A stretch of DNA of 49,250 nt, from IMG/VR virus record IMGVR_UViG_3300028835_001335, positions 1-49,250 of that record, one strand, 5' to 3'. Below, in pieces: positions 1 to 49,250 of this stretch (the first letter of the stretch is position 1; the number at the start of each line of letters is the position of its first letter). Under the pieces are notes generated by a model. That model was not told where the DNA came from. It saw only the letters and a list, made by a program, of their open reading frames with translations, and did not search any database. The DNA comes from a virus. Made by a program: the position numbers and the translations under genes.

Positions 1-144
1 CGCGTGAACTGAATAAACTTTACTTTTCATTGTATTCTCCTTTTTTTGCGCTATAGTTTACCTTTAGCCACTCCTGCGTGCCGCCGTGAGATTCGAACTC
101 ACGGCTTCCGGCAACCAGCCCAGCACGCAGCGGGGGCCGAAGCC
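1..144. repeat. Terminal direct repeat, left copy
   Basis: Bases 1-144 are identical to 49107-49250. This marks a closed or terminally redundant phage genome with 49,106 bp of unique sequence. The repeat contains the start of the leftward gene that begins at 49136 (equivalent to base 30) and a tRNA T-arm-like hairpin. From sequence alone I cannot separate a true terminal repeat from an assembly overlap of a circular or permuted molecule. Confidence 0.95.
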
Positions 145-336
145 CACTGCCTGCGCGGTTCAATGATTAGCAATGCCGGTTCCCCCTCCCCGGCCTCCTC
201 AGCGTTCCCCGTTTGCCTCACGGCTCCGGCGCAAGTTCCCCGCAGGTTCACGGCCTGCGTGCTGGATTTTACCAGCCCCCTTGCTAATCATCTTGCTGCC
301 TGCGCGTTTTGGCCAGACGCGCTAACTGGTGGGGTT
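62..336 (-). ncRNA. Structured non-coding segment with tRNA T-arm mimic
   Basis: About 300 bases without a credible gene lie between the stop of the gene at 337-552 and the start at base 30. On the minus strand the segment holds many pairings. There is a 6-bp hairpin near 303-325, a long-range 11-bp helix pairing 281-291 with 163-173, and inside it smaller hairpins such as CGCAGG/CCTGCG and GCCGG/CCGGC. A UUCG-capped stem follows at 127-150. At the 3' end GTGAG-TTCGAAT-CTCAC (90-106) is a perfect T-arm, closed by CTGCGTGC/GCACGCAG (123-130 with 74-81). No complete tRNA cloverleaf and no tmRNA tag frame could be drawn. It may be a stable phage RNA or an unusually folded intercistronic leader. 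Confidence 0.4.
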
Positions 337-552
337 TTAGTCTCCCTCGATTGTGCCTTCCATATCCCACTTGACGGTATAGCCCCGGCTCTCTATGAAC
401 CGTTCTTGCCGCCGTCGCTCGTTGACCGCGTCGCCTGCATCAACAAACTTCTCGAAGGTCTTGCCGCTGGGCCAGGCGGCCGTGAACTTCGTCAGTCCCA
501 CTCCCATGCAGCCTTTCCCGCTTTCCTTGATGACTACTGTTCCTTTGGACAT
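337..552 (-). CDS. Small hypothetical protein (71 aa)
   Basis: A strong Shine-Dalgarno site (AAGGAG, 5-6 nt before ATG) fixes the start. The product is basic and charged, with KGTVVIKESGKG near the N-terminus and an ERRRQERFIE stretch in the C-terminal half. It has no signal peptide and no membrane helix. It is the first gene after the leftward promoter at 780-808, separated from it by an unusually long leader of about 220 nt, and is followed by the structured RNA segment at 62-336. I do not recognise the family. Confidence 0.7.
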   Translation of the reverse strand: MSKGTVVIKESGKGCMGVGLTKFTAAWPSGKTFEKFVDAGDAVNERRRQERFIESRGYTVKWDMEGTIEGD

Positions 553-773
553 TGTATCTCCTTTTAGGGTTTCGAGTAGATGCTCTCTTCATAGCCAGCC
601 CCAATTGCTGACGACCCTGCCCACTCGCCTCCTCCGGCGCTCGGGCTATTCTCCGATCCTTTGGCCTTTGACCTCGGTGTAGTCTCCGCTTCGTGTAATT
701 GCCCTGGTTGGCCCCTGCGTCTTGTCCCTAGTCTCTGGCTCTTTGATCTTCTTGCTTTTTAATGTTCCTTATT
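553..773 (-). other. Long untranslated leader of the 337-552 gene
   Basis: There is no convincing gene between the predicted transcription start near 773 and the ATG at 552. The minus-strand RNA would be purine-rich at its 5' end, then GC-rich with several short complementary segments. A 7-nt match pairs 771-777 with 693-699. It does not have the A1-B1-A2-B2 design of the other three leaders. Its function is unknown; about 220 nt is long for a phage leader. Confidence 0.4.
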
Positions 774-779
774 ACACTA

Positions 780-808
780 ATTATATACTATTGTTGTGAG
801 TTTGTCAA
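780..808 (-). promoter_or_regulatory. Sigma70-type leftward promoter
   Basis: The minus strand reads TTGACA (808-803), a 17-nt spacer and TATAAT (785-780). The -35 is extended to ATACTTGACA, identical to the extensions at the rightward promoter 1783-1811 and the leftward promoter at 44710-44738. It would transcribe the 337-552 gene and whatever follows. It lies downstream of the terminator at 880-910, so it restarts transcription. Confidence 0.85.
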
Positions 809-879
809 GTATCCTATATTAGAATAGCATTAGAAAAAAGTGAAGGTTTTTATTACTTCCAGCAGCAGTGGCATGTAGT

Positions 880-910
880 AAAAAAGGCCCGACACCTCTC
901 AGCGCCGGGT
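880..910 (-). terminator. Intrinsic terminator after the coiled-coil gene
   Basis: On the minus strand CCCGGC (909-904) pairs with GTCGGG (93-88 of the 800s block, 893-888) with one G-U pair. A short C and a run of six T follow. It sits just past the stop at 932 and upstream of the promoter at 780-808, so it closes the first leftward transcription unit. Confidence 0.65.
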
Positions 911-931
911 CTCTGTCTACGTGCTCGTGGC

Positions 932-1165
932 TTACTCTAGCCCCAGCGCCGCCTCTAGTCTCTCAATACGCTCGCGCTGCTCGACGGAAGCGATGCTCAG
1001 ATTGGGGACGGCCTCGGCAGCCAGGCTTGCAACCCGCCGCTCCAGTTTTACGATGCGCTCTTGCAGTTTGTCAATAGCCATAGCGTCGTGGTCGGTGGCG
1101 GCTTTCAGCAGCATCACCTGTCGCTCTAGTTTCTCGATGCGCTTTGCCTGTTCTATTTGATTCAT
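932..1165 (-). CDS. Small coiled-coil protein (77 aa)
   Basis: Nearly the whole product is a heptad-like coiled coil: repeated patterns such as RIEKLERQV, KLQERIVKLERRV and RIERLEAAL recur with 7-residue spacing. No catalytic motif or membrane segment is present. The ATG has an AAAGGAG site 5 nt upstream. It follows the HNH gene in the first leftward operon and is closed by the terminator at 880-910. It could be an oligomerising partner or DNA-mimic-like accessory protein. The function is not assigned. Confidence 0.75.
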   Translation of the reverse strand: MNQIEQAKRIEKLERQVMLLKAATDHDAMAIDKLQERIVKLERRVASLAAEAVPNLSIASVEQRERIERLEAALGLE

Positions 1166-1227
1166 TTTGCTCCTTTCAGTTTCTATTTGACCGGCTCAGG
1201 CAAGAGGGAGAGAGTGAAGCAGAGTCT

Positions 1228-1608
1228 CTACCTGCGCTTGCGCCGACTAGCCCATTGGCCGCCAAAGCGATAATGATAATTTCCCTCACGTTGGCGCTTA
1301 TGTTGTTCAATCTTGCGTTTCTCTCTACTCATTTCTGGCTTGGGTTTCTGCGGGGCCTCATAGCGTTGTCGTAAATCGCTATCAGGATTCCGGCGCATCT
1401 CATCGGCTACCCAGTGGCAGGACTTGCACAAGACAATGAGGTCGTCTGTTCGTTCGTGCCCAATCCGCTTATAGGTCAGGTGATGCACGGATAGCCTATC
1501 CGTTTCACCGCAACACTCGCAGCGCCATTTGGCGGCCTCTAGTTTTGCTAGTCTGTGCTGTTGCCAGGCATCGGAGTGCATATATTCACGGTATTGCCTA
1601 GAATACAT
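1228..1608 (-). CDS. HNH endonuclease-domain protein
   Basis: This 126-aa protein has a full HNH/McrA-like core. CECCG near residue 34 and CKSCH near residue 61 form the zinc-binding pairs, LSVHHLTY supplies the catalytic histidine segment, and the following loop carries a DDLIVLC strand. The C-terminus is strongly basic (repeated KR/RK), typical of DNA binding. It is the first gene after the leftward promoter at 1742-1770 and is preceded by the pseudoknot-type leader. Small phage HNH proteins act in packaging with terminase or as free nucleases. The distance from the terminase genes, which lie across a divergent promoter, leaves both options open. Confidence 0.85.
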   Translation of the reverse strand: MYSRQYREYMHSDAWQQHRLAKLEAAKWRCECCGETDRLSVHHLTYKRIGHERTDDLIVLCKSCHWVADEMRRNPDSDLRQRYEAPQKPKPEMSREKRKIEQHKRQREGNYHYRFGGQWASRRKRR

Positions 1609-1628
1609 TGCCTATCTCCATAAAAGGC

Positions 1629-1735
1629 GACTCCCGCAGTCCGGGCGCTTGTCTTTGTCAAGAGGCAAACGGCTTTAGACTGCGGGAGTCATGTTGGCAC
1701 AAAAAAACCGCCACTGCCATTGTGTGCCTCTTGAC
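1629..1735 (-). promoter_or_regulatory. Interleaved-repeat (pseudoknot/attenuator) leader 1
   Basis: Read on the minus strand from the predicted +1 at 1735. A1 (1735-1725) is an exact 11-nt complement of A2 (1667-1657). B1 (1690-1678) is an exact 13-nt complement of B2 (1641-1629). The order A1-B1-A2-B2 is interleaved, so both helices can coexist only as a pseudoknot. B2 is followed by GCC and four T and then the HNH gene's Shine-Dalgarno site. A GCGG plus seven-T element lies between A1 and B1. The design matches leaders at 39128-39278 and 29217-29315. Confidence 0.7.
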
Positions 1736-1741
1736 GGTTCA

Positions 1742-1770
1742 ATTATACTACTTTTTCAGTAGATTGTCAA
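1742..1770 (-). promoter_or_regulatory. Strong leftward sigma70 promoter
   Basis: TTGACA (1770-1765), a 17-nt spacer and TATAAT (1747-1742) on the minus strand form a perfect consensus. The expected start is near 1735, exactly at the A1 arm of leader 1. It is back-to-back with the rightward promoter at 1783-1811, and TTGTCAAG/CTTGACAA inverted copies join the two -35 elements. It should drive the first leftward (probably early) operon. Confidence 0.9.
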
Positions 1771-1782
1771 GACCCAAAATAC

Positions 1783-1811
1783 TTGACAAGCGGCTTAAAA
1801 TCTAGTATACT
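1783..1811 (+). promoter_or_regulatory. Rightward sigma70 promoter giving a leaderless transcript
   Basis: TTGACA (1783-1788), a 17-nt spacer and TATACT (1806-1811). The ATG of the next gene is at 1818, seven bases after the -10 and hence at the predicted +1. No ribosome-binding site fits between. The same geometry occurs at 44742-44779. Confidence 0.88.
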
Positions 1812-1817
1812 GGTATC

Positions 1818-2147
1818 ATGAGCCCGCGAGAATGGCGAGCCGACGACGGCCACAGTGTGTATCCAGACGATAGTACAGATGCGCCGAGGACAATCAGGTT
1901 GCGCGTTGCGCTGGGCAGTCTCAATGTTGGCTGCCCCTATTGCGATTTAGACACCGCCGGGCAGCACCAGTCAGGGTGTCCCAACGCTCCGCCGCCTACC
2001 TCAGATTCCATTGAGTCGTTGCCAATGATACCCGCCACGGGCTGGCTCTGCCCGCGCTGCGGCAGGTCGCTTGCGCCGTGGGTGCTGGAATGTGGTTGCA
2101 GATTGGCGATGTGTATCACAGGCGTGCACAGTAACGAGGAACGATGA
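1818..2147 (+). CDS. Leaderless zinc-ribbon protein (109 aa)
   Basis: This is the first rightward gene. Its ATG coincides with the predicted transcription start of the promoter at 1783-1811, so translation is probably leaderless. Cysteine pairs CPYC near residue 39 and CPRCG near residue 78, with further Cys at CGC near residue 92, suggest one or two zinc ribbons. It has no membrane segment. It precedes the terminase genes and could regulate the rightward transcript or be a packaging accessory factor. The family is not recognised. Confidence 0.72.
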   Translation: MSPREWRADDGHSVYPDDSTDAPRTIRLRVALGSLNVGCPYCDLDTAGQHQSGCPNAPPPTSDSIESLPMIPATGWLCPRCGRSLAPWVLECGCRLAMCITGVHSNEER

Positions 2148-2266
2148 AGCACAGCGCGGGTTTACTCTCCTTTTCCCGCGCTTCTTTGGCAGCCAAACAG
2201 CAGCGGCTGCGAGCGAAAGCCGGGCGCTGGGGTTCCCCTCCTTTACTCAGCGCCCGGCTGGGGTAG
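2144..2266 (+). CDS. Short basic peptide (40 aa)
   Basis: An ATG overlaps the preceding stop (ATGA), a coupling seen throughout this genome. The product is basic, with LAAKQQRLRAKAGRWG in the middle. Its 3' half coincides with a 12-bp inverted repeat (2218-2229 with 2248-2259), so the DNA may be conserved for the hairpin and not for the protein. Real translation is plausible but uncertain. Confidence 0.4.
   Translation: MKHSAGLLSFSRASLAAKQQRLRAKAGRWGSPPLLSARLG
2218..2259. repeat. 12-bp inverted repeat (hairpin)
   Basis: AGCCGGGCGCTG (2218-2229) and its exact complement (2248-2259) flank an 18-base loop, a few bases before the start of the next gene at 2270. No U-tract follows, so it is not a typical terminator. 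It may shape translation or processing of the early part of the rightward mRNA. Confidence 0.6.
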
Positions 2267-2269
2267 GCT

Positions 2270-2494
2270 ATGAATAGTAGTGATGAAACGACATTCAGGG
2301 CCGCTTTCCCGCCAATCATGTCAGCGATCAAAGTGGACGGCTCAGGTGGCGGCATGCGTATTCAGTTTGACGTGCCAGAGAGTGAGATGGCAGAGGCAGT
2401 CAAGTTGCTGGCTTGGCGGCAATGTATATTAGTGGTGACGGTGAGGCCAGAATCAAGTGATGAATCAAGAAAGTCCAAAAAAGTCCATATCTGA
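2270..2494 (+). CDS. Small hypothetical protein (74 aa)
   Basis: The middle carries a beta-strand-like segment (IQFDVPESEMAEAVKLL) that ends in hydrophobic strands, suggesting a small alpha/beta fold. It begins just after the 12-bp hairpin and overlaps the terminase small subunit gene by about 35 bases. It lies in the terminase operon, so a role in packaging or its regulation is possible. No family is recognised. Confidence 0.6.
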   Translation: MNSSDETTFRAAFPPIMSAIKVDGSGGGMRIQFDVPESEMAEAVKLLAWRQCILVVTVRPESSDESRKSKKVHI

Positions 2495-2945
2495 ACAGTT
2501 ACAGGCCATTTTGATCAGACTCTCCACTGATCAGATTAGATTTGTCGTTGCTCGCCAGGAATATCTAACAATCAGAGAGGCCGCCGAGGCAATTGGTATT
2601 AAGCCAGACACGGTGTATCATTGGCCGGATGAGGTCAAAGAGGCTGTGCGGTTGATGGCGGCAGATGGTCTTGTGGTTGCACAGCACATCCGCAGGCGCA
2701 GTCTGGCAAAGGCAATGCAGGTCAAGGTCACCGGTCTCAACAGCGATGACGAGCGAGTGCGTCAAGGCGTTGCAACTGAGGTGATTGAGTGGGAGATGGG
2801 GAAGGCGACGCAACGCCAGGAGATCGCGGGTGTAGGCGGAGGGGCTATTGAACTCCATTTTAAGAACGCACTAAAACGAGCATACAGTGACGACAGCATT
2901 GAACCGGTATCTGGCAACGGCAGTGGCAGCAAAGTGCCCGTCTGA
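2460..2945 (+). CDS. terS: Terminase small subunit
   Basis: The small packaging subunit binds phage DNA and hands it to the large subunit. Residues about 33-60 form a helix-turn-helix typical of terS proteins: REAAEAIGIKPDTVYHW lies between predicted helices. The C-terminal half is helical and ends in a loose Gly/Ser-rich tail. The length (161 aa) is usual for the family. I chose the ATG at 2460; a GTG one codon earlier is also possible. It overlaps terL by 59 bases, which is typical for this pair. Confidence 0.85.
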   Translation: MNQESPKKSISEQLQAILIRLSTDQIRFVVARQEYLTIREAAEAIGIKPDTVYHWPDEVKEAVRLMAADGLVVAQHIRRRSLAKAMQVKVTGLNSDDERVRQGVATEVIEWEMGKATQRQEIAGVGGGAIELHFKNALKRAYSDDSIEPVSGNGSGSKVPV

Positions 2946-4272
2946 TCAGATAATCAACTTTCGGCTGGGCCAGTATTGCGCCCAGCCGAAGCAATTGAGG
3001 TTTCACGCAGCGGCGCGGCTGGCCGACACCGAGGGTGGTCCAACGCAGGTCGGCTATGGCGGTGCACGCGGCGGCGCGAAGTCGCACGGGCTATTTGCTC
3101 AACTGGTACTCGACGACTGCCAGCGTGCACCAGGCATCAAGGCGCTCTACCTGCGCAAGGTCGGCAAACAGGCGCGGGAGCAATTTGAGGATCTGCGTGG
3201 CAAGGTGCTACACTCCACAGAGCACGCGTACAAACAGCATCTCGGTGTAGTCAAGTTCCCGAATGGTTCACAGTTATTCATCGGGCACTTTAAGAACGAG
3301 AGTGACGTCGATGCCTACCTGGGCCTGGAGTATGAGGTCATAGCAATCGAAGAGGCTACTACGCTCACGGCGATGAAGTACCAGGCGCTCCGAGATAGCA
3401 ACCGCACAAGCCGCGACGACTTCCGCCCGCGCATCTACACCAGCACCAACCCCGGGGGTGTTGGGCACGCCTGGTACAAGAGGCGCTACATCGACCCGTG
3501 GCAGGACGGCAAAGAGACGGACACCCGTTTCATCTTTGCCACGGTCGAGGACAACGCTTTTCTGGACGAGGACTACCGGCGCAAACTGGAGGAGAACACC
3601 GGCTGGCGCTTGCGGGCTTACCGCTATGGTGATTGGGACATTGCCGCCGGCCAGTATTTCACAACCTGGCGGCGTGACGTGCACGTGATTGAGCCATTCG
3701 ACGCACCGCTCGACTGGACGTGGTGGGCTTCGATGGACTACGGTTTCGTACACCCAACTGTGGTGCACCTGTTCGCTAGAGACGGCGATGGGATGACCTA
3801 CATTGTAGATGAGCACTACCAGGCCGGGTGGCTGGTGAAGCGGCAGGCCGAAGCGATCAGGGCGATGCTTTCCCGCAATGACATTCACTATGGCAGGCTG
3901 GAGCGGTTCGTGACAGGTGCTGACATATTTGCCAAGCGCGGCAACTCTGAGACTAGCATCGCTCAGCAGTACGAGCAGCACGGCCTCAAACTAGAGCCCG
4001 CCAATATGGACCGCATCAACGGCGCAGGGCAGATGCTTGACTTGCTGGGCGACGTGAGCGCCGGGCAAGCGCCACGGGTGAAGGTATTCAACCGCTGCGG
4101 ACGGTTAATCGAGTGCATCCCGGTGATGGAACATGACCCGTATAGACCAGAGGACGTGATGAAAATCGATACTGACGAAGAAGGGCTGGGCGGCGACGAT
4201 GCCTACGACTGCGCACGCTACGGCCTGATGGAGTTGGACAACCTGGTGAAACGCCAGGCGAGGGTATACTAA
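2887..4272 (+). CDS. terL: Terminase large subunit
   Basis: This is the ATP-driven packaging motor and headful or site-specific nuclease. GGARGGAKS at residues 58-66 is the Walker A-like loop, and VIAIEEA at 151-157 is Walker B with its catalytic Glu. The C-terminal RNase H-fold nuclease shows the Asp in ASMDYGF (about 284), the Asp in GADIF (about 346) and the acidic pair in GLGGDDAYD (about 437-438). Length (461 aa) is normal. The start is a GTG inside terS; there is no good Shine-Dalgarno site, so translation is probably coupled. It ends one base into the portal start (ATG overlapping TAATG). Confidence 0.96.
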   Translation: MTTALNRYLATAVAAKCPSDQIINFRLGQYCAQPKQLRFHAAARLADTEGGPTQVGYGGARGGAKSHGLFAQLVLDDCQRAPGIKALYLRKVGKQAREQFEDLRGKVLHSTEHAYKQHLGVVKFPNGSQLFIGHFKNESDVDAYLGLEYEVIAIEEATTLTAMKYQALRDSNRTSRDDFRPRIYTSTNPGGVGHAWYKRRYIDPWQDGKETDTRFIFATVEDNAFLDEDYRRKLEENTGWRLRAYRYGDWDIAAGQYFTTWRRDVHVIEPFDAPLDWTWWASMDYGFVHPTVVHLFARDGDGMTYIVDEHYQAGWLVKRQAEAIRAMLSRNDIHYGRLERFVTGADIFAKRGNSETSIAQQYEQHGLKLEPANMDRINGAGQMLDLLGDVSAGQAPRVKVFNRCGRLIECIPVMEHDPYRPEDVMKIDTDEEGLGGDDAYDCARYGLMELDNLVKRQARVY

Positions 4273-5714
4273 TGGCAACCGACATAGCAGAACTGGCTTT
4301 CGCAGGCTGGCAGGCAGAAGAGGAACGCACGCGCCAGGCAAACATTGTATTGGTACGCGACTACTATGACGGCGACCAGCACGTGCAGTTGACCCAGCGC
4401 CAGAAGGAATACTTGGGCTTCGTCAAGGGCGGGCGGTTCGCGCTCAATTACTGCGCCACTGTAGTCAACGCAGTGTGGGAGCGATTGATAGTGGCGGCGC
4501 TGGCCTCGAAGGATAAGGCATTCTCGGAAGCCGCCTGGGCCTGGTGGCAGCGCAACAGGATGGACGAGAAACAGGACGGCGTGCACCGTGGCGCAGTTCG
4601 AGACGGTGAGTATTTCGTCATCGTAGACCTGGACGAGGAGATGCAGCCGCGCTTCACACCTCACCCGCGTTACACCGATCCGCTGAGCGGCGGTTCGGGA
4701 TTTGGCTGCAAAGCACATTATCCGAACGATATGACCTCGCTGCCGATGCAGTTTGCCAGCAAGAGGTGGACGGAGACGGTGACACTGGAGAGCGGCAAAC
4801 GCGAGACGCGGCAGCGGATGACTGTCTATTATCCTAATCAGATCCGAAAGTACGTGCAAAAAGCAAGGTCAGGCGAATCAGGATGGGATAAATACCAGGA
4901 TGAGGGCGATACCTCCTGGCCGTTGCCTCACGTAGACGCAACGGGCAAGCCGCTAGGCATACAGGTTATACACTTCCGCAATCCTGATGAAAAGAGCGAG
5001 ATATGGGATGCCCTCCCCCCGCAGGATGGTATCAACAAGACATCGCTCGACCTCCTGGCCGCTGCCGATGCCGCTGGGTTCCCGATTTACATTGCTCAGG
5101 GCTTTTCCGCCACCACAGATGGCAAGCTGCCTGAGAGCGACGGTGGTAACTACCTGGAATTGACGCCTGGCTGTTGGATTGAGATACCGAAGGACGGCAA
5201 GGCCGGCAGGATGGAAGCCGCTGACCTAACACCGCTGGTCAATGCACTCGACGGCTGGATAACTAAACTGGCGCAGGTGACAGACACGCCCGCCAACCGC
5301 TTCCAGATCACGCGCCAGGTAGCCGCCGAGGGCACGCTGAAACAGCAGGAGGCGGTGCTGTTGTCGAAGGTGCGCGTGAGGCAAGTCCGCTTCGGTAACA
5401 GTTGGGAGGACGTGTTGTATATGGCCCGCCGCCTGGCGAACACTGCCGGTGCTGGGCTGAATGAAGATGCGATGCTCGAAGTCGAGTGGGTTCCCGCCGC
5501 CACCAGGGACGAGAAGGAACATATCGAGACCCTGGGCTTGAAACGTGAGAAGTTGAATGTACCACTTGAAACGCTGTGGGCAGAAGCGGGCTACTCGCAA
5601 GAGGAAATCGACGCAATGCTGGCTACTGAGGAGTACCAGGCGCGGTTGAATATGCAGCGGCAGGCGGCGGCGATGTTCGGACAGGAGAGGCCAGGGGAGA
5701 ATGAGGATGCCTAG
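4272..5714 (+). CDS. Portal protein
   Basis: The 480-aa protein following terL by direct overlap is placed and sized as an SPP1 gp6-type portal, the dodecameric ring for DNA entry and exit. It shows the acidic, Trp-rich N-terminal half. A helical C-terminal half contains the typical segment around residues 340-390 (QITRQVAAEGTLKQQEA), where portal families carry a long helix. It overlaps the minor head gene by 14 bases. Family assignment rests on length, order and general pattern and not on a unique motif. Confidence 0.9.
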   Translation: MATDIAELAFAGWQAEEERTRQANIVLVRDYYDGDQHVQLTQRQKEYLGFVKGGRFALNYCATVVNAVWERLIVAALASKDKAFSEAAWAWWQRNRMDEKQDGVHRGAVRDGEYFVIVDLDEEMQPRFTPHPRYTDPLSGGSGFGCKAHYPNDMTSLPMQFASKRWTETVTLESGKRETRQRMTVYYPNQIRKYVQKARSGESGWDKYQDEGDTSWPLPHVDATGKPLGIQVIHFRNPDEKSEIWDALPPQDGINKTSLDLLAAADAAGFPIYIAQGFSATTDGKLPESDGGNYLELTPGCWIEIPKDGKAGRMEAADLTPLVNALDGWITKLAQVTDTPANRFQITRQVAAEGTLKQQEAVLLSKVRVRQVRFGNSWEDVLYMARRLANTAGAGLNEDAMLEVEWVPAATRDEKEHIETLGLKREKLNVPLETLWAEAGYSQEEIDAMLATEEYQARLNMQRQAAAMFGQERPGENEDA

Positions 5715-6690
5715 CCGTCGCTCCAGCATCAGCGCCGCACTGCGCACCAACCGCGAACTGGGCAAACTGTTCGCCAAGTTGGGTACAGCCGCTCACCCGC
5801 GCGGCAAGGTGCTGGTGGCGTACCGCAGCGCACGGCGGGCGCTCAGGACGGTGCTGAGACAGCGCGCGCTAGCAATAAAACAGGGAGCCTGGCTGGGGGC
5901 GCACTGGGAAGCGCGGGAAGTGATGAGCGGGCTGAAAGACAGCGTGCGGGTAGCGGCGGACACCACGCTTGACAGGGCTAGAGCCCTTGGCTGGAAGCAG
6001 GCTGTAATTGAAGGGCGTGTATGGAATATAGAGCCACAGATGCAATACGTTGATACTGTTGCAATGACCGACGCCATAGTCAGCGTGGTCGAACAGCAAG
6101 AGCGCGCCATACTGGCAACGCTGGCAACTGGTGCAGACCCGGCGCTCATCTTGGGAGGTGATACCACAGTTGGTCTATTGAGACCTGATACTGTGATACG
6201 AGAAGGCACGCACTGGCTAGCAACAGCAGCAGGGCTGGCACTGATTGGCGCACTACGACCGGCGATGCAAGCCACGGGCCGCGCGTGGGGTAAGCAAGCC
6301 ATCGCCGCAATCGACGGCGTGACGACTGAGTGTTGTCTGAGAGTGCATGGCCAGATAGTGCCAGAGGACAAGAAGTTTCACACTACCGGTTCACCGGCAT
6401 TTGCTGAATACCAAGACTGGCCCGACTTTCACTGGAATTGCCGGACGTCTGGCACGATGGTTCCGCTAGATGAGGCCGACGACGACCTGACAGAGATACT
6501 ATTGAAACAGAGTGAAGATGAGCAGGGGAAGCGGCAAGATGCACGCCTGCGTATCACTGAGATTATGGAGACGCTGGTGGGCAAGGGCACGATACCCGAT
6601 GCGCGCAGGCGCACCGATGACACCGAGGCGATGACGGAACTGCGCGAGGAGTTGCTGGCGCTACGACAAAGGGGTGGGTATTCAGGATGA
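5701..6690 (+). CDS. Minor head protein, Mu F / SPP1 gp7-like
   Basis: The C-terminal third carries the hallmark of this family: TECCLRVHGQ near residue 205, a conserved His a little later, then DFHWNCRTSGTMV near residue 245, matching the H-x-N-C-R signature of Mu gpF-like proteins. The helical N-terminal part fits portal binding. These proteins are incorporated in a few copies at or near the portal and in some phages travel with the DNA. The gene starts inside the end of the portal gene and overlaps the next gene by four bases. Confidence 0.88.
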   Translation: MRMPSRRSSISAALRTNRELGKLFAKLGTAAHPRGKVLVAYRSARRALRTVLRQRALAIKQGAWLGAHWEAREVMSGLKDSVRVAADTTLDRARALGWKQAVIEGRVWNIEPQMQYVDTVAMTDAIVSVVEQQERAILATLATGADPALILGGDTTVGLLRPDTVIREGTHWLATAAGLALIGALRPAMQATGRAWGKQAIAAIDGVTTECCLRVHGQIVPEDKKFHTTGSPAFAEYQDWPDFHWNCRTSGTMVPLDEADDDLTEILLKQSEDEQGKRQDARLRITEIMETLVGKGTIPDARRRTDDTEAMTELREELLALRQRGGYSG

Positions 6691-6995
6691 CGGGCTGGAG
6701 ATGTGTGTATTGCGGAAGCCTGAATATGACGAGCCGGGGATATTGCGGCGAGGGCGAGACGCGGGGATGTGGCGCTACGCCTATGCCGTCAACCGTCAAC
6801 GTGGCTGGAATACCGAGAGGCAGGGCGATGCCCGATCCGTTTCTTCGCAGCGGCTCTATTACAACAGCACAGATAGCAGACAATGCCGTAACTAGCATGA
6901 GTATCCAACCCCGCAATCTACCGGATGCGATAGGCATCACGCTCCTGCCAACGATACAGAAGTGCGTTGATGTATTAAGCAGGCTTACCGCTTGA
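6687..6995 (+). CDS. Zn-knuckle / fibre-motif small protein (102 aa)
   Basis: The start overlaps the preceding stop (ATGA). The N-terminus has a CVYCG knuckle and further cysteines near residues 20 and 28, consistent with one zinc site. After residue 50 it changes to a GSITTAQIADNAVT segment, a motif typical of phage fibre stalk proteins, followed by a helical end. It sits between minor head protein and scaffold, so it may be a minor head attachment. The function is inferred only from position. Confidence 0.65.
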   Translation: MTGWRCVYCGSLNMTSRGYCGEGETRGCGATPMPSTVNVAGIPRGRAMPDPFLRSGSITTAQIADNAVTSMSIQPRNLPDAIGITLLPTIQKCVDVLSRLTA

Positions 6996-7021
6996 CAACC
7001 CATCTCAGAATGTGGTATAAT
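6992..7021 (+). promoter_or_regulatory. Internal promoter before scaffold/capsid genes
   Basis: TTGACA (6992-6997), an 18-nt spacer and TATAAT (7016-7021) form a full consensus pair lying over the 3' end of the upstream gene and the ATG of the 39-aa gene at 7020. It would boost transcription of scaffold, decoration and major capsid genes, which are needed in high copy number. The transcript passes the hairpin at 7166-7218 before reaching the scaffold gene. Confidence 0.72.
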
Positions 7022-7139
7022 GGACGCTAGACTAGAAACACTGCTGATGTCAGTGCGGCAGGCGCTTATTATGATGCTTGGCGCACTGGAAGATTACTTG
7101 GGAATGAACAGGAGCATACCGCCGAAACACAAGCAATAA
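7020..7139 (+). CDS. Small helical protein (39 aa)
   Basis: The reading frame MDARLETLL... through GALEDYLGM to PPKHKQ resembles small acidic-helical proteins often encoded beside capsid genes, in which an ALEDYLG-type helix precedes a short basic tail. The ATG at 7020 overlaps the -10 of the internal promoter, so from that promoter only the internal ATG at 7047 could be used. The upstream transcript can use the first. No function is known to me. Confidence 0.6.
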   Translation: MDARLETLLMSVRQALIMMLGALEDYLGMNRSIPPKHKQ

Positions 7140-7165
7140 TCGAATAGCCACCGGTCAGTAGTACC

Positions 7166-7228
7166 AGCGGCACACTCTCGGATTAGCGGCAAGCGGCCAC
7201 CGATCCAGGTGTGCCGCTTTTGCGTTTA
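7166..7228 (+). terminator. Attenuator-like hairpin before the scaffold gene
   Basis: AGCGGCACAC (7166-7175) pairs exactly with 7209-7218, followed directly by a T-rich run (TTTTGCGTTT). An inner TCGG/CCGA pair extends the fold. It lies between the internal promoter and the scaffold gene, so it would act as a partial terminator or attenuator that lets only part of the transcripts enter the capsid genes. Unlike the three interleaved leaders, I find no complement of its loop near the transcript start. Confidence 0.6.
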
Positions 7229-7274
7229 TGGTAACAGGCCAGGATAGGCCAACAGCAACGGGAGGTATGCCGAG

Positions 7275-7922
7275 ATGGCAGACGAACAGGAAACGGTCGA
7301 GACGACCACAGAACAAGCCGCAGGCGAGACGCAAGCGGGAGAGCAGCAACAACAGGAACAGTCGGGAGATCCGACACTAGAGGCTTTGCAGGTTGAACTA
7401 GCCAATGCGCAGGCCGCGCTGAAACGTGTCAATGCTGAGAGCGCCAAGCGGCGCAAGCAGTTGGAGAAACACGAAGCAGACAAGGCTGAGCGCGAAAAGG
7501 CCGAACTGTCAGAGGTGGAGAAGGCGCAGGGGCTGGCGAAAGAATGGGAGACAAAGCACGAAGCACTCACCGCCAAGCTGAGCGCCGCGCAGATGCGTCA
7601 GGCGTTCTACGACGAGGCAGATACGCAGAAGCTCGCATTCGTCAACGCGCAGGCCAAGAAGGACGCTTATACGCTGGCCGATACGTCGAGTGTGGTAACG
7701 GACGAAGGTGAGATGACCGGGATGGACGCAGCGGTCAAGGCACTCACCAAGAGCCACCCACACTTGTTTGGTACAGCGCAGGCAGCGGCGAACGTCAATG
7801 CTACTGATACGGGCGGAGGCGCAGGCAAGGCCACAGAAGACCAGTTAATCGAATACGCTGCCAGAATGGGGATAGACAAGAAGTATCTCGACCCGGCACT
7901 GGTGGCACAAGCTATGCAATAG
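7275..7922 (+). CDS. Capsid scaffolding protein
   Basis: The 215-aa product is highly acidic with Gln/Glu-rich low complexity in residues 1-40. A long coiled coil follows at about residues 40-110, rich in Ala, Lys and Glu, and then a short helical C-terminus ending in DPALVAQAMQ. This is the standard look of a phage scaffold, which guides capsid assembly and leaves before packaging. A GGGAGG site precedes the ATG. It is directly followed by decoration and major capsid genes. Confidence 0.88.
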   Translation: MADEQETVETTTEQAAGETQAGEQQQQEQSGDPTLEALQVELANAQAALKRVNAESAKRRKQLEKHEADKAEREKAELSEVEKAQGLAKEWETKHEALTAKLSAAQMRQAFYDEADTQKLAFVNAQAKKDAYTLADTSSVVTDEGEMTGMDAAVKALTKSHPHLFGTAQAAANVNATDTGGGAGKATEDQLIEYAARMGIDKKYLDPALVAQAMQ

Positions 7923-7937
7923 TAGGAGGTTAGAAAA

Positions 7938-8318
7938 ATGAGTGCAATCACAATCGGAACGGACATCAAGCCCCTCACCGGGGCTATCACTCGACGGGGC
8001 ACGCTGGGGGCCACTGTCACGAAGGGCCACCCGGTCACGCTTCAATCCGATGGGTACTGGGATCACACTGACACCACCACGAATGCACAGGTAACTGTCG
8101 CCGTCGCTGTCCAGGGCGGAGCCGTGGGAGACGAGGTAGACCTGGTGGTCTTCGGGCCTGTCCAGTGCCTCAGCGGAGCAACTATCGGATCATTGGTCTA
8201 CGGCAGCGACACCGCCGGGGCCTACGATACTGCCGTAGGAGGGAAGGATACGCTGATCGGCTACGCCGAAACCGCGACCGTCCTGTTCGTCCAGCCGCAA
8301 ATCATCGATAGGACATAA
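7938..8318 (+). CDS. Capsid decoration protein, DUF2190-like
   Basis: The 126-aa beta-rich protein begins with TGTVxxG-like strands (ITRRGTLGATVTKGHPVTL) and continues with VGDEVDLVVFGPVQCLSG, matching the style of DUF2190 'capsid cement' proteins, which coat the capsid surface. It sits between scaffold and major capsid, each with its own GGAGG site, an arrangement common for this family. Assignment comes from pattern and position. Confidence 0.78.
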   Translation: MSAITIGTDIKPLTGAITRRGTLGATVTKGHPVTLQSDGYWDHTDTTTNAQVTVAVAVQGGAVGDEVDLVVFGPVQCLSGATIGSLVYGSDTAGAYDTAVGGKDTLIGYAETATVLFVQPQIIDRT

Positions 8319-8334
8319 CCAGGAGGTATGAGAA

Positions 8335-9429
8335 ATGGCTACAGGTAGACGAGATACAGCCAGCCTGGTCATGTTGACCGGCTGGGATGCGACAGCACTG
8401 AAGAGCTTTCAACTCGAGGACGGCACGAACTACGCGGCCGTCGTGGCAATGCTCAACGCCGGGCTGGCGGGGCTCAATGCCGAATTCGCAGGCGACTGGA
8501 TGACCAACTTCTACAGCCTGACCGACCAGCCCGATCTGGAATACCGCGTTGGGGTGTCGAACGGAATGGGGCTGCACACTGAGTACAGCCTGCCTGATGC
8601 GCAGCGCGCGGAAACTGAGGGCCACATGCTACCCAAGCGACGGCTTGACCGGATGCTGGGGTGGACTTGGCTCTACATGCAGGAAGCGCGCATGGAGCAA
8701 ATCGAGGCCGACGTGGCCGATGCGCTCAAAGACGTGCGCGACACGCGTCGCCAGCGTCTCTTGCGGCGGCTTCTGAAACGTGGGGATGACTCCGGGGCCT
8801 CGCTCAAGCTGGGCACAGGTGGCTACTCGCCGGGCTTTGCTACGACCGCAGGCTCAACGAGCGTGGACTTCGTGCCACCGGCGAACGCGGGAACCGAGTT
8901 TGACAATACTCACGAGCACTACGTCGGCATCGCCGGCGGCGTGTTCACCAACGCTGTCTTCACCGATGCCTACGATGAACTGCGCGAGCATGGTCACGAA
9001 CCGCCCTTTGACTTCCTCATCGGGCCATCAGACCGGGCTGCGGTCGAGGCGTTGACTAACTTCACCGCCGCTGCTGACAACCTGGTGCTCTACGGTTCAA
9101 CGCAAGACCGGGCGCGAGTTCCGAGCGACTACATCGGCACTATCTCCCACTTCATGGTGAGAGAAGTCCGGGGAGTGCCACAGTACTACGGCTTTGGGTA
9201 CAAATCCTATGGCCGTCTGAGCCAGCGCAACCCACTGCGCATACGCCTGCACAAAGGCGAGAGCGCCTTCCGCGCGATGGCGATGCCGCACCCGAACGCG
9301 GGCAGCGGCATCATCCCGCTCCAAAATCTCATGATGTACTGTGAGTTTGGCGTGGGCGTGGCAGACCGCACCAACGGCACGACCAGGTATGTCAATAACG
9401 AGACCTGGGCCGATGGCACGGCAACCTAA
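8335..9429 (+). CDS. Major capsid protein
   Basis: Placed directly after scaffold and cement, with a strong AGGAGG site and its own hairpin downstream, this 364-aa protein is the major capsid subunit with presumed HK97 fold. A long amphipathic helix occurs around residues 110-150 (MEQIEADVADALKDV and following). It is followed by an RRQRLLRRLLKRGDD segment, and C-terminally by strands typical of capsid P and A domains. There is no sign of a fused protease or delta domain, consistent with a separate scaffold gene. Confidence 0.87.
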   Translation: MATGRRDTASLVMLTGWDATALKSFQLEDGTNYAAVVAMLNAGLAGLNAEFAGDWMTNFYSLTDQPDLEYRVGVSNGMGLHTEYSLPDAQRAETEGHMLPKRRLDRMLGWTWLYMQEARMEQIEADVADALKDVRDTRRQRLLRRLLKRGDDSGASLKLGTGGYSPGFATTAGSTSVDFVPPANAGTEFDNTHEHYVGIAGGVFTNAVFTDAYDELREHGHEPPFDFLIGPSDRAAVEALTNFTAAADNLVLYGSTQDRARVPSDYIGTISHFMVREVRGVPQYYGFGYKSYGRLSQRNPLRIRLHKGESAFRAMAMPHPNAGSGIIPLQNLMMYCEFGVGVADRTNGTTRYVNNETWADGTAT

Positions 9430-9437
9430 CCCAAGAT

Positions 9438-9459
9438 GAGGCGGGGCCTTCCCCGCCTC
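9438..9459 (+). terminator. Perfect hairpin after the major capsid gene
   Basis: GAGGCGGGG and CCCCGCCTC form a 9-bp stem with a CCTT loop, starting nine bases after the capsid stop. The tract after it has few T (GCTTAATGG), so it is a weak terminator or an mRNA 3'-end stabiliser that lowers expression of downstream genes relative to capsid. Confidence 0.65.
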
Positions 9460-9476
9460 GCTTAATGGAGGAACAA

Positions 9477-10079
9477 ATGAGTAACAGAGACAAGAAATGG
9501 CTAGAATACGCCTTGCTCGTAGTAGTCATCCTGGTGGCGGGTTACTTCGGCGTGCGCTATCCGATGCCGGAGATGCCAGAGTTCATCGAGGTTGACGGCG
9601 TCGAGTTGCAAGTCGTCGGACCAACCCGCTTCCGTAAAATCTACGTAGACCACGAAGCGACCATCGCGGGTGCATTGACTGCCAGCGGTGGAGTAGTTGG
9701 AGATGTGACGGGTGATGTGACGGGCGATGTTACAGGAGATTTGACCGGAGATTTGACAAACTCAACCTTCCTGGCGTTAGCCGAGCAATCGGTTGTGGTT
9801 GTTGGCACGCAAACATCTATAACAGTAACAGGAACATATCAGCCTATCACCAGCACCGCTGCCGTGTCAACCAGCCTCACGACTGCCATCATCTCAGGCA
9901 CTGTAAATGGGCAAGTACTTGTCGTGGTCAACGAGAACGCCGCCGACGCGATCACAATCGTAGACGGAGCTAACACTGATATTGGCGGCGACAAGGTATT
10001 GACCGGCGGTGAGGGTGATGCGATCTGGTTGATATGGGATGGCCTGGACTGGCTGTGCATCGGCTACAACGATAACTGA
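9477..10079 (+). CDS. Membrane-anchor-like head accessory protein with GDVT repeats
   Basis: The start is ATG 9477 after GGAGG. Residues about 9-27 form one hydrophobic helix (LEYALLVVVILVAGYFGV), like a signal anchor. Around residue 75 a short five-fold repeat of GDVT/GDLT occurs, a typical beta-solenoid or fibre knob linker. The remainder is beta-rich and ends in an aromatic WDGLDWLCIGYNDN segment, similar to trimeric fibre tips. A head fibre or a surface-displayed host-interaction protein is plausible. The membrane anchor is unusual for a virion protein. Confidence 0.6.
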   Translation: MSNRDKKWLEYALLVVVILVAGYFGVRYPMPEMPEFIEVDGVELQVVGPTRFRKIYVDHEATIAGALTASGGVVGDVTGDVTGDVTGDLTGDLTNSTFLALAEQSVVVVGTQTSITVTGTYQPITSTAAVSTSLTTAIISGTVNGQVLVVVNENAADAITIVDGANTDIGGDKVLTGGEGDAIWLIWDGLDWLCIGYNDN

Positions 10080-10089
10080 GGAGGCGGCT

Positions 10090-10281
10090 ATGAAATGCCC
10101 AACTTGTGGCAAGCAAACTGAGGGTCGAGATCACAATCACCGTGGCCTGCGCTGCACGTCCTGCTGGGCACTATTGCCCGACAAACCGGATCCGCCTGAA
10201 GTGCTAACGTTTGAGCCTGAGCCGCCTAAACCGAGACGGAAGGCCGGGCCAGCGAAGAAAAAGCCTGCTGCGACGACGTGA
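10090..10281 (+). CDS. Zinc-ribbon small protein (63 aa)
   Basis: CPTCG near residue 3 and CTSCW near residue 23 form a four-Cys zinc ribbon. The C-terminal half is Pro/Lys-rich and probably disordered (PKPRRKAGPAKKK). The ATG at 10090 is set by a GAGGAGG site. It lies between two head accessory genes and has no recognised function. Confidence 0.68.
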   Translation: MKCPTCGKQTEGRDHNHRGLRCTSCWALLPDKPDPPEVLTFEPEPPKPRRKAGPAKKKPAATT

Positions 10282-10296
10282 TAGAGAGGTAAACAA

Positions 10297-11901
10297 TTGG
10301 CCTGGAACGAAGTCACCAGCCTGCGCACGCTCGCCGCCAAGACCTGGCAGGATTCCCTCGATCCTGCCCGTCACGTGCGCCACCACGTCCTGGGAGCCGT
10401 CCTGCACTATCCTACCGTCTTGGACAGCGAGGTTCTGGACGGTGAAGTGGATTTCACCTTCGAGCACGTCACGGCGGGCGGGCGCGACTTATACCGAACG
10501 GTCGTCGCTGGGTGGCACTACGCCCTGGGCCGCGACGTCACGGGTATCTTTGCCGGTGTGGACGGTACAGTAGGTTTTGGCGGCAGGCAGGGCGCGCACT
10601 GGCTCAAGTTCCGACTGGCCAGAGTAGGGTATCTGCACTGGCCTACCCGCAACTGGGAAGGCATAGGAGGTGGATCGACATATAATCGCGCCTACCTCAA
10701 TTACGAGGTGGATGCGCTGAGCATAGGGCCGGAAGACGCGCAGACTACATTGAACGTCGGCGGACTCGCGACCTGGGATAATATCTGGAACACGCCAGAC
10801 GATGGGGCCATAGACGTTTCCTGGCGCGTAGATGAGCGGCAATTAAAAGAGGAAATTGAGGTCAACCAGGCCGCCAGGGAATGGATAGCGGCCAACTTGC
10901 CGCCTCTGACGCCAGCCGATGAGACCTGGCTCAGTTTCATATTCCAGTTAGACATTTCCGACATTCCCCGCTGGGTCATCGCTGGAATACTCCAGGACCC
11001 GGACGGCGACTTCACCGACGATGACGGCGATATTGAAATCAGAGACGCGCTGGACAGGTTGCTTGCCTTCATGCCAGCCAGCATTGCCTTCTCCGAGCCT
11101 GACGAAAACGGTAAACGAGACATCGTTCGACTTCGCAAGCGCATCTGGCGCGACGGCGACGGCAACCACTACCTGCTCGTCGGAGCGCGCGTAGACCAAC
11201 TCAACGCGATGCGCGCCGGAGCCATCGTCTTCGACCCCACGTTCGAGACCCAGCCGGGGAGCGAGGGGCTTGACACTACTCTGTTGGCGGGAAATTCCAA
11301 CAAATCGGCCGGTAGTGATATTTCCCTGCCGTGGAGCACGCCCACAGGCGCTAAATGCATCTTAGAGTTTGATTGCTCTAGTATATCAGGCGACGCCACG
11401 TGTGACAGCGCTACGTTACATCTCTGGCAGGCCGGCGCGACTCCCTCCGGCGCCCGTACTTTTACTATTCACGAGCTGCTGGTCGCCAACGAGGACTGGG
11501 TGGAGGGAGCAAGTGAAGACCCCGCCACAGCCGGACAGTCCACCTGGGATCACAAGAACGACTGGAACGGCGGCGGAGGTGGTGACGTGAATTGGGCCGG
11601 CTCGGCCGGGGCCAGCACCAGTGGCACCGACTACGACGCCAGCGCGCTGGGCAGTGACAATGGTGGAGGCTCGGATGGTGCTGAGATCGCCATCACACTG
11701 ACCACTGCCGCAGTGCAGGATTGGTTCGGTACGCCAAATGAAAACTACGGTATCATCGGTTGGACAAACGCCTGGATCAACACCGACTCTAGCGACGGTG
11801 CTACCGCCGCCGAGCGGCCCAAGCTGGTGGTCGAATACACAGGAGCAGCAGCCGGCGCTCTACCGATGGCGATGAACCACTACCGCAGGAGACGAGTTTA
11901 A
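10297..11901 (+). CDS. Virion accessory protein with DNRLRE-type domain
   Basis: A TTG start follows a GAGAGG site. Residues 1-300 have an alpha/beta region of no recognised family (Trp- and Asp-rich). From about residue 325 the protein has the pattern of a DNRLRE/CBM96-like beta-sandwich. A DTTLLAGNSNKSAGSDIS start is followed by paired strands with FDCSSISG, IHELL...W and an E-x-A-x-RPKLVVEY end. Such domains occur in surface-exposed phage and Chloroflexota proteins and bind glycans or stabilise fibres. It is likely exposed on the capsid. It ends one base before the next start. Confidence 0.65.
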   Translation: MAWNEVTSLRTLAAKTWQDSLDPARHVRHHVLGAVLHYPTVLDSEVLDGEVDFTFEHVTAGGRDLYRTVVAGWHYALGRDVTGIFAGVDGTVGFGGRQGAHWLKFRLARVGYLHWPTRNWEGIGGGSTYNRAYLNYEVDALSIGPEDAQTTLNVGGLATWDNIWNTPDDGAIDVSWRVDERQLKEEIEVNQAAREWIAANLPPLTPADETWLSFIFQLDISDIPRWVIAGILQDPDGDFTDDDGDIEIRDALDRLLAFMPASIAFSEPDENGKRDIVRLRKRIWRDGDGNHYLLVGARVDQLNAMRAGAIVFDPTFETQPGSEGLDTTLLAGNSNKSAGSDISLPWSTPTGAKCILEFDCSSISGDATCDSATLHLWQAGATPSGARTFTIHELLVANEDWVEGASEDPATAGQSTWDHKNDWNGGGGGDVNWAGSAGASTSGTDYDASALGSDNGGGSDGAEIAITLTTAAVQDWFGTPNENYGIIGWTNAWINTDSSDGATAAERPKLVVEYTGAAAGALPMAMNHYRRRRV

Positions 11902-11902
11902 G

Positions 11903-14401
11903 ATGCAATGGCTCAAACAGTCTACCTCTGTGACACTCAAAATCGGCCCGTTCCTCGACGAGGACGACGGCAAGACCGCCGAGACCGGCCTTACCATCGC
12001 CCAGGCCGACGTGCGTCTGAGCAAGAACGGCGGTGACATTGCGCAGAAGAACGAGGCCACCTCCTGCACCCACGACGAACTGGGCATCTATGGTTGCCCG
12101 GTTGATACGACCGACACCAACACGCTCGGCCGCCTGCAACTCTGGGTACACGAAAGCGGCGCGCTTCCCGTCTGGCACGAATTTATGGTAGTGCCAGCCA
12201 ACATCTGGGATTCGATGTTCGGTGCAGACATGCTCAAAGTAGACGTTCACGCCATCGACGACGACGAGACCGCCGCCGACAACGCCGAAGCCTTCTTCGA
12301 CGGCACGGGCTACGCCGGCACGAATAATGTCATCCCCACAGTCTCAGCTCTCACCGGCCATACCGCGCAGACCGGCGATAACTATGCCCGCCTGGGTGCA
12401 CCGGCGGGAGCGAGTGTTTCCGCCGACATCGCAGATGTACCGACGGTGGCAGAATTTGAGGCCCGTACGCTGGTAACCGCCTCATATTTCGACCCAGCCG
12501 CCGACGCCGTGGCGAACGTTACACTGGTAGCCACGACTACGACGAATACCGACGTGCGCGGCACAGATAGCGCAGCCCTGGCTAGCGTCTGTACCGAGGC
12601 CCGCCTGGCAGAACTGGACGCCGCAAACCTACCGACCGACATCGCGGCACTGCCCACTACAGCGGAGGTGAATGCTGAAGTGGATACTGCGCTGGTTGAC
12701 ATCCACCTCGACCACCTGCTGGCTACTGATTATGACCCGGCCAGTAAGCCGGGTACTGCGACGGCGCTGCTCAACGAGTTGGTAGAAAGCGATGCCGGGA
12801 TATCTCGCTTTACAGAGAATGCCCTTGAGCAGGCTCCGTCTGGCACAGGTGCTTCTGCCGCCACCATTGCTGATGCCGTGTGGGACGAGGCCGCAGCTGA
12901 CCACGTCGCCGGCGGCAGTTTCGGAGTACAGGCAGGTACTGATATAGACGCTATTCTCGCTGACACGAATGAATTGCAGACCGATGACATTCCCGGTGCA
13001 ATCAGCGCGCTAAACAATATCTCAACCGCTCAGGTCAACACCGAAGTGGACACGGCGTTATCTGACTACGACGGCCCGACCAATGCTGAGATGGAGGCAC
13101 GAACGCTGGTGGCGGCAAGCTACTTTGACCCTACTGCCGACGCGGTAGCTAACGTCACACTAGTTGCCACCACCACGACGAACACTGACATGGTAGGCAC
13201 TGATAGTGCCGCGCTAGCCTCGGTTTGCACTGAAACGCGATTGGCCGAACTAGCAGCAGCAAACCTACCTACCGATATTGATGCAATCCTGGCCGATACC
13301 GGCACGGACGGCGTGCTCCTAGCCGCTGCCGCTACCTCCGCCCAACTCGTAGATGATACCTGGGATGAGCCACTAACTGGCGCGACGCATAACGTCGCCA
13401 CATCCGCCGGGCGCAGACTGCGAGCACTGGCGGCACAGACGATCCGAGACGAAACCGCGCAGGCAGGTTCGGCAACCACGATCACGCTGGATGCGGGTGC
13501 AAACGCGATAGACGGCATGTACGTCGGCGATGTTATTGTCATCGTGGGCGGTACGGGCATCGACCAGTCCAGGGTTATCGTCGATTACAATGGTACGAGC
13601 AAGGTTGCCACTATTGGCACCGGCTGGCTGACGACGCCAGATGATACCAGCGAGTTCATCATTCTCGCTGTTGCCGACATTGACCATACCACCCACGGCG
13701 TGGCGCAGGCGGGCGCATCGGGCACGATCACGATGGCCTCTGACGCCTCTGCAGTCGATGACTACTACAACGACCAGATGATACACCTCGTGACCGGTAC
13801 AGGCGAGGGCCAGGTGCGGCTGATCTCAGATTACAACGGTACGAGCAAGGTGGCTTCCATTACGCCGAACTGGGCCACCGCGCCGGACGATACGTCCATC
13901 TATCATACCGGCATTGCGGCGCGGTGCGACGCTGGGCTCGTAGAGGGTCTAGACGCTACGGATCAAATCAACGCCGCCTGCGACACCGCACTCAGCGATT
14001 ATGACCCTGCCACCCACGCCGAACTGGTGTCTGAGATCGACGCGGTACAAACCGACATTGCTGCACTCAACGACCTCTCAACGGCTCAGGTCAATGCCGA
14101 ATGTGATACCGCGCTCAGTGATTACGACGCACCGACGAAGGCAGAACTGGACACAGGCCTGGCCGCACTCAATGACATTGCCGTGACAGACATTACCCAG
14201 CGCCAGATACCGGACAGTGTGCCCGCCGATGGGACGCTGCCGACTATCGAGCAGTCGTTGTACATGATCACGCAGTTCCTCTATGAGCGAGCGGTATCAG
14301 GAACCACGGTAACGGTGAAGAAGGCGGACGGCTCTACTTCACTACTGACGTTGACATTAGACGACGGCGCAGATCCGACTAGCATAACTCGGGCGACTTG
14401 A
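11903..14401 (+). CDS. Large repetitive head-fibre-like protein (832 aa)
   Basis: Residues 1-120 form a beta-rich domain of a type common in virion fibres: a VTLKIGPFLDEDDG start, an ADVRLSKNGG strand and GALPVWHEFMVVPANIWD at its end. After that it is an Ala/Asp/Thr-rich stalk with long internal repeats. EARTLV-A-SYFDP through TTTTNTD to LA-L-AANLPTDI occurs twice, and the short unit NAE-DTALSDYD recurs several times. A C-terminal segment of beta-helix type (twice DYNGTSKVA) precedes the end. It is likely a trimeric capsid fibre or a baseplate-independent adhesin. Confidence 0.65.
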   Translation: MQWLKQSTSVTLKIGPFLDEDDGKTAETGLTIAQADVRLSKNGGDIAQKNEATSCTHDELGIYGCPVDTTDTNTLGRLQLWVHESGALPVWHEFMVVPANIWDSMFGADMLKVDVHAIDDDETAADNAEAFFDGTGYAGTNNVIPTVSALTGHTAQTGDNYARLGAPAGASVSADIADVPTVAEFEARTLVTASYFDPAADAVANVTLVATTTTNTDVRGTDSAALASVCTEARLAELDAANLPTDIAALPTTAEVNAEVDTALVDIHLDHLLATDYDPASKPGTATALLNELVESDAGISRFTENALEQAPSGTGASAATIADAVWDEAAADHVAGGSFGVQAGTDIDAILADTNELQTDDIPGAISALNNISTAQVNTEVDTALSDYDGPTNAEMEARTLVAASYFDPTADAVANVTLVATTTTNTDMVGTDSAALASVCTETRLAELAAANLPTDIDAILADTGTDGVLLAAAATSAQLVDDTWDEPLTGATHNVATSAGRRLRALAAQTIRDETAQAGSATTITLDAGANAIDGMYVGDVIVIVGGTGIDQSRVIVDYNGTSKVATIGTGWLTTPDDTSEFIILAVADIDHTTHGVAQAGASGTITMASDASAVDDYYNDQMIHLVTGTGEGQVRLISDYNGTSKVASITPNWATAPDDTSIYHTGIAARCDAGLVEGLDATDQINAACDTALSDYDPATHAELVSEIDAVQTDIAALNDLSTAQVNAECDTALSDYDAPTKAELDTGLAALNDIAVTDITQRQIPDSVPADGTLPTIEQSLYMITQFLYERAVSGTTVTVKKADGSTSLLTLTLDDGADPTSITRAT

Positions 14402-14610
14402 TGGCTATCAAAAACGTCGTCACCCTGGGCATCGGTGCAGCGCCGGGGAATATCAAGTTTTTCGTGCTGCTAGGCTTGGGTACTAGCGTAGTGACCACCA
14501 TCGTAGACCTGACACTACGAGACCGCACGGTGGCGTTGACATTGAAACCGCGCACAGCTGACCTGACACTACGAGACCGCACGACGGCGTTGACATTGGA
14601 GAACCGATAA
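14401..14610 (+). CDS. Small repeat protein (69 aa)
   Basis: The ATG overlaps the preceding stop (TGATG). The C-terminal half is a beta-strand repeat with LTLRDRT-ALTL units, and the DNA repeat is a near-exact copy of about 50 bases (14504-14550 against 14560-14605). A Gly/hydrophobic N-terminal segment lies at residues 8-30. Structure suggests a beta-solenoid mini-fibre or stalk partner of the preceding large protein. No family is recognised. Confidence 0.55.
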   Translation: MAIKNVVTLGIGAAPGNIKFFVLLGLGTSVVTTIVDLTLRDRTVALTLKPRTADLTLRDRTTALTLENR

Positions 14611-14919
14611 ATGGACGCAACAAGCAGGCGCATAATAGAGTCTCCAATTCACCAGGGGGAGGATGAAGAGATTACTTATGCGCTCACCACAACACCGTGG
14701 GAGAGTGACCCTTCCTCACCGGTGGTAACGATCAAAGACGCTGACGGTGAGGACGTGACGGCCGACTACACCGACGGCAGCGCCAGTGCGTCGGGTGATG
14801 TTATCACTACGCCAACGATCCTCGACCTGGTGGCGGGCACTCAGTACCGATTGGAAATTCAATTTACAGTCGATGGCAACGTAGAAGAGGCGTGGGCCGA
14901 TCTGCGCGGGGAGGCGTGA
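14611..14919 (+). CDS. Beta-rich small virion protein (102 aa)
   Basis: This is an Ig-like-looking small protein with EITYALTTTPWESDP near the start, VTIKDADGEDVT in the middle and TQYRLEIQFTVDG near the end. It lies between the fibre-like proteins and the head-tail connector genes. Proteins of this shape in this position are usually decoration or fibre-attachment subunits. The exact role is not determined. Confidence 0.6.
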   Translation: MDATSRRIIESPIHQGEDEEITYALTTTPWESDPSSPVVTIKDADGEDVTADYTDGSASASGDVITTPTILDLVAGTQYRLEIQFTVDGNVEEAWADLRGEA

Positions 14920-15347
14920 TGGCTTTCACCTACGACGATACACTCAACACCGACCGTGACAAGGTGCGCTTTGCTCTGCAAGATACGCAGATAGACAGCG
15001 GCCCCAAGCCCAATGGCGGAAATTTTTCGGATAATGAGTTAAGTGGCTTGGTCACACTCGAAGGCGAGTGGCAGCGGGCCGTCGCTGCAGGATTTGAAGC
15101 ACTGGCCGCTATCTGGACACAGTATGCCGATCTGAGCGAGGGGCCGCACAAAGAGACGCTTTCACAGGTCGCCGAAGGCCACCGCAAGAGCGCAGTGCTA
15201 TGGCGTGCGCGCAGTGGCTCGGCAATACCGGCGCGGGTGGCAGGTATCATCAAGGTGGACGGCTATAGCGACGATGTGACCAGCGACGACGTGAATACCG
15301 CCTCAGAATACGGCATCGTGTGGGAATACGTTCGGGTGAAAGATTGA
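14919..15347 (+). CDS. Head-tail adaptor (connector) protein
   Basis: The start ATG overlaps the previous stop (TGATG). The 142-aa helical protein begins with TYDDTLNTDRDKVRFALQDT and has the FSDNEL motif followed by a long helix bundle, the pattern of gp6/gp15-type head-tail adaptors that bind the portal and extend the DNA channel. It is the first of the four connector genes in the usual order. Confidence 0.75.
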   Translation: MAFTYDDTLNTDRDKVRFALQDTQIDSGPKPNGGNFSDNELSGLVTLEGEWQRAVAAGFEALAAIWTQYADLSEGPHKETLSQVAEGHRKSAVLWRARSGSAIPARVAGIIKVDGYSDDVTSDDVNTASEYGIVWEYVRVKD

Positions 15348-15691
15348 TGGCCAGCGCCTCGTTCACGCTGCGGGCCACAACTACGGCCAGCACCAAGAGG
15401 TCGCCGTCACTATCTGGCGGCAAGGTGGGTGCGGCAACTGAGAACGTAGTCAGCCTCAGATGCTATCCGCTGGTGCAGTTGAGTGATCCGGCACTGGTAG
15501 AGCGGTTTGCTACCAAGGCGGCCAGTATAGTCTATGAGACGTTCGTACAGGACGGCGTGGACATCTCGACCGGTGATGTGCTGGTGGTAGATAGTACCGA
15601 CTACTTGGTGGTAGGCGTCAACTCCTACCCCTGGCCCGGGCCGGGCGGCAACAGATTACACGTCATCGTGGAAGAGGTTCAAACGTTATGA
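15347..15691 (+). CDS. Head closure / stopper protein
   Basis: The 114-aa beta-barrel-like protein overlaps its neighbours on both sides (TGATG, ATGA). The VDISTGDVLVVDSTDYLVVGVNSYPWP segment (beta hairpins followed by PWP; shown here as two parts, VDISTGDVLVV and YLVVGVNSYPWP) matches the ring-shaped head-closure proteins (SPP1 gp16-like). Position after the adaptor supports this. Confidence 0.68.
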   Translation: MASASFTLRATTTASTKRSPSLSGGKVGAATENVVSLRCYPLVQLSDPALVERFATKAASIVYETFVQDGVDISTGDVLVVDSTDYLVVGVNSYPWPGPGGNRLHVIVEEVQTL

Positions 15692-16092
15692 GTGTGAGTT
15701 TGTCAATCAAGGGCCTGCAAAAAGCGCAGCAGGCTAACCTCCGGATGATTAGGGCGATGAAGCCATCTGATGCACTGGGCCGGGCTATCCAATATGCAGG
15801 CCTGGCGATGCATCGGCACGTAGTACCGTCCACGCCGCACGAATACGGCGCACTGAGAGCGGCGCACCGAGTAGAGAATAAGCCGCTGCAGGCGCGCATC
15901 TACATCGACCCAGGTGCACGAGCGCCACGGCGCAAAGAGCGTCCGGCGGTCTACGGTGCACGCCTCCACGGCCACGGGATGATACCCGGCCTGCGCAGCG
16001 GTATCAGGGCCTTCTATGCCTACAGCGTCCAGACCTATGGCGCGAAGGTGGCGAAGGGCGCGATACGTGAATTCAGACGGGAGTTGCCATAG
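15688..16092 (+). CDS. HK97 gp10-like neck protein
   Basis: The 134-aa basic protein opens with SLSIKGLQKAQQANLR and contains VVPSTPHEYGALRAAHRV, then YIDPGARAP and a C-terminal helix. This is the typical pattern of HK97 gp10 / tail-completion family proteins. They join tail to head. It overlaps both neighbours or lies immediately next to them in the connector cluster. Confidence 0.82.
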   Translation: MSVSLSIKGLQKAQQANLRMIRAMKPSDALGRAIQYAGLAMHRHVVPSTPHEYGALRAAHRVENKPLQARIYIDPGARAPRRKERPAVYGARLHGHGMIPGLRSGIRAFYAYSVQTYGAKVAKGAIREFRRELP

Positions 16093-16338
16093 ATGGCGGT
16101 AAGTAGAAGAGAGAGGCTGGCGGCGCTGGCGCACCAACAGTGGTCAGGGTGGATGCAATACCTGTTCAAGAAGTGTATCCATAATGAGGATGGCACTGTC
16201 ACAATCCCGGCCTGGGCAGCCAAGAGATGGAATCGCCAAGCCAGTATGCTCTATGATGATTTGCCAGAGCGTGAAAAGGAGAGCGACAGGCGCGAAGCTG
16301 ACGAGGTGATAAGAATAATTAAAAAGGAATTGCCATAA
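16093..16338 (+). CDS. Conserved small phage protein (81 aa)
   Basis: This contains QQWSGWMQYLFKKC, EDGTVTIPAWAAKRW and PEREKESDRREADEV. I know this pattern from many unrelated phages as a small conserved protein without an assigned function, often near tail or lysis genes or in early regions. Here it is embedded between neck genes and overlaps the following start. Confidence 0.75.
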   Translation: MAVSRRERLAALAHQQWSGWMQYLFKKCIHNEDGTVTIPAWAAKRWNRQASMLYDDLPEREKESDRREADEVIRIIKKELP

Positions 16339-16763
16339 TGGCGACGCGCAAAGCGGCACGCGAGACACTGGTGGCGGTATTGAAAGCGGCGATGACCTCC
16401 TGCGAGGAGGTCAACGGCTATTTCAAATCAGACCCAGGCGGGCAGTCGCCGGTGTTGTGCGTCCACAGCCTGAGCACGATGTCGACGGCGATGAGTTTCC
16501 GGGGCAACCGCGCAACCTATGGCTTCGACATCATCGTATATGTCCGGCGCTCAGGAACAGGCATCACAGAAGCCACGGCGGAGGACACACTGGACGACGT
16601 GGCGCGTCAACTCTACGAGGCGGTGGAGGCCAACGGTTGCAACGCAATCTGGCAGAGCTTGTCGTACTCAGAACCCAGCACGGCGTTGCCGGTTGACATC
16701 GGCGGCGTCCCGTACTGGATGGAGGTGACCAGCCTGGCAATGGAGGTGATGAGTAGTGGATAA
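16338..16763 (+). CDS. Tail terminator / tail completion protein
   Basis: The 141-aa alpha/beta protein sits in the position of the tail terminator. The pattern is an N-terminal helix, a beta-strand YGFDIIVYV, a helix around TEATAEDTLDDVARQLYEAV and then strands near the end, which fits the gpU / SPP1 gp17 fold that caps the tail tube. It lies immediately before two small genes and the major tail protein. Confidence 0.7.
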   Translation: MATRKAARETLVAVLKAAMTSCEEVNGYFKSDPGGQSPVLCVHSLSTMSTAMSFRGNRATYGFDIIVYVRRSGTGITEATAEDTLDDVARQLYEAVEANGCNAIWQSLSYSEPSTALPVDIGGVPYWMEVTSLAMEVMSSG

Positions 16764-16959
16764 ATACAGAGTGCTGGCGCGCATCTGGCACACCGGCGAT
16801 GAGTGCTACTACGACGCCGGCCAGAATGTAACGATGACCCATCTGGCCGAATTTCAAATCGACCGGCTCATAGCGCAAGGCGTGATTGAGCCAGTAGAAA
16901 CTAAGCGCAAGAAACAGGAGGTAAAACAGCATGGCGACACTGACAGTACAGAACATTAG
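16756..16959 (+). CDS. Small hypothetical protein (67 aa)
   Basis: A GTG start overlaps the preceding gene by 8 bases, with AGGTGATG upstream as a ribosome-binding site. The product has WHTGDECYYDAGQNVTM and a helical HLAEFQIDRLIAQG segment and ends in a Lys/Gln-rich tail. It resembles short proteins with a Mu gp36/FluMu-like style placed before tail tube genes. The function is unknown. Confidence 0.6.
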   Translation: MDKYRVLARIWHTGDECYYDAGQNVTMTHLAEFQIDRLIAQGVIEPVETKRKKQEVKQHGDTDSTEH

Positions 16960-17260
16960 TCTGGCGGGTATTACGCCCAGCCTGACGGCGGCAGCGGCGG
17001 CTGGTGACGAGTTCGCAAACACCGGCGATACGTTCCTGCAAATCAAAAACGCCGGTTCAGAGATCACCCTGACCGTCGAGACGCCCGCCAAGATCGAAGG
17101 CATCGATATTGCCGAGATCACCGTCACTATCCCGGCCACGACCGGCGATAAATTGGTTGGGCCGTTCGATCCGGCGATATTCAACGCCAGCACGGGACGG
17201 GTGGTCGTGACGTACAGCAGCGAGACGAGCATCACCGTCGGCGCGTTCAAACTGAGATAG
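16931..17260 (+). CDS. Beta-rich small virion protein (109 aa)
   Basis: This Ig-like protein has TLTVQNISLAGITPSLTAAA at the start, VTIPATTGDKLVGPF in the middle and VVVTYSSETSITVGAF at the end. Such proteins usually decorate capsid or tail. An AGGAGG site is 9 nt before ATG. The gene overlaps the previous one by 29 bases and lies just before the major tail protein. Confidence 0.65.
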   Translation: MATLTVQNISLAGITPSLTAAAAAGDEFANTGDTFLQIKNAGSEITLTVETPAKIEGIDIAEITVTIPATTGDKLVGPFDPAIFNASTGRVVVTYSSETSITVGAFKLR

Positions 17261-17270
17261 GAGGTAGAAC

Positions 17271-17720
17271 ATGGCACAGACAACAGCAGGAATTGGTTTT
17301 GGAGATTGCAAAGTTGAAGGCTCGCCCGACAACTCTAACTGGACAGATTTTAGTGGCTTTGCGACCAGCGTGGCCGTAGACGGCGGCGAACGAGCAACCG
17401 GCGTCAAGTACACTTTTGATGGTGATACGGCTATCCTGCGCAGCGCCAAGCGCGGGCCGCTGACTGTCACGGTGAGCGTTGCGTACACCGAGGGCGCAGC
17501 CGGGCCGACCGAGGTCATCCGCGCTATCTACGAGGCGGGCAGCGATTACTATCTGCGCTGGTCTCCAAAAGGTGGCGACTCGGCGGAGTTCCTGTACACC
17601 ACAGATACAGGCGTGATCAAGAATCCGCTGTACCCAGGTGGCGAAGGGGAAAGTGGCGAGCCCGTGATGGTCGACATCGTGCTGGAGACACCGAAGGTTA
17701 CCAAGTCGGCGGTGGCGTAG
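17271..17720 (+). CDS. Major tail protein (tail tube)
   Basis: The 149-aa beta-sandwich-like protein opens with GIGFGDCKVEGSPDNSNWTD. It contains KYTFDGDTAILRSAKRGPLTVTV (recorded here as separate strands TFDGDTAIL and GPLTVTVSV) and sits directly before the frameshifted chaperone pair, the usual place of the tail tube subunit. An AGGAGG site supports strong expression. The stop overlaps the next start by three bases (GTAGTG). Confidence 0.82.
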   Translation: MAQTTAGIGFGDCKVEGSPDNSNWTDFSGFATSVAVDGGERATGVKYTFDGDTAILRSAKRGPLTVTVSVAYTEGAAGPTEVIRAIYEAGSDYYLRWSPKGGDSAEFLYTTDTGVIKNPLYPGGEGESGEPVMVDIVLETPKVTKSAVA

Positions 17721-18061
17721 TGGCCGATAAGTCAAAAGCGTTGAAGCCAGGCGAGTTCTACAACGAGGCATTAGACTGCCGCTTCACTCTACCTGAACCG
17801 TTTCGTCTGCGCCACGTCGAACAATACGAGATAGGGCGCGATGCAGCGAGAGCGGCGGGTGCACAGTTTGCACCGTCGATAAATTGGGCGGGCGCCTTGA
17901 AACTCGTCGAGGATTGGCAGTGTAAGGCACTTCCAGATCCGCAGCAGTTATCACCCGCCGACCTGGAGGACGTGCACGGCGCGGCGCTCCAGATCGTGAT
18001 GTGGGTCGGTAGTCAGGTCAGCGTCTACGTTCTATCCAAGCTCTACATCCCAAAAAACTAA
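17720..18061 (+). CDS. Tail assembly chaperone, short form (gpG-like)
   Basis: The GTG start overlaps the major tail stop. The 113-aa protein ends two codons after a slippery sequence and lies between tail tube and tape measure, the position of lambda gpG. It has helical segments such as LPEPFRLRHVEQYEIGRDA. It would coat the tape measure during tail assembly. A fraction of ribosomes should shift into the -1 frame and continue to 18354. Confidence 0.85.
   Translation: MADKSKALKPGEFYNEALDCRFTLPEPFRLRHVEQYEIGRDAARAAGAQFAPSINWAGALKLVEDWQCKALPDPQQLSPADLEDVHGAALQIVMWVGSQVSVYVLSKLYIPKN
18052..18058 (+). other. -1 programmed frameshift site (A AAA AAC)
   Basis: The 0-frame reads CCA AAA AAC TAA with the stop directly after the heptamer. 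Slipping back one base gives AAA CTA ATC and a continuous frame to 18354. A AAA AAC is one of the strongest known slippery heptamers. A GC-rich stretch (18065-18080, with partners GGCGGG and CCCGCCGCC at 18106 onward) could form a stimulatory structure a few bases downstream. Confidence 0.85.
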
Positions 18062-18354
18062 TCCTCGCGGCGGGTGACTGTGCGAAAGATGACAATTGCC
18101 CGCCGCCGAGGGAATTGATCGACGCCTGGCGTTGCAATAGATACCGTGCTCTACCTGAGCCCGGTGCATTGCGCGACCAGTTGGCCGGTGATATTGAGCG
18201 AATGGAGGCGGCAGAGACGGTATATGACGCCGTCTCCTCTTGGCGCAGGATGTTCTACGACGGCATAGGTGGTAGAGTCGGCCAGTGGCAGCGCACGCAT
18301 CGGCACTATTGGAAGATCACGCAACAGTGGATGAAATTGAGTGACGACTTATAG
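18059..18354 (+). CDS. Tail assembly chaperone, frameshift extension (gpT-like part)
   Basis: This is the -1-frame extension joined to the gene at 17720. It has no ATG of its own; the first candidate start is a TTG at 18115 lacking a good ribosome-binding site. The extension contains CNRYRALPEPGALRDQLAG and YDAVSSWRRM and ends in a tryptophan-rich helix (HRHYWKITQQWMKL). A G-GT fusion of about 211 aa is the standard way siphoviruses make the tape-measure chaperone. The end overlaps the tape measure start by 14 bases. Confidence 0.82.
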
Positions 18355-20569
18355 CCTCGACATCATCATCAAAGCGATAGACCAGGCCAGCGCCAACCTT
18401 AAGACGGTCGGCAGTTCGCTGGGCACGTTAGGGAAAGATGCGAACAATGCCGCCCAGGCCCTCCAGCCGCTTGGCGTTGGCTTGGCGGCACTGGGTGCTA
18501 CCGGCGCAGCGCTCATTGGCACAGCAGCGATGACAGCGGCGCGTGTTCAAGTCCTCGGCACAGTCCTCGAGACGGTTGGCGGAAATGCTGGCTATAGTGC
18601 AATTGAACTGGCCGGCTTTGAAGCCAGCCTCATGGCATCGGGCATCACCGCCGGCGCTTCCCGTCAGGCGCTCATCCAGATGGCGCAGGCCGAGATAGAC
18701 CTATCTCACTCTACAGATCTCGCACGACTGGCGCAAGATGCAGCAGTCATCGCCAACCTCAACTCCTCGGATGCCTATGAGCGCCTGATCACCGGTATTC
18801 AGCGCGGCCAGCCGATTCTCCTGCGCACGATGGGTATCACCGTGGACTTCCAAGGCGCTTACAAGAGAATGGCGGCGCAGTTGGGCAAGACCACGGCGGA
18901 ATTGACATCTAACGAAAAGATGCAAGCCCGCGTCAACGAGGTGATGAAGGCCGGTACGGCCATCTCTGGTGTCTACGAAGACGCGATGGGCGATGTGGGC
19001 AAGAAGCTTGGCTCGGTGAAGGGCGACATTCAGGATGCCGCCAATGCTCTAGGGCAGGCATATCTGCCAGCGATGGAAGGTGCAGTAGATGCCACGCGGG
19101 ATGCGCTAGATTGGTTTACCCAACTCGATGCAGGTACGCAAAGGAACATTGCGACCTTCCTGGGACTGGGCACGGCGGTGACGGGGACGGCGGGGGCTAT
19201 CATTCTTGCTACGCCGAAGATCATTCAAATGGGAAGCTCGGTGGCCACGCTGGCTGGCTTTGCCTCCAATACTGGCTTTGCATTGAAACTCTTGGGGGCA
19301 GGGGCAACTACATCTGGCCTGGGAATGGCGGGGGCTGCCGCATCGGCCATTGCGCTGGCCATTCCGCTGGCGGCGCTCGGTGTAATGGCAGGCGCTGCCT
19401 ACCTCGCCATAAGCAATTTGCACTATACTTCTGAACAGGCCGCCGGTTCGATGCGAGACTTTACAGATGTCAGTGCAATACTGAATCCTGAACTCGCATA
19501 TCTGCAAGAGACCACGGATGCCGCAGCAGGCAGTGCGCGCGATCTGTACGTAGAGACGGGCAACCTGGCTGATGGTTGGACAAGCCAATACTCACCGGCA
19601 CTAATAGAAGCGCGAACCTATACCGACGGCTGGGCTACCAGCATGGAACTGGCGAGCCAGCCGCTGGGAGAACTAGGCGAAAGGGTAGAGGACACGACCC
19701 GTCTGGTAAACGCACACATCAGCGAGATGGGCATGCTCGCAGAGGCGCTAGAGGGGCCGGTCTCCCAGGCTAACGAGCAATACACGGCGGAGCAAGTGAG
19801 AATAAGCCACGAACTTATCGAGGCTCGGAAGCGATTGAAAGAACTGGGCAAACAGCACGGCGATTACGACGATGAAATAGCAGAGACAGAGGCGACGCTG
19901 AAAAGCCTAGAAGGTGAGTTGGTAAGCCTGGACGCTCAACACCGCGCCGTGATGAATCAAGTCGTCTATGACATGATGATGGCCCGGCTCGCCACTGAAG
20001 GATGGACGAGCGCCGAAACAGAATTGGCAATAGAGACGGCGCGGGCAATGGGCATCATAGACGAGGAGACCTGGGCAGCAGCGACGAGTATGAACGGCGC
20101 GCTAGATAGTTTCGCTGATGGCGAGTCGGTAGATAATACGGTCAATGCCATTCTTGGCATCGGTGAGGAAATCAGCGGGCTTGGGCCAACAGCCGACGAG
20201 ATTGGTGCAGGCATCGGCGTTAGCTTGGAGGCGGGCGCAGAGGCAGGTATCACTGCCTTCGAAAAGGTAAACGCAGCGATCGCCGCCGTGCCAAAGACTA
20301 TTGACATCACCACTAATTACAGATCTACCGGTACGCCGCCTTGGGAGCAGCCTGGCGGTGGAGCGGAAGAGTATCAGCACGGCACGGACTATGTACCGCG
20401 CACGGGCTGGGCCTATCTGCACCGAGGCGAGGCCGTCCTACCGGCACAGGTAGCAGCACAGTATAGAGCCGGTGATACAAATATCAATCTTACCGCTAAC
20501 TACGCTCACCAGTCTGAGCGCCACCTGCGCGATGACGTGAGAATGATGCAACTTATGGCAGGAGCCTAA
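18341..20569 (+). CDS. Tape measure protein
   Basis: At 742 aa this is the longest helical protein of the tail module; tail length would be of the order of 100 nm if the usual ratio applies. It begins with DIIIKAIDQASANLKTVGSS, the standard entry of tape measure proteins. It has several Gly/Ala hydrophobic segments between residues 270 and 370 (for example VMAGAAYLAISNLHY) and a Gln/Glu coiled coil near 490-540. GTG start inside the chaperone gene. It ends in an acidic and basic mixed tail, joined to the distal tail gene by TAATGG. Confidence 0.9.
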   Translation: MTTYSLDIIIKAIDQASANLKTVGSSLGTLGKDANNAAQALQPLGVGLAALGATGAALIGTAAMTAARVQVLGTVLETVGGNAGYSAIELAGFEASLMASGITAGASRQALIQMAQAEIDLSHSTDLARLAQDAAVIANLNSSDAYERLITGIQRGQPILLRTMGITVDFQGAYKRMAAQLGKTTAELTSNEKMQARVNEVMKAGTAISGVYEDAMGDVGKKLGSVKGDIQDAANALGQAYLPAMEGAVDATRDALDWFTQLDAGTQRNIATFLGLGTAVTGTAGAIILATPKIIQMGSSVATLAGFASNTGFALKLLGAGATTSGLGMAGAAASAIALAIPLAALGVMAGAAYLAISNLHYTSEQAAGSMRDFTDVSAILNPELAYLQETTDAAAGSARDLYVETGNLADGWTSQYSPALIEARTYTDGWATSMELASQPLGELGERVEDTTRLVNAHISEMGMLAEALEGPVSQANEQYTAEQVRISHELIEARKRLKELGKQHGDYDDEIAETEATLKSLEGELVSLDAQHRAVMNQVVYDMMMARLATEGWTSAETELAIETARAMGIIDEETWAAATSMNGALDSFADGESVDNTVNAILGIGEEISGLGPTADEIGAGIGVSLEAGAEAGITAFEKVNAAIAAVPKTIDITTNYRSTGTPPWEQPGGGAEEYQHGTDYVPRTGWAYLHRGEAVLPAQVAAQYRAGDTNINLTANYAHQSERHLRDDVRMMQLMAGA

Positions 20570-21459
20570 TGGACTTAGACGTCATTGTCGGCGGTATAAT
20601 CTACAGCCTGAGCGATGGTACATATTGCCAACACCTGAGTCACGACGGCGTAGGTATGATGCCCTCGCACCGGCTCAGGCAGCGCGGGCCGATGCAACAC
20701 GGTGAAACCGACCTGGGCTTCCGTGGCGATCCACGCATCGTTCAACTGGCGCTGCTCATCGAGGGTACATCGCCGAGTAACTATTGGACGCGGCGCACGG
20801 CGTTGCTGAATCTATTTAAGCCGGGGAACGACCCACTCAAACTGCGCTTCACGTTAGATAACGGCGACGTGCGCCAGTTGGATTGTGAGTACATCGGTAA
20901 CATGAGTCTCGGAAGTCGGGAGAAGATGCGCTATACCCACGCCGTAGGAGTGATGCTGAGCGCCGCCAAGCCGGCATTCTACGATCCTACCGGCAAGAGC
21001 GTGGTGTTCGCACTGGGTGGCGGTGGTGCAGCGTTCGAGATACCGATGGCGATACCGCTCGATATCGGAGCCAGCACGTTAGATCAAACTGTAGTGATAG
21101 ATTACAGTGGCGCAGCGCGTTGGTTAGCCTATCCTTACCGCATCCGCATCGTTGGCCCGATCACCGACGCCATCGTGACCAACTTGGCCACGGACGAGAA
21201 ACTGGACTTCGACGGGGTCACGATAGGAGCGGGTGTTTACTACGACATAGACTGCCGCTATGGATACAAGACCATCGTGGATGATGGCGACACCAACAAA
21301 ATTGCTGACCTGACGAACGATAGCGACCTGGCAACCTGGCATCTGGGAGCAGACCCAGATGTGACGGGAGGCCTGAACGGTGTCCAGGTGAGTGGTTCGT
21401 CGGTGACGGCAGCGACTCAAGTTTACATTCATTGGTTCGATAAGTTTGTAGGAATTTAA
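20569..21459 (+). CDS. Distal tail protein (Dit-like)
   Basis: The 296-aa protein directly after the tape measure has the N-terminal pattern of Dit / phage tail family proteins: HRLRQRGPMQHGETDLGFRGDPRIV and then FKPGNDPLKLRF. A C-terminal beta-sandwich follows from residue 150. Dit forms the hexameric ring under the tail tube to which hub and fibres attach. Its stop overlaps on a shared TTAA with the stop of the leftward GIY-YIG gene. Confidence 0.85.
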   Translation: MDLDVIVGGIIYSLSDGTYCQHLSHDGVGMMPSHRLRQRGPMQHGETDLGFRGDPRIVQLALLIEGTSPSNYWTRRTALLNLFKPGNDPLKLRFTLDNGDVRQLDCEYIGNMSLGSREKMRYTHAVGVMLSAAKPAFYDPTGKSVVFALGGGGAAFEIPMAIPLDIGASTLDQTVVIDYSGAARWLAYPYRIRIVGPITDAIVTNLATDEKLDFDGVTIGAGVYYDIDCRYGYKTIVDDGDTNKIADLTNDSDLATWHLGADPDVTGGLNGVQVSGSSVTAATQVYIHWFDKFVGI

Positions 21460-22133
21460 GGGGTCTTAGTCCACTTTTTATGAGATGGGCGTATACCGCG
21501 ATGAACTTTTACCATTGCGCTGGGGTCTAGGTCATATTGGGAGCAAAAGTTAGAGAGATGTTCAACTTCGACAATCTCACCAGATGGGGAACGAAAAGAG
21601 TAAGGGCCATAATAGCGGCGCTTGCCAATCATGCGCTGACGATCAACCTCCCAAGATTGCTTGATCTGTTTGCTCTTTCTCGCCCGACGCGTTGGCGTCC
21701 AAGCCCTTTTGAGCGTTTCAGAAAACTGGCGCTGACGCTCTTTGGACCATGCCGCTCTTGTCCTAGAATTATTCCTAGCACCGCGCTCAACCGATTCAGC
21801 GGGCATAATCAGTCCTGCATGGCTAAAGGCGCTTGGGCAGCGATTATAGAGAGGTATGCCATTCTCTTTGAACCTATCTATCCAATATTGCTCACGTTCA
21901 TGGACATCTTCAAAAACATTCTCGATCATCACAAAGCAAAAAGCGTCTTCACTGTATTCATCCCAATCCTGTTGGAGCGAGGGATTGCCATTTGTACCCT
22001 TGCGAAGTTTACACTTGTGTTCGGCCCATCTGCGCCCAAGGCTTCTGGGAGTTCCACCTACATAACGTGTACCATTGACAATGTTTAGGATCATGTATAC
22101 ACCTGGGTCTGACATCTTCATCATAGCCTCCAT
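21456..22133 (-). CDS. GIY-YIG homing-type endonuclease
   Basis: The 225-aa protein has GVYMI at residues 11-15 and RYVGG at 23-27, which are the GIY and YIG halves. Arg 34/35 follow in SLGRRW, and a catalytic Glu lies in the HEREQYW helix (about 79-81). The C-terminal half is basic with SEVERGARNNS-like and RRARKSKQIKQSW segments, typical of the DNA-binding part of Seg/homing nucleases. It is inserted antisense within the tail operon, carries its own promoter at 22151-22179 and a GGAGG site. Its ends abut the neighbours exactly, as expected for a free-standing selfish gene. Confidence 0.88.
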   Translation of the reverse strand: MEAMMKMSDPGVYMILNIVNGTRYVGGTPRSLGRRWAEHKCKLRKGTNGNPSLQQDWDEYSEDAFCFVMIENVFEDVHEREQYWIDRFKENGIPLYNRCPSAFSHAGLIMPAESVERGARNNSRTRAAWSKERQRQFSETLKRAWTPTRRARKSKQIKQSWEVDRQRMIGKRRYYGPYSFRSPSGEIVEVEHLSNFCSQYDLDPSAMVKVHRGIRPSHKKWTKTP

Positions 22134-22150
22134 AGATATAGGATGTCCAT

Positions 22151-22179
22151 ATTATACCACGGGTGGGGAGGATTAGCAA
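22151..22179 (-). promoter_or_regulatory. Promoter of the GIY-YIG gene
   Basis: The minus strand shows TTGCTA (22179-22174), a 17-nt spacer and TATAAT (22156-22151), with the ATG at 22133 about 11 bases after the predicted start. It overlaps the Shine-Dalgarno site of the rightward fibre gene, so the two strands could interfere. Confidence 0.7.
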
Positions 22180-23250
22180 ATCGCTGAAAAATCTTTGATG
22201 TGGACTACGGGCGCAACCGGTGACGGTGCAACCGCTTATACACAAGCAGAGGTCATCCGCTGGCTACGCCAAACCTTCATTGGCGATGATGATGAAGGCG
22301 TGCACAAAGACTATCTCAATGAACTTGTAACAACTGGTGCAACTTCGCCAGTAGCGACGAATACTGGCGCAGCCAATGTGCATGGCTTTCCCTACTGGAA
22401 TACTACCAGCAAGGACACTGCCATCCCCACACCCTCCGGCAACACGCGCATCGACCGCCTGGTGCTGCGTGCAGGCTGGGCGGCGCAGACTACGCGGATA
22501 ACGCGCATCGCTGGCACAGAAGGTGCGGGTGCTCCCGCCATCGTGCAAACCGACGGCACGACCTGGGACAATAAGCTCTACCAGGTCAGCATCACGACCG
22601 GCGGTAACATCACTTTGACGGACGAGCGGGAGTTCTTGCATCCGAATATTGCCGTTGATGGCGACATGCTGGACGACGACGCGGTGGACAGCCAGCACTA
22701 CGTTGACGGTTCAATTGACAAGGTGCACCTGGCTGCCGACATCGTGGACGGTACGAAGATTGAGGATGATGCAGTAGACTCTGAGCATATTGTCACTGGC
22801 GCGGTAGACCTGGCGCACATGTCGCCAAACTCAGTAGATAGCGATCAATATGTGGATGGTTCGATTGACCTGGCGCACTTGTCCGCCGACTCAGTAGATG
22901 ACACGAAAGCGGGCAACCGTGTGCCACAGTTCTACCGGCGGCAGGGCGGCGAGGCTACCGGGTGGCTACTTCATGGTACGACGACCTATACACCTGGAGC
23001 CGTGAGAATGCAGGCCGGTTGTATTCGATGGACCGGCGGGGCGGCCTCTTCGGGATATATTGCAGTTACATTTCCAGTAGCATTTAGTTATGATCCGCTA
23101 GTCTTTGCAACCCATTATTACATTGACTCGCGGGCTATATGTATAGTTATGACTACAGGTACAAGTGGCTTGACTATCTACTGGCAAGATGCTGCTAGCG
23201 CCACCTATACTTCCTTGGATTTCTTCTGGCTTGCCATCGGCCCTGAGTAA
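22180..23250 (+). CDS. Tail fibre protein, probable ATC start
   Basis: The protein carries a stalk of repeats: D-DAVDSQHYVDGSID, D-DAVDSEHIVTGAVD and NSVDSDQYVDGSIDL, about 20 residues each. This is a typical trimeric fibre shaft, followed by a beta-rich tip from residue about 240 ending in FFWLAIGPE. The best ribosome site (GGGGAGG, 22165-22171) is 8 nt before an ATC codon at 22180, giving (M)AEKSLMWTTG. The in-frame TTG at 22195 and ATG at 22198 lack a site. A stop at 22174 excludes earlier starts. It probably attaches to the distal tail complex. Confidence 0.75.
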   Translation: MAEKSLMWTTGATGDGATAYTQAEVIRWLRQTFIGDDDEGVHKDYLNELVTTGATSPVATNTGAANVHGFPYWNTTSKDTAIPTPSGNTRIDRLVLRAGWAAQTTRITRIAGTEGAGAPAIVQTDGTTWDNKLYQVSITTGGNITLTDEREFLHPNIAVDGDMLDDDAVDSQHYVDGSIDKVHLAADIVDGTKIEDDAVDSEHIVTGAVDLAHMSPNSVDSDQYVDGSIDLAHLSADSVDDTKAGNRVPQFYRRQGGEATGWLLHGTTTYTPGAVRMQAGCIRWTGGAASSGYIAVTFPVAFSYDPLVFATHYYIDSRAICIVMTTGTSGLTIYWQDAASATYTSLDFFWLAIGPE

Positions 23251-23252
23251 TA

Positions 23253-24350
23253 ATGACCGCATCCTACAAACTCCGCCTCCATTCCGCCGCCGGCGCATTG
23301 ATCGCCGAAGTGACCGACTTCTCGGAACTGAGTTACACGAAGCGAGTCAACGCGCCCGGCATGCTCACGTTCAAGATGAGTGAAGATCACGCGGCGGTGG
23401 CGCTGCTGGAGAACCGCAGCCAGGTGGAGGTACACCGGCGTAACCAAGACCTGGGCATCGACTGGTACTGTGATTTTTATGGTCTCTATCTCGACCAGCA
23501 CCACGCCTACACTGACCGGGGCGTCTTCACTGCCAATTGCCCCGGCCAGATGTGGCTTCTCGGTACGCGCATCGCAGCCTGGTATGCTAGTACTGCCAAT
23601 CGTACCAAATTTACCAGCGACCCCGCTGAAACGATAATGAAGACGCTGGTGGATTATAATGCCTGCGCCAATGCCACTACCGGCAACGGGCGACAGCGTG
23701 ACGGTGCGATCACGGGATTGAGCATCCAGGCCGACGGCGCAAACGGTAGCACGCTCGACTGGAATTGCGCGTGGAAGAACCTACTCACAGAATTGCGGGC
23801 GCTGGCACTGGTGGCCGGCGGGGACTTCGATCTCATCAAGACAGCAGCACAGGCCTGGGAGTTCCGCTGGTACACCGGCCAGCGAGGGACGGACAGAAGC
23901 GCGACTGTGACGTTTGCGCTGGGATATGGCAACCTGGCAAATCCATATTATCGCCACAATCGCATCGGCGAGAAGACAGCGGCCATAGTCGGCGGGCAGG
24001 GCGAGGGCAGTAGTCGTGATATAGTGATTCGCACCGGCGATGACTATGCCGCCGGTAACGATGTGGAAGTATTCGTAGATGCGCGCGGGTATTCGACGAC
24101 GGCAGGCTACAACGCAGCAGGTGATAAGCGACTAGATGAATTACAGGCGCGTGATGAGTTTGGCTTCGACGTGGTACAGACAGAAGCCTGCCTCTATGGC
24201 GCCGTGGCGGCGGGCGGTCATTACGAATTGGGCGACTTGGTGACGGCGCGGGCGTTCGGCATCGAGAGGACGCATAAGTTCATCGCCGTGACCGTCGCGC
24301 TGGACGCGGACGGCAATGAGACGATCGACCTGGAGACAGCGACGCAATGA
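23253..24350 (+). CDS. Tail hub protein, Gp37-like (Tal) family
   Basis: The 365-aa protein matches the pattern of the siphovirus ReqiPepy6 Gp37-like family. It starts with the beta-rich YKLRLHSAAGALIAEVTDFS, has VNAPGMLTFKM and RRNQDLGIDWYCDFYG, and finishes with a C-terminal domain with GDLVTARAFGIERTHKF. Members form the tail tip hub under Dit and connect to fibres. It is located between the two fibre genes and overlaps the next start (ATGA). Confidence 0.85.
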   Translation: MTASYKLRLHSAAGALIAEVTDFSELSYTKRVNAPGMLTFKMSEDHAAVALLENRSQVEVHRRNQDLGIDWYCDFYGLYLDQHHAYTDRGVFTANCPGQMWLLGTRIAAWYASTANRTKFTSDPAETIMKTLVDYNACANATTGNGRQRDGAITGLSIQADGANGSTLDWNCAWKNLLTELRALALVAGGDFDLIKTAAQAWEFRWYTGQRGTDRSATVTFALGYGNLANPYYRHNRIGEKTAAIVGGQGEGSSRDIVIRTGDDYAAGNDVEVFVDARGYSTTAGYNAAGDKRLDELQARDEFGFDVVQTEACLYGAVAAGGHYELGDLVTARAFGIERTHKFIAVTVALDADGNETIDLETATQ

Positions 24351-27300
24351 TTGTCCTGGAAGGGTTGGCGCGACGAGACCGGAACATGAAGCTGCGCATC
24401 GCCGATCTCGAAGCTCAGGAGGTAACGGTGGTTGGCAGTGGTACGACCGTGCCCGCCACGAATGCACAAAACCAGATGCTCATCTCTAACGCAACGCCAG
24501 CCTGGTCACTGCTGGCAGCACCATCGGCGCAGTACCAGATGCTCATCACGGGAGCAGATCCCTACACGCCGACGTGGGCCTTGCTGCACAATCACGACCA
24601 CACAGGAGATGCAGGCGACGGGGCGCAAATCTCTCACGACACTGCATTGACCGGTGTTTCCGCCGACGATCACCACAGCGAAACTCACGTACTGGCTACC
24701 ACTGGCCCCCACACCGGTGCTTTGCCATTGACAGACCTGGACTCCTATGCCGAGGGCAGGATGATTATCGGCGGGGCAGCATCGGACTGGACAGTGCTTG
24801 CTCCCCCGGCTGCTGCTGGCTATGCGCTGGTGAGTGGCGCAACCAGCTTCGCCTGGAATCAGACGCCGGCGTGGACAGGCAGGCACTCGTTTGCCGACGG
24901 CATCACATTTGCGGGCGGCGCTGGCGTCAACTCGATTGTAATACCGGATGCCCTGGTTGATGCCTTCGATATCACAAACGGGGCCGAGTTCCTGCGTCTC
25001 AATACAGCCAACGATTACTTCCTAATTGACCCCGCGGGGGCGGGAATCAATGTCGGTATCGGCATAGCGACCCCAGACCAGGAGCACGTCTACATTTACG
25101 ATGCTACAGTGGCTATAACGGAAGACTTCTATGGTCTCCGCGTCCTTCATACGGTGACCGACGCGACCAGTGCGACTGAGGCTGACGACGTGTATGGCAT
25201 CTACAACCTGATCAACATGAATGACGCTGGTGAAACCATCGGCAATCTGCGTGGAATATATGCCCTAACTATACTAGCTAACGGTAACGTAGGGGATGAT
25301 GTCGAGAACCTTGAGGGAATGCGGTCTGAGGTACAGCAGACTGGCGGCATAGTGTCAAACTACCTGAGAGCCGGTTATCTGTATGCAAACCTGGACGGTG
25401 GTGAAGTTAGCGCGGACGTAGCGGGGTTGCGCATCGCCGTAGACATAGAAGGCGCAATGACTGCCATCGGAGGAAATGTCTACGGTCTCAAAATCTGGAT
25501 GGATGTTGACGAAAATCCTGTTGGTAGTGTCTACGGGATATACCTGGACGAAGCCGATGGTTGGGACTACGGTATTTATCAGAGTGGTTCCGCTGCTAAC
25601 CGCTTTGGCGGCAACACTAGTTTCGCGGCTGGCATAGCATTCGCGGGGGCCTCTGACGCTAATGAGATCACCGTTCCCAACAACATCGCCATTGCATTGG
25701 AATTGCTAGACGCCGATGGCCTCGAATACATGCGCATCGTGAGCACCGACACACAGCCGGTCGTCGTATTCAACGAGGGCGGGGCGGACGTGGATCACCG
25801 CTGGGAGGCTGTCGGGCAGCCGAATGCGTTATTTGTACAAGGTAGTGACGGCCACATTGGCATCATGAGGATTCCAGGAACGCCGGAATTGGATATTCTG
25901 GGAAATACAATTAGACTCACGGGTAACGATAATGTAGAACTACAAATCGTATCGGTGGGAAGCAACGATGCCGACGTGGAATTGTACTGCGCGCAGGGAA
26001 CCATTGGCAGTGAGACAGCCGTAGTGAACGGAGACCCCATCGGCTCGCTCAACGCCAATGCCCACAACGGCACTGTCTACAAACGCATCGCTGACATCAC
26101 AATGGCCGTCGACGGCGCTTTCGTGGACGACATTCCAGGCAGGATAGACTTTCAGGTGTGGGATGCCGATGGTAACCGAAACTATGCGATGACGCTCAAG
26201 AGTAGCGGCTTTCTCGGCCTCGGGACGATAGTACCAGCGGCGCATCACGATGTATACGATGCTACAGTCGATACAGCAACAGCATACGTAGGCATTCGGA
26301 GTCATCACATCAAGACGGCTGGGGCGTCTGGTGAGGAGGACGACTTTTACGGACTATATTCTCATGCCGAGATGAACGATGGCGACAGTACCATGGGCCA
26401 CGTCACAGGGATTCAAGGCATTGCAAAACTCACCGCCGGTACCATTGGCGATGGACAAGAAGATCTGCGCGGAGGCAACTTCGAGGTGTGGCAGATCGGC
26501 GGAACGGCAGCCGATGCAGTTATAGGCCTCCAGGCCAAGACGAACTTGGATGCCGGCATAGTGACCGGCAGTGCATACGGTCTATACGTCAATGTAGACA
26601 TAGAATCCGAAATGACCTCCATCGGCGGGAACGTTTGCGGTGTCTACATACTCGTGGACGCAGAGCAAGACCCGGTTGGAACTGGCTACGGCCTCTACAT
26701 AGCATGTGCAACTAATATCGACTATGGCATCTATCAAGCCGGTGCAGTCAATAACTACCTGGCCGGCAGCCTCACCCTCGGCGACGACCTCGCCCTGGGC
26801 GGCAATGACATCACGAGCGTCGGTACCGTGGACGGTGTGGACGTATCTGATCACGACGCCCGCCACGAACGGGCCGGGGCCGACCAGATAGACGGCGACC
26901 ACTTGGATATAGACTATACTCCGACGAACTACACGCCAGACACATCTCCAGCAGAGGCCGCCAGTGTGGACGATCTGACGGCGCACCTGAAGGGGCTCGA
27001 CGATTGGCTGGGAAGCGAGGCTTATAGGCAGTACGCCTTTACGTTTGACGGCAAGATGAGTACAGCTGGCACAGGCTGGGCTGACATGGCAGGAGATTTT
27101 TATTACGATGACAGCAAGTATCCGACCAGCAACGCTACTTGGCGCGCCACGCTGAAGATACGTACCGGCGGCGGCCCGGAGGCGCAGATTCGATTGTACG
27201 ATATGACAGATCCGGGCATAGTGGCAACTCTGGTCACGACAAATGCCGCTTACCAGCACTTGAGCGCGTCTGTCAGTCTCGATGATGGCCACTATTATCG

Positions 27301-27367
27301 CATACTAATGCGGGAGGACACCGGCGGGAACTACGCCGACGCATTGGGAAGCTATCTCGAATGGTAA
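24347..27367 (+). CDS. Large tail fibre protein (1006 aa) with internal duplication
   Basis: A short N-terminal coiled coil (RDRNMKLRIADLEAQEV) is followed by a linker and then by two related long beta-structured regions at about residues 240-430 and 640-830. In both, YDATV leads to DFYGLR or DFYGLY, INMND or EMNDG, LE-MRSEV or LRGGNFEV, VDIE--MT-IGGNV-G and a DYGIYQ end. Such duplicated regions are usual for receptor-binding fibres. Its C-terminal 100 residues form a jelly-roll-like tip with FYYDDSKYPT and ending SYLEW. It is likely the main host-recognition fibre. Confidence 0.8.
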   Translation: MIVLEGLARRDRNMKLRIADLEAQEVTVVGSGTTVPATNAQNQMLISNATPAWSLLAAPSAQYQMLITGADPYTPTWALLHNHDHTGDAGDGAQISHDTALTGVSADDHHSETHVLATTGPHTGALPLTDLDSYAEGRMIIGGAASDWTVLAPPAAAGYALVSGATSFAWNQTPAWTGRHSFADGITFAGGAGVNSIVIPDALVDAFDITNGAEFLRLNTANDYFLIDPAGAGINVGIGIATPDQEHVYIYDATVAITEDFYGLRVLHTVTDATSATEADDVYGIYNLINMNDAGETIGNLRGIYALTILANGNVGDDVENLEGMRSEVQQTGGIVSNYLRAGYLYANLDGGEVSADVAGLRIAVDIEGAMTAIGGNVYGLKIWMDVDENPVGSVYGIYLDEADGWDYGIYQSGSAANRFGGNTSFAAGIAFAGASDANEITVPNNIAIALELLDADGLEYMRIVSTDTQPVVVFNEGGADVDHRWEAVGQPNALFVQGSDGHIGIMRIPGTPELDILGNTIRLTGNDNVELQIVSVGSNDADVELYCAQGTIGSETAVVNGDPIGSLNANAHNGTVYKRIADITMAVDGAFVDDIPGRIDFQVWDADGNRNYAMTLKSSGFLGLGTIVPAAHHDVYDATVDTATAYVGIRSHHIKTAGASGEEDDFYGLYSHAEMNDGDSTMGHVTGIQGIAKLTAGTIGDGQEDLRGGNFEVWQIGGTAADAVIGLQAKTNLDAGIVTGSAYGLYVNVDIESEMTSIGGNVCGVYILVDAEQDPVGTGYGLYIACATNIDYGIYQAGAVNNYLAGSLTLGDDLALGGNDITSVGTVDGVDVSDHDARHERAGADQIDGDHLDIDYTPTNYTPDTSPAEAASVDDLTAHLKGLDDWLGSEAYRQYAFTFDGKMSTAGTGWADMAGDFYYDDSKYPTSNATWRATLKIRTGGGPEAQIRLYDMTDPGIVATLVTTNAAYQHLSASVSLDDGHYYRILMREDTGGNYADALGSYLEW

Positions 27368-27380
27368 GGAGAAATGAGCA

Positions 27381-27608
27381 ATGAGTAATATGACGGCAAT
27401 TGAGTCAGAAATACAGCAGCGCGGAAAAGCGTTTTCGCAGGCGCTCGAACAATTGAAACGAAAATACAATTGCACCATGACCTTCGTGCCAAAATGGTTA
27501 CCCAACGTGAGCGGGACATTTGTGCTGGGCTACGACGAGCAGGTGAGAATAGGGCCTGCGCCACCCGCACCTATGCCGATAGAACCGGAGGAGGAGACAG
27601 ATGCGTAA
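27381..27608 (+). CDS. Small tail/lysis-module protein (75 aa)
   Basis: This helical N-terminal segment (QQRGKAFSQALEQLKRKY) is followed by a short beta part and an acidic Pro-rich end (PAPPAPMPIEPEEET). GGAGAAATGAGCA places a ribosome site before the ATG. It overlaps the next gene by 8 bases. It may be a fibre chaperone or linker; no family recognised. Confidence 0.65.
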   Translation: MSNMTAIESEIQQRGKAFSQALEQLKRKYNCTMTFVPKWLPNVSGTFVLGYDEQVRIGPAPPAPMPIEPEEETDA

Positions 27609-28386
27609 CTTAACACTGATAATTGCCGCCGCCGTTGTGCTACTCTTGCCCGCTGCGCCGACAAGTCCGCCATTGGAGAACAGCGGCTTCGAGGAGGGGT
27701 GGCATCTGGAGACGACGTACTGGACGCTCGAGGGCGGGCCTTTCCACAACCAGTTCATCGAGATCACTCCGCCGGTAGAGTGGACTGCTTGGTGGATAGA
27801 AGGGCCTCTTTGCGCGGGCACGCCAGACTACCGCCTGGGCCGTCCTGAAGTGCGGGTCATTGGACCAGTTCCCGATCCTACTCGCGTACGCAGTGGCGAG
27901 CAAGCAGCTAAGTTCTTTACGTTCTGGCGGTGTCATCAGGGCGGGCTGTATCAGCAGGTAGCCGTCGAGGAAGGGCGCTACTACGCTTTCAGCGTTTTTG
28001 CTCACAGTTGGTTCTCAAATTGCAGCACCAGGCCGCACGATGTGCCTTATGATTATGATTGCGTGACATTGCTTGAGCCGCCAGAACCTGAGCCAGGGGA
28101 TATCTGGGCGCAGGATTGGCTATCAGTCGGCATAGACCCGACCGGCGGCACAGACCCGCGAACCTCCACGGTTGAGTGGGGCCAGGCGCGCGAGATATAC
28201 GGCGTTTACAGCGATGAACCGCTGAGGACAGGGCGCGTCCGGGCGCAGGGGGGTATCATCACGGTATTCTTTGAATCTGAGGCAAGTCACCCGCTAAAAC
28301 ACGACGACGTCTATCTCGATGACGCTTCGCTGCGGGACGTGACGTACCAGGTGCTTTTGCCGGCGATAATGTTAGAGGGAGGTTAG
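27601..28386 (+). CDS. Secreted galactose-binding-like protein
   Basis: Residues 1-20 (MRNLTLIIAAAVVLLLPAAP) look like a signal peptide. The rest is a CBM-like beta-sandwich: LENSGFEEGW at the start, EWTAWWIEG, KFFTFWRCHQGGLYQQV and IITVFFESEASHP. It ends in YQVLLPAIML, like the C-terminal tails of Anaerolineae exoproteins. It sits between fibre and endolysin genes. A phage-encoded secreted protein here may act on the host surface, for example glycan binding or exclusion of superinfection, or may be a host-derived moron. The GGAGGAGA site is strong. Confidence 0.72.
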   Translation: MRNLTLIIAAAVVLLLPAAPTSPPLENSGFEEGWHLETTYWTLEGGPFHNQFIEITPPVEWTAWWIEGPLCAGTPDYRLGRPEVRVIGPVPDPTRVRSGEQAAKFFTFWRCHQGGLYQQVAVEEGRYYAFSVFAHSWFSNCSTRPHDVPYDYDCVTLLEPPEPEPGDIWAQDWLSVGIDPTGGTDPRTSTVEWGQAREIYGVYSDEPLRTGRVRAQGGIITVFFESEASHPLKHDDVYLDDASLRDVTYQVLLPAIMLEGG

Positions 28387-28387
28387 A

Positions 28388-29188
28388 ATGAACACAGTGC
28401 AATTGTTAGGTAGATGGTTCCAGTCTACTATTGACAAACTGAGACCATCTCAAGTACAGTCCCAGGCAACAAGCACTATTATCGAGGAACTGTTTGCAGA
28501 TTTCAACGGCGGGTTGGTGCATCTCAAAACAGAGCACGCTGAACTGGCGGCGAACGTGCTGCGGGTTGACGGCACGCCGGGGCCAGACGTGCACTGCCTC
28601 AATGAGGCTGGCGCAGATTTTGCGCTGCTGACGCTGGAGGGCCGGGCTTACTTTGAAGTGCTAGGGCAATCTGTCATGCTCTATTCTCAGCGCGATCCGC
28701 GCTGGCGCAATCTCATCTATGCTGGAGGTCTCACCTTTGCCGCTGCCGGTTGCTATGTCACTGCCGTTGCAATGATACTCAGCCTGGCGGGCTATGGTGA
28801 TGAACCGCCGATAGTGGCCGCCAAGCTGCGCGAGGCCGGTTGTTTCTCTGGCGCACTGCTAACGCGGCCAGACGGAATACCGGCCGCCTATCCAACTATG
28901 CGCTATGACGGCGCAGTGCTATGGCACAAGGTGGCGGCGGACTTGGAGAAGTTCAAGGCTGAACTGAGCAAGGGGCCGGTGATAATTGAGGTTGACTTCG
29001 TTCCTCCCACGGCCAAATTCAACCAACACTTCGTTGTTGCCGAGCGCCTTACATCAGACGGTAACGACCTGGTCATAGCCGATCCGTGGGATGGGACACG
29101 AACGAAACTCCTAGAACGGTACGCTAAAGACAGTTGGGATTTAGGCAGGGCCTTGTATGGCATGCGACTCTTGCGAGTCAAAACTTGA
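28388..29188 (+). CDS. Endolysin, C39-like peptidase
   Basis: The 266-aa protein has an N-terminal 90-residue segment of unknown role and then a papain-fold C39-like peptidase. YSQRDPRWRNL starts at 99, the catalytic Cys 122 is in AAAGCYVTAVAM, His 214 is in NQHFVVAE, and Asp 232 is in VIADPWDG. It would cut peptides in peptidoglycan at the end of infection. The holin is close downstream, separated by the HNH gene. It has no signal peptide, which fits holin-dependent release. Its stop lies within the -35 of the next promoter. Confidence 0.85.
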   Translation: MNTVQLLGRWFQSTIDKLRPSQVQSQATSTIIEELFADFNGGLVHLKTEHAELAANVLRVDGTPGPDVHCLNEAGADFALLTLEGRAYFEVLGQSVMLYSQRDPRWRNLIYAGGLTFAAAGCYVTAVAMILSLAGYGDEPPIVAAKLREAGCFSGALLTRPDGIPAAYPTMRYDGAVLWHKVAADLEKFKAELSKGPVIIEVDFVPPTAKFNQHFVVAERLTSDGNDLVIADPWDGTRTKLLERYAKDSWDLGRALYGMRLLRVKT

Positions 29189-29212
29189 CAATAAATGAGA
29201 CCATAGTATAAT
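29185..29212 (+). promoter_or_regulatory. Promoter of the HNH insert
   Basis: TTGACA (29185-29190), a 16-nt spacer and TATAAT (29207-29212). The -35 overlaps the endolysin stop. The expected start is 29218-29219, directly at arm A1 of leader 3. It gives the HNH gene and perhaps holin an independent transcript. Confidence 0.87.
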
Positions 29213-29216
29213 ATAG

Positions 29217-29315
29217 TTGTCGGGACAACCTAGTCCAAAGCGGGTTTTTGCTTTCATGGCCCCCAAAGGTTAATGGATGTTGTCCCGACAAACAACACCG
29301 CTGCCTGCGGGGGCC
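29217..29315 (+). promoter_or_regulatory. Interleaved-repeat (pseudoknot/attenuator) leader 3
   Basis: A1 (29217-29229) is an exact 13-nt complement of A2 (29279-29291). B1 (29258-29264) is an exact 7-nt complement of B2 (29309-29315), followed by a TCTCTCTTTT tract. Order A1-B1-A2-B2 is interleaved. Between A1 and B1 a small AAAGC/GCTTT hairpin holds a GCGGG plus five-T element, comparable to that in leader 1. The design is identical to leaders 1 and 2 although no arm sequence is shared. The HNH start (GTG 29333) follows 18 bases later. Confidence 0.7.
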
Positions 29316-29332
29316 TCTCTTTTGGAGTTGCA

Positions 29333-30097
29333 GTGTCTAAAAGCAGACAAAGCTATGCAGGGGCTAATAATCCCAATTGGCGTGGTGGAAGAACTATTCC
29401 GGTTAAGACAATTTGTGTGATTTGTGGTGAGGTATTTGAATCTCCTGCGCAATATGTACGCCTGACTTGCTCTCCGGTGTGCCTTGCAGAATACTGGTTA
29501 CAACACAGATCCGGTGAGAATAATCCGAATTGGCATGGAGGTAAGTGCAAGAGATTATCAGGAAGAGATACCAGATTCAAGCCAAGGTTCATTATTGAAC
29601 ATGAATGGTTAATGGAACAATATCATACGAATCATCTCAGCACACCAGAAATAGCAGAACTGATGGGCTGTTCGGGCAGTACAATTGAGAGGTGGATGAG
29701 GAAATACGATATACCATTCCGTTCATTATCAGAGGGCAAAAAGTTAAAATGGAAACAGCCAGGTTGTAAGGCTCGTAATTTCTGGGGAAGCAACAATCCG
29801 AATTGGCATGGAGGAAAGTCTTTTGAGCCCTACCCGGCAATCTTCAACGCATCTTTCAAGCGCAAAATAAGACAACGCGATGAGTACAAGTGTATTATTT
29901 GCAAGAGATACGGTATATATGTTCATCATATAGACTATGACAAGCAGAATACCATACCAGAGAATTGTATCACGCTATGCACAAGTTGCCATAGTGTTAC
30001 TAATTTTAATCGTGAATATTGGGAGATGATATTGATGGAATTACTGAAAGCGCACCTCGACCCAGATACCGTAGACGCCTCGCTGAGGATAGGATAA
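29333..30097 (+). CDS. HNH homing-type endonuclease with NUMOD3-like motifs
   Basis: I chose GTG 29333 because GGAG ends 5 nt before it and leader 3 fills the sequence upstream. An ATG at 29273 would translate through the leader. The 254-aa protein has three NNPNW-GG motifs (NUMOD3-like). A CVICG...CSPVC zinc pair lies between the first and second. An HTH follows (STPEIAELMGCSGSTIERWM), then the HNH domain CIICKRYGIYVHHIDYD with CTSCH. Composition is more AT-rich than the neighbours, indicating transfer. It interrupts the lysis cassette. Confidence 0.87.
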   Translation: MSKSRQSYAGANNPNWRGGRTIPVKTICVICGEVFESPAQYVRLTCSPVCLAEYWLQHRSGENNPNWHGGKCKRLSGRDTRFKPRFIIEHEWLMEQYHTNHLSTPEIAELMGCSGSTIERWMRKYDIPFRSLSEGKKLKWKQPGCKARNFWGSNNPNWHGGKSFEPYPAIFNASFKRKIRQRDEYKCIICKRYGIYVHHIDYDKQNTIPENCITLCTSCHSVTNFNREYWEMILMELLKAHLDPDTVDASLRIG

Positions 30098-30324
30098 TGA
30101 CATCGACGCCGAAACTGCGAGCCGCCGAGGACAGTTGGGAGCAATGGCAGATCTTTGTGCTCAAAGAACTGGAGCGGCTCAACACGAACTACGAAGCACT
30201 GAGAAAAGAGACCGGTAAAATCCATACCGAGGTAGCGACGCTCAAGGTCAAGGCGGGCATGTGGGGGGCCGTGGGCGCTGCTATCCCGGTGCTGTTGATG
30301 CTGGCCGTGCAGCTATTACGATGA
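30097..30324 (+). CDS. Holin, XhlA-like
   Basis: The ATG overlaps the HNH stop (TAATG). Residues 15-50 form an amphipathic coiled coil (QIFVLKELERLNTNYEALRK) and residues 53-74 form one transmembrane helix (MWGAVGAAIPVLLMLAVQLL) at the C-terminus. This is the usual build of XhlA/hemolysin-type holins. It would permeabilise the membrane and let the endolysin out. Confidence 0.8.
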   Translation: MTSTPKLRAAEDSWEQWQIFVLKELERLNTNYEALRKETGKIHTEVATLKVKAGMWGAVGAAIPVLLMLAVQLLR

Positions 30325-30770
30325 TTGCCCTTCACGCTTGTCTCGTCACGGGCCTGGCCGCCGGGCCCTGTCTCGCGGCTCTACCGCCTCAATCACCGGA
30401 CTGGGCCACGCCACGCTGGGTCTACGACGCCGCCGGGATAGTGGCCGGCGAGACCGTGCACGACTGCAGCGAGTGCGACGAGTGGATTGCGTGCACCGTC
30501 GTCGGCGATGTTACATTGCGCAACTATCACCCGTGGCGGCTGCGGCCTGGCCGCTGGCACGGGTGGCGGCGACCAGGGGAGCAGCACCTCGAGGCGGTGA
30601 GGGATGCGCTGATGGGCGGCTGTACCGATACGCCCGTATGCGCCTATCTCGGTTCGGCCTCAGACTACCTCGGAAGATGGCGTTTCGGGCTGGCGAGGGA
30701 AAGACCCGCGCTCGTCATCGGCAATAGTCGCGGTGCTATTGTCTGCATCGCGCCACTCGATGATGACTGA
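30321..30770 (+). CDS. Exported Cys-rich small protein (149 aa)
   Basis: It overlaps the holin by four bases. Residues 1-20 (MIALHACLVTGLAAGPCLAA) look like a signal peptide. The mature part has several Cys (CSECDEWIAC, CTDTPVC) and a Trp-rich patch (HPWRLRPGRWHGWRRPG). Similar exported proteins occur at the ends of lysis cassettes in other phages. It could be a spanin-like or host-surface protein, but no family is recognised. The last 111 bases overlap the leftward gene at 30660-30893. Confidence 0.68.
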   Translation: MIALHACLVTGLAAGPCLAALPPQSPDWATPRWVYDAAGIVAGETVHDCSECDEWIACTVVGDVTLRNYHPWRLRPGRWHGWRRPGEQHLEAVRDALMGGCTDTPVCAYLGSASDYLGRWRFGLARERPALVIGNSRGAIVCIAPLDDD

Positions 30771-30893
30771 TTTCCCTTCGTGCTCGAATTCGTCACGGTG
30801 CGGGCCTTCGTGGCCCGCCTCTAGCATGCAACAAAAACTGTCACCGCCAAGCAAGTCCAGAATATCGCTACACTCAATCTTGCTTTTTCCCAC
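30660..30893 (-). CDS. Small Cys/His protein (77 aa)
   Basis: GTG start after a GGAGG site. The N-terminal 55 residues contain FCCMLEAGHEGPHRDEFE and VIIEWRDAD, a known pattern of small phage proteins with an L-x-x-GH-x-GPH core, probably zinc-binding. The last 30 residues coincide with the tail end of the opposite gene and look less conserved. It is the last gene of the leftward transcription unit. Confidence 0.72.
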   Translation of the reverse strand: MGKSKIECSDILDLLGGDSFCCMLEAGHEGPHRDEFEHEGKSVIIEWRDADNSTATIADDERGSFPRQPETPSSEVV

Positions 30894-30956
30894 TTTTTAC
30901 CTCCGCCCCTATCGCCTTCTAAGAATCGCGATGTGCTAGGATACCTTAATACGCCA

Positions 30957-31199
30957 TTAAAGTATCTCACCCTTATCTGTCTCTTTCGTGCTCACGGCCT
31001 GAGTAGATTGAACCTCAATCTCCAGCAGTGCGCGGTCGATGTAGGCCAGATTTCGCCTGACTAAAACTTGGAGATGGCGCACACCTGTCATGCTGTGCTT
31101 GGAATAACAGCGGTTTGTCACATCTTTGTATATGCTATAGAAACACTCCTCAATCTCTTCCCGAATTTCGTCGTTGGTCATTTCGCCTAATTTCGTCAT
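30957..31199 (-). CDS. Small helical protein (80 aa)
   Basis: GGGAGGTGTGTAA precedes the ATG. The product is mostly helical and charged: TNDEIREEIEECFYSIYKDV and NLAYIDRALLEIEVQ. It is translationally coupled to the upstream membrane protein through an ATGA overlap. No family is recognised. Confidence 0.7.
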   Translation of the reverse strand: MTKLGEMTNDEIREEIEECFYSIYKDVTNRCYSKHSMTGVRHLQVLVRRNLAYIDRALLEIEVQSTQAVSTKETDKGEIL

Positions 31200-31645
31200 T
31201 TACACACCTCCCATTTTTCACGTGCGACGCGCTTTACCCAATAGTCAGAGCCGCCGCGCTCGAAGTATCCCGTGGTGATCTCGTCGCCGAATTGCAGTAT
31301 AGCACCAACCAGGCCGGTGATCGGATCGACACAAGTATACAACCGCTCGACTTCGCTCCCACCGCAGAATTTTGCCGCTGTCATACACTGGCCTTGCGCT
31401 AGCAGCCAATACAGCCTCTCCACCTCGCCATTATGCTCGGCAGCGTGGGTGCTGATACTGAGCCCGCGCGGCACGTTCACCTGGTCGGGGCGCAGCCAGT
31501 CTATGCTAACTGCTGCCTGGCGAACTGTGGCACTAGTAACCGGTAGAGTACTGGCACTGCCTAGCATGACGAGAGCGAGGACACCGGCGAGTATCATCAT
31601 GCAGAATATCAATACCATAGTTCCTAATGAATTTATTCTCGTCAT
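31196..31645 (-). CDS. Membrane-anchored protein (149 aa)
   Basis: I use the ATG at 31645 because AGAGGAG precedes it at 7 nt; the ATG at 31675 has no site. Residues 8-30 are a transmembrane helix or signal anchor (MVLIFCMMILAGVLALVML). A soluble part of about 115 residues follows with KFCGGSEVERLYTCVDPITG and FERGGSDYWVKRVA. It has no recognised family, but two cysteine-containing loops suggest a disulfide-bonded exterior domain. It overlaps both neighbouring genes. Confidence 0.68.
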   Translation of the reverse strand: MTRINSLGTMVLIFCMMILAGVLALVMLGSASTLPVTSATVRQAAVSIDWLRPDQVNVPRGLSISTHAAEHNGEVERLYWLLAQGQCMTAAKFCGGSEVERLYTCVDPITGLVGAILQFGDEITTGYFERGGSDYWVKRVAREKWEVCK

Positions 31646-31646
31646 C

Positions 31647-31820
31647 TTATGCTCCTCTCTTAAAATTTGAATCATCCGGATGCTGCGTGGGCGGTTCGCA
31701 CCGCCGCTCCCGCCTGACGACCTTAGCGTTGGCCAGCGTCACGACGGCCAGCCACGTCAGGCCGAAGGCAACGAAGATGATCACGCCGATGAAAACGATT
31801 GATACGATCGCATCTATCAT
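31647..31820 (-). CDS. Single-helix membrane peptide (57 aa)
   Basis: GGAGG lies 8 nt before the ATG. Residues 4-33 form a strongly hydrophobic helix (IVSIVFIGVIIFVAFGL), and the rest is basic then polar (VVRRERRCEPP). It overlaps the next start (ATAAGATG). It belongs to the group of tiny one-helix proteins scattered through the leftward array. Confidence 0.65.
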   Translation of the reverse strand: MIDAIVSIVFIGVIIFVAFGLTWLAVVTLANAKVVRRERRCEPPTQHPDDSNFKRGA

Positions 31821-31821
31821 T

Positions 31822-32070
31822 TTACAGACCTCCTATTTCGTCTAGCCACTCAAATAACCTTCCATCCACGCAGGCCAGTTTGATTAGACTAGCATGCTCC
31901 TGCCACGTCTCGCCGGCGTCCTGGCCTAGCACCAGCGCCAGTTGCTCTACGTCGAATTCACGAAATATTCCATCGCCCTTTTCCGGCATCCATTCTAGCG
32001 CCAGATAGCGGGTGTGGTGGCGCAGCGCCCAGATGCCCGGCCCGCCGGTTTGCTCTGGTGTTAGGAACAT
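31822..32070 (-). CDS. Small hypothetical protein (82 aa)
   Basis: Start ATG 32070 has GGAGTTCCCAA upstream and lies within the 3' end of the DUF5131 gene. The product has an N-terminal part TPEQTGGPGIWALRHH and a helical acidic part (QLALVLGQDAGETWQEHASL). The TGGPG-x-W-x-LRH start reminds me of small phage proteins following DUF5131, but I cannot assign a function. Confidence 0.6.
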   Translation of the reverse strand: MFLTPEQTGGPGIWALRHHTRYLALEWMPEKGDGIFREFDVEQLALVLGQDAGETWQEHASLIKLACVDGRLFEWLDEIGGL

Positions 32071-32882
32071 TTTGGGAACTCCTGCCAGGTGCGACCGTCG
32101 AGCAGGTGGCCGGCGGCATGCTTGCCAATAGCAAACGAGATCGTACCATCCTCCCAAGTGTATTCTCGTGTATTGCCTGGTACTAGCTCGTTGGATTGAT
32201 CGACGGGTTGCCAGTGTCCCCACTGCTTCATAAAGTAGGCAATCCCATTCTCCTGGCAAAAGTCCCGCGTTACCCTGTGCCAATCAGGATGTGACGGCCT
32301 CGCGCCCGGCCCCGACTCACCCCCAGATATAATTTGCGACACGAACTCCCAACCCGTCCAGTCCACGGGGCCGAGGGCAGGTTCGTAAGAGACGTATTTG
32401 ACGGCGGCGGGGCATTGGCGCAGATACTCGCGCCGCTCGTCCGCTGTGGCCTGGTTCTCGACGCTGACGCCGAGGTGGACGTTGGGCAAGGGTCTAACGC
32501 CAAATTCGTGGTCGGCGATATACGTCTTAATGAGTCGCAGCATCCGCCCAGGTCGTTTTGTGAGTATCTGAAAGGTGTGCTGTGGGCATTCTCTCATCAC
32601 CCGCCAGACTTCACAAACAAACCAGGGAGGTATGCCTTTATGGAATAAGTCAGACATACTACAGGGAAAAACCCGACGCGGCTTCCTCCACCGCAACGGC
32701 TGCTCCAGTCGCTCGGGGCGCAGTGTTACGTCAAATTCGCGCGGCTCTTTGGGATAGCCATACCTGCCCGCCAACCTGTGGGCCATGCGCTTAGCGTAGC
32801 AGTTGCGGCAGCCCTCGCTCACTGGCGTGCATCCGGTTACAGGATTCCAAACTTCGTCAGTCCATTCTATTTTACTTGGCAT
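32061..32882 (-). CDS. DUF5131 (phage Gp37/Gp68) family protein
   Basis: The 273-aa protein opens with KIEWTDEVWNPVTGC and continues CTPVSEGCRNCYA, giving a Cys-x5-Cys-x2-Cys cluster typical of DUF5131. It then shows FPCSMSDLFH, ILTKRPGRM, VHLGVSVENQ and ISGGESGPGARP, in the usual order. The family is related to radical-SAM-like TIM barrels and is frequent in phages and mobile elements. Its reaction is not established. It is complete and of usual length, in the operon with RusA. Confidence 0.93.
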   Translation of the reverse strand: MPSKIEWTDEVWNPVTGCTPVSEGCRNCYAKRMAHRLAGRYGYPKEPREFDVTLRPERLEQPLRWRKPRRVFPCSMSDLFHKGIPPWFVCEVWRVMRECPQHTFQILTKRPGRMLRLIKTYIADHEFGVRPLPNVHLGVSVENQATADERREYLRQCPAAVKYVSYEPALGPVDWTGWEFVSQIISGGESGPGARPSHPDWHRVTRDFCQENGIAYFMKQWGHWQPVDQSNELVPGNTREYTWEDGTISFAIGKHAAGHLLDGRTWQEFPKCS

Positions 32883-32892
32883 ATCAATTCTC

Positions 32893-33279
32893 CTATATCG
32901 GTATAATAGTTATCTCTACGCGCGGCCTCTCACGGTCAATGTGCTTGTGAATGAGTGCCGTCACGATCTGGTTATCGTCAAATAATACGACGCCCTGCAG
33001 CGCATCCACGACGCCCTTCGTCAGGTTATCAAAGTCGGCTCGCCGTCTATTCGCGCGGTAGAATGACAATTTGAGCGACAGTGGCCCGCGCATCGGTTCT
33101 CGCGTCCATGCCAGTGCCGCCGTATCTCTCACCAGCGTCTCGTATTCTCTGGTCGCCGTCGGTGTATAAGCGTGACTGTCCACGAAGCCCGGGCGGCCCT
33201 TCGGAATCGGATTGCCTTCTACCACCAGTTCAAATATGCGACGGGAGCCATAGGGTGCTCGTCTCTCAGTCATCATCAT
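32893..33279 (-). CDS. rusA: RusA-like Holliday junction resolvase
   Basis: The protein (about 128 aa) begins with a beta-strand FELVVEGNPIPKGRP and has KLSFYRANRRRADFDNLTKG, the RusA signature with its catalytic Asp residues. It is followed by VVDALQGVVLFDDNQIV. RusA resolves branched DNA formed in replication and RecT-mediated annealing. Start: ATG 33279, one of three consecutive ATG codons, after a GAGGCAAAGG site. It overlaps the small membrane gene upstream. Confidence 0.9.
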   Translation of the reverse strand: MMMTERRAPYGSRRIFELVVEGNPIPKGRPGFVDSHAYTPTATREYETLVRDTAALAWTREPMRGPLSLKLSFYRANRRRADFDNLTKGVVDALQGVVLFDDNQIVTALIHKHIDRERPRVEITIIPI

Positions 33280-33406
33280 CCGCCTTTGCCTCGCGCCATT
33301 CGCGCCATTTGAGTACGAGAGCAATACTGTGAGCCACTACTGATACCGAGAGCGCCACTGCTGCTACTACCCACAGTATCGAGGCTGAGATTAGTCTTTC
33401 AGTCAT
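33266..33406 (-). CDS. Single-helix membrane peptide (46 aa)
   Basis: ATG 33406 overlaps the upstream stop (ATGA). Residues 7-35 form a hydrophobic helix (SILWVVAAVALSVSVVAHS) followed by a basic, then acidic tail ending in four Asp. It overlaps the RusA start in another frame. Function unknown. Confidence 0.62.
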   Translation of the reverse strand: MTERLISASILWVVAAVALSVSVVAHSIALVLKWREWREAKADDDD

Positions 33407-33762
33407 ACCGGTATCCTCTCTGGTGTGACCAGTTTCCCACTCCACACCTCGGCTTGATATGTATATCCATTCCGTCTCGTGATGCTAAATAGCGTGCCGT
33501 CCATGAGATCGCTGAGTTCGAGCATCGTATTCAAATCGTGATAATTGAACCGTGCGCCCGGCTTGAACGTTCCCGCTGGATCGTAGAGCACTACGATCTT
33601 ACCGCGTGCCCGTTCCTTCACGTAGCCCCGCGCGCGCGCAATGATTGCCGAGACTGTAGAACGCTTCACGCCCGTCTGACGCACTATCTCAGCAACGGTA
33701 CAATCGTGCATATCGAGTCGCAGCACCTCGCGGCGGACGGCATCGGGAATTGCAGCGTTCAT
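33403..33762 (-). CDS. HTH-domain regulator-like protein (119 aa)
   Basis: Residues 8-47 read as a homeodomain-like HTH: VRREVLRLDMHDCTVAEIV then QTGVKRSTVSAIIARARGYV. After a basic stretch, a C-terminal beta part follows (KIVVLYDPAGTFKPG, LFSITRRNGYTYQAEVWSG). It is probably a DNA-binding regulator or recombination accessory factor. There is no good Shine-Dalgarno site before the ATG, so the start is less sure. Confidence 0.65.
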   Translation of the reverse strand: MNAAIPDAVRREVLRLDMHDCTVAEIVRQTGVKRSTVSAIIARARGYVKERARGKIVVLYDPAGTFKPGARFNYHDLNTMLELSDLMDGTLFSITRRNGYTYQAEVWSGKLVTPERIPV

Positions 33763-33793
33763 CTGGGCGTGTCAAAATTGCGCCTAGTCAACT

Positions 33794-34048
33794 TTAGAAG
33801 CACCGCTCCATTTCTTGCAATCGTTTAACCAAACTGCCTGTGTCTCTCAATACAATTCGCAGTTTGTGCTCAAGATCGCTCAGATAATTAGTGTCAGCGT
33901 CTTTTGCCGCAGCTTCATCGCTTGGCACTGCGCCAACCAATTTGTTGGCAACTATATGCGCCTCGTTCAAACGCTCTTGAACTTTGCCGCATAGATCAAA
34001 CAATCCTGATATTGGCTCACTTTCTGCTATTGTTGTTCGTGCACTCAT
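33794..34048 (-). CDS. Small helical protein (84 aa)
   Basis: GGAGGTAAA precedes the ATG. The product is almost entirely helical with heptads: LFDLCGKVQERLNEAH and YLSDLEHKLRIVLRDTGS. No catalytic motif is visible. It resembles small coiled-coil proteins in other early phage regions. Confidence 0.7.
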   Translation of the reverse strand: MSARTTIAESEPISGLFDLCGKVQERLNEAHIVANKLVGAVPSDEAAAKDADTNYLSDLEHKLRIVLRDTGSLVKRLQEMERCF

Positions 34049-34142
34049 TTTACCTCCTATACTAATTCAAACTTGTTTTATCCCATCATCGGCACAGCAC
34101 ACACCGCAACCGCAACACGTCGCACAGCAGCACCGGCACGTA

Positions 34143-34211
34143 CTAGCCGGCGATAGTGGCGACGATTGCGCCGGGGATGAAGATTAGCAGCGCTTTGAGT
34201 TTGCGTAGCAT
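34143..34211 (-). CDS. Tiny membrane peptide (22 aa)
   Basis: AAGGAG lies 9 nt before ATG 34211. The peptide MLRKLKALLIFIPGAIVATI is a basic start followed by one hydrophobic helix, ending in AG at a TAG. In the +1 frame the DNA continues with a strongly cysteine-rich stretch (CRCCCATCCGCG), noted as a finding. Translation is plausible because of the ribosome site, but no function can be given. Confidence 0.45.
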   Translation of the reverse strand: MLRKLKALLIFIPGAIVATIAG

Positions 34212-34218
34212 TGAATTT

Positions 34219-36381
34219 TCACTCCTTAACCATGCAGAGCACTAATTCCCAGTCAATGCGCGGGCTGCCTTTGCTCTCACAAAGACGGCGAAAGAAACTT
34301 TTGAACCATTTCTCCATGCTCACCTCATCGCCATCGAGTGTAGTCTGGACAATGCCAGCATTCTTGTTGAGCCAAGCGCGATGCTTGCAGACAGTGCGAA
34401 AGCCAACGGATTGGCAAAGCGTTTCCCATTGCCCAGGGAAGTCTACCAGTTTCTTGTTGCGAACGAACATTTTGAGAACCCAGATGGCGTGTCCGCCCGG
34501 CGCGAGCACCTGGTAGACCTCTTCGAGAATCTGTCTACTGGCGGCCCAGAACGTGGAGCCGGTTTCCTGGCCTAACTGGCCGGTGGTGTTTCCATAAGTT
34601 TTATCCCATAGGCCCATTGGGCCGCCCTTGATGCGCTTCCCGTGCATGCGTTGCCATTCCTGTGCAAATTTGACATCACCGTCGCAGCCATAGTTTGTTC
34701 CTGCCTTCTCCCGCGGCGGACTAGAGATGCACGCCGCCGCTCCCGCCTCCAGCGCCTCAGCGTAGTCGCCGGGGGGCATTTGGCCTAATTGACCTTCCTC
34801 GCTGCCGTAGCCTTCGCCCGTTGGCATCCCGCTCAGGTTGCGCGGTGCGTTCCTGCCGTCCAGTTGCTTGAATAGACTTGCTGGCTTGCCACCTGTATGC
34901 TGCGCCGCCCCACCGAACGGCGGCGAGGAAATCGCGATAACGGGCCGCTCGCAGGCCTCAGCGTGATCGCCTTCGAGCAGGGCGGCGAGTTGGCCGTCTG
35001 CAGCACTGTAGTTCTGCGTGCGCTTACCGATCTTCTCCATCTCAACTGGTGAAATGAGATGCACGCCTACGCCCTTTTCCCGTGCTAGTGCGACGCGCCC
35101 TTCTGTCACATTGTCACGACTGAGCGAGCCTTGCCAGGGTGGACTAGAAATAGCAAGCGCCGGTGACTGCTCGCGTCCCAGTTGATTATAATACTCCTCA
35201 TCGGCAACCATATCTCGATGCCGTGGCCCATACTGCCCGATGCCATACTCGACGATCTCTGCCAGGTCGCCCTTCGGCATCTGCGCCAGTTGGCCCGGCT
35301 GCTGGCCGTAGCCGTCCATTATGAGCGCCTGCGAATGGCGGCCGGGAGTATTTCCAGTAAGCTTATCAGCGTCAATACCACTGCCGCCATGTACCGTTCC
35401 GCGCGAATAGGGCGGCGACGCCACCGCTAGCACCGGCCTACTTTCCGGCACTGTAGATGCCTCCTGGCTGCCCGCCTGCATGTCCCCTGGCGTCCCTACG
35501 GCGTTTCCAGGCTTTTCAGGTGTAACGGTATGCCCCTGCTGCCCCAGCGCCGCCTCGTAGCCTGCGTCGGGTAGGTTACCCAATTGACCCTCGGTACGGC
35601 CATAAGTTTCGCTGCCCCGGAAACAACCACGCCCGCGACCAGTGAAGCCAGCGCCTAATCGCCTCTCGTCGCGCCTCCCGTGAGTTCGGTCTGACTTAAA
35701 GTTGCCAGAATATGGCGGCGACGAAAGGCAGATCTGTGGCCGCTCCAGCACCGCCCCCAGCCGCCGCGAGTCGCCTTGCACGATGACGGCGCTGCCCGGC
35801 ATCCCCTGCGCCTCCCACGTCTCCACGTTCCCGTGATACCGATGTGCGCCAGTGCACGGTATCACGCCGCTGTTGCGCACGTAGGACGTCGTCGGTGCAG
35901 CACCAAACATCGCCGGTTGGCGCATCTTGGCAATGGCAGCCCACTTCGTGCCGGGCAGCGGGAGCGCCTTGAATTCCCGTTCATTCGTCACGGCGCTTGC
36001 CCTCATTATGCACTCGGGACACCAGTGCCGCCCGTCCTGATAACGCGCCTTGTCCCACCGACCCTGGAAGCGCACCCAGTCGGCTTTGCTGATGCCGGTA
36101 CAGTCGCAGCCCTGGCCCATGTCCACGAACCGCTGCTCTAATTCCACGCCTCTAAAATGCAAGCCGTGGCGCATCGCTTCGAGGGCAAAACCGCCGACCC
36201 CGGAAAAACAGTCAACTACATAGTCACCGGCCTTGACCCAGCCTTGCTCCAGCGCGTGCTCGTAGATGCGCACGGATAGGCCGTAACTATTTTTTGCCGG
36301 GTGAGCAAAAGACTCAGGTCGAAGCCTGTGCTTACCCCAGCCCTCGCGGTAGCATCCCGTCCAGTTATCCATCGGTGGCAT
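34219..36381 (-). CDS. DNA methyltransferase with five SPP catalytic-motif modules
   Basis: The 720-aa protein opens with a complete N-terminal part of an amino-methyltransferase: FAHPAKNSYGLSVRIYEHAL near 26-44 and an AdoMet site VVDCFSGVGGFALEAM at 55-70. Instead of one catalytic motif IV it has five: SSPPY (220-224), ASPPY (321-325), SSPPW (412-416), SSPPF (486-490) and SSPPR (553-557). Each is followed 42-51 residues later by GQL-G/A. The C-terminal 110 residues look like a normal end (YQVLAPGGHAIWVLKMFV; KLVDFPGQWETLCQSVGF). It likely methylates adenine N6 or cytosine N4 to protect phage DNA. Confidence 0.85.
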   Translation of the reverse strand: MPPMDNWTGCYREGWGKHRLRPESFAHPAKNSYGLSVRIYEHALEQGWVKAGDYVVDCFSGVGGFALEAMRHGLHFRGVELEQRFVDMGQGCDCTGISKADWVRFQGRWDKARYQDGRHWCPECIMRASAVTNEREFKALPLPGTKWAAIAKMRQPAMFGAAPTTSYVRNSGVIPCTGAHRYHGNVETWEAQGMPGSAVIVQGDSRRLGAVLERPQICLSSPPYSGNFKSDRTHGRRDERRLGAGFTGRGRGCFRGSETYGRTEGQLGNLPDAGYEAALGQQGHTVTPEKPGNAVGTPGDMQAGSQEASTVPESRPVLAVASPPYSRGTVHGGSGIDADKLTGNTPGRHSQALIMDGYGQQPGQLAQMPKGDLAEIVEYGIGQYGPRHRDMVADEEYYNQLGREQSPALAISSPPWQGSLSRDNVTEGRVALAREKGVGVHLISPVEMEKIGKRTQNYSAADGQLAALLEGDHAEACERPVIAISSPPFGGAAQHTGGKPASLFKQLDGRNAPRNLSGMPTGEGYGSEEGQLGQMPPGDYAEALEAGAAACISSPPREKAGTNYGCDGDVKFAQEWQRMHGKRIKGGPMGLWDKTYGNTTGQLGQETGSTFWAASRQILEEVYQVLAPGGHAIWVLKMFVRNKKLVDFPGQWETLCQSVGFRTVCKHRAWLNKNAGIVQTTLDGDEVSMEKWFKSFFRRLCESKGSPRIDWELVLCMVKE

Positions 36382-36523
36382 CCTTGTCCCTCCATTCTGC
36401 CTCCATCACATCGAAGAACTCCACCCTCTCCCCGCAATCGGCGCAGCACAGCGCCTCGCCGTCACAGGTGGCGTCGGCGTCTGTCAGCGGCGAGCCGCAG
36501 TAGGGGCAGCGGTACTCACTCAT
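36365..36523 (-). CDS. Zinc-ribbon small protein (52 aa)
   Basis: ATG 36523 overlaps the stop of the previous gene. YRCPYCGSPL near the start and LCCADCGERVEFF later form a four-Cys zinc ribbon of the kind that often binds DNA or a partner protein. It overlaps the methyltransferase start by 17 bases and may be its partner. Confidence 0.68.
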   Translation of the reverse strand: MSEYRCPYCGSPLTDADATCDGEALCCADCGERVEFFDVMEAEWRDKDATDG

Positions 36524-36770
36524 CCAGGCCGTCTCCTTCTGGCGCTCCATACCACACGCTCTCGACCGCTGCCGCGTTCACCCGGTGCGCCAGCCAGTCG
36601 CCCTCGTAGACTGCGAACCACGGCACAAATCCTTCCTGGCCGTCTTCTTGGTAAGCCACAATGTGCGTTACTCCGCCACGGCCTACGCACCAGTAAGAAT
36701 AACCCTCGCCCGGGGTGCACACTGACTTGATTGGCCTTTCATCATCCCACATTTGCACTGGTTTTTGCAT
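36516..36770 (-). CDS. Small hypothetical protein (84 aa)
   Basis: GGAGAGATAG stands before the ATG. The product has alternating strands: KSVCTPGEGYSYWCVGRGG and VPWFAVYEGDWLAHRVNAA, suggesting an SH3-like or beta-barrel fold. No family recognised. It overlaps the zinc-ribbon gene by eight bases. Confidence 0.65.
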   Translation of the reverse strand: MQKPVQMWDDERPIKSVCTPGEGYSYWCVGRGGVTHIVAYQEDGQEGFVPWFAVYEGDWLAHRVNAAAVESVWYGAPEGDGLDE

Positions 36771-36792
36771 CTATCTCTCCTTTGTCAATCGC

Positions 36793-36885
36793 TCACGACC
36801 CGCCGCCGAGCCAGGCGTTGCAGGCGCAGTACGCCAGCAGTGTCAATATCAGCAGTACCACAGTCCACCAGTCCATTCTGTCCAT
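36793..36885 (-). CDS. Single-helix membrane peptide (30 aa)
   Basis: GTGAGGTGAAT places a ribosome site before ATG 36885. The peptide has a hydrophobic core (WWTVVLLILTLLAYCAC) and ends in GLGGGS-like residues. It follows the dcm-like gene directly, beyond the 19-bp direct repeat. Confidence 0.55.
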   Translation of the reverse strand: MDRMDWWTVVLLILTLLAYCACNAWLGGGS

Positions 36886-36899
36886 ATTCACCTCACAGG

Positions 36900-36918
36900 C
36901 TCACGGGCGGCGGGTTTC
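36900..36918. repeat. 19-bp direct repeat flanking dcm, copy 1
   Basis: The 19 bases starting CTCACGGGCG and ending GGGTTTC are identical to 37709-37727. This copy encodes the last residues (ETRRP and stop) of the methyltransferase at 36901-37701. Confidence 0.92.
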
Positions 36919-37701
36919 AAGTATCTGTCTTCCAATCCATTCTGCCACTTGCGGTACTACGGCGTTTCCGAGTGCTTTAAGTCTGTCCACCCGGTTGGGA
37001 ATCCCATGAGCCACTCTACCCACATCGGGTTCAGTTGCCCACCAACTACCGAAGGGTCGCGCTTCTTTAGTACAGTTTCCAAGTTCGGGTATCTGTCCGG
37101 GTTTGCCTCCTCGGTTATCGTCGCTGCCATCGCCGAACAATTGCGGGGCGTGGGCCACAAGTGGATTGCCCCCGTCAGGTGAGATGGGTCTGTCATCCCC
37201 GGGTGTTCCCCGTAGATTGCTCTTGGTGTGGGCAACAATGAAGACCCGTTCCCGCCTGTGCGGGGCGTTGAAGGCGCAAGCCGGAATAATAAGCGTCCCT
37301 GTGGTGTACGCCAGATCATCCAAGTCAGATAACACCTGGTCGAGCATGGTCGTTCGGATGCCAAGCACGTTTTCAGCAAGCACCCAATGGGGTCTGAGTT
37401 CGGCAATAATTCGGCGATATTCTGGCCAGAGATTACGGTCATCTGTCGCGCCTCTTCGCTTCCCGGCAACACTGTGAGGCTGACAAGGGAATCCTCCGGC
37501 AATAAGGTCAACTGGCTCGAGGTTGTGCTTTCCGCAATCTCTGACATCTTCGTATCTCCTCACGTTAGGCCAGTGTTTAGCGAGCACCTTCTGGCAGAAA
37601 ACGTTATTTTCAACTTGCCATTGACAAGACATTCCAGCCCGCTCCAGCCCTAGATCAATTCCACCTATACCCGCAAACAGACTTCCAAATGTAAGTGACA
37701 T
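36901..37701 (-). CDS. dcm: C5-cytosine DNA methyltransferase (Dcm-like)
   Basis: The 266-aa enzyme shows the motif order of C5-methyltransferases: SLFAGIGGIDLGLE (AdoMet site, 7-20), GGFPCQPHS with catalytic Cys 73, VLAENV (107-112), RRERVFIVA (about 148-156) and LGNAVVP near the C-terminus. The target recognition part between is short. It would methylate cytosine in phage DNA to evade host restriction. A 19-bp direct repeat brackets the gene exactly, and the protein ends in the same ETRRP as its upstream neighbour, indicating insertion by short-homology recombination. Confidence 0.95.
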   Translation of the reverse strand: MSLTFGSLFAGIGGIDLGLERAGMSCQWQVENNVFCQKVLAKHWPNVRRYEDVRDCGKHNLEPVDLIAGGFPCQPHSVAGKRRGATDDRNLWPEYRRIIAELRPHWVLAENVLGIRTTMLDQVLSDLDDLAYTTGTLIIPACAFNAPHRRERVFIVAHTKSNLRGTPGDDRPISPDGGNPLVAHAPQLFGDGSDDNRGGKPGQIPELGNCTKEARPFGSWWATEPDVGRVAHGIPNRVDRLKALGNAVVPQVAEWIGRQILETRRP

Positions 37702-37708
37702 TTACAAC

Positions 37709-37727
37709 CTCACGGGCGGCGGGTTTC
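37709..37727. repeat. 19-bp direct repeat flanking dcm, copy 2
   Basis: Identical to 36900-36918. This copy encodes the C-terminal ETRRP-stop of the helicase-loader-like gene and supplies the GTGAGG that serves as the ribosome site of dcm. Confidence 0.92.
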
Positions 37728-38273
37728 TCGCAACTTATCGGCGCACTCACTCGTCGCGGCCTCAATTGCCCGATGCCGTTCGCCGCCCACCAACTCCAGC
37801 GCCTCACGCACTGCTGGCAGTATCCTAAACTGAGCCCGCTCACGCTTCGCCAGCGTCTCGTATGCCTGCACGAACCGCGCCCGATCCGCTACGGCGTTCG
37901 TGCTCATACACAACTCACGCCACCCGCCTACGCCGTCGACCGTGCGCCTTATCAGCGGATGACTGAATTCTGGCAAGCGCGAATGGCCGTGAGTGCCGAA
38001 TCGCTTGGTGACCTCTGCCCAGGCGTCCCAGGCAGTTGGGACATCGGACTGTCGCTCTACCAGGTCGAAGGCGCACTGGCGCACCTCACCAGGTGCAGGT
38101 AGGAACGGCCTGTTCTCACTGGCAATCTGGAGGACGGCAGCTTTAAGCAAGTTGGGATCCAGGTCTCCCAGTATGGCGTACCAGGTTCTCACCACGCGCG
38201 GCTCCAGCGTGTAGCGCGGGTACGCATCTTCCAGGACGGCCAGCGCCTTGCCAAATTCTAGTTCATCCATCAT
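37710..38273 (-). CDS. Helicase-loader-like replication protein (G39P type)
   Basis: The 187-aa protein has the pattern of G39P-like loaders. Near the N-terminus are RVVRTWYAILGDLDPNLLK, AAVLQIASENRPFLPAPGE and then VRQCAFDL, with the typical W...L.DL and PFLPAPGE blocks. The rest is helical and charged. It overlaps the replisome organiser by four bases (ATGA), the usual partnership for loading replicative helicase at a phage origin. It ends in ETRRP within the direct repeat. Confidence 0.75.
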   Translation of the reverse strand: MMDELEFGKALAVLEDAYPRYTLEPRVVRTWYAILGDLDPNLLKAAVLQIASENRPFLPAPGEVRQCAFDLVERQSDVPTAWDAWAEVTKRFGTHGHSRLPEFSHPLIRRTVDGVGGWRELCMSTNAVADRARFVQAYETLAKRERAQFRILPAVREALELVGGERHRAIEAATSECADKLRETRRP

Positions 38274-39109
38274 GCTTGCACTCCTTCATCTGCCAGCCAC
38301 TGGCGGATACCGGCGTGAGGCTCTAGGCCGTTGGCTTTTTGTTGTCCTTTCGTCACCGGGATTTCCCGCTTCTCGTAGTAGGCCAGCATGTTTTTGACGT
38401 TGCCGGGATTCCAGCCCAGGCCGATGTATGTCAATACGATCTGGCCCCACAACTCCAGGTCGACGGGCTTTTCACCGACGGCATCAGTGATCTTTGAGTA
38501 CCACGCCTTGGGCGGATAGCGATGTGCATTCTCTCGGAACACCTTCACGGCCTTCGGAGTCTTGGGCTTTGGTGTTTTGGCCTTGCGTTTCGGCTTGCGC
38601 GGGTGGGCGTTAGCCGCCGGAGGCGTCTCCTCTTTTGGGAAAGGGGATTCGGACCGGGACCGGGACCGGGACCGGGACCGGGAGTTCGTTTTTGCTTCCG
38701 TCTTTGCTTCCTTTTTGCTTGGTGTTTGCTTCCCGTTTGCTTCCTCTTCCTCTTCGGCTTGCTTGCGCCTTGCTTCTCCAGACCGTAGGCCACCCTCGCG
38801 CCCAGCCTCAGCGCGGGCCTGCCTGGTGGCTTTCACCCTTGCGCGGCTGGGATTGTAGTCCAGATAGTCGTGTACCTGATAGCCGCCATCTCTGCGCTCC
38901 CAAAGTCCAACGGCGACTAGCCTCTCCGCCACTTTTCCTGGATTGTCAATGTCGATCAACCGCTGCACCTGTACCGCTGAGATAAATCCATCTGTCAGGT
39001 GGCGGCTACAGTATGACAGGCCGCACACGAAAAGCGCGATACCCAGCGGGCCGGCGGCGACTACTTTGGGATGGTCGTAGAACTGGTCGTCGATTTTAGT
39101 CCAGGTCAT
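38270..39109 (-). CDS. Replisome organiser-like protein
   Basis: The 279-aa protein opens with WTKIDDQFYDHPKVVAAG and a winged-helix-like region (LTDGFISAVQVQRLIDIDN, VAVGLWERRDGGYQVHDYLD), as in phage replisome organisers and DnaD-like initiators. A long basic linker follows at about 90-175 with an SR dipeptide run encoded by a hexanucleotide repeat. Residues 180-279 form a second helical domain (YSKITDAVGEKPVDLELWG, NPGNVKNMLAYYEKRE). It would bind the origin and recruit the loader encoded next. Confidence 0.8.
   Translation of the reverse strand: MTWTKIDDQFYDHPKVVAAGPLGIALFVCGLSYCSRHLTDGFISAVQVQRLIDIDNPGKVAERLVAVGLWERRDGGYQVHDYLDYNPSRARVKATRQARAEAGREGGLRSGEARRKQAEEEEEANGKQTPSKKEAKTEAKTNSRSRSRSRSRSESPFPKEETPPAANAHPRKPKRKAKTPKPKTPKAVKVFRENAHRYPPKAWYSKITDAVGEKPVDLELWGQIVLTYIGLGWNPGNVKNMLAYYEKREIPVTKGQQKANGLEPHAGIRQWLADEGVQA
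38652..38683. repeat. Hexanucleotide tandem repeat coding SR dipeptides
   Basis: About five copies of a GGACCG unit within the replication gene encode alternating Ser-Arg in the linker. Slippage here changes linker length by two residues per unit without frameshift. Confidence 0.8.
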
Positions 39110-39127
39110 TATTGCCTTTCAAAGCAA

Positions 39128-39278
39128 AAAGCCCCACGCTGTTCGTTGGCCTACTGATTTGAGCAATCTAGCAGGGAGTCCAACAGCGTGGGGCTTTACG
39201 CCACAAATATTTGACGCGACTTTGTAAGTGTCCTTGTGTGCCAAAACAAAAACTCCCTTGCTCGCGATTGCTCAAATC
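39128..39278 (-). promoter_or_regulatory. Interleaved-repeat (pseudoknot/attenuator) leader 2
   Basis: Read on the minus strand from +1 near 39280. A1 (39278-39266) is an exact 13-nt complement of A2 (39168-39156). B1 (39197-39182) is an exact 16-nt complement of B2 (39143-39128), and B2 is followed by TTTTTGCTTT, a textbook terminator tail. The order A1-B1-A2-B2 is interleaved. A2 lies in the loop of the terminator, so A1-A2 pairing would form a pseudoknot or compete with termination. The replication genes start at 39109 directly after it. Confidence 0.75.
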
Positions 39279-39286
39279 ACACTCAT

Positions 39287-39314
39287 ATTCTACACTATTC
39301 CCTGTTTTTGTCAA
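39287..39314 (-). promoter_or_regulatory. Leftward promoter of the replication operon
   Basis: TTGACA (39314-39309), a 16-nt spacer and TAGAAT (39292-39287) on the minus strand. The -35 overlaps the stop of the upstream gene. Start expected near 39280, two bases before arm A1 of leader 2. Confidence 0.85.
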
Positions 39315-39619
39315 GCGGCCGGCGAGCCTTCACCCGCCGGCTGCTTGCACCCGTCAGGCCCTGCCAGCAACTCATACAGCGGCATCCCGTACTGCTGCCG
39401 CAGGCTGATCAACAACTGCACCACGCGCCCGCTGGCAACATGGCTACGCTTGTAGTCCGTGAACGCCCGCGCTACCTTGCCCGGATGCCTCTTCCCCGTA
39501 TTTCTGTCGGTGACCGGCTCATTGTACAGTTTTACAAGCTCATCAAATAACGCAATCAGCGGCGTTTTGCGGCTCCACGCCGCGCTTGCCAGAATCTCAC
39601 GTGCTTCGTTTAGCGTCAT
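39311..39619 (-). CDS. Small helical protein (102 aa)
   Basis: AAGGAGAAAATGA precedes ATG 39619. It is mostly helical, with LNEAREILASAAWSRKTPL, DRNTGKRHPGKVARAFTDY and RVVQLLISLRQQYGMPLYEL. The pattern is reminiscent of a DNA-binding four-helix protein, but no HTH is clear. It ends at the leader-2 promoter and so closes the preceding small-gene operon. Confidence 0.7.
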   Translation of the reverse strand: MTLNEAREILASAAWSRKTPLIALFDELVKLYNEPVTDRNTGKRHPGKVARAFTDYKRSHVASGRVVQLLISLRQQYGMPLYELLAGPDGCKQPAGEGSPAA

Positions 39620-39684
39620 TCATTTTCTCCTTTTCTACTAGATGGTTTGTCAACTCCCTACCTACGCCGGCACTTCGCCCCGGC

Positions 39685-39804
39685 TCACAGAATCTCCGTG
39701 ATTTTGACAAACGCCCAAACGCCAATAATCGCAAGGCAGAGGCCGAGCAGGAACATCCCGCCTTCTATCGCCCCGTCTATCAGTGCGTCAATCATTGGAT
39801 CCAT
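39685..39804 (-). CDS. Single-helix membrane peptide (39 aa)
   Basis: AGGAG lies 7 nt before ATG 39804. Two amphipathic turns (MDPMIDALIDGAIEGG) precede a hydrophobic helix (MFLLGLCLAIIGVWAF). It resembles small phage membrane peptides of holin or inhibitor type. It is adjacent to a second membrane peptide at 39806-39952. Confidence 0.6.
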   Translation of the reverse strand: MDPMIDALIDGAIEGGMFLLGLCLAIIGVWAFVKITEIL

Positions 39805-39805
39805 T

Positions 39806-39952
39806 TTACTCTCCTTGTAGGTTTTTTTCTATCTCATCGGCGTTATCCGCCGCCCGTCCCGCCATTATCACGGCGCAGCATACCAAGATGGCAGCGACGA
39901 GAAAGACGAGTGCCGGGCAGCATAGTCGATTGAGTTGGTTAAATTGTATCAT
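39806..39952 (-). CDS. Single-helix membrane peptide (48 aa)
   Basis: GGAGAGATCA precedes ATG 39952, which lies within the upstream gene. The peptide has an N-terminal polar part, a hydrophobic helix (CCPALVFLVAAILVCCAVIM) and an acidic tail. Its stop overlaps the ribosome site of the next peptide. Function unknown. Confidence 0.6.
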   Translation of the reverse strand: MIQFNQLNRLCCPALVFLVAAILVCCAVIMAGRAADNADEIEKNLQGE

Positions 39953-40127
39953 TGATCTCTCCTATGTGCCGGTTTTCAACTTCCTCCAGTTCTGCGCGCA
40001 ACCGCTCCACTTCCGCTTCTAGCTCCTCAATGCGTTGCGCCGCGTAAAGCGTTGGCAGGTTGCTTTTCATCCACCGTAGAATTCCAACAATCCTTTCATT
40101 CATCATAGGATAAGTTTTTACTGTCAT
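39939..40127 (-). CDS. Coiled-coil small protein, tandem paralogue B (62 aa)
   Basis: The start overlaps the upstream stop (ATGA), ATG 40127. It contains MMNERIVGILRWMKSN and LYAAQRIEELEAEVERLRAE. The upstream neighbour has MNAKIVDLLRWDKDN and the same LYAAQRIEELEAE, so the two are tandem duplicates. It is a coiled-coil protein with no known role. Confidence 0.72.
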   Translation of the reverse strand: MTVKTYPMMNERIVGILRWMKSNLPTLYAAQRIEELEAEVERLRAELEEVENRHIGEINDTI

Positions 40128-40378
40128 TTCGTCTCCTCCTCTCGTCGCGGGTGGCCACAGCACAGCGCGTTGGGGGCGGGCTCTGCAATAGCCTGATTAT
40201 ACATCTTCTCCCATTCGCTACGCCGGATCTGTTCGTCGTGGAGTTCGCGTTGCAGCCGCCCCGCCTCTGCCTCTAGTTCCTCGATGCGTTGCGCGGCGTA
40301 GAGCAGCACCGGATTGTCTTTGTCCCAGCGCAAAAGGTCAACGATCTTTGCATTCATCTCAGCGTATGTCATTGTCAT
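40124..40378 (-). CDS. Coiled-coil small protein, tandem paralogue A (84 aa)
   Basis: A GAGGAGATGAC site overlaps the ATGA start. MNAKIVDLLRWDKDNPVL and LYAAQRIEELEAEAGRLQ are shared with the next gene, then a unique C-terminal part (EWEKMYNQAIAEP) and a CCGH end. Probably an oligomeric coiled coil. Function unknown. Confidence 0.72.
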   Translation of the reverse strand: MTMTYAEMNAKIVDLLRWDKDNPVLLYAAQRIEELEAEAGRLQRELHDEQIRRSEWEKMYNQAIAEPAPNALCCGHPRREEETK

Positions 40379-40626
40379 CTCATCTCCTCCTCTGTCCCTG
40401 GCTCCAGTTCCGCCAGGCGCGCCTCAATCTTGTCCAGTGCCTCACCGGCTTTATGGCAGAGCAAATTATGGCCGTACCAATACAGCGCCTTCATCGCTAT
40501 CTCCAAGCATTCAGCGCGCACGCGATTCTCCCTCAGCGCTGTCTCTAGCGCCTGCTGTGATGCATCGTAGGCGCGCTTGTAGTTTAGTATCCTGGAGCTC
40601 GCCTTATCCCAATTTCGGTATGTCAT
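40375..40626 (-). CDS. Helical small protein (83 aa)
   Basis: It overlaps both neighbours by four bases (ATGA). The sequence is almost entirely helical: RILNYKRAYDASQQALET, ECLEIAMKALYWYGHNLL and KAGEALDKIEARLAELE. It contains no visible catalytic residues. It belongs to the coupled chain 39939-40910. Confidence 0.7.
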   Translation of the reverse strand: MTYRNWDKASSRILNYKRAYDASQQALETALRENRVRAECLEIAMKALYWYGHNLLCHKAGEALDKIEARLAELEPGTEEEMR

Positions 40627-40910
40627 TTGTCCTCCAGCATCACCTGCGCAAACTCTGCGAACACGGTTGGCAGCCAGCGCCGGAATTCGTCTGTAGTGAT
40701 GCGGTTCTCCCCCCCCGCATATTTGTCGTTGGCAATTTTTACTGCGTCTACATCGCTGATGCCGATTAGATTAGCGAATGCTCTGTAGAGCAACTGTTCC
40801 TTACCGGTAGATTTTATAGCATCGCCGCTGACGGCACCGACGAAGAGATGGAGCAACGTGGCATTATCTATCGCTACCTTCACGGTGCGTGTAACGGTGT
40901 TAATCTCCAT
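40623..40910 (-). CDS. Small hypothetical protein (95 aa)
   Basis: The start overlaps the stop of the previous gene. The product has strands EINTVTRTVKVAIDNATLL and a helical part ending in FRRWLPTVFAEFAQVMLED. No family is recognised. The operon context suggests an early host-takeover gene. Confidence 0.65.
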   Translation of the reverse strand: MEINTVTRTVKVAIDNATLLHLFVGAVSGDAIKSTGKEQLLYRAFANLIGISDVDAVKIANDKYAGGENRITTDEFRRWLPTVFAEFAQVMLEDK

Positions 40911-41499
40911 TATTCATCTCCAGCGCCTCTCGGATGCGGGCGGCGAGGGCGCGGGCATTGTATGCTGACTCTGGTGCATCATAGAGATTTGCATATTGTG
41001 CCAGCCTGTCCAGCAGCGCCGCCAGTTCTGGCGTCACCAGCGCGGCCAGTCTCGCGTTGCGGGCGATAGCCGCTTGTCTTTTCGTCTCTGTCTGGCCGCA
41101 TAACCATTTATCATAATCAAATAGTTGGCCGATTTTAGTGCGCGCCTGCGCCAGTTCGGCCAGTGCGCCAGCGAGCGGATGTTCTGGGCAGGACTTGATA
41201 TGCTCAGCCACCACTTTGAACGCATCTGCCCCCGTTGCCTTATAGCTGCAATATCCGCACCTTTGGACTGGGTTAGACAGTTGCTCCTGTGCCTGCGCCA
41301 GTTCGATGCGAGCCTGCGTCAGTTTTCTATCCAGCGCATCCCGTGCGGCGCAGGCGTCGGCGAGTTCGATATCACGCTTTTCTACAAGTTGTACCAACTG
41401 CTGCCGCACAGTGATGCTGTCGGTTAGATTGACACGGGCTTGCTCCAAGTCAGTACTCAGTTGCTCAATTGTTACCCACGGATTAAATTTGGCTTTCAC
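40900..41499 (-). CDS. Coiled-coil protein with Zn-finger-like centre (199 aa)
   Basis: I choose the GTG at 41499 since AAAAGGAG precedes it by 4 nt; an upstream ATG at 41514 lies before this site. Residues 10-85 are a coiled coil (QLSTDLEQARVNLTDSI, RKLTQARIELAQAQEQL). Near residue 90 CGYCSYKATGADAFK...HIKSC looks like a C2HC zinc finger. The rest is helical. It could bind DNA or RNA. No family assigned. Confidence 0.68.
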   Translation of the reverse strand: MKAKFNPWVTIEQLSTDLEQARVNLTDSITVRQQLVQLVEKRDIELADACAARDALDRKLTQARIELAQAQEQLSNPVQRCGYCSYKATGADAFKVVAEHIKSCPEHPLAGALAELAQARTKIGQLFDYDKWLCGQTETKRQAAIARNARLAALVTPELAALLDRLAQYANLYDAPESAYNARALAARIREALEMNNGD

Positions 41500-41518
41500 A
41501 ATTCTCCTTTTCATTTGG

Positions 41519-41557
41519 GCCGGAGCGGGCTCAGGCTGGAAACCTTCCCGCCCCGGC
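41519..41557 (-). other. Intercistronic hairpin upstream of 41499 gene
   Basis: GCCGGGGCGGG (41557-41547) pairs with CCCGCTCCGGC (41529-41519), 11 bp with one G-U. Its base ends about 15 nt before the GGAG site. No U-tract. Confidence 0.65.
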
Positions 41558-41630
41558 TTTAGCACAAACCGCTATCACCAAACCTCAGCGGCGTGGGCCA
41601 GGATACCCGTATTTACGCCGCCTCAAAAGT

Positions 41631-41864
41631 TCAAGCGGATGGCTCCGAAATTGCCACCAACTCCACCCGCATCGGCTCGGCTCCCACGATGCGCGGCGTC
41701 CACGCCTGTACAGTGTTACCCGTCGTCATCGCGCCGAGCAACTGTGCCAGCGGTGCTTTGATGTTCAATCGCCCGAACTCGCCGCCACCGCTGGTGACGA
41801 GGATGAAGTGATACTCCTCGTTGTCGAGTGATACAATTATGCGCGTTCCTGGTATCAGTCTCAT
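41631..41864 (-). CDS. Small beta-rich protein (77 aa)
   Basis: It overlaps the upstream stop (ATGA). The sequence alternates strands (TRIIVSLDNEEYHFILVTS) and Gly-rich turns, then a helix (KAPLAQLLGAMTTG). It resembles a small SH3/OB-like fold. No function can be assigned. Confidence 0.65.
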   Translation of the reverse strand: MRLIPGTRIIVSLDNEEYHFILVTSGGGEFGRLNIKAPLAQLLGAMTTGNTVQAWTPRIVGAEPMRVELVAISEPSA

Positions 41865-42073
41865 TTTACTCCTCGCTCAATATTTCTCTCACGTTGGCCG
41901 CGCCTCCATCCACGTCTCCATCCCCAGTTCCAGACCAGGCGGCCTACTGCAAAACTGACTATTGCCCCTCCACAAAAGGCAAGGAGCGGCTGGTCGCCAG
42001 GCTTGGTAAGGACCACAAAAATGATTATCAGTCCGACAATGAGCAGAAGCAGGCTTTGTTTTGTATCTGTCAT
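41861..42073 (-). CDS. Two-helix membrane protein (70 aa)
   Basis: I choose ATG 42073 because GGAGAGAG lies directly before it; the longer frame upstream would read through the tRNA-like segment. Hydrophobic segments lie at about residues 6-21 (SLLLLIVGLIIIFVVL) and 28-44 (LLAFCGGAIVSFAVGRL). A basic tail (WRRGWRRGQRER) follows. It may be an early membrane-acting protein, for example superinfection exclusion. Confidence 0.68.
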   Translation of the reverse strand: MTDTKQSLLLLIVGLIIIFVVLTKPGDQPLLAFCGGAIVSFAVGRLVWNWGWRRGWRRGQRERNIERGVK

Positions 42074-42143
42074 CTCTCTCCTTTCATCGGTGACGGGACT
42101 GCCACGAAGATTCGCAGCAAGTGCGCCGCCGGTGCTGTTGGTA

Positions 42144-42266
42144 GCGCGGGGCCAGATTTGAACTGGCTTACGTGTTTCCCCTTCGTTCAAGCGTTTCCGC
42201 TGGAGATGGGCGGGGTGCAACGGGCTGTCCCATCCAGGCCGCGTGTTCCCACCACGCCGCCCGCGC
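42144..42266 (-). ncRNA. tRNA-like structured RNA (123 nt)
   Basis: On the minus strand the ends GCGCGGG (42266-42260) and CCCGCGC (42150-42144) form a perfect 7-bp acceptor-like stem. The 3' side is preceded by a perfect T-arm, GCCAG-TTCAAAT-CTGGC (42167-42151). The 5' side is followed after two bases by a 17-nt stem-loop, GCGTG-GTGGGAA-CACGC, shaped like an anticodon arm (U33, GGG). About 72 nt between these contain a CTGGATGGG/CCCATCTCCAG stem and a GAAA tetraloop. It is about 50 nt too long for a standard tRNA and no proper D-arm can be drawn. It is probably a tRNA mimic or a strongly diverged tRNA. Confidence 0.42.
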
Positions 42267-42280
42267 CTCGATTGTTAACT

Positions 42281-42310
42281 CCGGGCCGCTGACGTGAGCC
42301 AGCGGCCCGG
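42281..42310 (-). other. Intercistronic hairpin after the 42317-42757 gene
   Basis: CCGGGCCGCTG and CAGCGGCCCGG form an exact 11-bp stem with an 8-nt loop, six bases beyond the gene's stop. An 18-base segment overlapping it recurs at 42778-42795. Confidence 0.72.
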
Positions 42311-42316
42311 TTGCTA

Positions 42317-42757
42317 TCAGTCCTCCGGTAGATATTCGCTCAGGTCACGGGCGATGGTTGCGCGTGGCTCTTGCAGAATGGCCACGAAGTCCATTGCGAC
42401 GGCCTGCGCGGCCTTCTTGAAAACGCGCTTGTCTAATTTTAGCGCCCCCGGCAAGTGCTCGCGGGCATAGTCTATAGCGTCCTCGCTCTTGTACTCTAGC
42501 ACCGCGTACATCTTGATCTTGACGGCAGGGTGGGGCGCTTTGTCGCCGGTTTCTGCGTAGGTAGCGAGGGCGCGCTTGCGCGCCTCAGTCTCGAGATCGG
42601 ACTGTGCTGCCCTTGCCTTCTGGAGACTCGCACGCCTTTTCTCTAAACCTTCCCATAGGCTAGTAGTATGCAGTTCTGCCTCGTATGCTACGAGCATAGC
42701 CTCTCGTTCACTCACGACCTGTCGAATATATGCTAAATTTGCAATTACTTTTTCCAT
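42317..42757 (-). CDS. RecT-associated conserved phage protein (146 aa)
   Basis: ATG 42757 follows GGGGAGAG. The N-terminal half is a long coiled coil (REAMLVAYEAELHTTSLWEG, RRASLQKARAAQSDLE). The C-terminal half has the pattern ETGDKAPHPAVKIKMYAVLEY, HLPGALKLDKRVFKKAA and EPRATIARDLSEYL, which I know as a conserved protein next to RecT/RecE-type genes in many phages. The role is unknown; a nuclease inhibitor or recombination partner is possible. Confidence 0.75.
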   Translation of the reverse strand: MEKVIANLAYIRQVVSEREAMLVAYEAELHTTSLWEGLEKRRASLQKARAAQSDLETEARKRALATYAETGDKAPHPAVKIKMYAVLEYKSEDAIDYAREHLPGALKLDKRVFKKAAQAVAMDFVAILQEPRATIARDLSEYLPED

Positions 42758-42773
42758 TGCTACTCTCCCCTTT

Positions 42774-42790
42774 CCGGGCCAGCGGCCCGG
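42774..42790 (-). other. Intercistronic hairpin before the 42757 gene
   Basis: CCGGGCC-AGC-GGCCCGG, 7 bp with a 3-nt loop, is followed on the minus strand by AAAGGGGAG, the ribosome site of the 42757 gene. It is a shortened copy of the hairpin at 42281-42310. Confidence 0.7.
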
Positions 42791-42797
42791 TTGCTGT

Positions 42798-43001
42798 CTA
42801 CTTGAATTCACGCCGAATGTTTCTGGCAACGAGGAAATGGCAGATCTCGTCGTCAGATAGATGCGCAATCCCTGCGCGCAGAATGTCCCACGCCTGCTGC
42901 TTTGTGAAGCCTCGGTTGACTGTTCCCATTCCGCTCAATCCGCGCTCTTTGGCTGCTGCCAAGATAACACGGGCCTCGCCCGCGGTTAAGGTTTTACTCA
43001 T
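42798..43001 (-). CDS. Small helical protein (67 aa)
   Basis: GGAGAGAT precedes ATG 43001. It contains TAGEARVILAAAKERGLSG and FTKQQAWDILRAGIAHLSDDE. The AWDILR-G block also appears in the neighbouring protein at 43038-43229 (VAWDILRGEIG), so the two may share an origin. Likely a small regulator or adaptor. Confidence 0.68.
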   Translation of the reverse strand: MSKTLTAGEARVILAAAKERGLSGMGTVNRGFTKQQAWDILRAGIAHLSDDEICHFLVARNIRREFK

Positions 43002-43012
43002 ATCTCTCCTTT

Positions 43013-43030
43013 CCGAGCCTCCCGGCCCGG
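43013..43030 (-). other. Intercistronic hairpin before the 43001 gene
   Basis: CCGGGCC (43030-43024) pairs with GGCTCGG (43019-43013) with one G-U; a 4-nt loop; then AAAGGAGAG, the next ribosome site. Confidence 0.6.
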
Positions 43031-43037
43031 CTACGTG

Positions 43038-43229
43038 TTACCCAATCTCACCTCGCAGAATATCCCAGGCCACCCCCTGGGCAAAACAGCAGTCGAGCGC
43101 CCGGTCTCGAACTACGTCGAAGTTCTCATCCAGCACGTCCAGGACGTGCGTGATGTTCTCGTATCCCAGGCGGTTGACTGCCACCTGGCAGAACGCCCGC
43201 AGGTTGGCCGGGAATTCTGGCTCACTCAT
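43038..43229 (-). CDS. Small helical protein (63 aa)
   Basis: ATG 43229 lies inside the end of recT with GGAGATGGG upstream. It is helical: PEFPANLRAFCQVAVNRLG and DENFDVVRDRALDCCFAQG, ending VAWDILRGEIG, similar to a block in the next gene. Unknown function; operon with RecT suggests recombination or early regulation. Confidence 0.62.
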   Translation of the reverse strand: MSEPEFPANLRAFCQVAVNRLGYENITHVLDVLDENFDVVRDRALDCCFAQGVAWDILRGEIG

Positions 43230-44370
43230 TGCCGTTGCCCATCTCCAGCTCTTGTTGCCCGGCATTTTTCATCGCCTCGTGCAGTACCAAGCGGCATTCC
43301 TCAGATGCTACGCCAGACGGTGTCCAGGAGGGCTTGCCATTCTCACCGGCAGGAGCCTCTAGCCACCGCGCTGTAGCCTGGGCCTCTTTCGCCGTCAATA
43401 GGCCGGTGTGCTCGACGCTGAATACCCAGGACAACACCAGGTGGCGCTCCAGGTCGGTGTCGCCACTGTCAGGCCGCTGTAGTGCCTTGCCCATCAGCGC
43501 CGCTATGCGCTGTACCAACCGCTTGTCGGGCGGTTCTTGCTGGTCGTCGGGCGGGCGGTGGGCGTCTGAGTAGTCGTCGGCCTCGCCTTTCACCCAGCCG
43601 CCGTTGTTGCGGAGGCGCAGTCGAATTTGGGCAGGGTCATAGGGGCGACTAGCGGGGGGCGGTGTATCCTTGGCGGCTTTTTCTGCGGCTTCTTGTGATA
43701 TGCGTGGTTGGCTATCTTGTTCTTCTGTAATAAACTCACCTTCGATTACATCAAGCGAATCTGTTGTGCCAACAGCAACGCCAAATGGCAGGTCAAAGCG
43801 CCGTTTCAGTGCTTCGGCTTCGGCGCGCTTCATTGCACGTTGAACCAATGTCATCTTACTGCGCTCGCTTCTCTGAGCGTAGCCGATGCCTTCGGTATAC
43901 GGTCGAGAGCCCACCAGATCACTTACTATATCCCAATCGAGACCGGCTTTCAACAGTCGCTCAATTTGGGATACATAATGCTCTATTGTATGAGTATCTC
44001 GAATGCGGCAGCGGTAAGCCAGTGCGTCAGGCGGGATACCAAGCATAGCCTTTTCATCGGTATCCAAAACATCAAAGTCAGGCCAGTAGTTCCCGCCGCC
44101 CTCTTCTTTCATCTGACGATGGGCAGAACGACGATGGCCTTTTATCCCAGCCATCAATCCCAGCGGCTTTCCGCTTTTATCTTTGAGGAACCATAATTCT
44201 CCATTAAACGGGTCTAGTCCATGGGCCACGGCAGCCTGCGCTAGTGACAGTGCCTCAACTTTCGTCAAGCGTTGTGCTCCTGGCATCATTGTTTGTAGCC
44301 GCTCGCCTAATTCACGTACATCCTGTCGGCTGGCCCAGGGTACAATTGCAGAAGTTTTTGTTGTACTCAT
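43222..44370 (-). CDS. recT: RecT-family single-strand annealing protein
   Basis: The 382-aa protein has the RecT core in residues 30-220: FNGELWFLKDKSGKPLGLM, AGIKGHRRSAHRQMK, YRCRIRDTHTIEHYVSQIE and then QRAMKRAEAEALKRRF, in the order of RecT/Redbeta-like proteins. The C-terminal 150 residues are an additional, less conserved part with Pro-rich linkers and helices, longer than in the usual 280-300-aa RecT. It anneals complementary strands in phage recombination. A paired RecE-type exonuclease is not recognised nearby. Confidence 0.88.
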   Translation of the reverse strand: MSTTKTSAIVPWASRQDVRELGERLQTMMPGAQRLTKVEALSLAQAAVAHGLDPFNGELWFLKDKSGKPLGLMAGIKGHRRSAHRQMKEEGGGNYWPDFDVLDTDEKAMLGIPPDALAYRCRIRDTHTIEHYVSQIERLLKAGLDWDIVSDLVGSRPYTEGIGYAQRSERSKMTLVQRAMKRAEAEALKRRFDLPFGVAVGTTDSLDVIEGEFITEEQDSQPRISQEAAEKAAKDTPPPASRPYDPAQIRLRLRNNGGWVKGEADDYSDAHRPPDDQQEPPDKRLVQRIAALMGKALQRPDSGDTDLERHLVLSWVFSVEHTGLLTAKEAQATARWLEAPAGENGKPSWTPSGVASEECRLVLHEAMKNAGQQELEMGNGNE

Positions 44371-44397
44371 GTCCTATCTCTCCTTTGTTCAATATTT

Positions 44398-44431
44398 GCG
44401 CAGCCATCGGGTTGCCAGCCCGCCGCTGCGC
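44398..44431 (-). other. Intercistronic hairpin before recT
   Basis: GCGCAGC and GCTGCGC form a 7-bp stem around an inner CGGG/CCCG hairpin; AAAGGAGAG for recT follows about 20 nt later. Confidence 0.65.
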
Positions 44432-44440
44432 TCCACCTGG

Positions 44441-44680
44441 TCAACTGTTGTCAGTTTCATTATTGGCGTTCACCTCCTCTTTTCGTCTTGCTTTTTCAAA
44501 GACATCGAGATGTGCTTGCAAGGCCGCCATGTATGCCTCAAGTACCGACAAGCCAAGTGCTCGTTTGCACCGATAAATTCCGCAGAGGCTGTTACCGGTA
44601 ATTACCGGTCTTTCGTGACGCAATGTACTCTCAGCCTGTTTATCATCAGTAGGGACGTCTTGCATTGGACTGAATCCCAT
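44441..44680 (-). CDS. Small hypothetical protein (79 aa), first gene of switch-controlled operon
   Basis: GAGGAGGTAAAG precedes ATG 44680. It has a CGIYRCKRALGLSVLEAYMA centre and a helical charged end (LDVFEKARRKEEVN). It is the first gene behind the leftward half of the divergent promoter at 44710-44770 and ahead of recT. Not recognised. Confidence 0.7.
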   Translation of the reverse strand: MGFSPMQDVPTDDKQAESTLRHERPVITGNSLCGIYRCKRALGLSVLEAYMAALQAHLDVFEKARRKEEVNANNETDNS

Positions 44681-44709
44681 TTCTTTACCTCCTCAATTGA
44701 TTGATAATA

Positions 44710-44770
44710 ATTGTACCACACTTTTGTGTACTTGTCAAGTATTGACAGGTACACAAGATTGTGGTATAAT
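44710..44770. promoter_or_regulatory. Divergent promoters within a 53-bp palindromic operator
   Basis: Leftward: TTGACA (44738-44733), 17 nt, TACAAT (44715-44710). Rightward: TTGACA (44742-44747), 17 nt, TATAAT (44765-44770). The half-sites 44714-44738 and 44742-44766 are inverted copies with 22 of 25 matches, including TTGTGTAC/GTACACAA. The two polymerase sites are thus mirror images and share the operator, so one bound regulator would act on both. Confidence 0.88.
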
Positions 44771-44776
44771 TGCATC

Positions 44777-45070
44777 ATGACATATGATTTGAGCACACTA
44801 GACCCTGACCTCGGTCTCATCACTGACGCTGCCCTGGCCGAGCACCTTGGCGTCCACGTCAATACCGTCACTGCCTATCGCAACCGACGAGACCGTCCCT
44901 CCGCTACCACTCTCGGTGAGCCCAGTCGCCCGTTTCAACTGCGGATGACGATCTCATTGATGACCCTCGTCCGCGAAGTGAACGCGAAGCGGGTGGCGGC
45001 AGGGCGTGAAAGCAACCTCTCCGGCGTCATGCGGGATGCCATGCTGGCAGGGTTGCCGCTGCTTGAGTAG
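44777..45070 (+). CDS. Leaderless HTH transcriptional regulator
   Basis: The ATG at 44777 is seven bases after the -10, so the mRNA is leaderless. The 97-aa protein has an HTH at residues 16-44 (LITDAALAEHLGVHVNTVTA, followed by YRNRRDRPS). The C-terminal half resembles the helical part of ribbon/repressor proteins (MTLVREVNAKRVAAGRES, GVMRDAMLAGLPLLE). It is the only rightward gene in the leftward arm and is transcribed from the palindromic operator. It is therefore a strong candidate for the regulator binding that operator. Confidence 0.82.
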   Translation: MTYDLSTLDPDLGLITDAALAEHLGVHVNTVTAYRNRRDRPSATTLGEPSRPFQLRMTISLMTLVREVNAKRVAAGRESNLSGVMRDAMLAGLPLLE

Positions 45071-45089
45071 TGCATCATCTCTCCTTGGG

Positions 45090-45125
45090 GCGAAGGCTGC
45101 GACCAGAACTGGTCGCAGCCTTCGC
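45090..45125. terminator. 17-bp hairpin between convergent genes
   Basis: 45090-45106 and 45109-45125 are exact complements with an AA at the centre. It separates the regulator (stop 45070) from the end of the convergent gene at 45134. There is no strong T-tract on either side, so it may terminate both directions by another route or serve as transcript 3'-end stabiliser. Confidence 0.75.
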
Positions 45126-45133
45126 GATTCTAC

Positions 45134-45625
45134 TCAATCAAGATAGTTCTCATAAGTCTCGCTATCAAACTCAGCACAGCCTCCGCACGTGGGACAGAAC
45201 CAACCGGTATCTGGCCTGGCCAACTGGTCACGGTATTTCCCATATCCCAGAATAATGGGGCCGCACCGTGAGCAGATCACCCGGTACTTCTCGTCGGGCT
45301 GCAGGGGCAAGATGTCACTAGCAGGGTGGCGTTCTATCTCTGTCTTGAACCACTCTTCGGCGGTCTCGCCTAATTTAGCTAGATCAACGGTGAATTTCCG
45401 CCCGTATTCTACGATACGCACTTTGGGCGGCTCAGCTTCCACGGTAAATGTACAGCCCGGACATCTTCGTTCAAGTTCTGCAATTAAATCACCCGTCATC
45501 GCTTCCCCCTCTGCGCCCGCCGTGCCATCTTCTGGCGCCTGCGACTTTTGCGCAGGGCCGTGTGCCAGCCGCGCGGCCCGCGCTTGCCGCGTGCGTGCTT
45601 GCTGCTCAAACCAATTCATTTTCAT
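45134..45625 (-). CDS. Protein with C-terminal zinc ribbon (163 aa)
   Basis: ATG 45625 follows GGAGGG. Residues 1-50 are basic and disordered (RTRQARAARLAHGPAQK). After residue 45 follows a small alpha/beta part (TGDLIAELERRCPGCTFTV) and then a zinc ribbon, CSRCGPIILG...CPTCGGCAEF. An internal ATG at MTGDLIAEL could yield a shorter form. Probably nucleic acid binding. Not recognised. Confidence 0.65.
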   Translation of the reverse strand: MKMNWFEQQARTRQARAARLAHGPAQKSQAPEDGTAGAEGEAMTGDLIAELERRCPGCTFTVEAEPPKVRIVEYGRKFTVDLAKLGETAEEWFKTEIERHPASDILPLQPDEKYRVICSRCGPIILGYGKYRDQLARPDTGWFCPTCGGCAEFDSETYENYLD

Positions 45626-45720
45626 CGCTTCCCTCCCGGCCTCGGCTTCTCGCAGCCGAAGCATACATATAGAATGGCTATCACGGCCAGCGCCAGCAAT
45701 ACTCCGAGTAGAACTTCCAT
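45622..45720 (-). CDS. Single-helix membrane peptide (32 aa)
   Basis: AAGGAGACGAATA precedes ATG 45720. Residues 2-22 form a hydrophobic helix (VLLGVLLALAVIAILYVCF), then a basic tail. The stop overlaps the next start (ATGA), so the zinc-ribbon gene is translated in coupling. Confidence 0.58.
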   Translation of the reverse strand: MEVLLGVLLALAVIAILYVCFGCEKPRPGGKR

Positions 45721-45989
45721 TATTCGTCTCCTTTTGTCGCCGCTATGGCGGCAACTGCTAGTTTTCTCACGGCTTCCCATCTCTCGCCTGCTACGCTCTC
45801 AGGCAGGAGCGGTTGCGCGTAGCACTCCACTTTGTCCCGAATAGAGCACAGCGCCTCCAGCATCTGCGGTGCTGTGCCGAGGAGCTGGATCCGCTGCCTG
45901 TCCTCGCCTTTTGCGATGATAGAGCCATCGTCGTCGTGAAGCCAATGATAGTCGTCCTTATCTGCTGAATAGATTCTCCAAGCCATCAT
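45720..45989 (-). CDS. Tandem paralogue 3 of the APQMLEAL family (89 aa)
   Basis: One of three tandem genes (45720, 45986, 46224) that share an aromatic N-terminal part, a LLGTAPQMLEALCSI-type helix and an AIAATKG-like end. Two ATG codons are possible (45989, 45986); the second has the better spacing from GGAGA. It overlaps the next start. Family members with this L-x-x-APQ-LEAL pattern occur in many phages; function unknown to me. Confidence 0.75.
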   Translation of the reverse strand: MMAWRIYSADKDDYHWLHDDDGSIIAKGEDRQRIQLLGTAPQMLEALCSIRDKVECYAQPLLPESVAGERWEAVRKLAVAAIAATKGDE

Positions 45990-46240
45990 TCTCCTTTCAC
46001 CGCTGCTATGGCGACACGGGCGATTTTCTTATGCTGGTGATACACATCCAGCACCTCGCCAAGATCGCACCAGCCTGGCGGCTTTAGCGCCACGATAGCC
46101 TCCAGCGCCTCCAGCATCTGCGGCGCATGAGCAACGAGTTGTGCTCGTTGCCTATTTTGACAACTCATCACGTACCAGCCCTCATTGTCATAGACAAGGT
46201 ATGTAGTACCATTCCCATGAAATCTAACTTCCCAAGCCAT
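45986..46240 (-). CDS. Tandem paralogue 2 of the APQMLEAL family (84 aa)
   Basis: It starts MAWEVRFHGNGTTYLVYD, has LVAHAPQMLEALEAIVALK and ends VAIAAVKGE, in parallel to its neighbours. GGAGAAG-type site in front. Overlaps both the preceding gene (by 17 bases) and the following gene. Confidence 0.75.
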   Translation of the reverse strand: MAWEVRFHGNGTTYLVYDNEGWYVMSCQNRQRAQLVAHAPQMLEALEAIVALKPPGWCDLGEVLDVYHQHKKIARVAIAAVKGE

Positions 46241-46577
46241 TGCCCTCTTCTCCTTTCACCGCCGCTATGGCGGCAAGCGCGGTTCCTCTCACTAATTCCC
46301 AGTCCGCCCAATCCTCATGCGGGCAGTGCGTGCCCCCTGGTGCATAGGGAGATAGCAACATGCGCCTTGCCTTGTCTGCGATAGCCCCCAGCGCCTCTAG
46401 CAGCCTCGGCGCTTGCAGGATGAGGCGGAAGTTTTCCACGCCCTCGGGCCAGAGTTCAGTATCATTGTGAGTAAGGAGATACTGCCTTACCCGCACCGTG
46501 GCAACAGGCTGCCCTTTGTCTACGCTGACGATTTCACGTCGTACCTGCCCGTACATGCCGCCGTCTTTCCATTTCAT
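46224..46577 (-). CDS. Tandem paralogue 1 of the APQMLEAL family (117 aa)
   Basis: It is the longest copy. The N-terminus is different (MKWKDGGMYGQVRREIVSV), the core has LILQAPRLLEALGAIADKA and the end ALAAIAAVKGEEG. The start overlaps the previous stop (ATGA). Confidence 0.74.
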   Translation of the reverse strand: MKWKDGGMYGQVRREIVSVDKGQPVATVRVRQYLLTHNDTELWPEGVENFRLILQAPRLLEALGAIADKARRMLLSPYAPGGTHCPHEDWADWELVRGTALAAIAAVKGEEGNGLGS

Positions 46578-46951
46578 CGCTTCCTCCTTTTCGCAAACTC
46601 TGTCAGCGCCGTTTCACTCACCCGCCACGAACCGCCCTGCCCCCGCCCTACTTTGATTGCCCCAAGAAACCGACCCTCGCGACACCACCGGCACACTGTT
46701 TTCCGGTGTGGGGACTTGCTTGCCGCGCCTAGTTCGACCAGGCGGACGGCGGCTTGGCTGACGGTGTACCAGGTGTTCATGCTCTTAGCAATAAGATTGA
46801 GTGCGTCGGCAAGATTACGGGCAGTAAACTCTACCTGCGGTACCATAATGACCCAATCGCCATATATTTGCTGGACAAACCTGGCACTCTCCACGCCGTT
46901 CTTGATGACGTGGATATGCCCGCACTGTTGTTCTACAGTTTCAAACTCCAT
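46574..46951 (-). CDS. Excisionase/HTH_17-like DNA-binding protein (125 aa)
   Basis: Residues 58-125 read as a MerR-like excisionase domain: TWYTVSQAAVRLVELGAAS, then RKTVCRWCREGRFLGAIKVG, GGSWRVSETAL and a basic end. The N-terminal 57 residues form an additional beta-rich part. GGGAGGAGAG supports the full-length start, though MNTWYTV (46780) could be an internal start. Since no integrase is present it more likely regulates transcription or replication. Confidence 0.75.
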   Translation of the reverse strand: MEFETVEQQCGHIHVIKNGVESARFVQQIYGDWVIMVPQVEFTARNLADALNLIAKSMNTWYTVSQAAVRLVELGAASKSPHRKTVCRWCREGRFLGAIKVGRGQGGSWRVSETALTEFAKRRKR

Positions 46952-47120
46952 TACTCTCCTCCCTCCGCAGCCGCGCCTGGCACTCGCTCGCGGTTTCAGC
47001 GGGCGGTGGTAGCCGTTCGGCTATCGCAATCAGCGCGTGGGCGATTGCGAGACCGACGTCCAGTTGCGTGCTGTATTCTTCAGGCCCCACACACATCTTT
47101 GCTTCCTTCAGGTGATTCAT
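46941..47120 (-). CDS. Small hypothetical protein (59 aa)
   Basis: GGAGGGAATGAA precedes ATG 47120. The sequence has EEYSTQLDVGLAIAHALIAI in the middle and a charged helical end (CQARLRREESNGV). It overlaps the excisionase-like gene by 11 bases. Unknown function. Confidence 0.62.
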   Translation of the reverse strand: MNHLKEAKMCVGPEEYSTQLDVGLAIAHALIAIAERLPPPAETASECQARLRREESNGV

Positions 47121-47143
47121 TTCATTCCCTCCTTGTCAGGTAT

Positions 47144-47182
47144 CCCGCCCTGGTGCGGCGAATGCACGCGCACCGGGGCGGG
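47144..47182 (-). other. Intercistronic hairpin before the 47120 gene
   Basis: 14-nt arms (47182-47169 and 47157-47144) pair with one mismatch around an 11-nt loop; the AAGGAGGG site of the next gene follows about 10 nt later. Confidence 0.68.
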
Positions 47183-47188
47183 GGGCTG

Positions 47189-47398
47189 TTATTGTCTCCA
47201 TTCATCGTCTTTGTAGAGAAGATACCCAACGGCCTCTTCTTCATCTCTCGTGGTAACAACGGCCTGCGTTTTTCGCCCCGCATTCTTGGGGCCGCTATCA
47301 AATACAATCCAAGCGTCTTGTGGTACATCCCACACTAGCCAGCGGTTGGCATAGGTTATTCGGATATTCGTTCGTTTCAATGCGTCAGCGATATTCAT
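47189..47398 (-). CDS. Small protein (69 aa)
   Basis: GGAGGGATA precedes ATG 47398. It has NIRITYANRWLVWDVPQDA, then AVVTTRDEEEAVGYLL. This looks like a small alpha/beta protein. The start overlaps the TAA (TAATG) of the remnant frame from the upstream gene, consistent with former coupling. Confidence 0.7.
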   Translation of the reverse strand: MNIADALKRTNIRITYANRWLVWDVPQDAWIVFDSGPKNAGRKTQAVVTTRDEEEAVGYLLYKDDEWRQ

Positions 47399-47511
47399 TA
47401 TCCCTCCATTCCCGCGCTATCGCGGCTATCTAGTGATGCCAGCACCGGCTCCTCAGCGGCCAGCGCGGCGTAGTCGGGGGCCATTGGGTCGCGGTTGAGC
47501 CATTCCAGCAT
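47398..47511 (-). pseudogene. Displaced C-terminal frame of the 47828 gene
   Basis: This frame reads MLEWLNRDPMAPDYAALAAE and on to a TAA that overlaps the next ATG. It would be the natural C-terminus of the protein at 47430-47828 if one of two copies of the 8-bp sequence at 47501-47516 were removed. As it stands it may be translated only from the internal ATG or not at all. Confidence 0.6.
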
Positions 47512-47828
47512 TCCAGCACGTCGTCCACGCTCAGCAGCTCAAGGTCATCGTGCCCGCGCTCGCCGTCGAAATTGCACGCCCAGCACCGGTAGTATAATAC
47601 CCGGTCGTTGTCTGGCTCCCGATACCACTGCGCGAACTTCCCTATGGCCCCGTCTACGAACCTCGTCATTTGTTCCCGCGATGCGCTGTACATTCCATCT
47701 GGCGACATGCACTCCCGGCAGCCCGCGAACTTGAGCCTCCTAGCATACCGATCCTGCGGCCTGGTGTCCATTGCCTCTTGGCGTTGCATTGCAGCGGTCT
47801 CGATTGACGCGTTGTCAAATTTAGGCAT
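47430..47828 (-). CDS. Zn-binding hypothetical protein, C-terminus frameshifted (132 aa)
   Basis: ATG 47828 follows AAGGAG. Residues 1-110 look normal: RRLKFAGCRECMSPDG with YYRCWACNFDGERGHDD, giving Cys pairs for a zinc site. From residue about 110 the sequence turns to a low-complexity WPPTTPRWPLRSRCWHH tail. Directly at that point lies a tandem duplication of CATTCCAG (plus strand), which explains a frameshift. The intended C-terminus is in the frame 47398-47511. Confidence 0.65.
   Translation of the reverse strand: MPKFDNASIETAAMQRQEAMDTRPQDRYARRLKFAGCRECMSPDGMYSASREQMTRFVDGAIGKFAQWYREPDNDRVLYYRCWACNFDGERGHDDLELLSVDDVLECWNGSTATQWPPTTPRWPLRSRCWHH
47501..47516. repeat. 8-bp tandem duplication causing a frameshift
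   Basis: CATTCCAG occurs twice in direct succession. Removal of one copy fuses the frame of the 47828 gene to the frame 47511-47398. Confidence 0.85.
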
Positions 47829-47842
47829 CGTTGGTCTCCTTT

Positions 47843-47874
47843 TTGTCCACAATCTTGTCCACTATTTTGTCCAC
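47843..47874. repeat. Three 12-bp iterons with DnaA-box-like core
   Basis: TTGTCCAC occurs at 47843, 47855 and 47867, exactly 12 bases apart; the first is TTGTCCACA, one base from the DnaA box TTATCCACA. They lie in the 5' region of the 47828 gene. They could be an origin element or a binding site for a phage initiator or regulator. Confidence 0.6.
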
Positions 47875-47932
47875 CTTTGGTTGCGCTCCCGTCCCAGCGC
47901 CGGGGCCGGGGCGGGCTGCGCGGGTTACTTCT

Positions 47933-48148
47933 CTACCTATTTCTAAACCAGTCCTTTTCTTTCCAGTCCGGCCATCCCGTCGTGAGATCTACATCGGGCT
48001 CTTGCACAGCAGGCCCGCAGGCCGAGATGAACGGACGCAGGCTATAGAGCGTTTCCTCAAGCCAATCCGCGATTTGTTGCATCGAATACGCCCTGATCGT
48101 AATGTCTCTGCCAAAAGCGTTTGTAGAATATACTTTAGACTTTCTCAT
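47933..48148 (-). CDS. Small protein (71 aa)
   Basis: GAGGAGGGAAT precedes ATG 48148. The N-terminus MRKSKVYSTNAF resembles that of the gene at 49136 (MKSKVYSVHAQ). The centre is helical (MQQIADWLEETLYSLRPF) and the end is Trp/Lys-rich (WPDWKEKDWFRNR). No function assigned. Confidence 0.68.
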   Translation of the reverse strand: MRKSKVYSTNAFGRDITIRAYSMQQIADWLEETLYSLRPFISACGPAVQEPDVDLTTGWPDWKEKDWFRNR

Positions 48149-48191
48149 TACAATTCCCTCCTCGTAAGTTGCGCCCTCCAGCCTCCCCGGT

Positions 48192-48219
48192 GGCGCTTGC
48201 GTACCCTGCGCAAGTCGCC
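48192..48219 (-). other. Intercistronic hairpin before the 48148 gene
   Basis: GGCG/CGCC and CTTGCG/CGCAAG stems with a one-base bulge and a 7-nt loop; the next gene's ribosome site lies 30 nt downstream. A second small hairpin CCGCGT/ACGCGG lies at 48245-48262. Confidence 0.68.
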
Positions 48220-48269
48220 GGGCGGGCTCCCGTCGGGAAGGCTGCCGCGTATTGCAACGCGGGTGAGGC

Positions 48270-48572
48270 TTACCTGCTCAGGCTCAGACAGGTTCCCTGC
48301 GAGAAGGAGTGCATAATCTTCTCGTCTTTGTCTTGCTCAAACAGAAGGGCGACCTCGCGGGCTGTCGCGCCGAAGCCGTATGAGGTGTGGCACTCACGCG
48401 CTGGGCCAGAATATTCTTGCCATTTCTCTCCGCCAGCACTGTCCAGCACGAGAGCGTTGTCCTCTACGCGCATCGTGCCGCGCGTATCACCGCATTGGCA
48501 CGAACCGTTATTGGTGGTGATGTACACCACCCCACCGCTTCTCAGAATCTTCACTGCTTCTTGTTTCGTCAT
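48270..48572 (-). CDS. Small hypothetical protein (100 aa)
   Basis: AAAAGGAGAAAAA precedes ATG 48572. The N-terminus is TKQEAVKILRSGGVVYITTN, then a NGSCQCGDTRG segment with two Cys, and a helical part (ATAREVALLFEQDKDEK). No family is recognised; a small Zn-binding or peptide-cleaving protein is possible. Confidence 0.65.
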   Translation of the reverse strand: MTKQEAVKILRSGGVVYITTNNGSCQCGDTRGTMRVEDNALVLDSAGGEKWQEYSGPARECHTSYGFGATAREVALLFEQDKDEKIMHSFSQGTCLSLSR

Positions 48573-48601
48573 TTTTTTCTCCTTTTCTCTAGGTTCGGCT
48601 G

Positions 48602-48620
48602 CCGGGCGTCGATAGCCCGG
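48602..48620 (-). other. Intercistronic hairpin before the 48572 gene
   Basis: CCGGGC/GCCCGG, 6 bp with a 7-nt loop, between the stop at 48632 and the next ribosome site. Confidence 0.62.
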
Positions 48621-48631
48621 TGGCGAGGGGA

Positions 48632-48847
48632 CTACTTTCCATATAGCAGTCCTAACAGTTGCGCGATGTGATGCTGGCCATATTCCACAACTATCATGGC
48701 TTCACGCATCTGTCTGCTGTTGCTGCGCACGCAGCCCTTCTCGGCTAGGCTATCAATCTCTTCGTTGGCCGCTGCTATCCTGGCCCTGGCATCGGCCAGG
48801 GCGGCTTGCAATGTACTCTCAGTGACTACGAATGTTTTCTCAGACAT
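48632..48847 (-). CDS. Small helical protein (71 aa)
   Basis: AAGGAGAGAGCA precedes ATG 48847. The product is helical: ESTLQAALADARARIAAANE, EIDSLAEKG and MREAMIVVEYGQHHIAQLLG. No catalytic motif. Part of the small-gene array. Confidence 0.68.
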   Translation of the reverse strand: MSEKTFVVTESTLQAALADARARIAAANEEIDSLAEKGCVRSNSRQMREAMIVVEYGQHHIAQLLGLLYGK

Positions 48848-48870
48848 TGCTCTCTCCTTTTCTGTGATTG

Positions 48871-48894
48871 CCGCCGCCAGCGACCAGGCGGCGG
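48871..48894 (-). other. Intercistronic hairpin before the 48847 gene
   Basis: CCGCCGCC/GGCGGCGG, 8 bp with an 8-nt loop. A further 7-bp hairpin (AGCGCGG/CCGCGCT) lies at 48908-48931, beginning at the upstream gene's stop. Confidence 0.68.
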
Positions 48895-48929
48895 GGCTTC
48901 CTGCGCCAGCGCGGTCACACGGGGCCGCG

Positions 48930-49136
48930 CTAATCCGTTGTCTCTGCTATGAACTCCCAAGCCTGCGCCAATACTTCCTCGACGTAGGCCAGGTCGCCCG
49001 CGTGGCCATAGTGCGCTCGCGCGAGCGATTTATACTTGCCCATCTCTGTGGAGATGAGGCTCATCAACTGGTCGATCTCTTTGATGTGCTTGTCTACCGC
49101 CTGCTGCGCGTGAACTGAATAAACTTTACTTTTCAT
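48930..49136 (-). CDS. Small helical protein (68 aa)
   Basis: AAGGAGAATACA precedes ATG 49136 (also at base 30). It has MKSKVYSVHAQQAVDKHIKE, DQLMSLISTEMGKYKSLARA and VEEVLAQAWEFIAETTD; all helical. The first residues resemble those of the 48148 gene. It lies within the terminal repeat at its 5' end and is preceded by the structured RNA segment 62-336. Confidence 0.7.
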   Translation of the reverse strand: MKSKVYSVHAQQAVDKHIKEIDQLMSLISTEMGKYKSLARAHYGHAGDLAYVEEVLAQAWEFIAETTD

Positions 49137-49250
49137 TGTATTCTCCTTTTTTTGCGCTATAGTTTACCTTTAGCCACTCCTGCGTGCCGCCGTGAGATTC
49201 GAACTCACGGCTTCCGGCAACCAGCCCAGCACGCAGCGGGGGCCGAAGCC
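49107..49250. repeat. Terminal direct repeat, right copy
   Basis: Exact second copy of bases 1-144. Genes of the leftward array continue across this junction: the gene starting at 49136 is preceded by the structured non-coding region read at 31-336. Confidence 0.95.

Follow-up and report, generated by a model that had tools for sequence, protein, structure and literature searches.

The window analysed here is a virus record of 49,250 bases; among its genes are those for a terminase, a portal protein, a RecT-like protein and a methylase. Three of its promoters are followed by leaders in which the arms of two helices, A and B, are interleaved. Leader 1 (minus strand) starts from a promoter that matches the consensus perfectly (TTGACA-17-TATAAT, 1742-1770). 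The first base of A1 (GTCAAGAGGCA, 1725-1735) lies 7 nt past the -10 box, which is the predicted +1 and hence the predicted 5' end of the RNA. A1 is followed by B1 (GACTCCCGCAGTC, 1678-1690), A2 (TGCCTCTTGAC, 1657-1667) and B2 (GACTGCGGGAGTC, 1629-1641). A1 and A2 are complementary over 11 nt and B1 and B2 over 13 nt, all by Watson-Crick pairs, so that the arms are exactly those of the initial annotation; B1 and B2 form the 5' and 3' arms of a terminator-like hairpin, and A2 is within its loop. A U tract (UUUU, 1622-1625) and a Shine-Dalgarno sequence (GGAG, 1616-1619) lie 3' of B2, ahead of a gene for an HNH endonuclease of 126 aa (1228-1608, minus strand). The GGAG is outside both the A and B helices. 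This terminator is weaker than that of leader 3, as its U tract is short and begins about 3 nt past B2.

In the minimum free energy (MFE) fold of leader 1, the 5' half of A1 is taken by an alternative hairpin (GAACCGUCA/UGGCGGUUU, 1705-1738, minus strand), which is followed by more U residues and is a possible second, earlier terminator. A short form of this hairpin (GGCGG/CCGUC) and a U6 tract are retained in the orthologous leader L123. It was considered as a general second terminator and rejected, being present in leader 1 and missing from most other leaders.

The two other leaders have the same order of arms. Leader 2 (plus strand) follows a TTGACA-16-TATAAT promoter (29185-29212, the -10 box ending at 29212) and consists of A1 (TTGTCGGGACAAC, 29217-29229), B1 (GGCCCCC, 29258-29264), A2 (29279-29291) and B2 (GGGGGCC, 29309-29315, then TCTCTTTTGGAG), which gives an A helix of 13 bp and a B helix of 7 bp; it precedes a gene for an HNH/HTH homing-type nuclease (29333-30097, plus strand). 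Leader 3 (minus strand) follows a TTGACA-16-TAGAAT promoter (39287-39314, the -10 box ending at 39287) and consists of A1 (TGATTTGAGCAATC, 39266-39279), B1 (AAAGCCCCACGCTGTT, 39182-39197), A2 (39155-39168) and B2 (39128-39143, continuing into TTTTTGCTTTG), with helices of 14 bp (A) and 16 bp (B); it precedes a replication initiation gene (38270-39109, minus strand). The genes behind the three leaders had been called unrelated, which is not the case for leaders 1 and 2, since both precede HNH-type nucleases. It was observed that the TGA of the preceding gene is inside the TTGACA of the leader promoter at 29185 and at 39311; these promoter-leader modules thus lie flush against the previous gene. 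A further structured region is present at 50-330 (minus strand). It is GC-rich and includes a tRNA-like T arm (GUGAG UUCGAAU CUCAC), and its 120-307 segment is 90% identical in L051. This region gave no tRNA or Rfam match and a fold z of -2.3; it is possibly a new structured RNA or an interrupted tRNA-like element.

The interleaved arrangement exceeds what chance produces. With the exact arm lengths summed as a score, leaders 1, 2 and 3 reached 24, 20 and 30, compared with at most 14 for all other promoter-like sites in the window, and none of 300 shuffles matched these values, in agreement with the three promoters first reported. A strict form of the design was then defined as an A arm of at least 10 nt that starts at most 13 nt from the -10 box, at least 8 B pairs around A2 and a U-rich end. 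It was present at 10 of the 464 non-redundant promoter-like sites in all DNA fetched, and at none in 5 x 464 shuffled sequences.

About 14 further leaders of this design were found in related and other phage contigs (L123, L049/L068, L070, L135, L134, L027, L152, two in L198, L224, L133, L003, L004 and L050/L129/L133). In their common layout, a promoter is followed by A1, which lies close to the 5' end or directly at it, then by the terminator hairpin B, whose loop contains A2, and finally by a U-rich tract and a start codon. In the tabulated members the Shine-Dalgarno sequence and the start codon usually come within tens of bases past the U-rich tract, and in L134 only is the Shine-Dalgarno inside B2. 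Most of the downstream genes encode HNH/NUMOD4 homing nucleases; others encode replication initiators and one an MT-A70 methyltransferase. As the loci were gathered through the homing-nuclease genes behind the leaders and through searches for relatives, the sample is not neutral and this gene preference is partly built in.

One case comes from a relative phage (L123/L129) whose terminase is 88% identical. There the ortholog of leader 1 (L123), with identical A arms and with TTTTATGGAG retained 3' of B2, lies before the MT-A70 methyltransferase gene, which indicates that the module is mobile irrespective of the gene that it would control. The design precedes NUMOD4/HNH_3 homing nucleases in L049/L068/L069, L070, L135, L152 and L134. 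In L027 the gene behind it encodes an HNH-type nuclease, and L198 carries two tandem copies. In L224 it precedes a replisome organiser gene, which matches the replication initiation gene of leader 3. L050, L129 and L133 have syntenic replication-operon leaders in which a 5' segment is conserved, A is short (GTAGCG/CGCTAC), and B is long and carries a U tail. L003 and L004 encode HNH homologs of the leader 1 gene (66-76% identity), and their leaders have kept a very strong terminator B, with different arms and a short A. That the architecture and not the sequence is conserved, as first proposed, is borne out by this recurrence. The accompanying statement that all arms differ holds between the three leaders of the window, and fails for orthologous leaders elsewhere, which keep part of the sequence.

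The element is less general than had been suggested. A1 lies tens of bases past +1 in L003, L004, L133 and the L050/L129/L133 replication-operon leaders, the A helix has merely 6-9 bp in some members, and no clear member lay upstream of ten NUMOD4/HNH loci taken from phage records in INPHARED (L231 was borderline). A megablast search of INPHARED phages with the window region gave no match, and the search for the terminase in genomes, made to find the host, gave a weak match at best.

Several observations were made alongside this survey. L003 (2866-2905), L004 (2866 region) and L133 (5849-5896) share a ACTTAAAAA(CTCA)ATGGCTYT motif upstream of A1; their short ORFs read MALAGQLS, MALAGQFNL and MALTRAQ, and L004 and L133 have extra 5' hairpins; judging from these features, the three would form a separate leader sub-type. 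Six loci were recovered in a search with a 17-nt A2 string. Two were known leaders (L146, which is the L123 contig, and L147, which is the contig of L002) and the remaining four were not leaders. Among the latter was L145, where a promoter-like site (GCCTCTTGACAAATG...TATAAT, 5970-6020) shares the -35 neighbourhood, with about 22 bases in common with the A2 region of L123; this likeness suggests that a -35 region may have given rise to A2. By eye, A1 appears complementary to the -35 box in leaders 1 and 2, L049 and L070, and not in some others; such complementarity might trap A1 in read-through transcripts. In L208 (about 1880-2000), a promoter that looks to be of Bacteroidetes type (TATATTTG) precedes a gene of NUMOD4 type, and between the two lie a comparable short A (AAACAAGGA, at +1) and a B (AGCGTTTA).

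Covariation in homologous leaders had been proposed as a check on the design, and compensatory changes were found in the comparisons of leader 1 with L123, of L049 with L070, and of L049, L070 and L152. Between leader 1 and L123, 11 of 11 A pairs and 13 of 13 B pairs are retained; two of the B pairs, both double changes involving B1, have changed on both sides and none is broken. Between L049 and L070, with 80% identity between their proteins, A pairing survives changes in both arms, including A-U to G-C, and A extends to 19 bp with one G·U, while the B arms are wholly new and have retained their complementarity. When L152 is included, both-sided changes are seen at several A pairs. Orthologous leaders thus keep both A and B through compensatory changes. 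In the NUMOD4 group a third interleaved helix, C, may also be present, with C1 after A1 and C2 after A2: the candidates are ATTTGC/GCAAAT in L049 (13273-13148), ACTTGC/GCAAGT in L070 (2382-2500), AACTTGC/GCAAGTT in L152 (1877-2000) and TTGAGTT/AACTCAA in L135 (13511-13630). These are suggestive of a real helix, in an alignment too uncertain for a claim.

The deviations from Watson-Crick pairing tell on which strand the element is selected. Seventeen leaders were tabulated and their helices extended with equal scores for G·U and A·C. Inside the helices, the deviations comprised 21 G·U and 6 A·C (binomial p = 0.003), and 19 G·U and 3 A·C in the B helices alone. As an A·C in the sense RNA would be a G·U in the antisense RNA, this excess designates the sense RNA as the selected form, and argues strongly for an RNA-level element of the sense strand. 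The A helices contain 2 G·U in about 230 positions; either their pairing needs to be perfect and fast, or this is a point in favour of paired DNA sites.

Paired DNA sites would be expected if A1 and A2 were binding sites for the nuclease or for a repressor, with A1 overlapping the start site, in an autorepression of the I-TevI kind, for which there is precedent (PMC2988022). The location of A1 at +1 and a TCACAC in A1 common to the relatives L049, L070 and L152 would also fit such operators. However, the excess of repeats of the +1 region is restricted to inverted copies (15 observed versus 2-3 in shuffles), direct copies being at the shuffled level (6 versus 2-6), and A2 is in the terminator loop in every tabulated leader that has an A. 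In addition, the A of leader 1 is unchanged before the unrelated methyltransferase gene, and the G·U bias of B and the ordered energies of A and B are features of RNA. We consider DNA operators highly unlikely.

Folding energies were computed for successive lengths of the transcript. A1 is predicted to be about 30-75% unpaired before A2 appears. With the RNA ending at A2, the A fold is predicted to be the best one in most leaders; in 15 of 16 it either has the MFE or comes to about 0.7 kcal/mol of it or less (3.2 kcal/mol in L133). Once B2 is complete, the B fold is equal or better in most leaders: where A1 is near +1 the advantage of B is 0 to about 9 kcal/mol, except in L027, which favours A, and in leaders of the L003/L004/L133 type B is better by 13-23 kcal/mol. 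The energies of A and B in the finished leader are level within 0.4 kcal/mol in L049 (-37.8/-37.4), L070 (-35.5/-35.5) and L135 (-35.8/-35.5 kcal/mol). By computation, therefore, fold A precedes B and competes with it, and the competition between an antiterminator and a terminator that the initial annotation had raised is energetically plausible. The tabulated members and the leaders of the window all have a terminator hairpin with a U tract between promoter and gene. In leaders 1-3 and in most members A2 occupies the loop of B and lies outside its arms, so the terminator stem is not shared; any obstruction of B by A would then be topological or kinetic.

As A is predicted to form first and B later, A was taken as the antiterminator and B as the terminator; since B is followed by a U-rich tract and then by a start codon, it is probably an attenuating terminator. 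The leaders are likely to attenuate. At a probability of about two in three, our main reading is that they are co-transcriptional attenuators that set the output of the downstream gene; the terminating role of B, the antiterminating role of A and a signal that chooses between them are all three inferred. RNA polymerase would initiate at the strong promoter, so that the RNA begins with A1 or shortly upstream of it. B1 would be transcribed second, and A2 would then pair immediately with A1 and trap B1 in the loop of A. On emerging, B2 would attempt to close hairpin B, which with its U-rich tract would be an intrinsic terminator. In the ON state A would persist, B would be hindered and transcription would enter the gene; in the OFF state A1 would be unavailable, or B would displace A in time, and the transcript would end about 100-170 nt from its start. 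In a few leaders B or A2 may also mask the Shine-Dalgarno sequence. Most likely, the deciding signal is that A1 or A2 becomes occupied, either by terminated RNA of the leader itself or by a protein of the phage or the host. Several points argue against attenuation: the near absence of G·U from A, which fits paired DNA sites too, the weak A or distant A1 of some members, the short U tract of leader 1, and the INPHARED NUMOD4/HNH loci with no clear case.

The same arms could form a true H-type pseudoknot, in which A and B would coexist as a stable 5' structure that yields a small RNA or protects the mRNA, with no switch. A1-B1-A2-B2 is the order of an H-type pseudoknot; the linkers, about 9-30 nt long and ranging from borderline to ample, would make coexistence sterically possible in most leaders. 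However, the knot would be strained in L070 (where A has 19 bp and the linkers measure about 0 and 8 nt), the near-equal energies of A and B and the short A2-B2 distances resemble competition, and a U tract and a start codon follow B. A structure of this kind with no switch is distinctly unlikely. In another scheme, a ribosome on a short ORF would choose between A and B. Leader 1 contains an ATG...TGA ORF of 20 codons, with AAGAGG within A1, and ACTTAAAAA..ATGGCT and the short MAL... ORFs are common to L003, L004 and L133. However, A1 at +1 leaves no space for an upstream ORF, and the MAL ORFs have no Shine-Dalgarno sequence. The leader 1 peptide was rejected, as its start codon is absent from the ortholog L123. 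Leader-peptide attenuation is thus extremely unlikely.

An autogenous feedback in trans, like that of P4 CI or P1 C4, could be the trigger of the attenuators, and the two readings are not exclusive. The terminated leader RNA would display A2 in the loop of B together with a free A1, and would pair with nascent A1 or A2; it would block the cis A helix in the next transcript and favour the terminator. The gene would then be expressed only in cells that lack the RNA, for example just after entry. The nearly perfect Watson-Crick pairing of A would suit such a role, homing nucleases and replication initiators are genes that a phage would want self-limited, and the P4 CI RNA sets a precedent with replication genes and termination via seqA/seqC pairing (PMC4825925). 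The A arms differ between leaders of one genome, which would be expected from a private trans-acting RNA and from free drift alike. Conversely, a switch acting only in cis would yield the same sequences, A1 and A2 within one RNA would compete with pairing in trans, and no known immunity RNA was matched in Rfam. Feedback in trans is possible, though rather unlikely. It is rather unlikely that the leaders represent, at its widest, a sequence-free RNA switch widespread in phages, in which the 5' end pairs with the terminator loop and the terminated RNA feeds back, so as to give each gene a private self-limiting circuit.

From their sequences, the leaders of the preferred attenuator reading look like an undescribed type of on/off RNA switch, whose shape is kept while its letters change. 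Free-standing homing nuclease genes need to be expressed without harm to the carrier phage, and to our knowledge little is known of how this is achieved outside the T4 group. An RNA design defined by architecture alone, placed before homing nucleases and replication initiators, would explain part of such control and would escape sequence-based RNA searches such as Rfam. These compact promoter-leader modules, with their self-specific arms, are directly testable.

Rfam gave no match at gathering score, and a permissive search with leader 1 gave chance matches only (E about 1). In the literature searched, mostly without subscription papers, no recurrent phage element was described in which a 5' end pairs with the loop of a terminator, which is weak evidence. 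In the antisense attenuators of pT181 and pIP501, an antiterminator pairs with the terminator stem under the control of a countertranscript. The leaders described here likewise have a putative terminator, in some cases before a replication gene, an alternative upstream pairing and element-specific pairing; they differ in that, for the majority of leaders, A and the arms of B have no bases in common. For a countertranscript facing leader 1, no promoter-like site was found when up to 2 mismatches were allowed. Pseudoknotted transcriptional riboswitches such as the fluoride riboswitch similarly oppose an early long-range pairing to a later terminator (PMC11077080). In contrast with them, the leaders have no conserved aptamer, their arms change freely and no ligand is implied.

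Homing nucleases of the T4 type are preceded by hairpins that hide the ribosome site: in I-TevI and MobE the site is masked on long transcripts and a late start drops the 5' arm of the hairpin, and I-TevI in addition represses its own late promoter through an operator (PMC2988022). As in these systems, an RNA structure lies ahead of a homing nuclease gene, with a promoter placed relative to it. In contrast, the promoter here makes the 5' arm the first segment transcribed, the structure is a putative terminator, and the Shine-Dalgarno sequence of leader 1 is not hidden.

The C4 antisense RNA of P1 and P7 is an immunity RNA of the same kind as the CI RNA of P4. In P4, the CI RNA causes premature termination of the replication genes by pairing with seqA and seqC (PMC4825925). 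A phage leader with self-complementary segments, control by premature termination (as proposed for our leaders) and replication genes as the targets in P4 are the points in common, so that the P4 immunity analogy first drawn was fair, with no family match in Rfam to go with it. Unlike here, a processed RNA acts in trans on seqA and seqC in the P4 CI/C4 systems, whereas in our leaders the complementary segment is in the putative terminator's own loop and the RNA starts with A1. The prophage Gifsy-1 encodes IsrK, a leader RNA that ends at a terminator and acts on its own read-through transcript (PMC4825925). It resembles the present leaders, as they are proposed to work, in its prophage promoter, terminator-ended small RNA, read-through mRNA and self-interaction; it differs in that it acts in trans to switch on translation of the read-through mRNA, and pairing between A1 and a terminator loop is not part of its described design. 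Of the known systems, P4 CI and IsrK are closest in spirit to the leaders described here.
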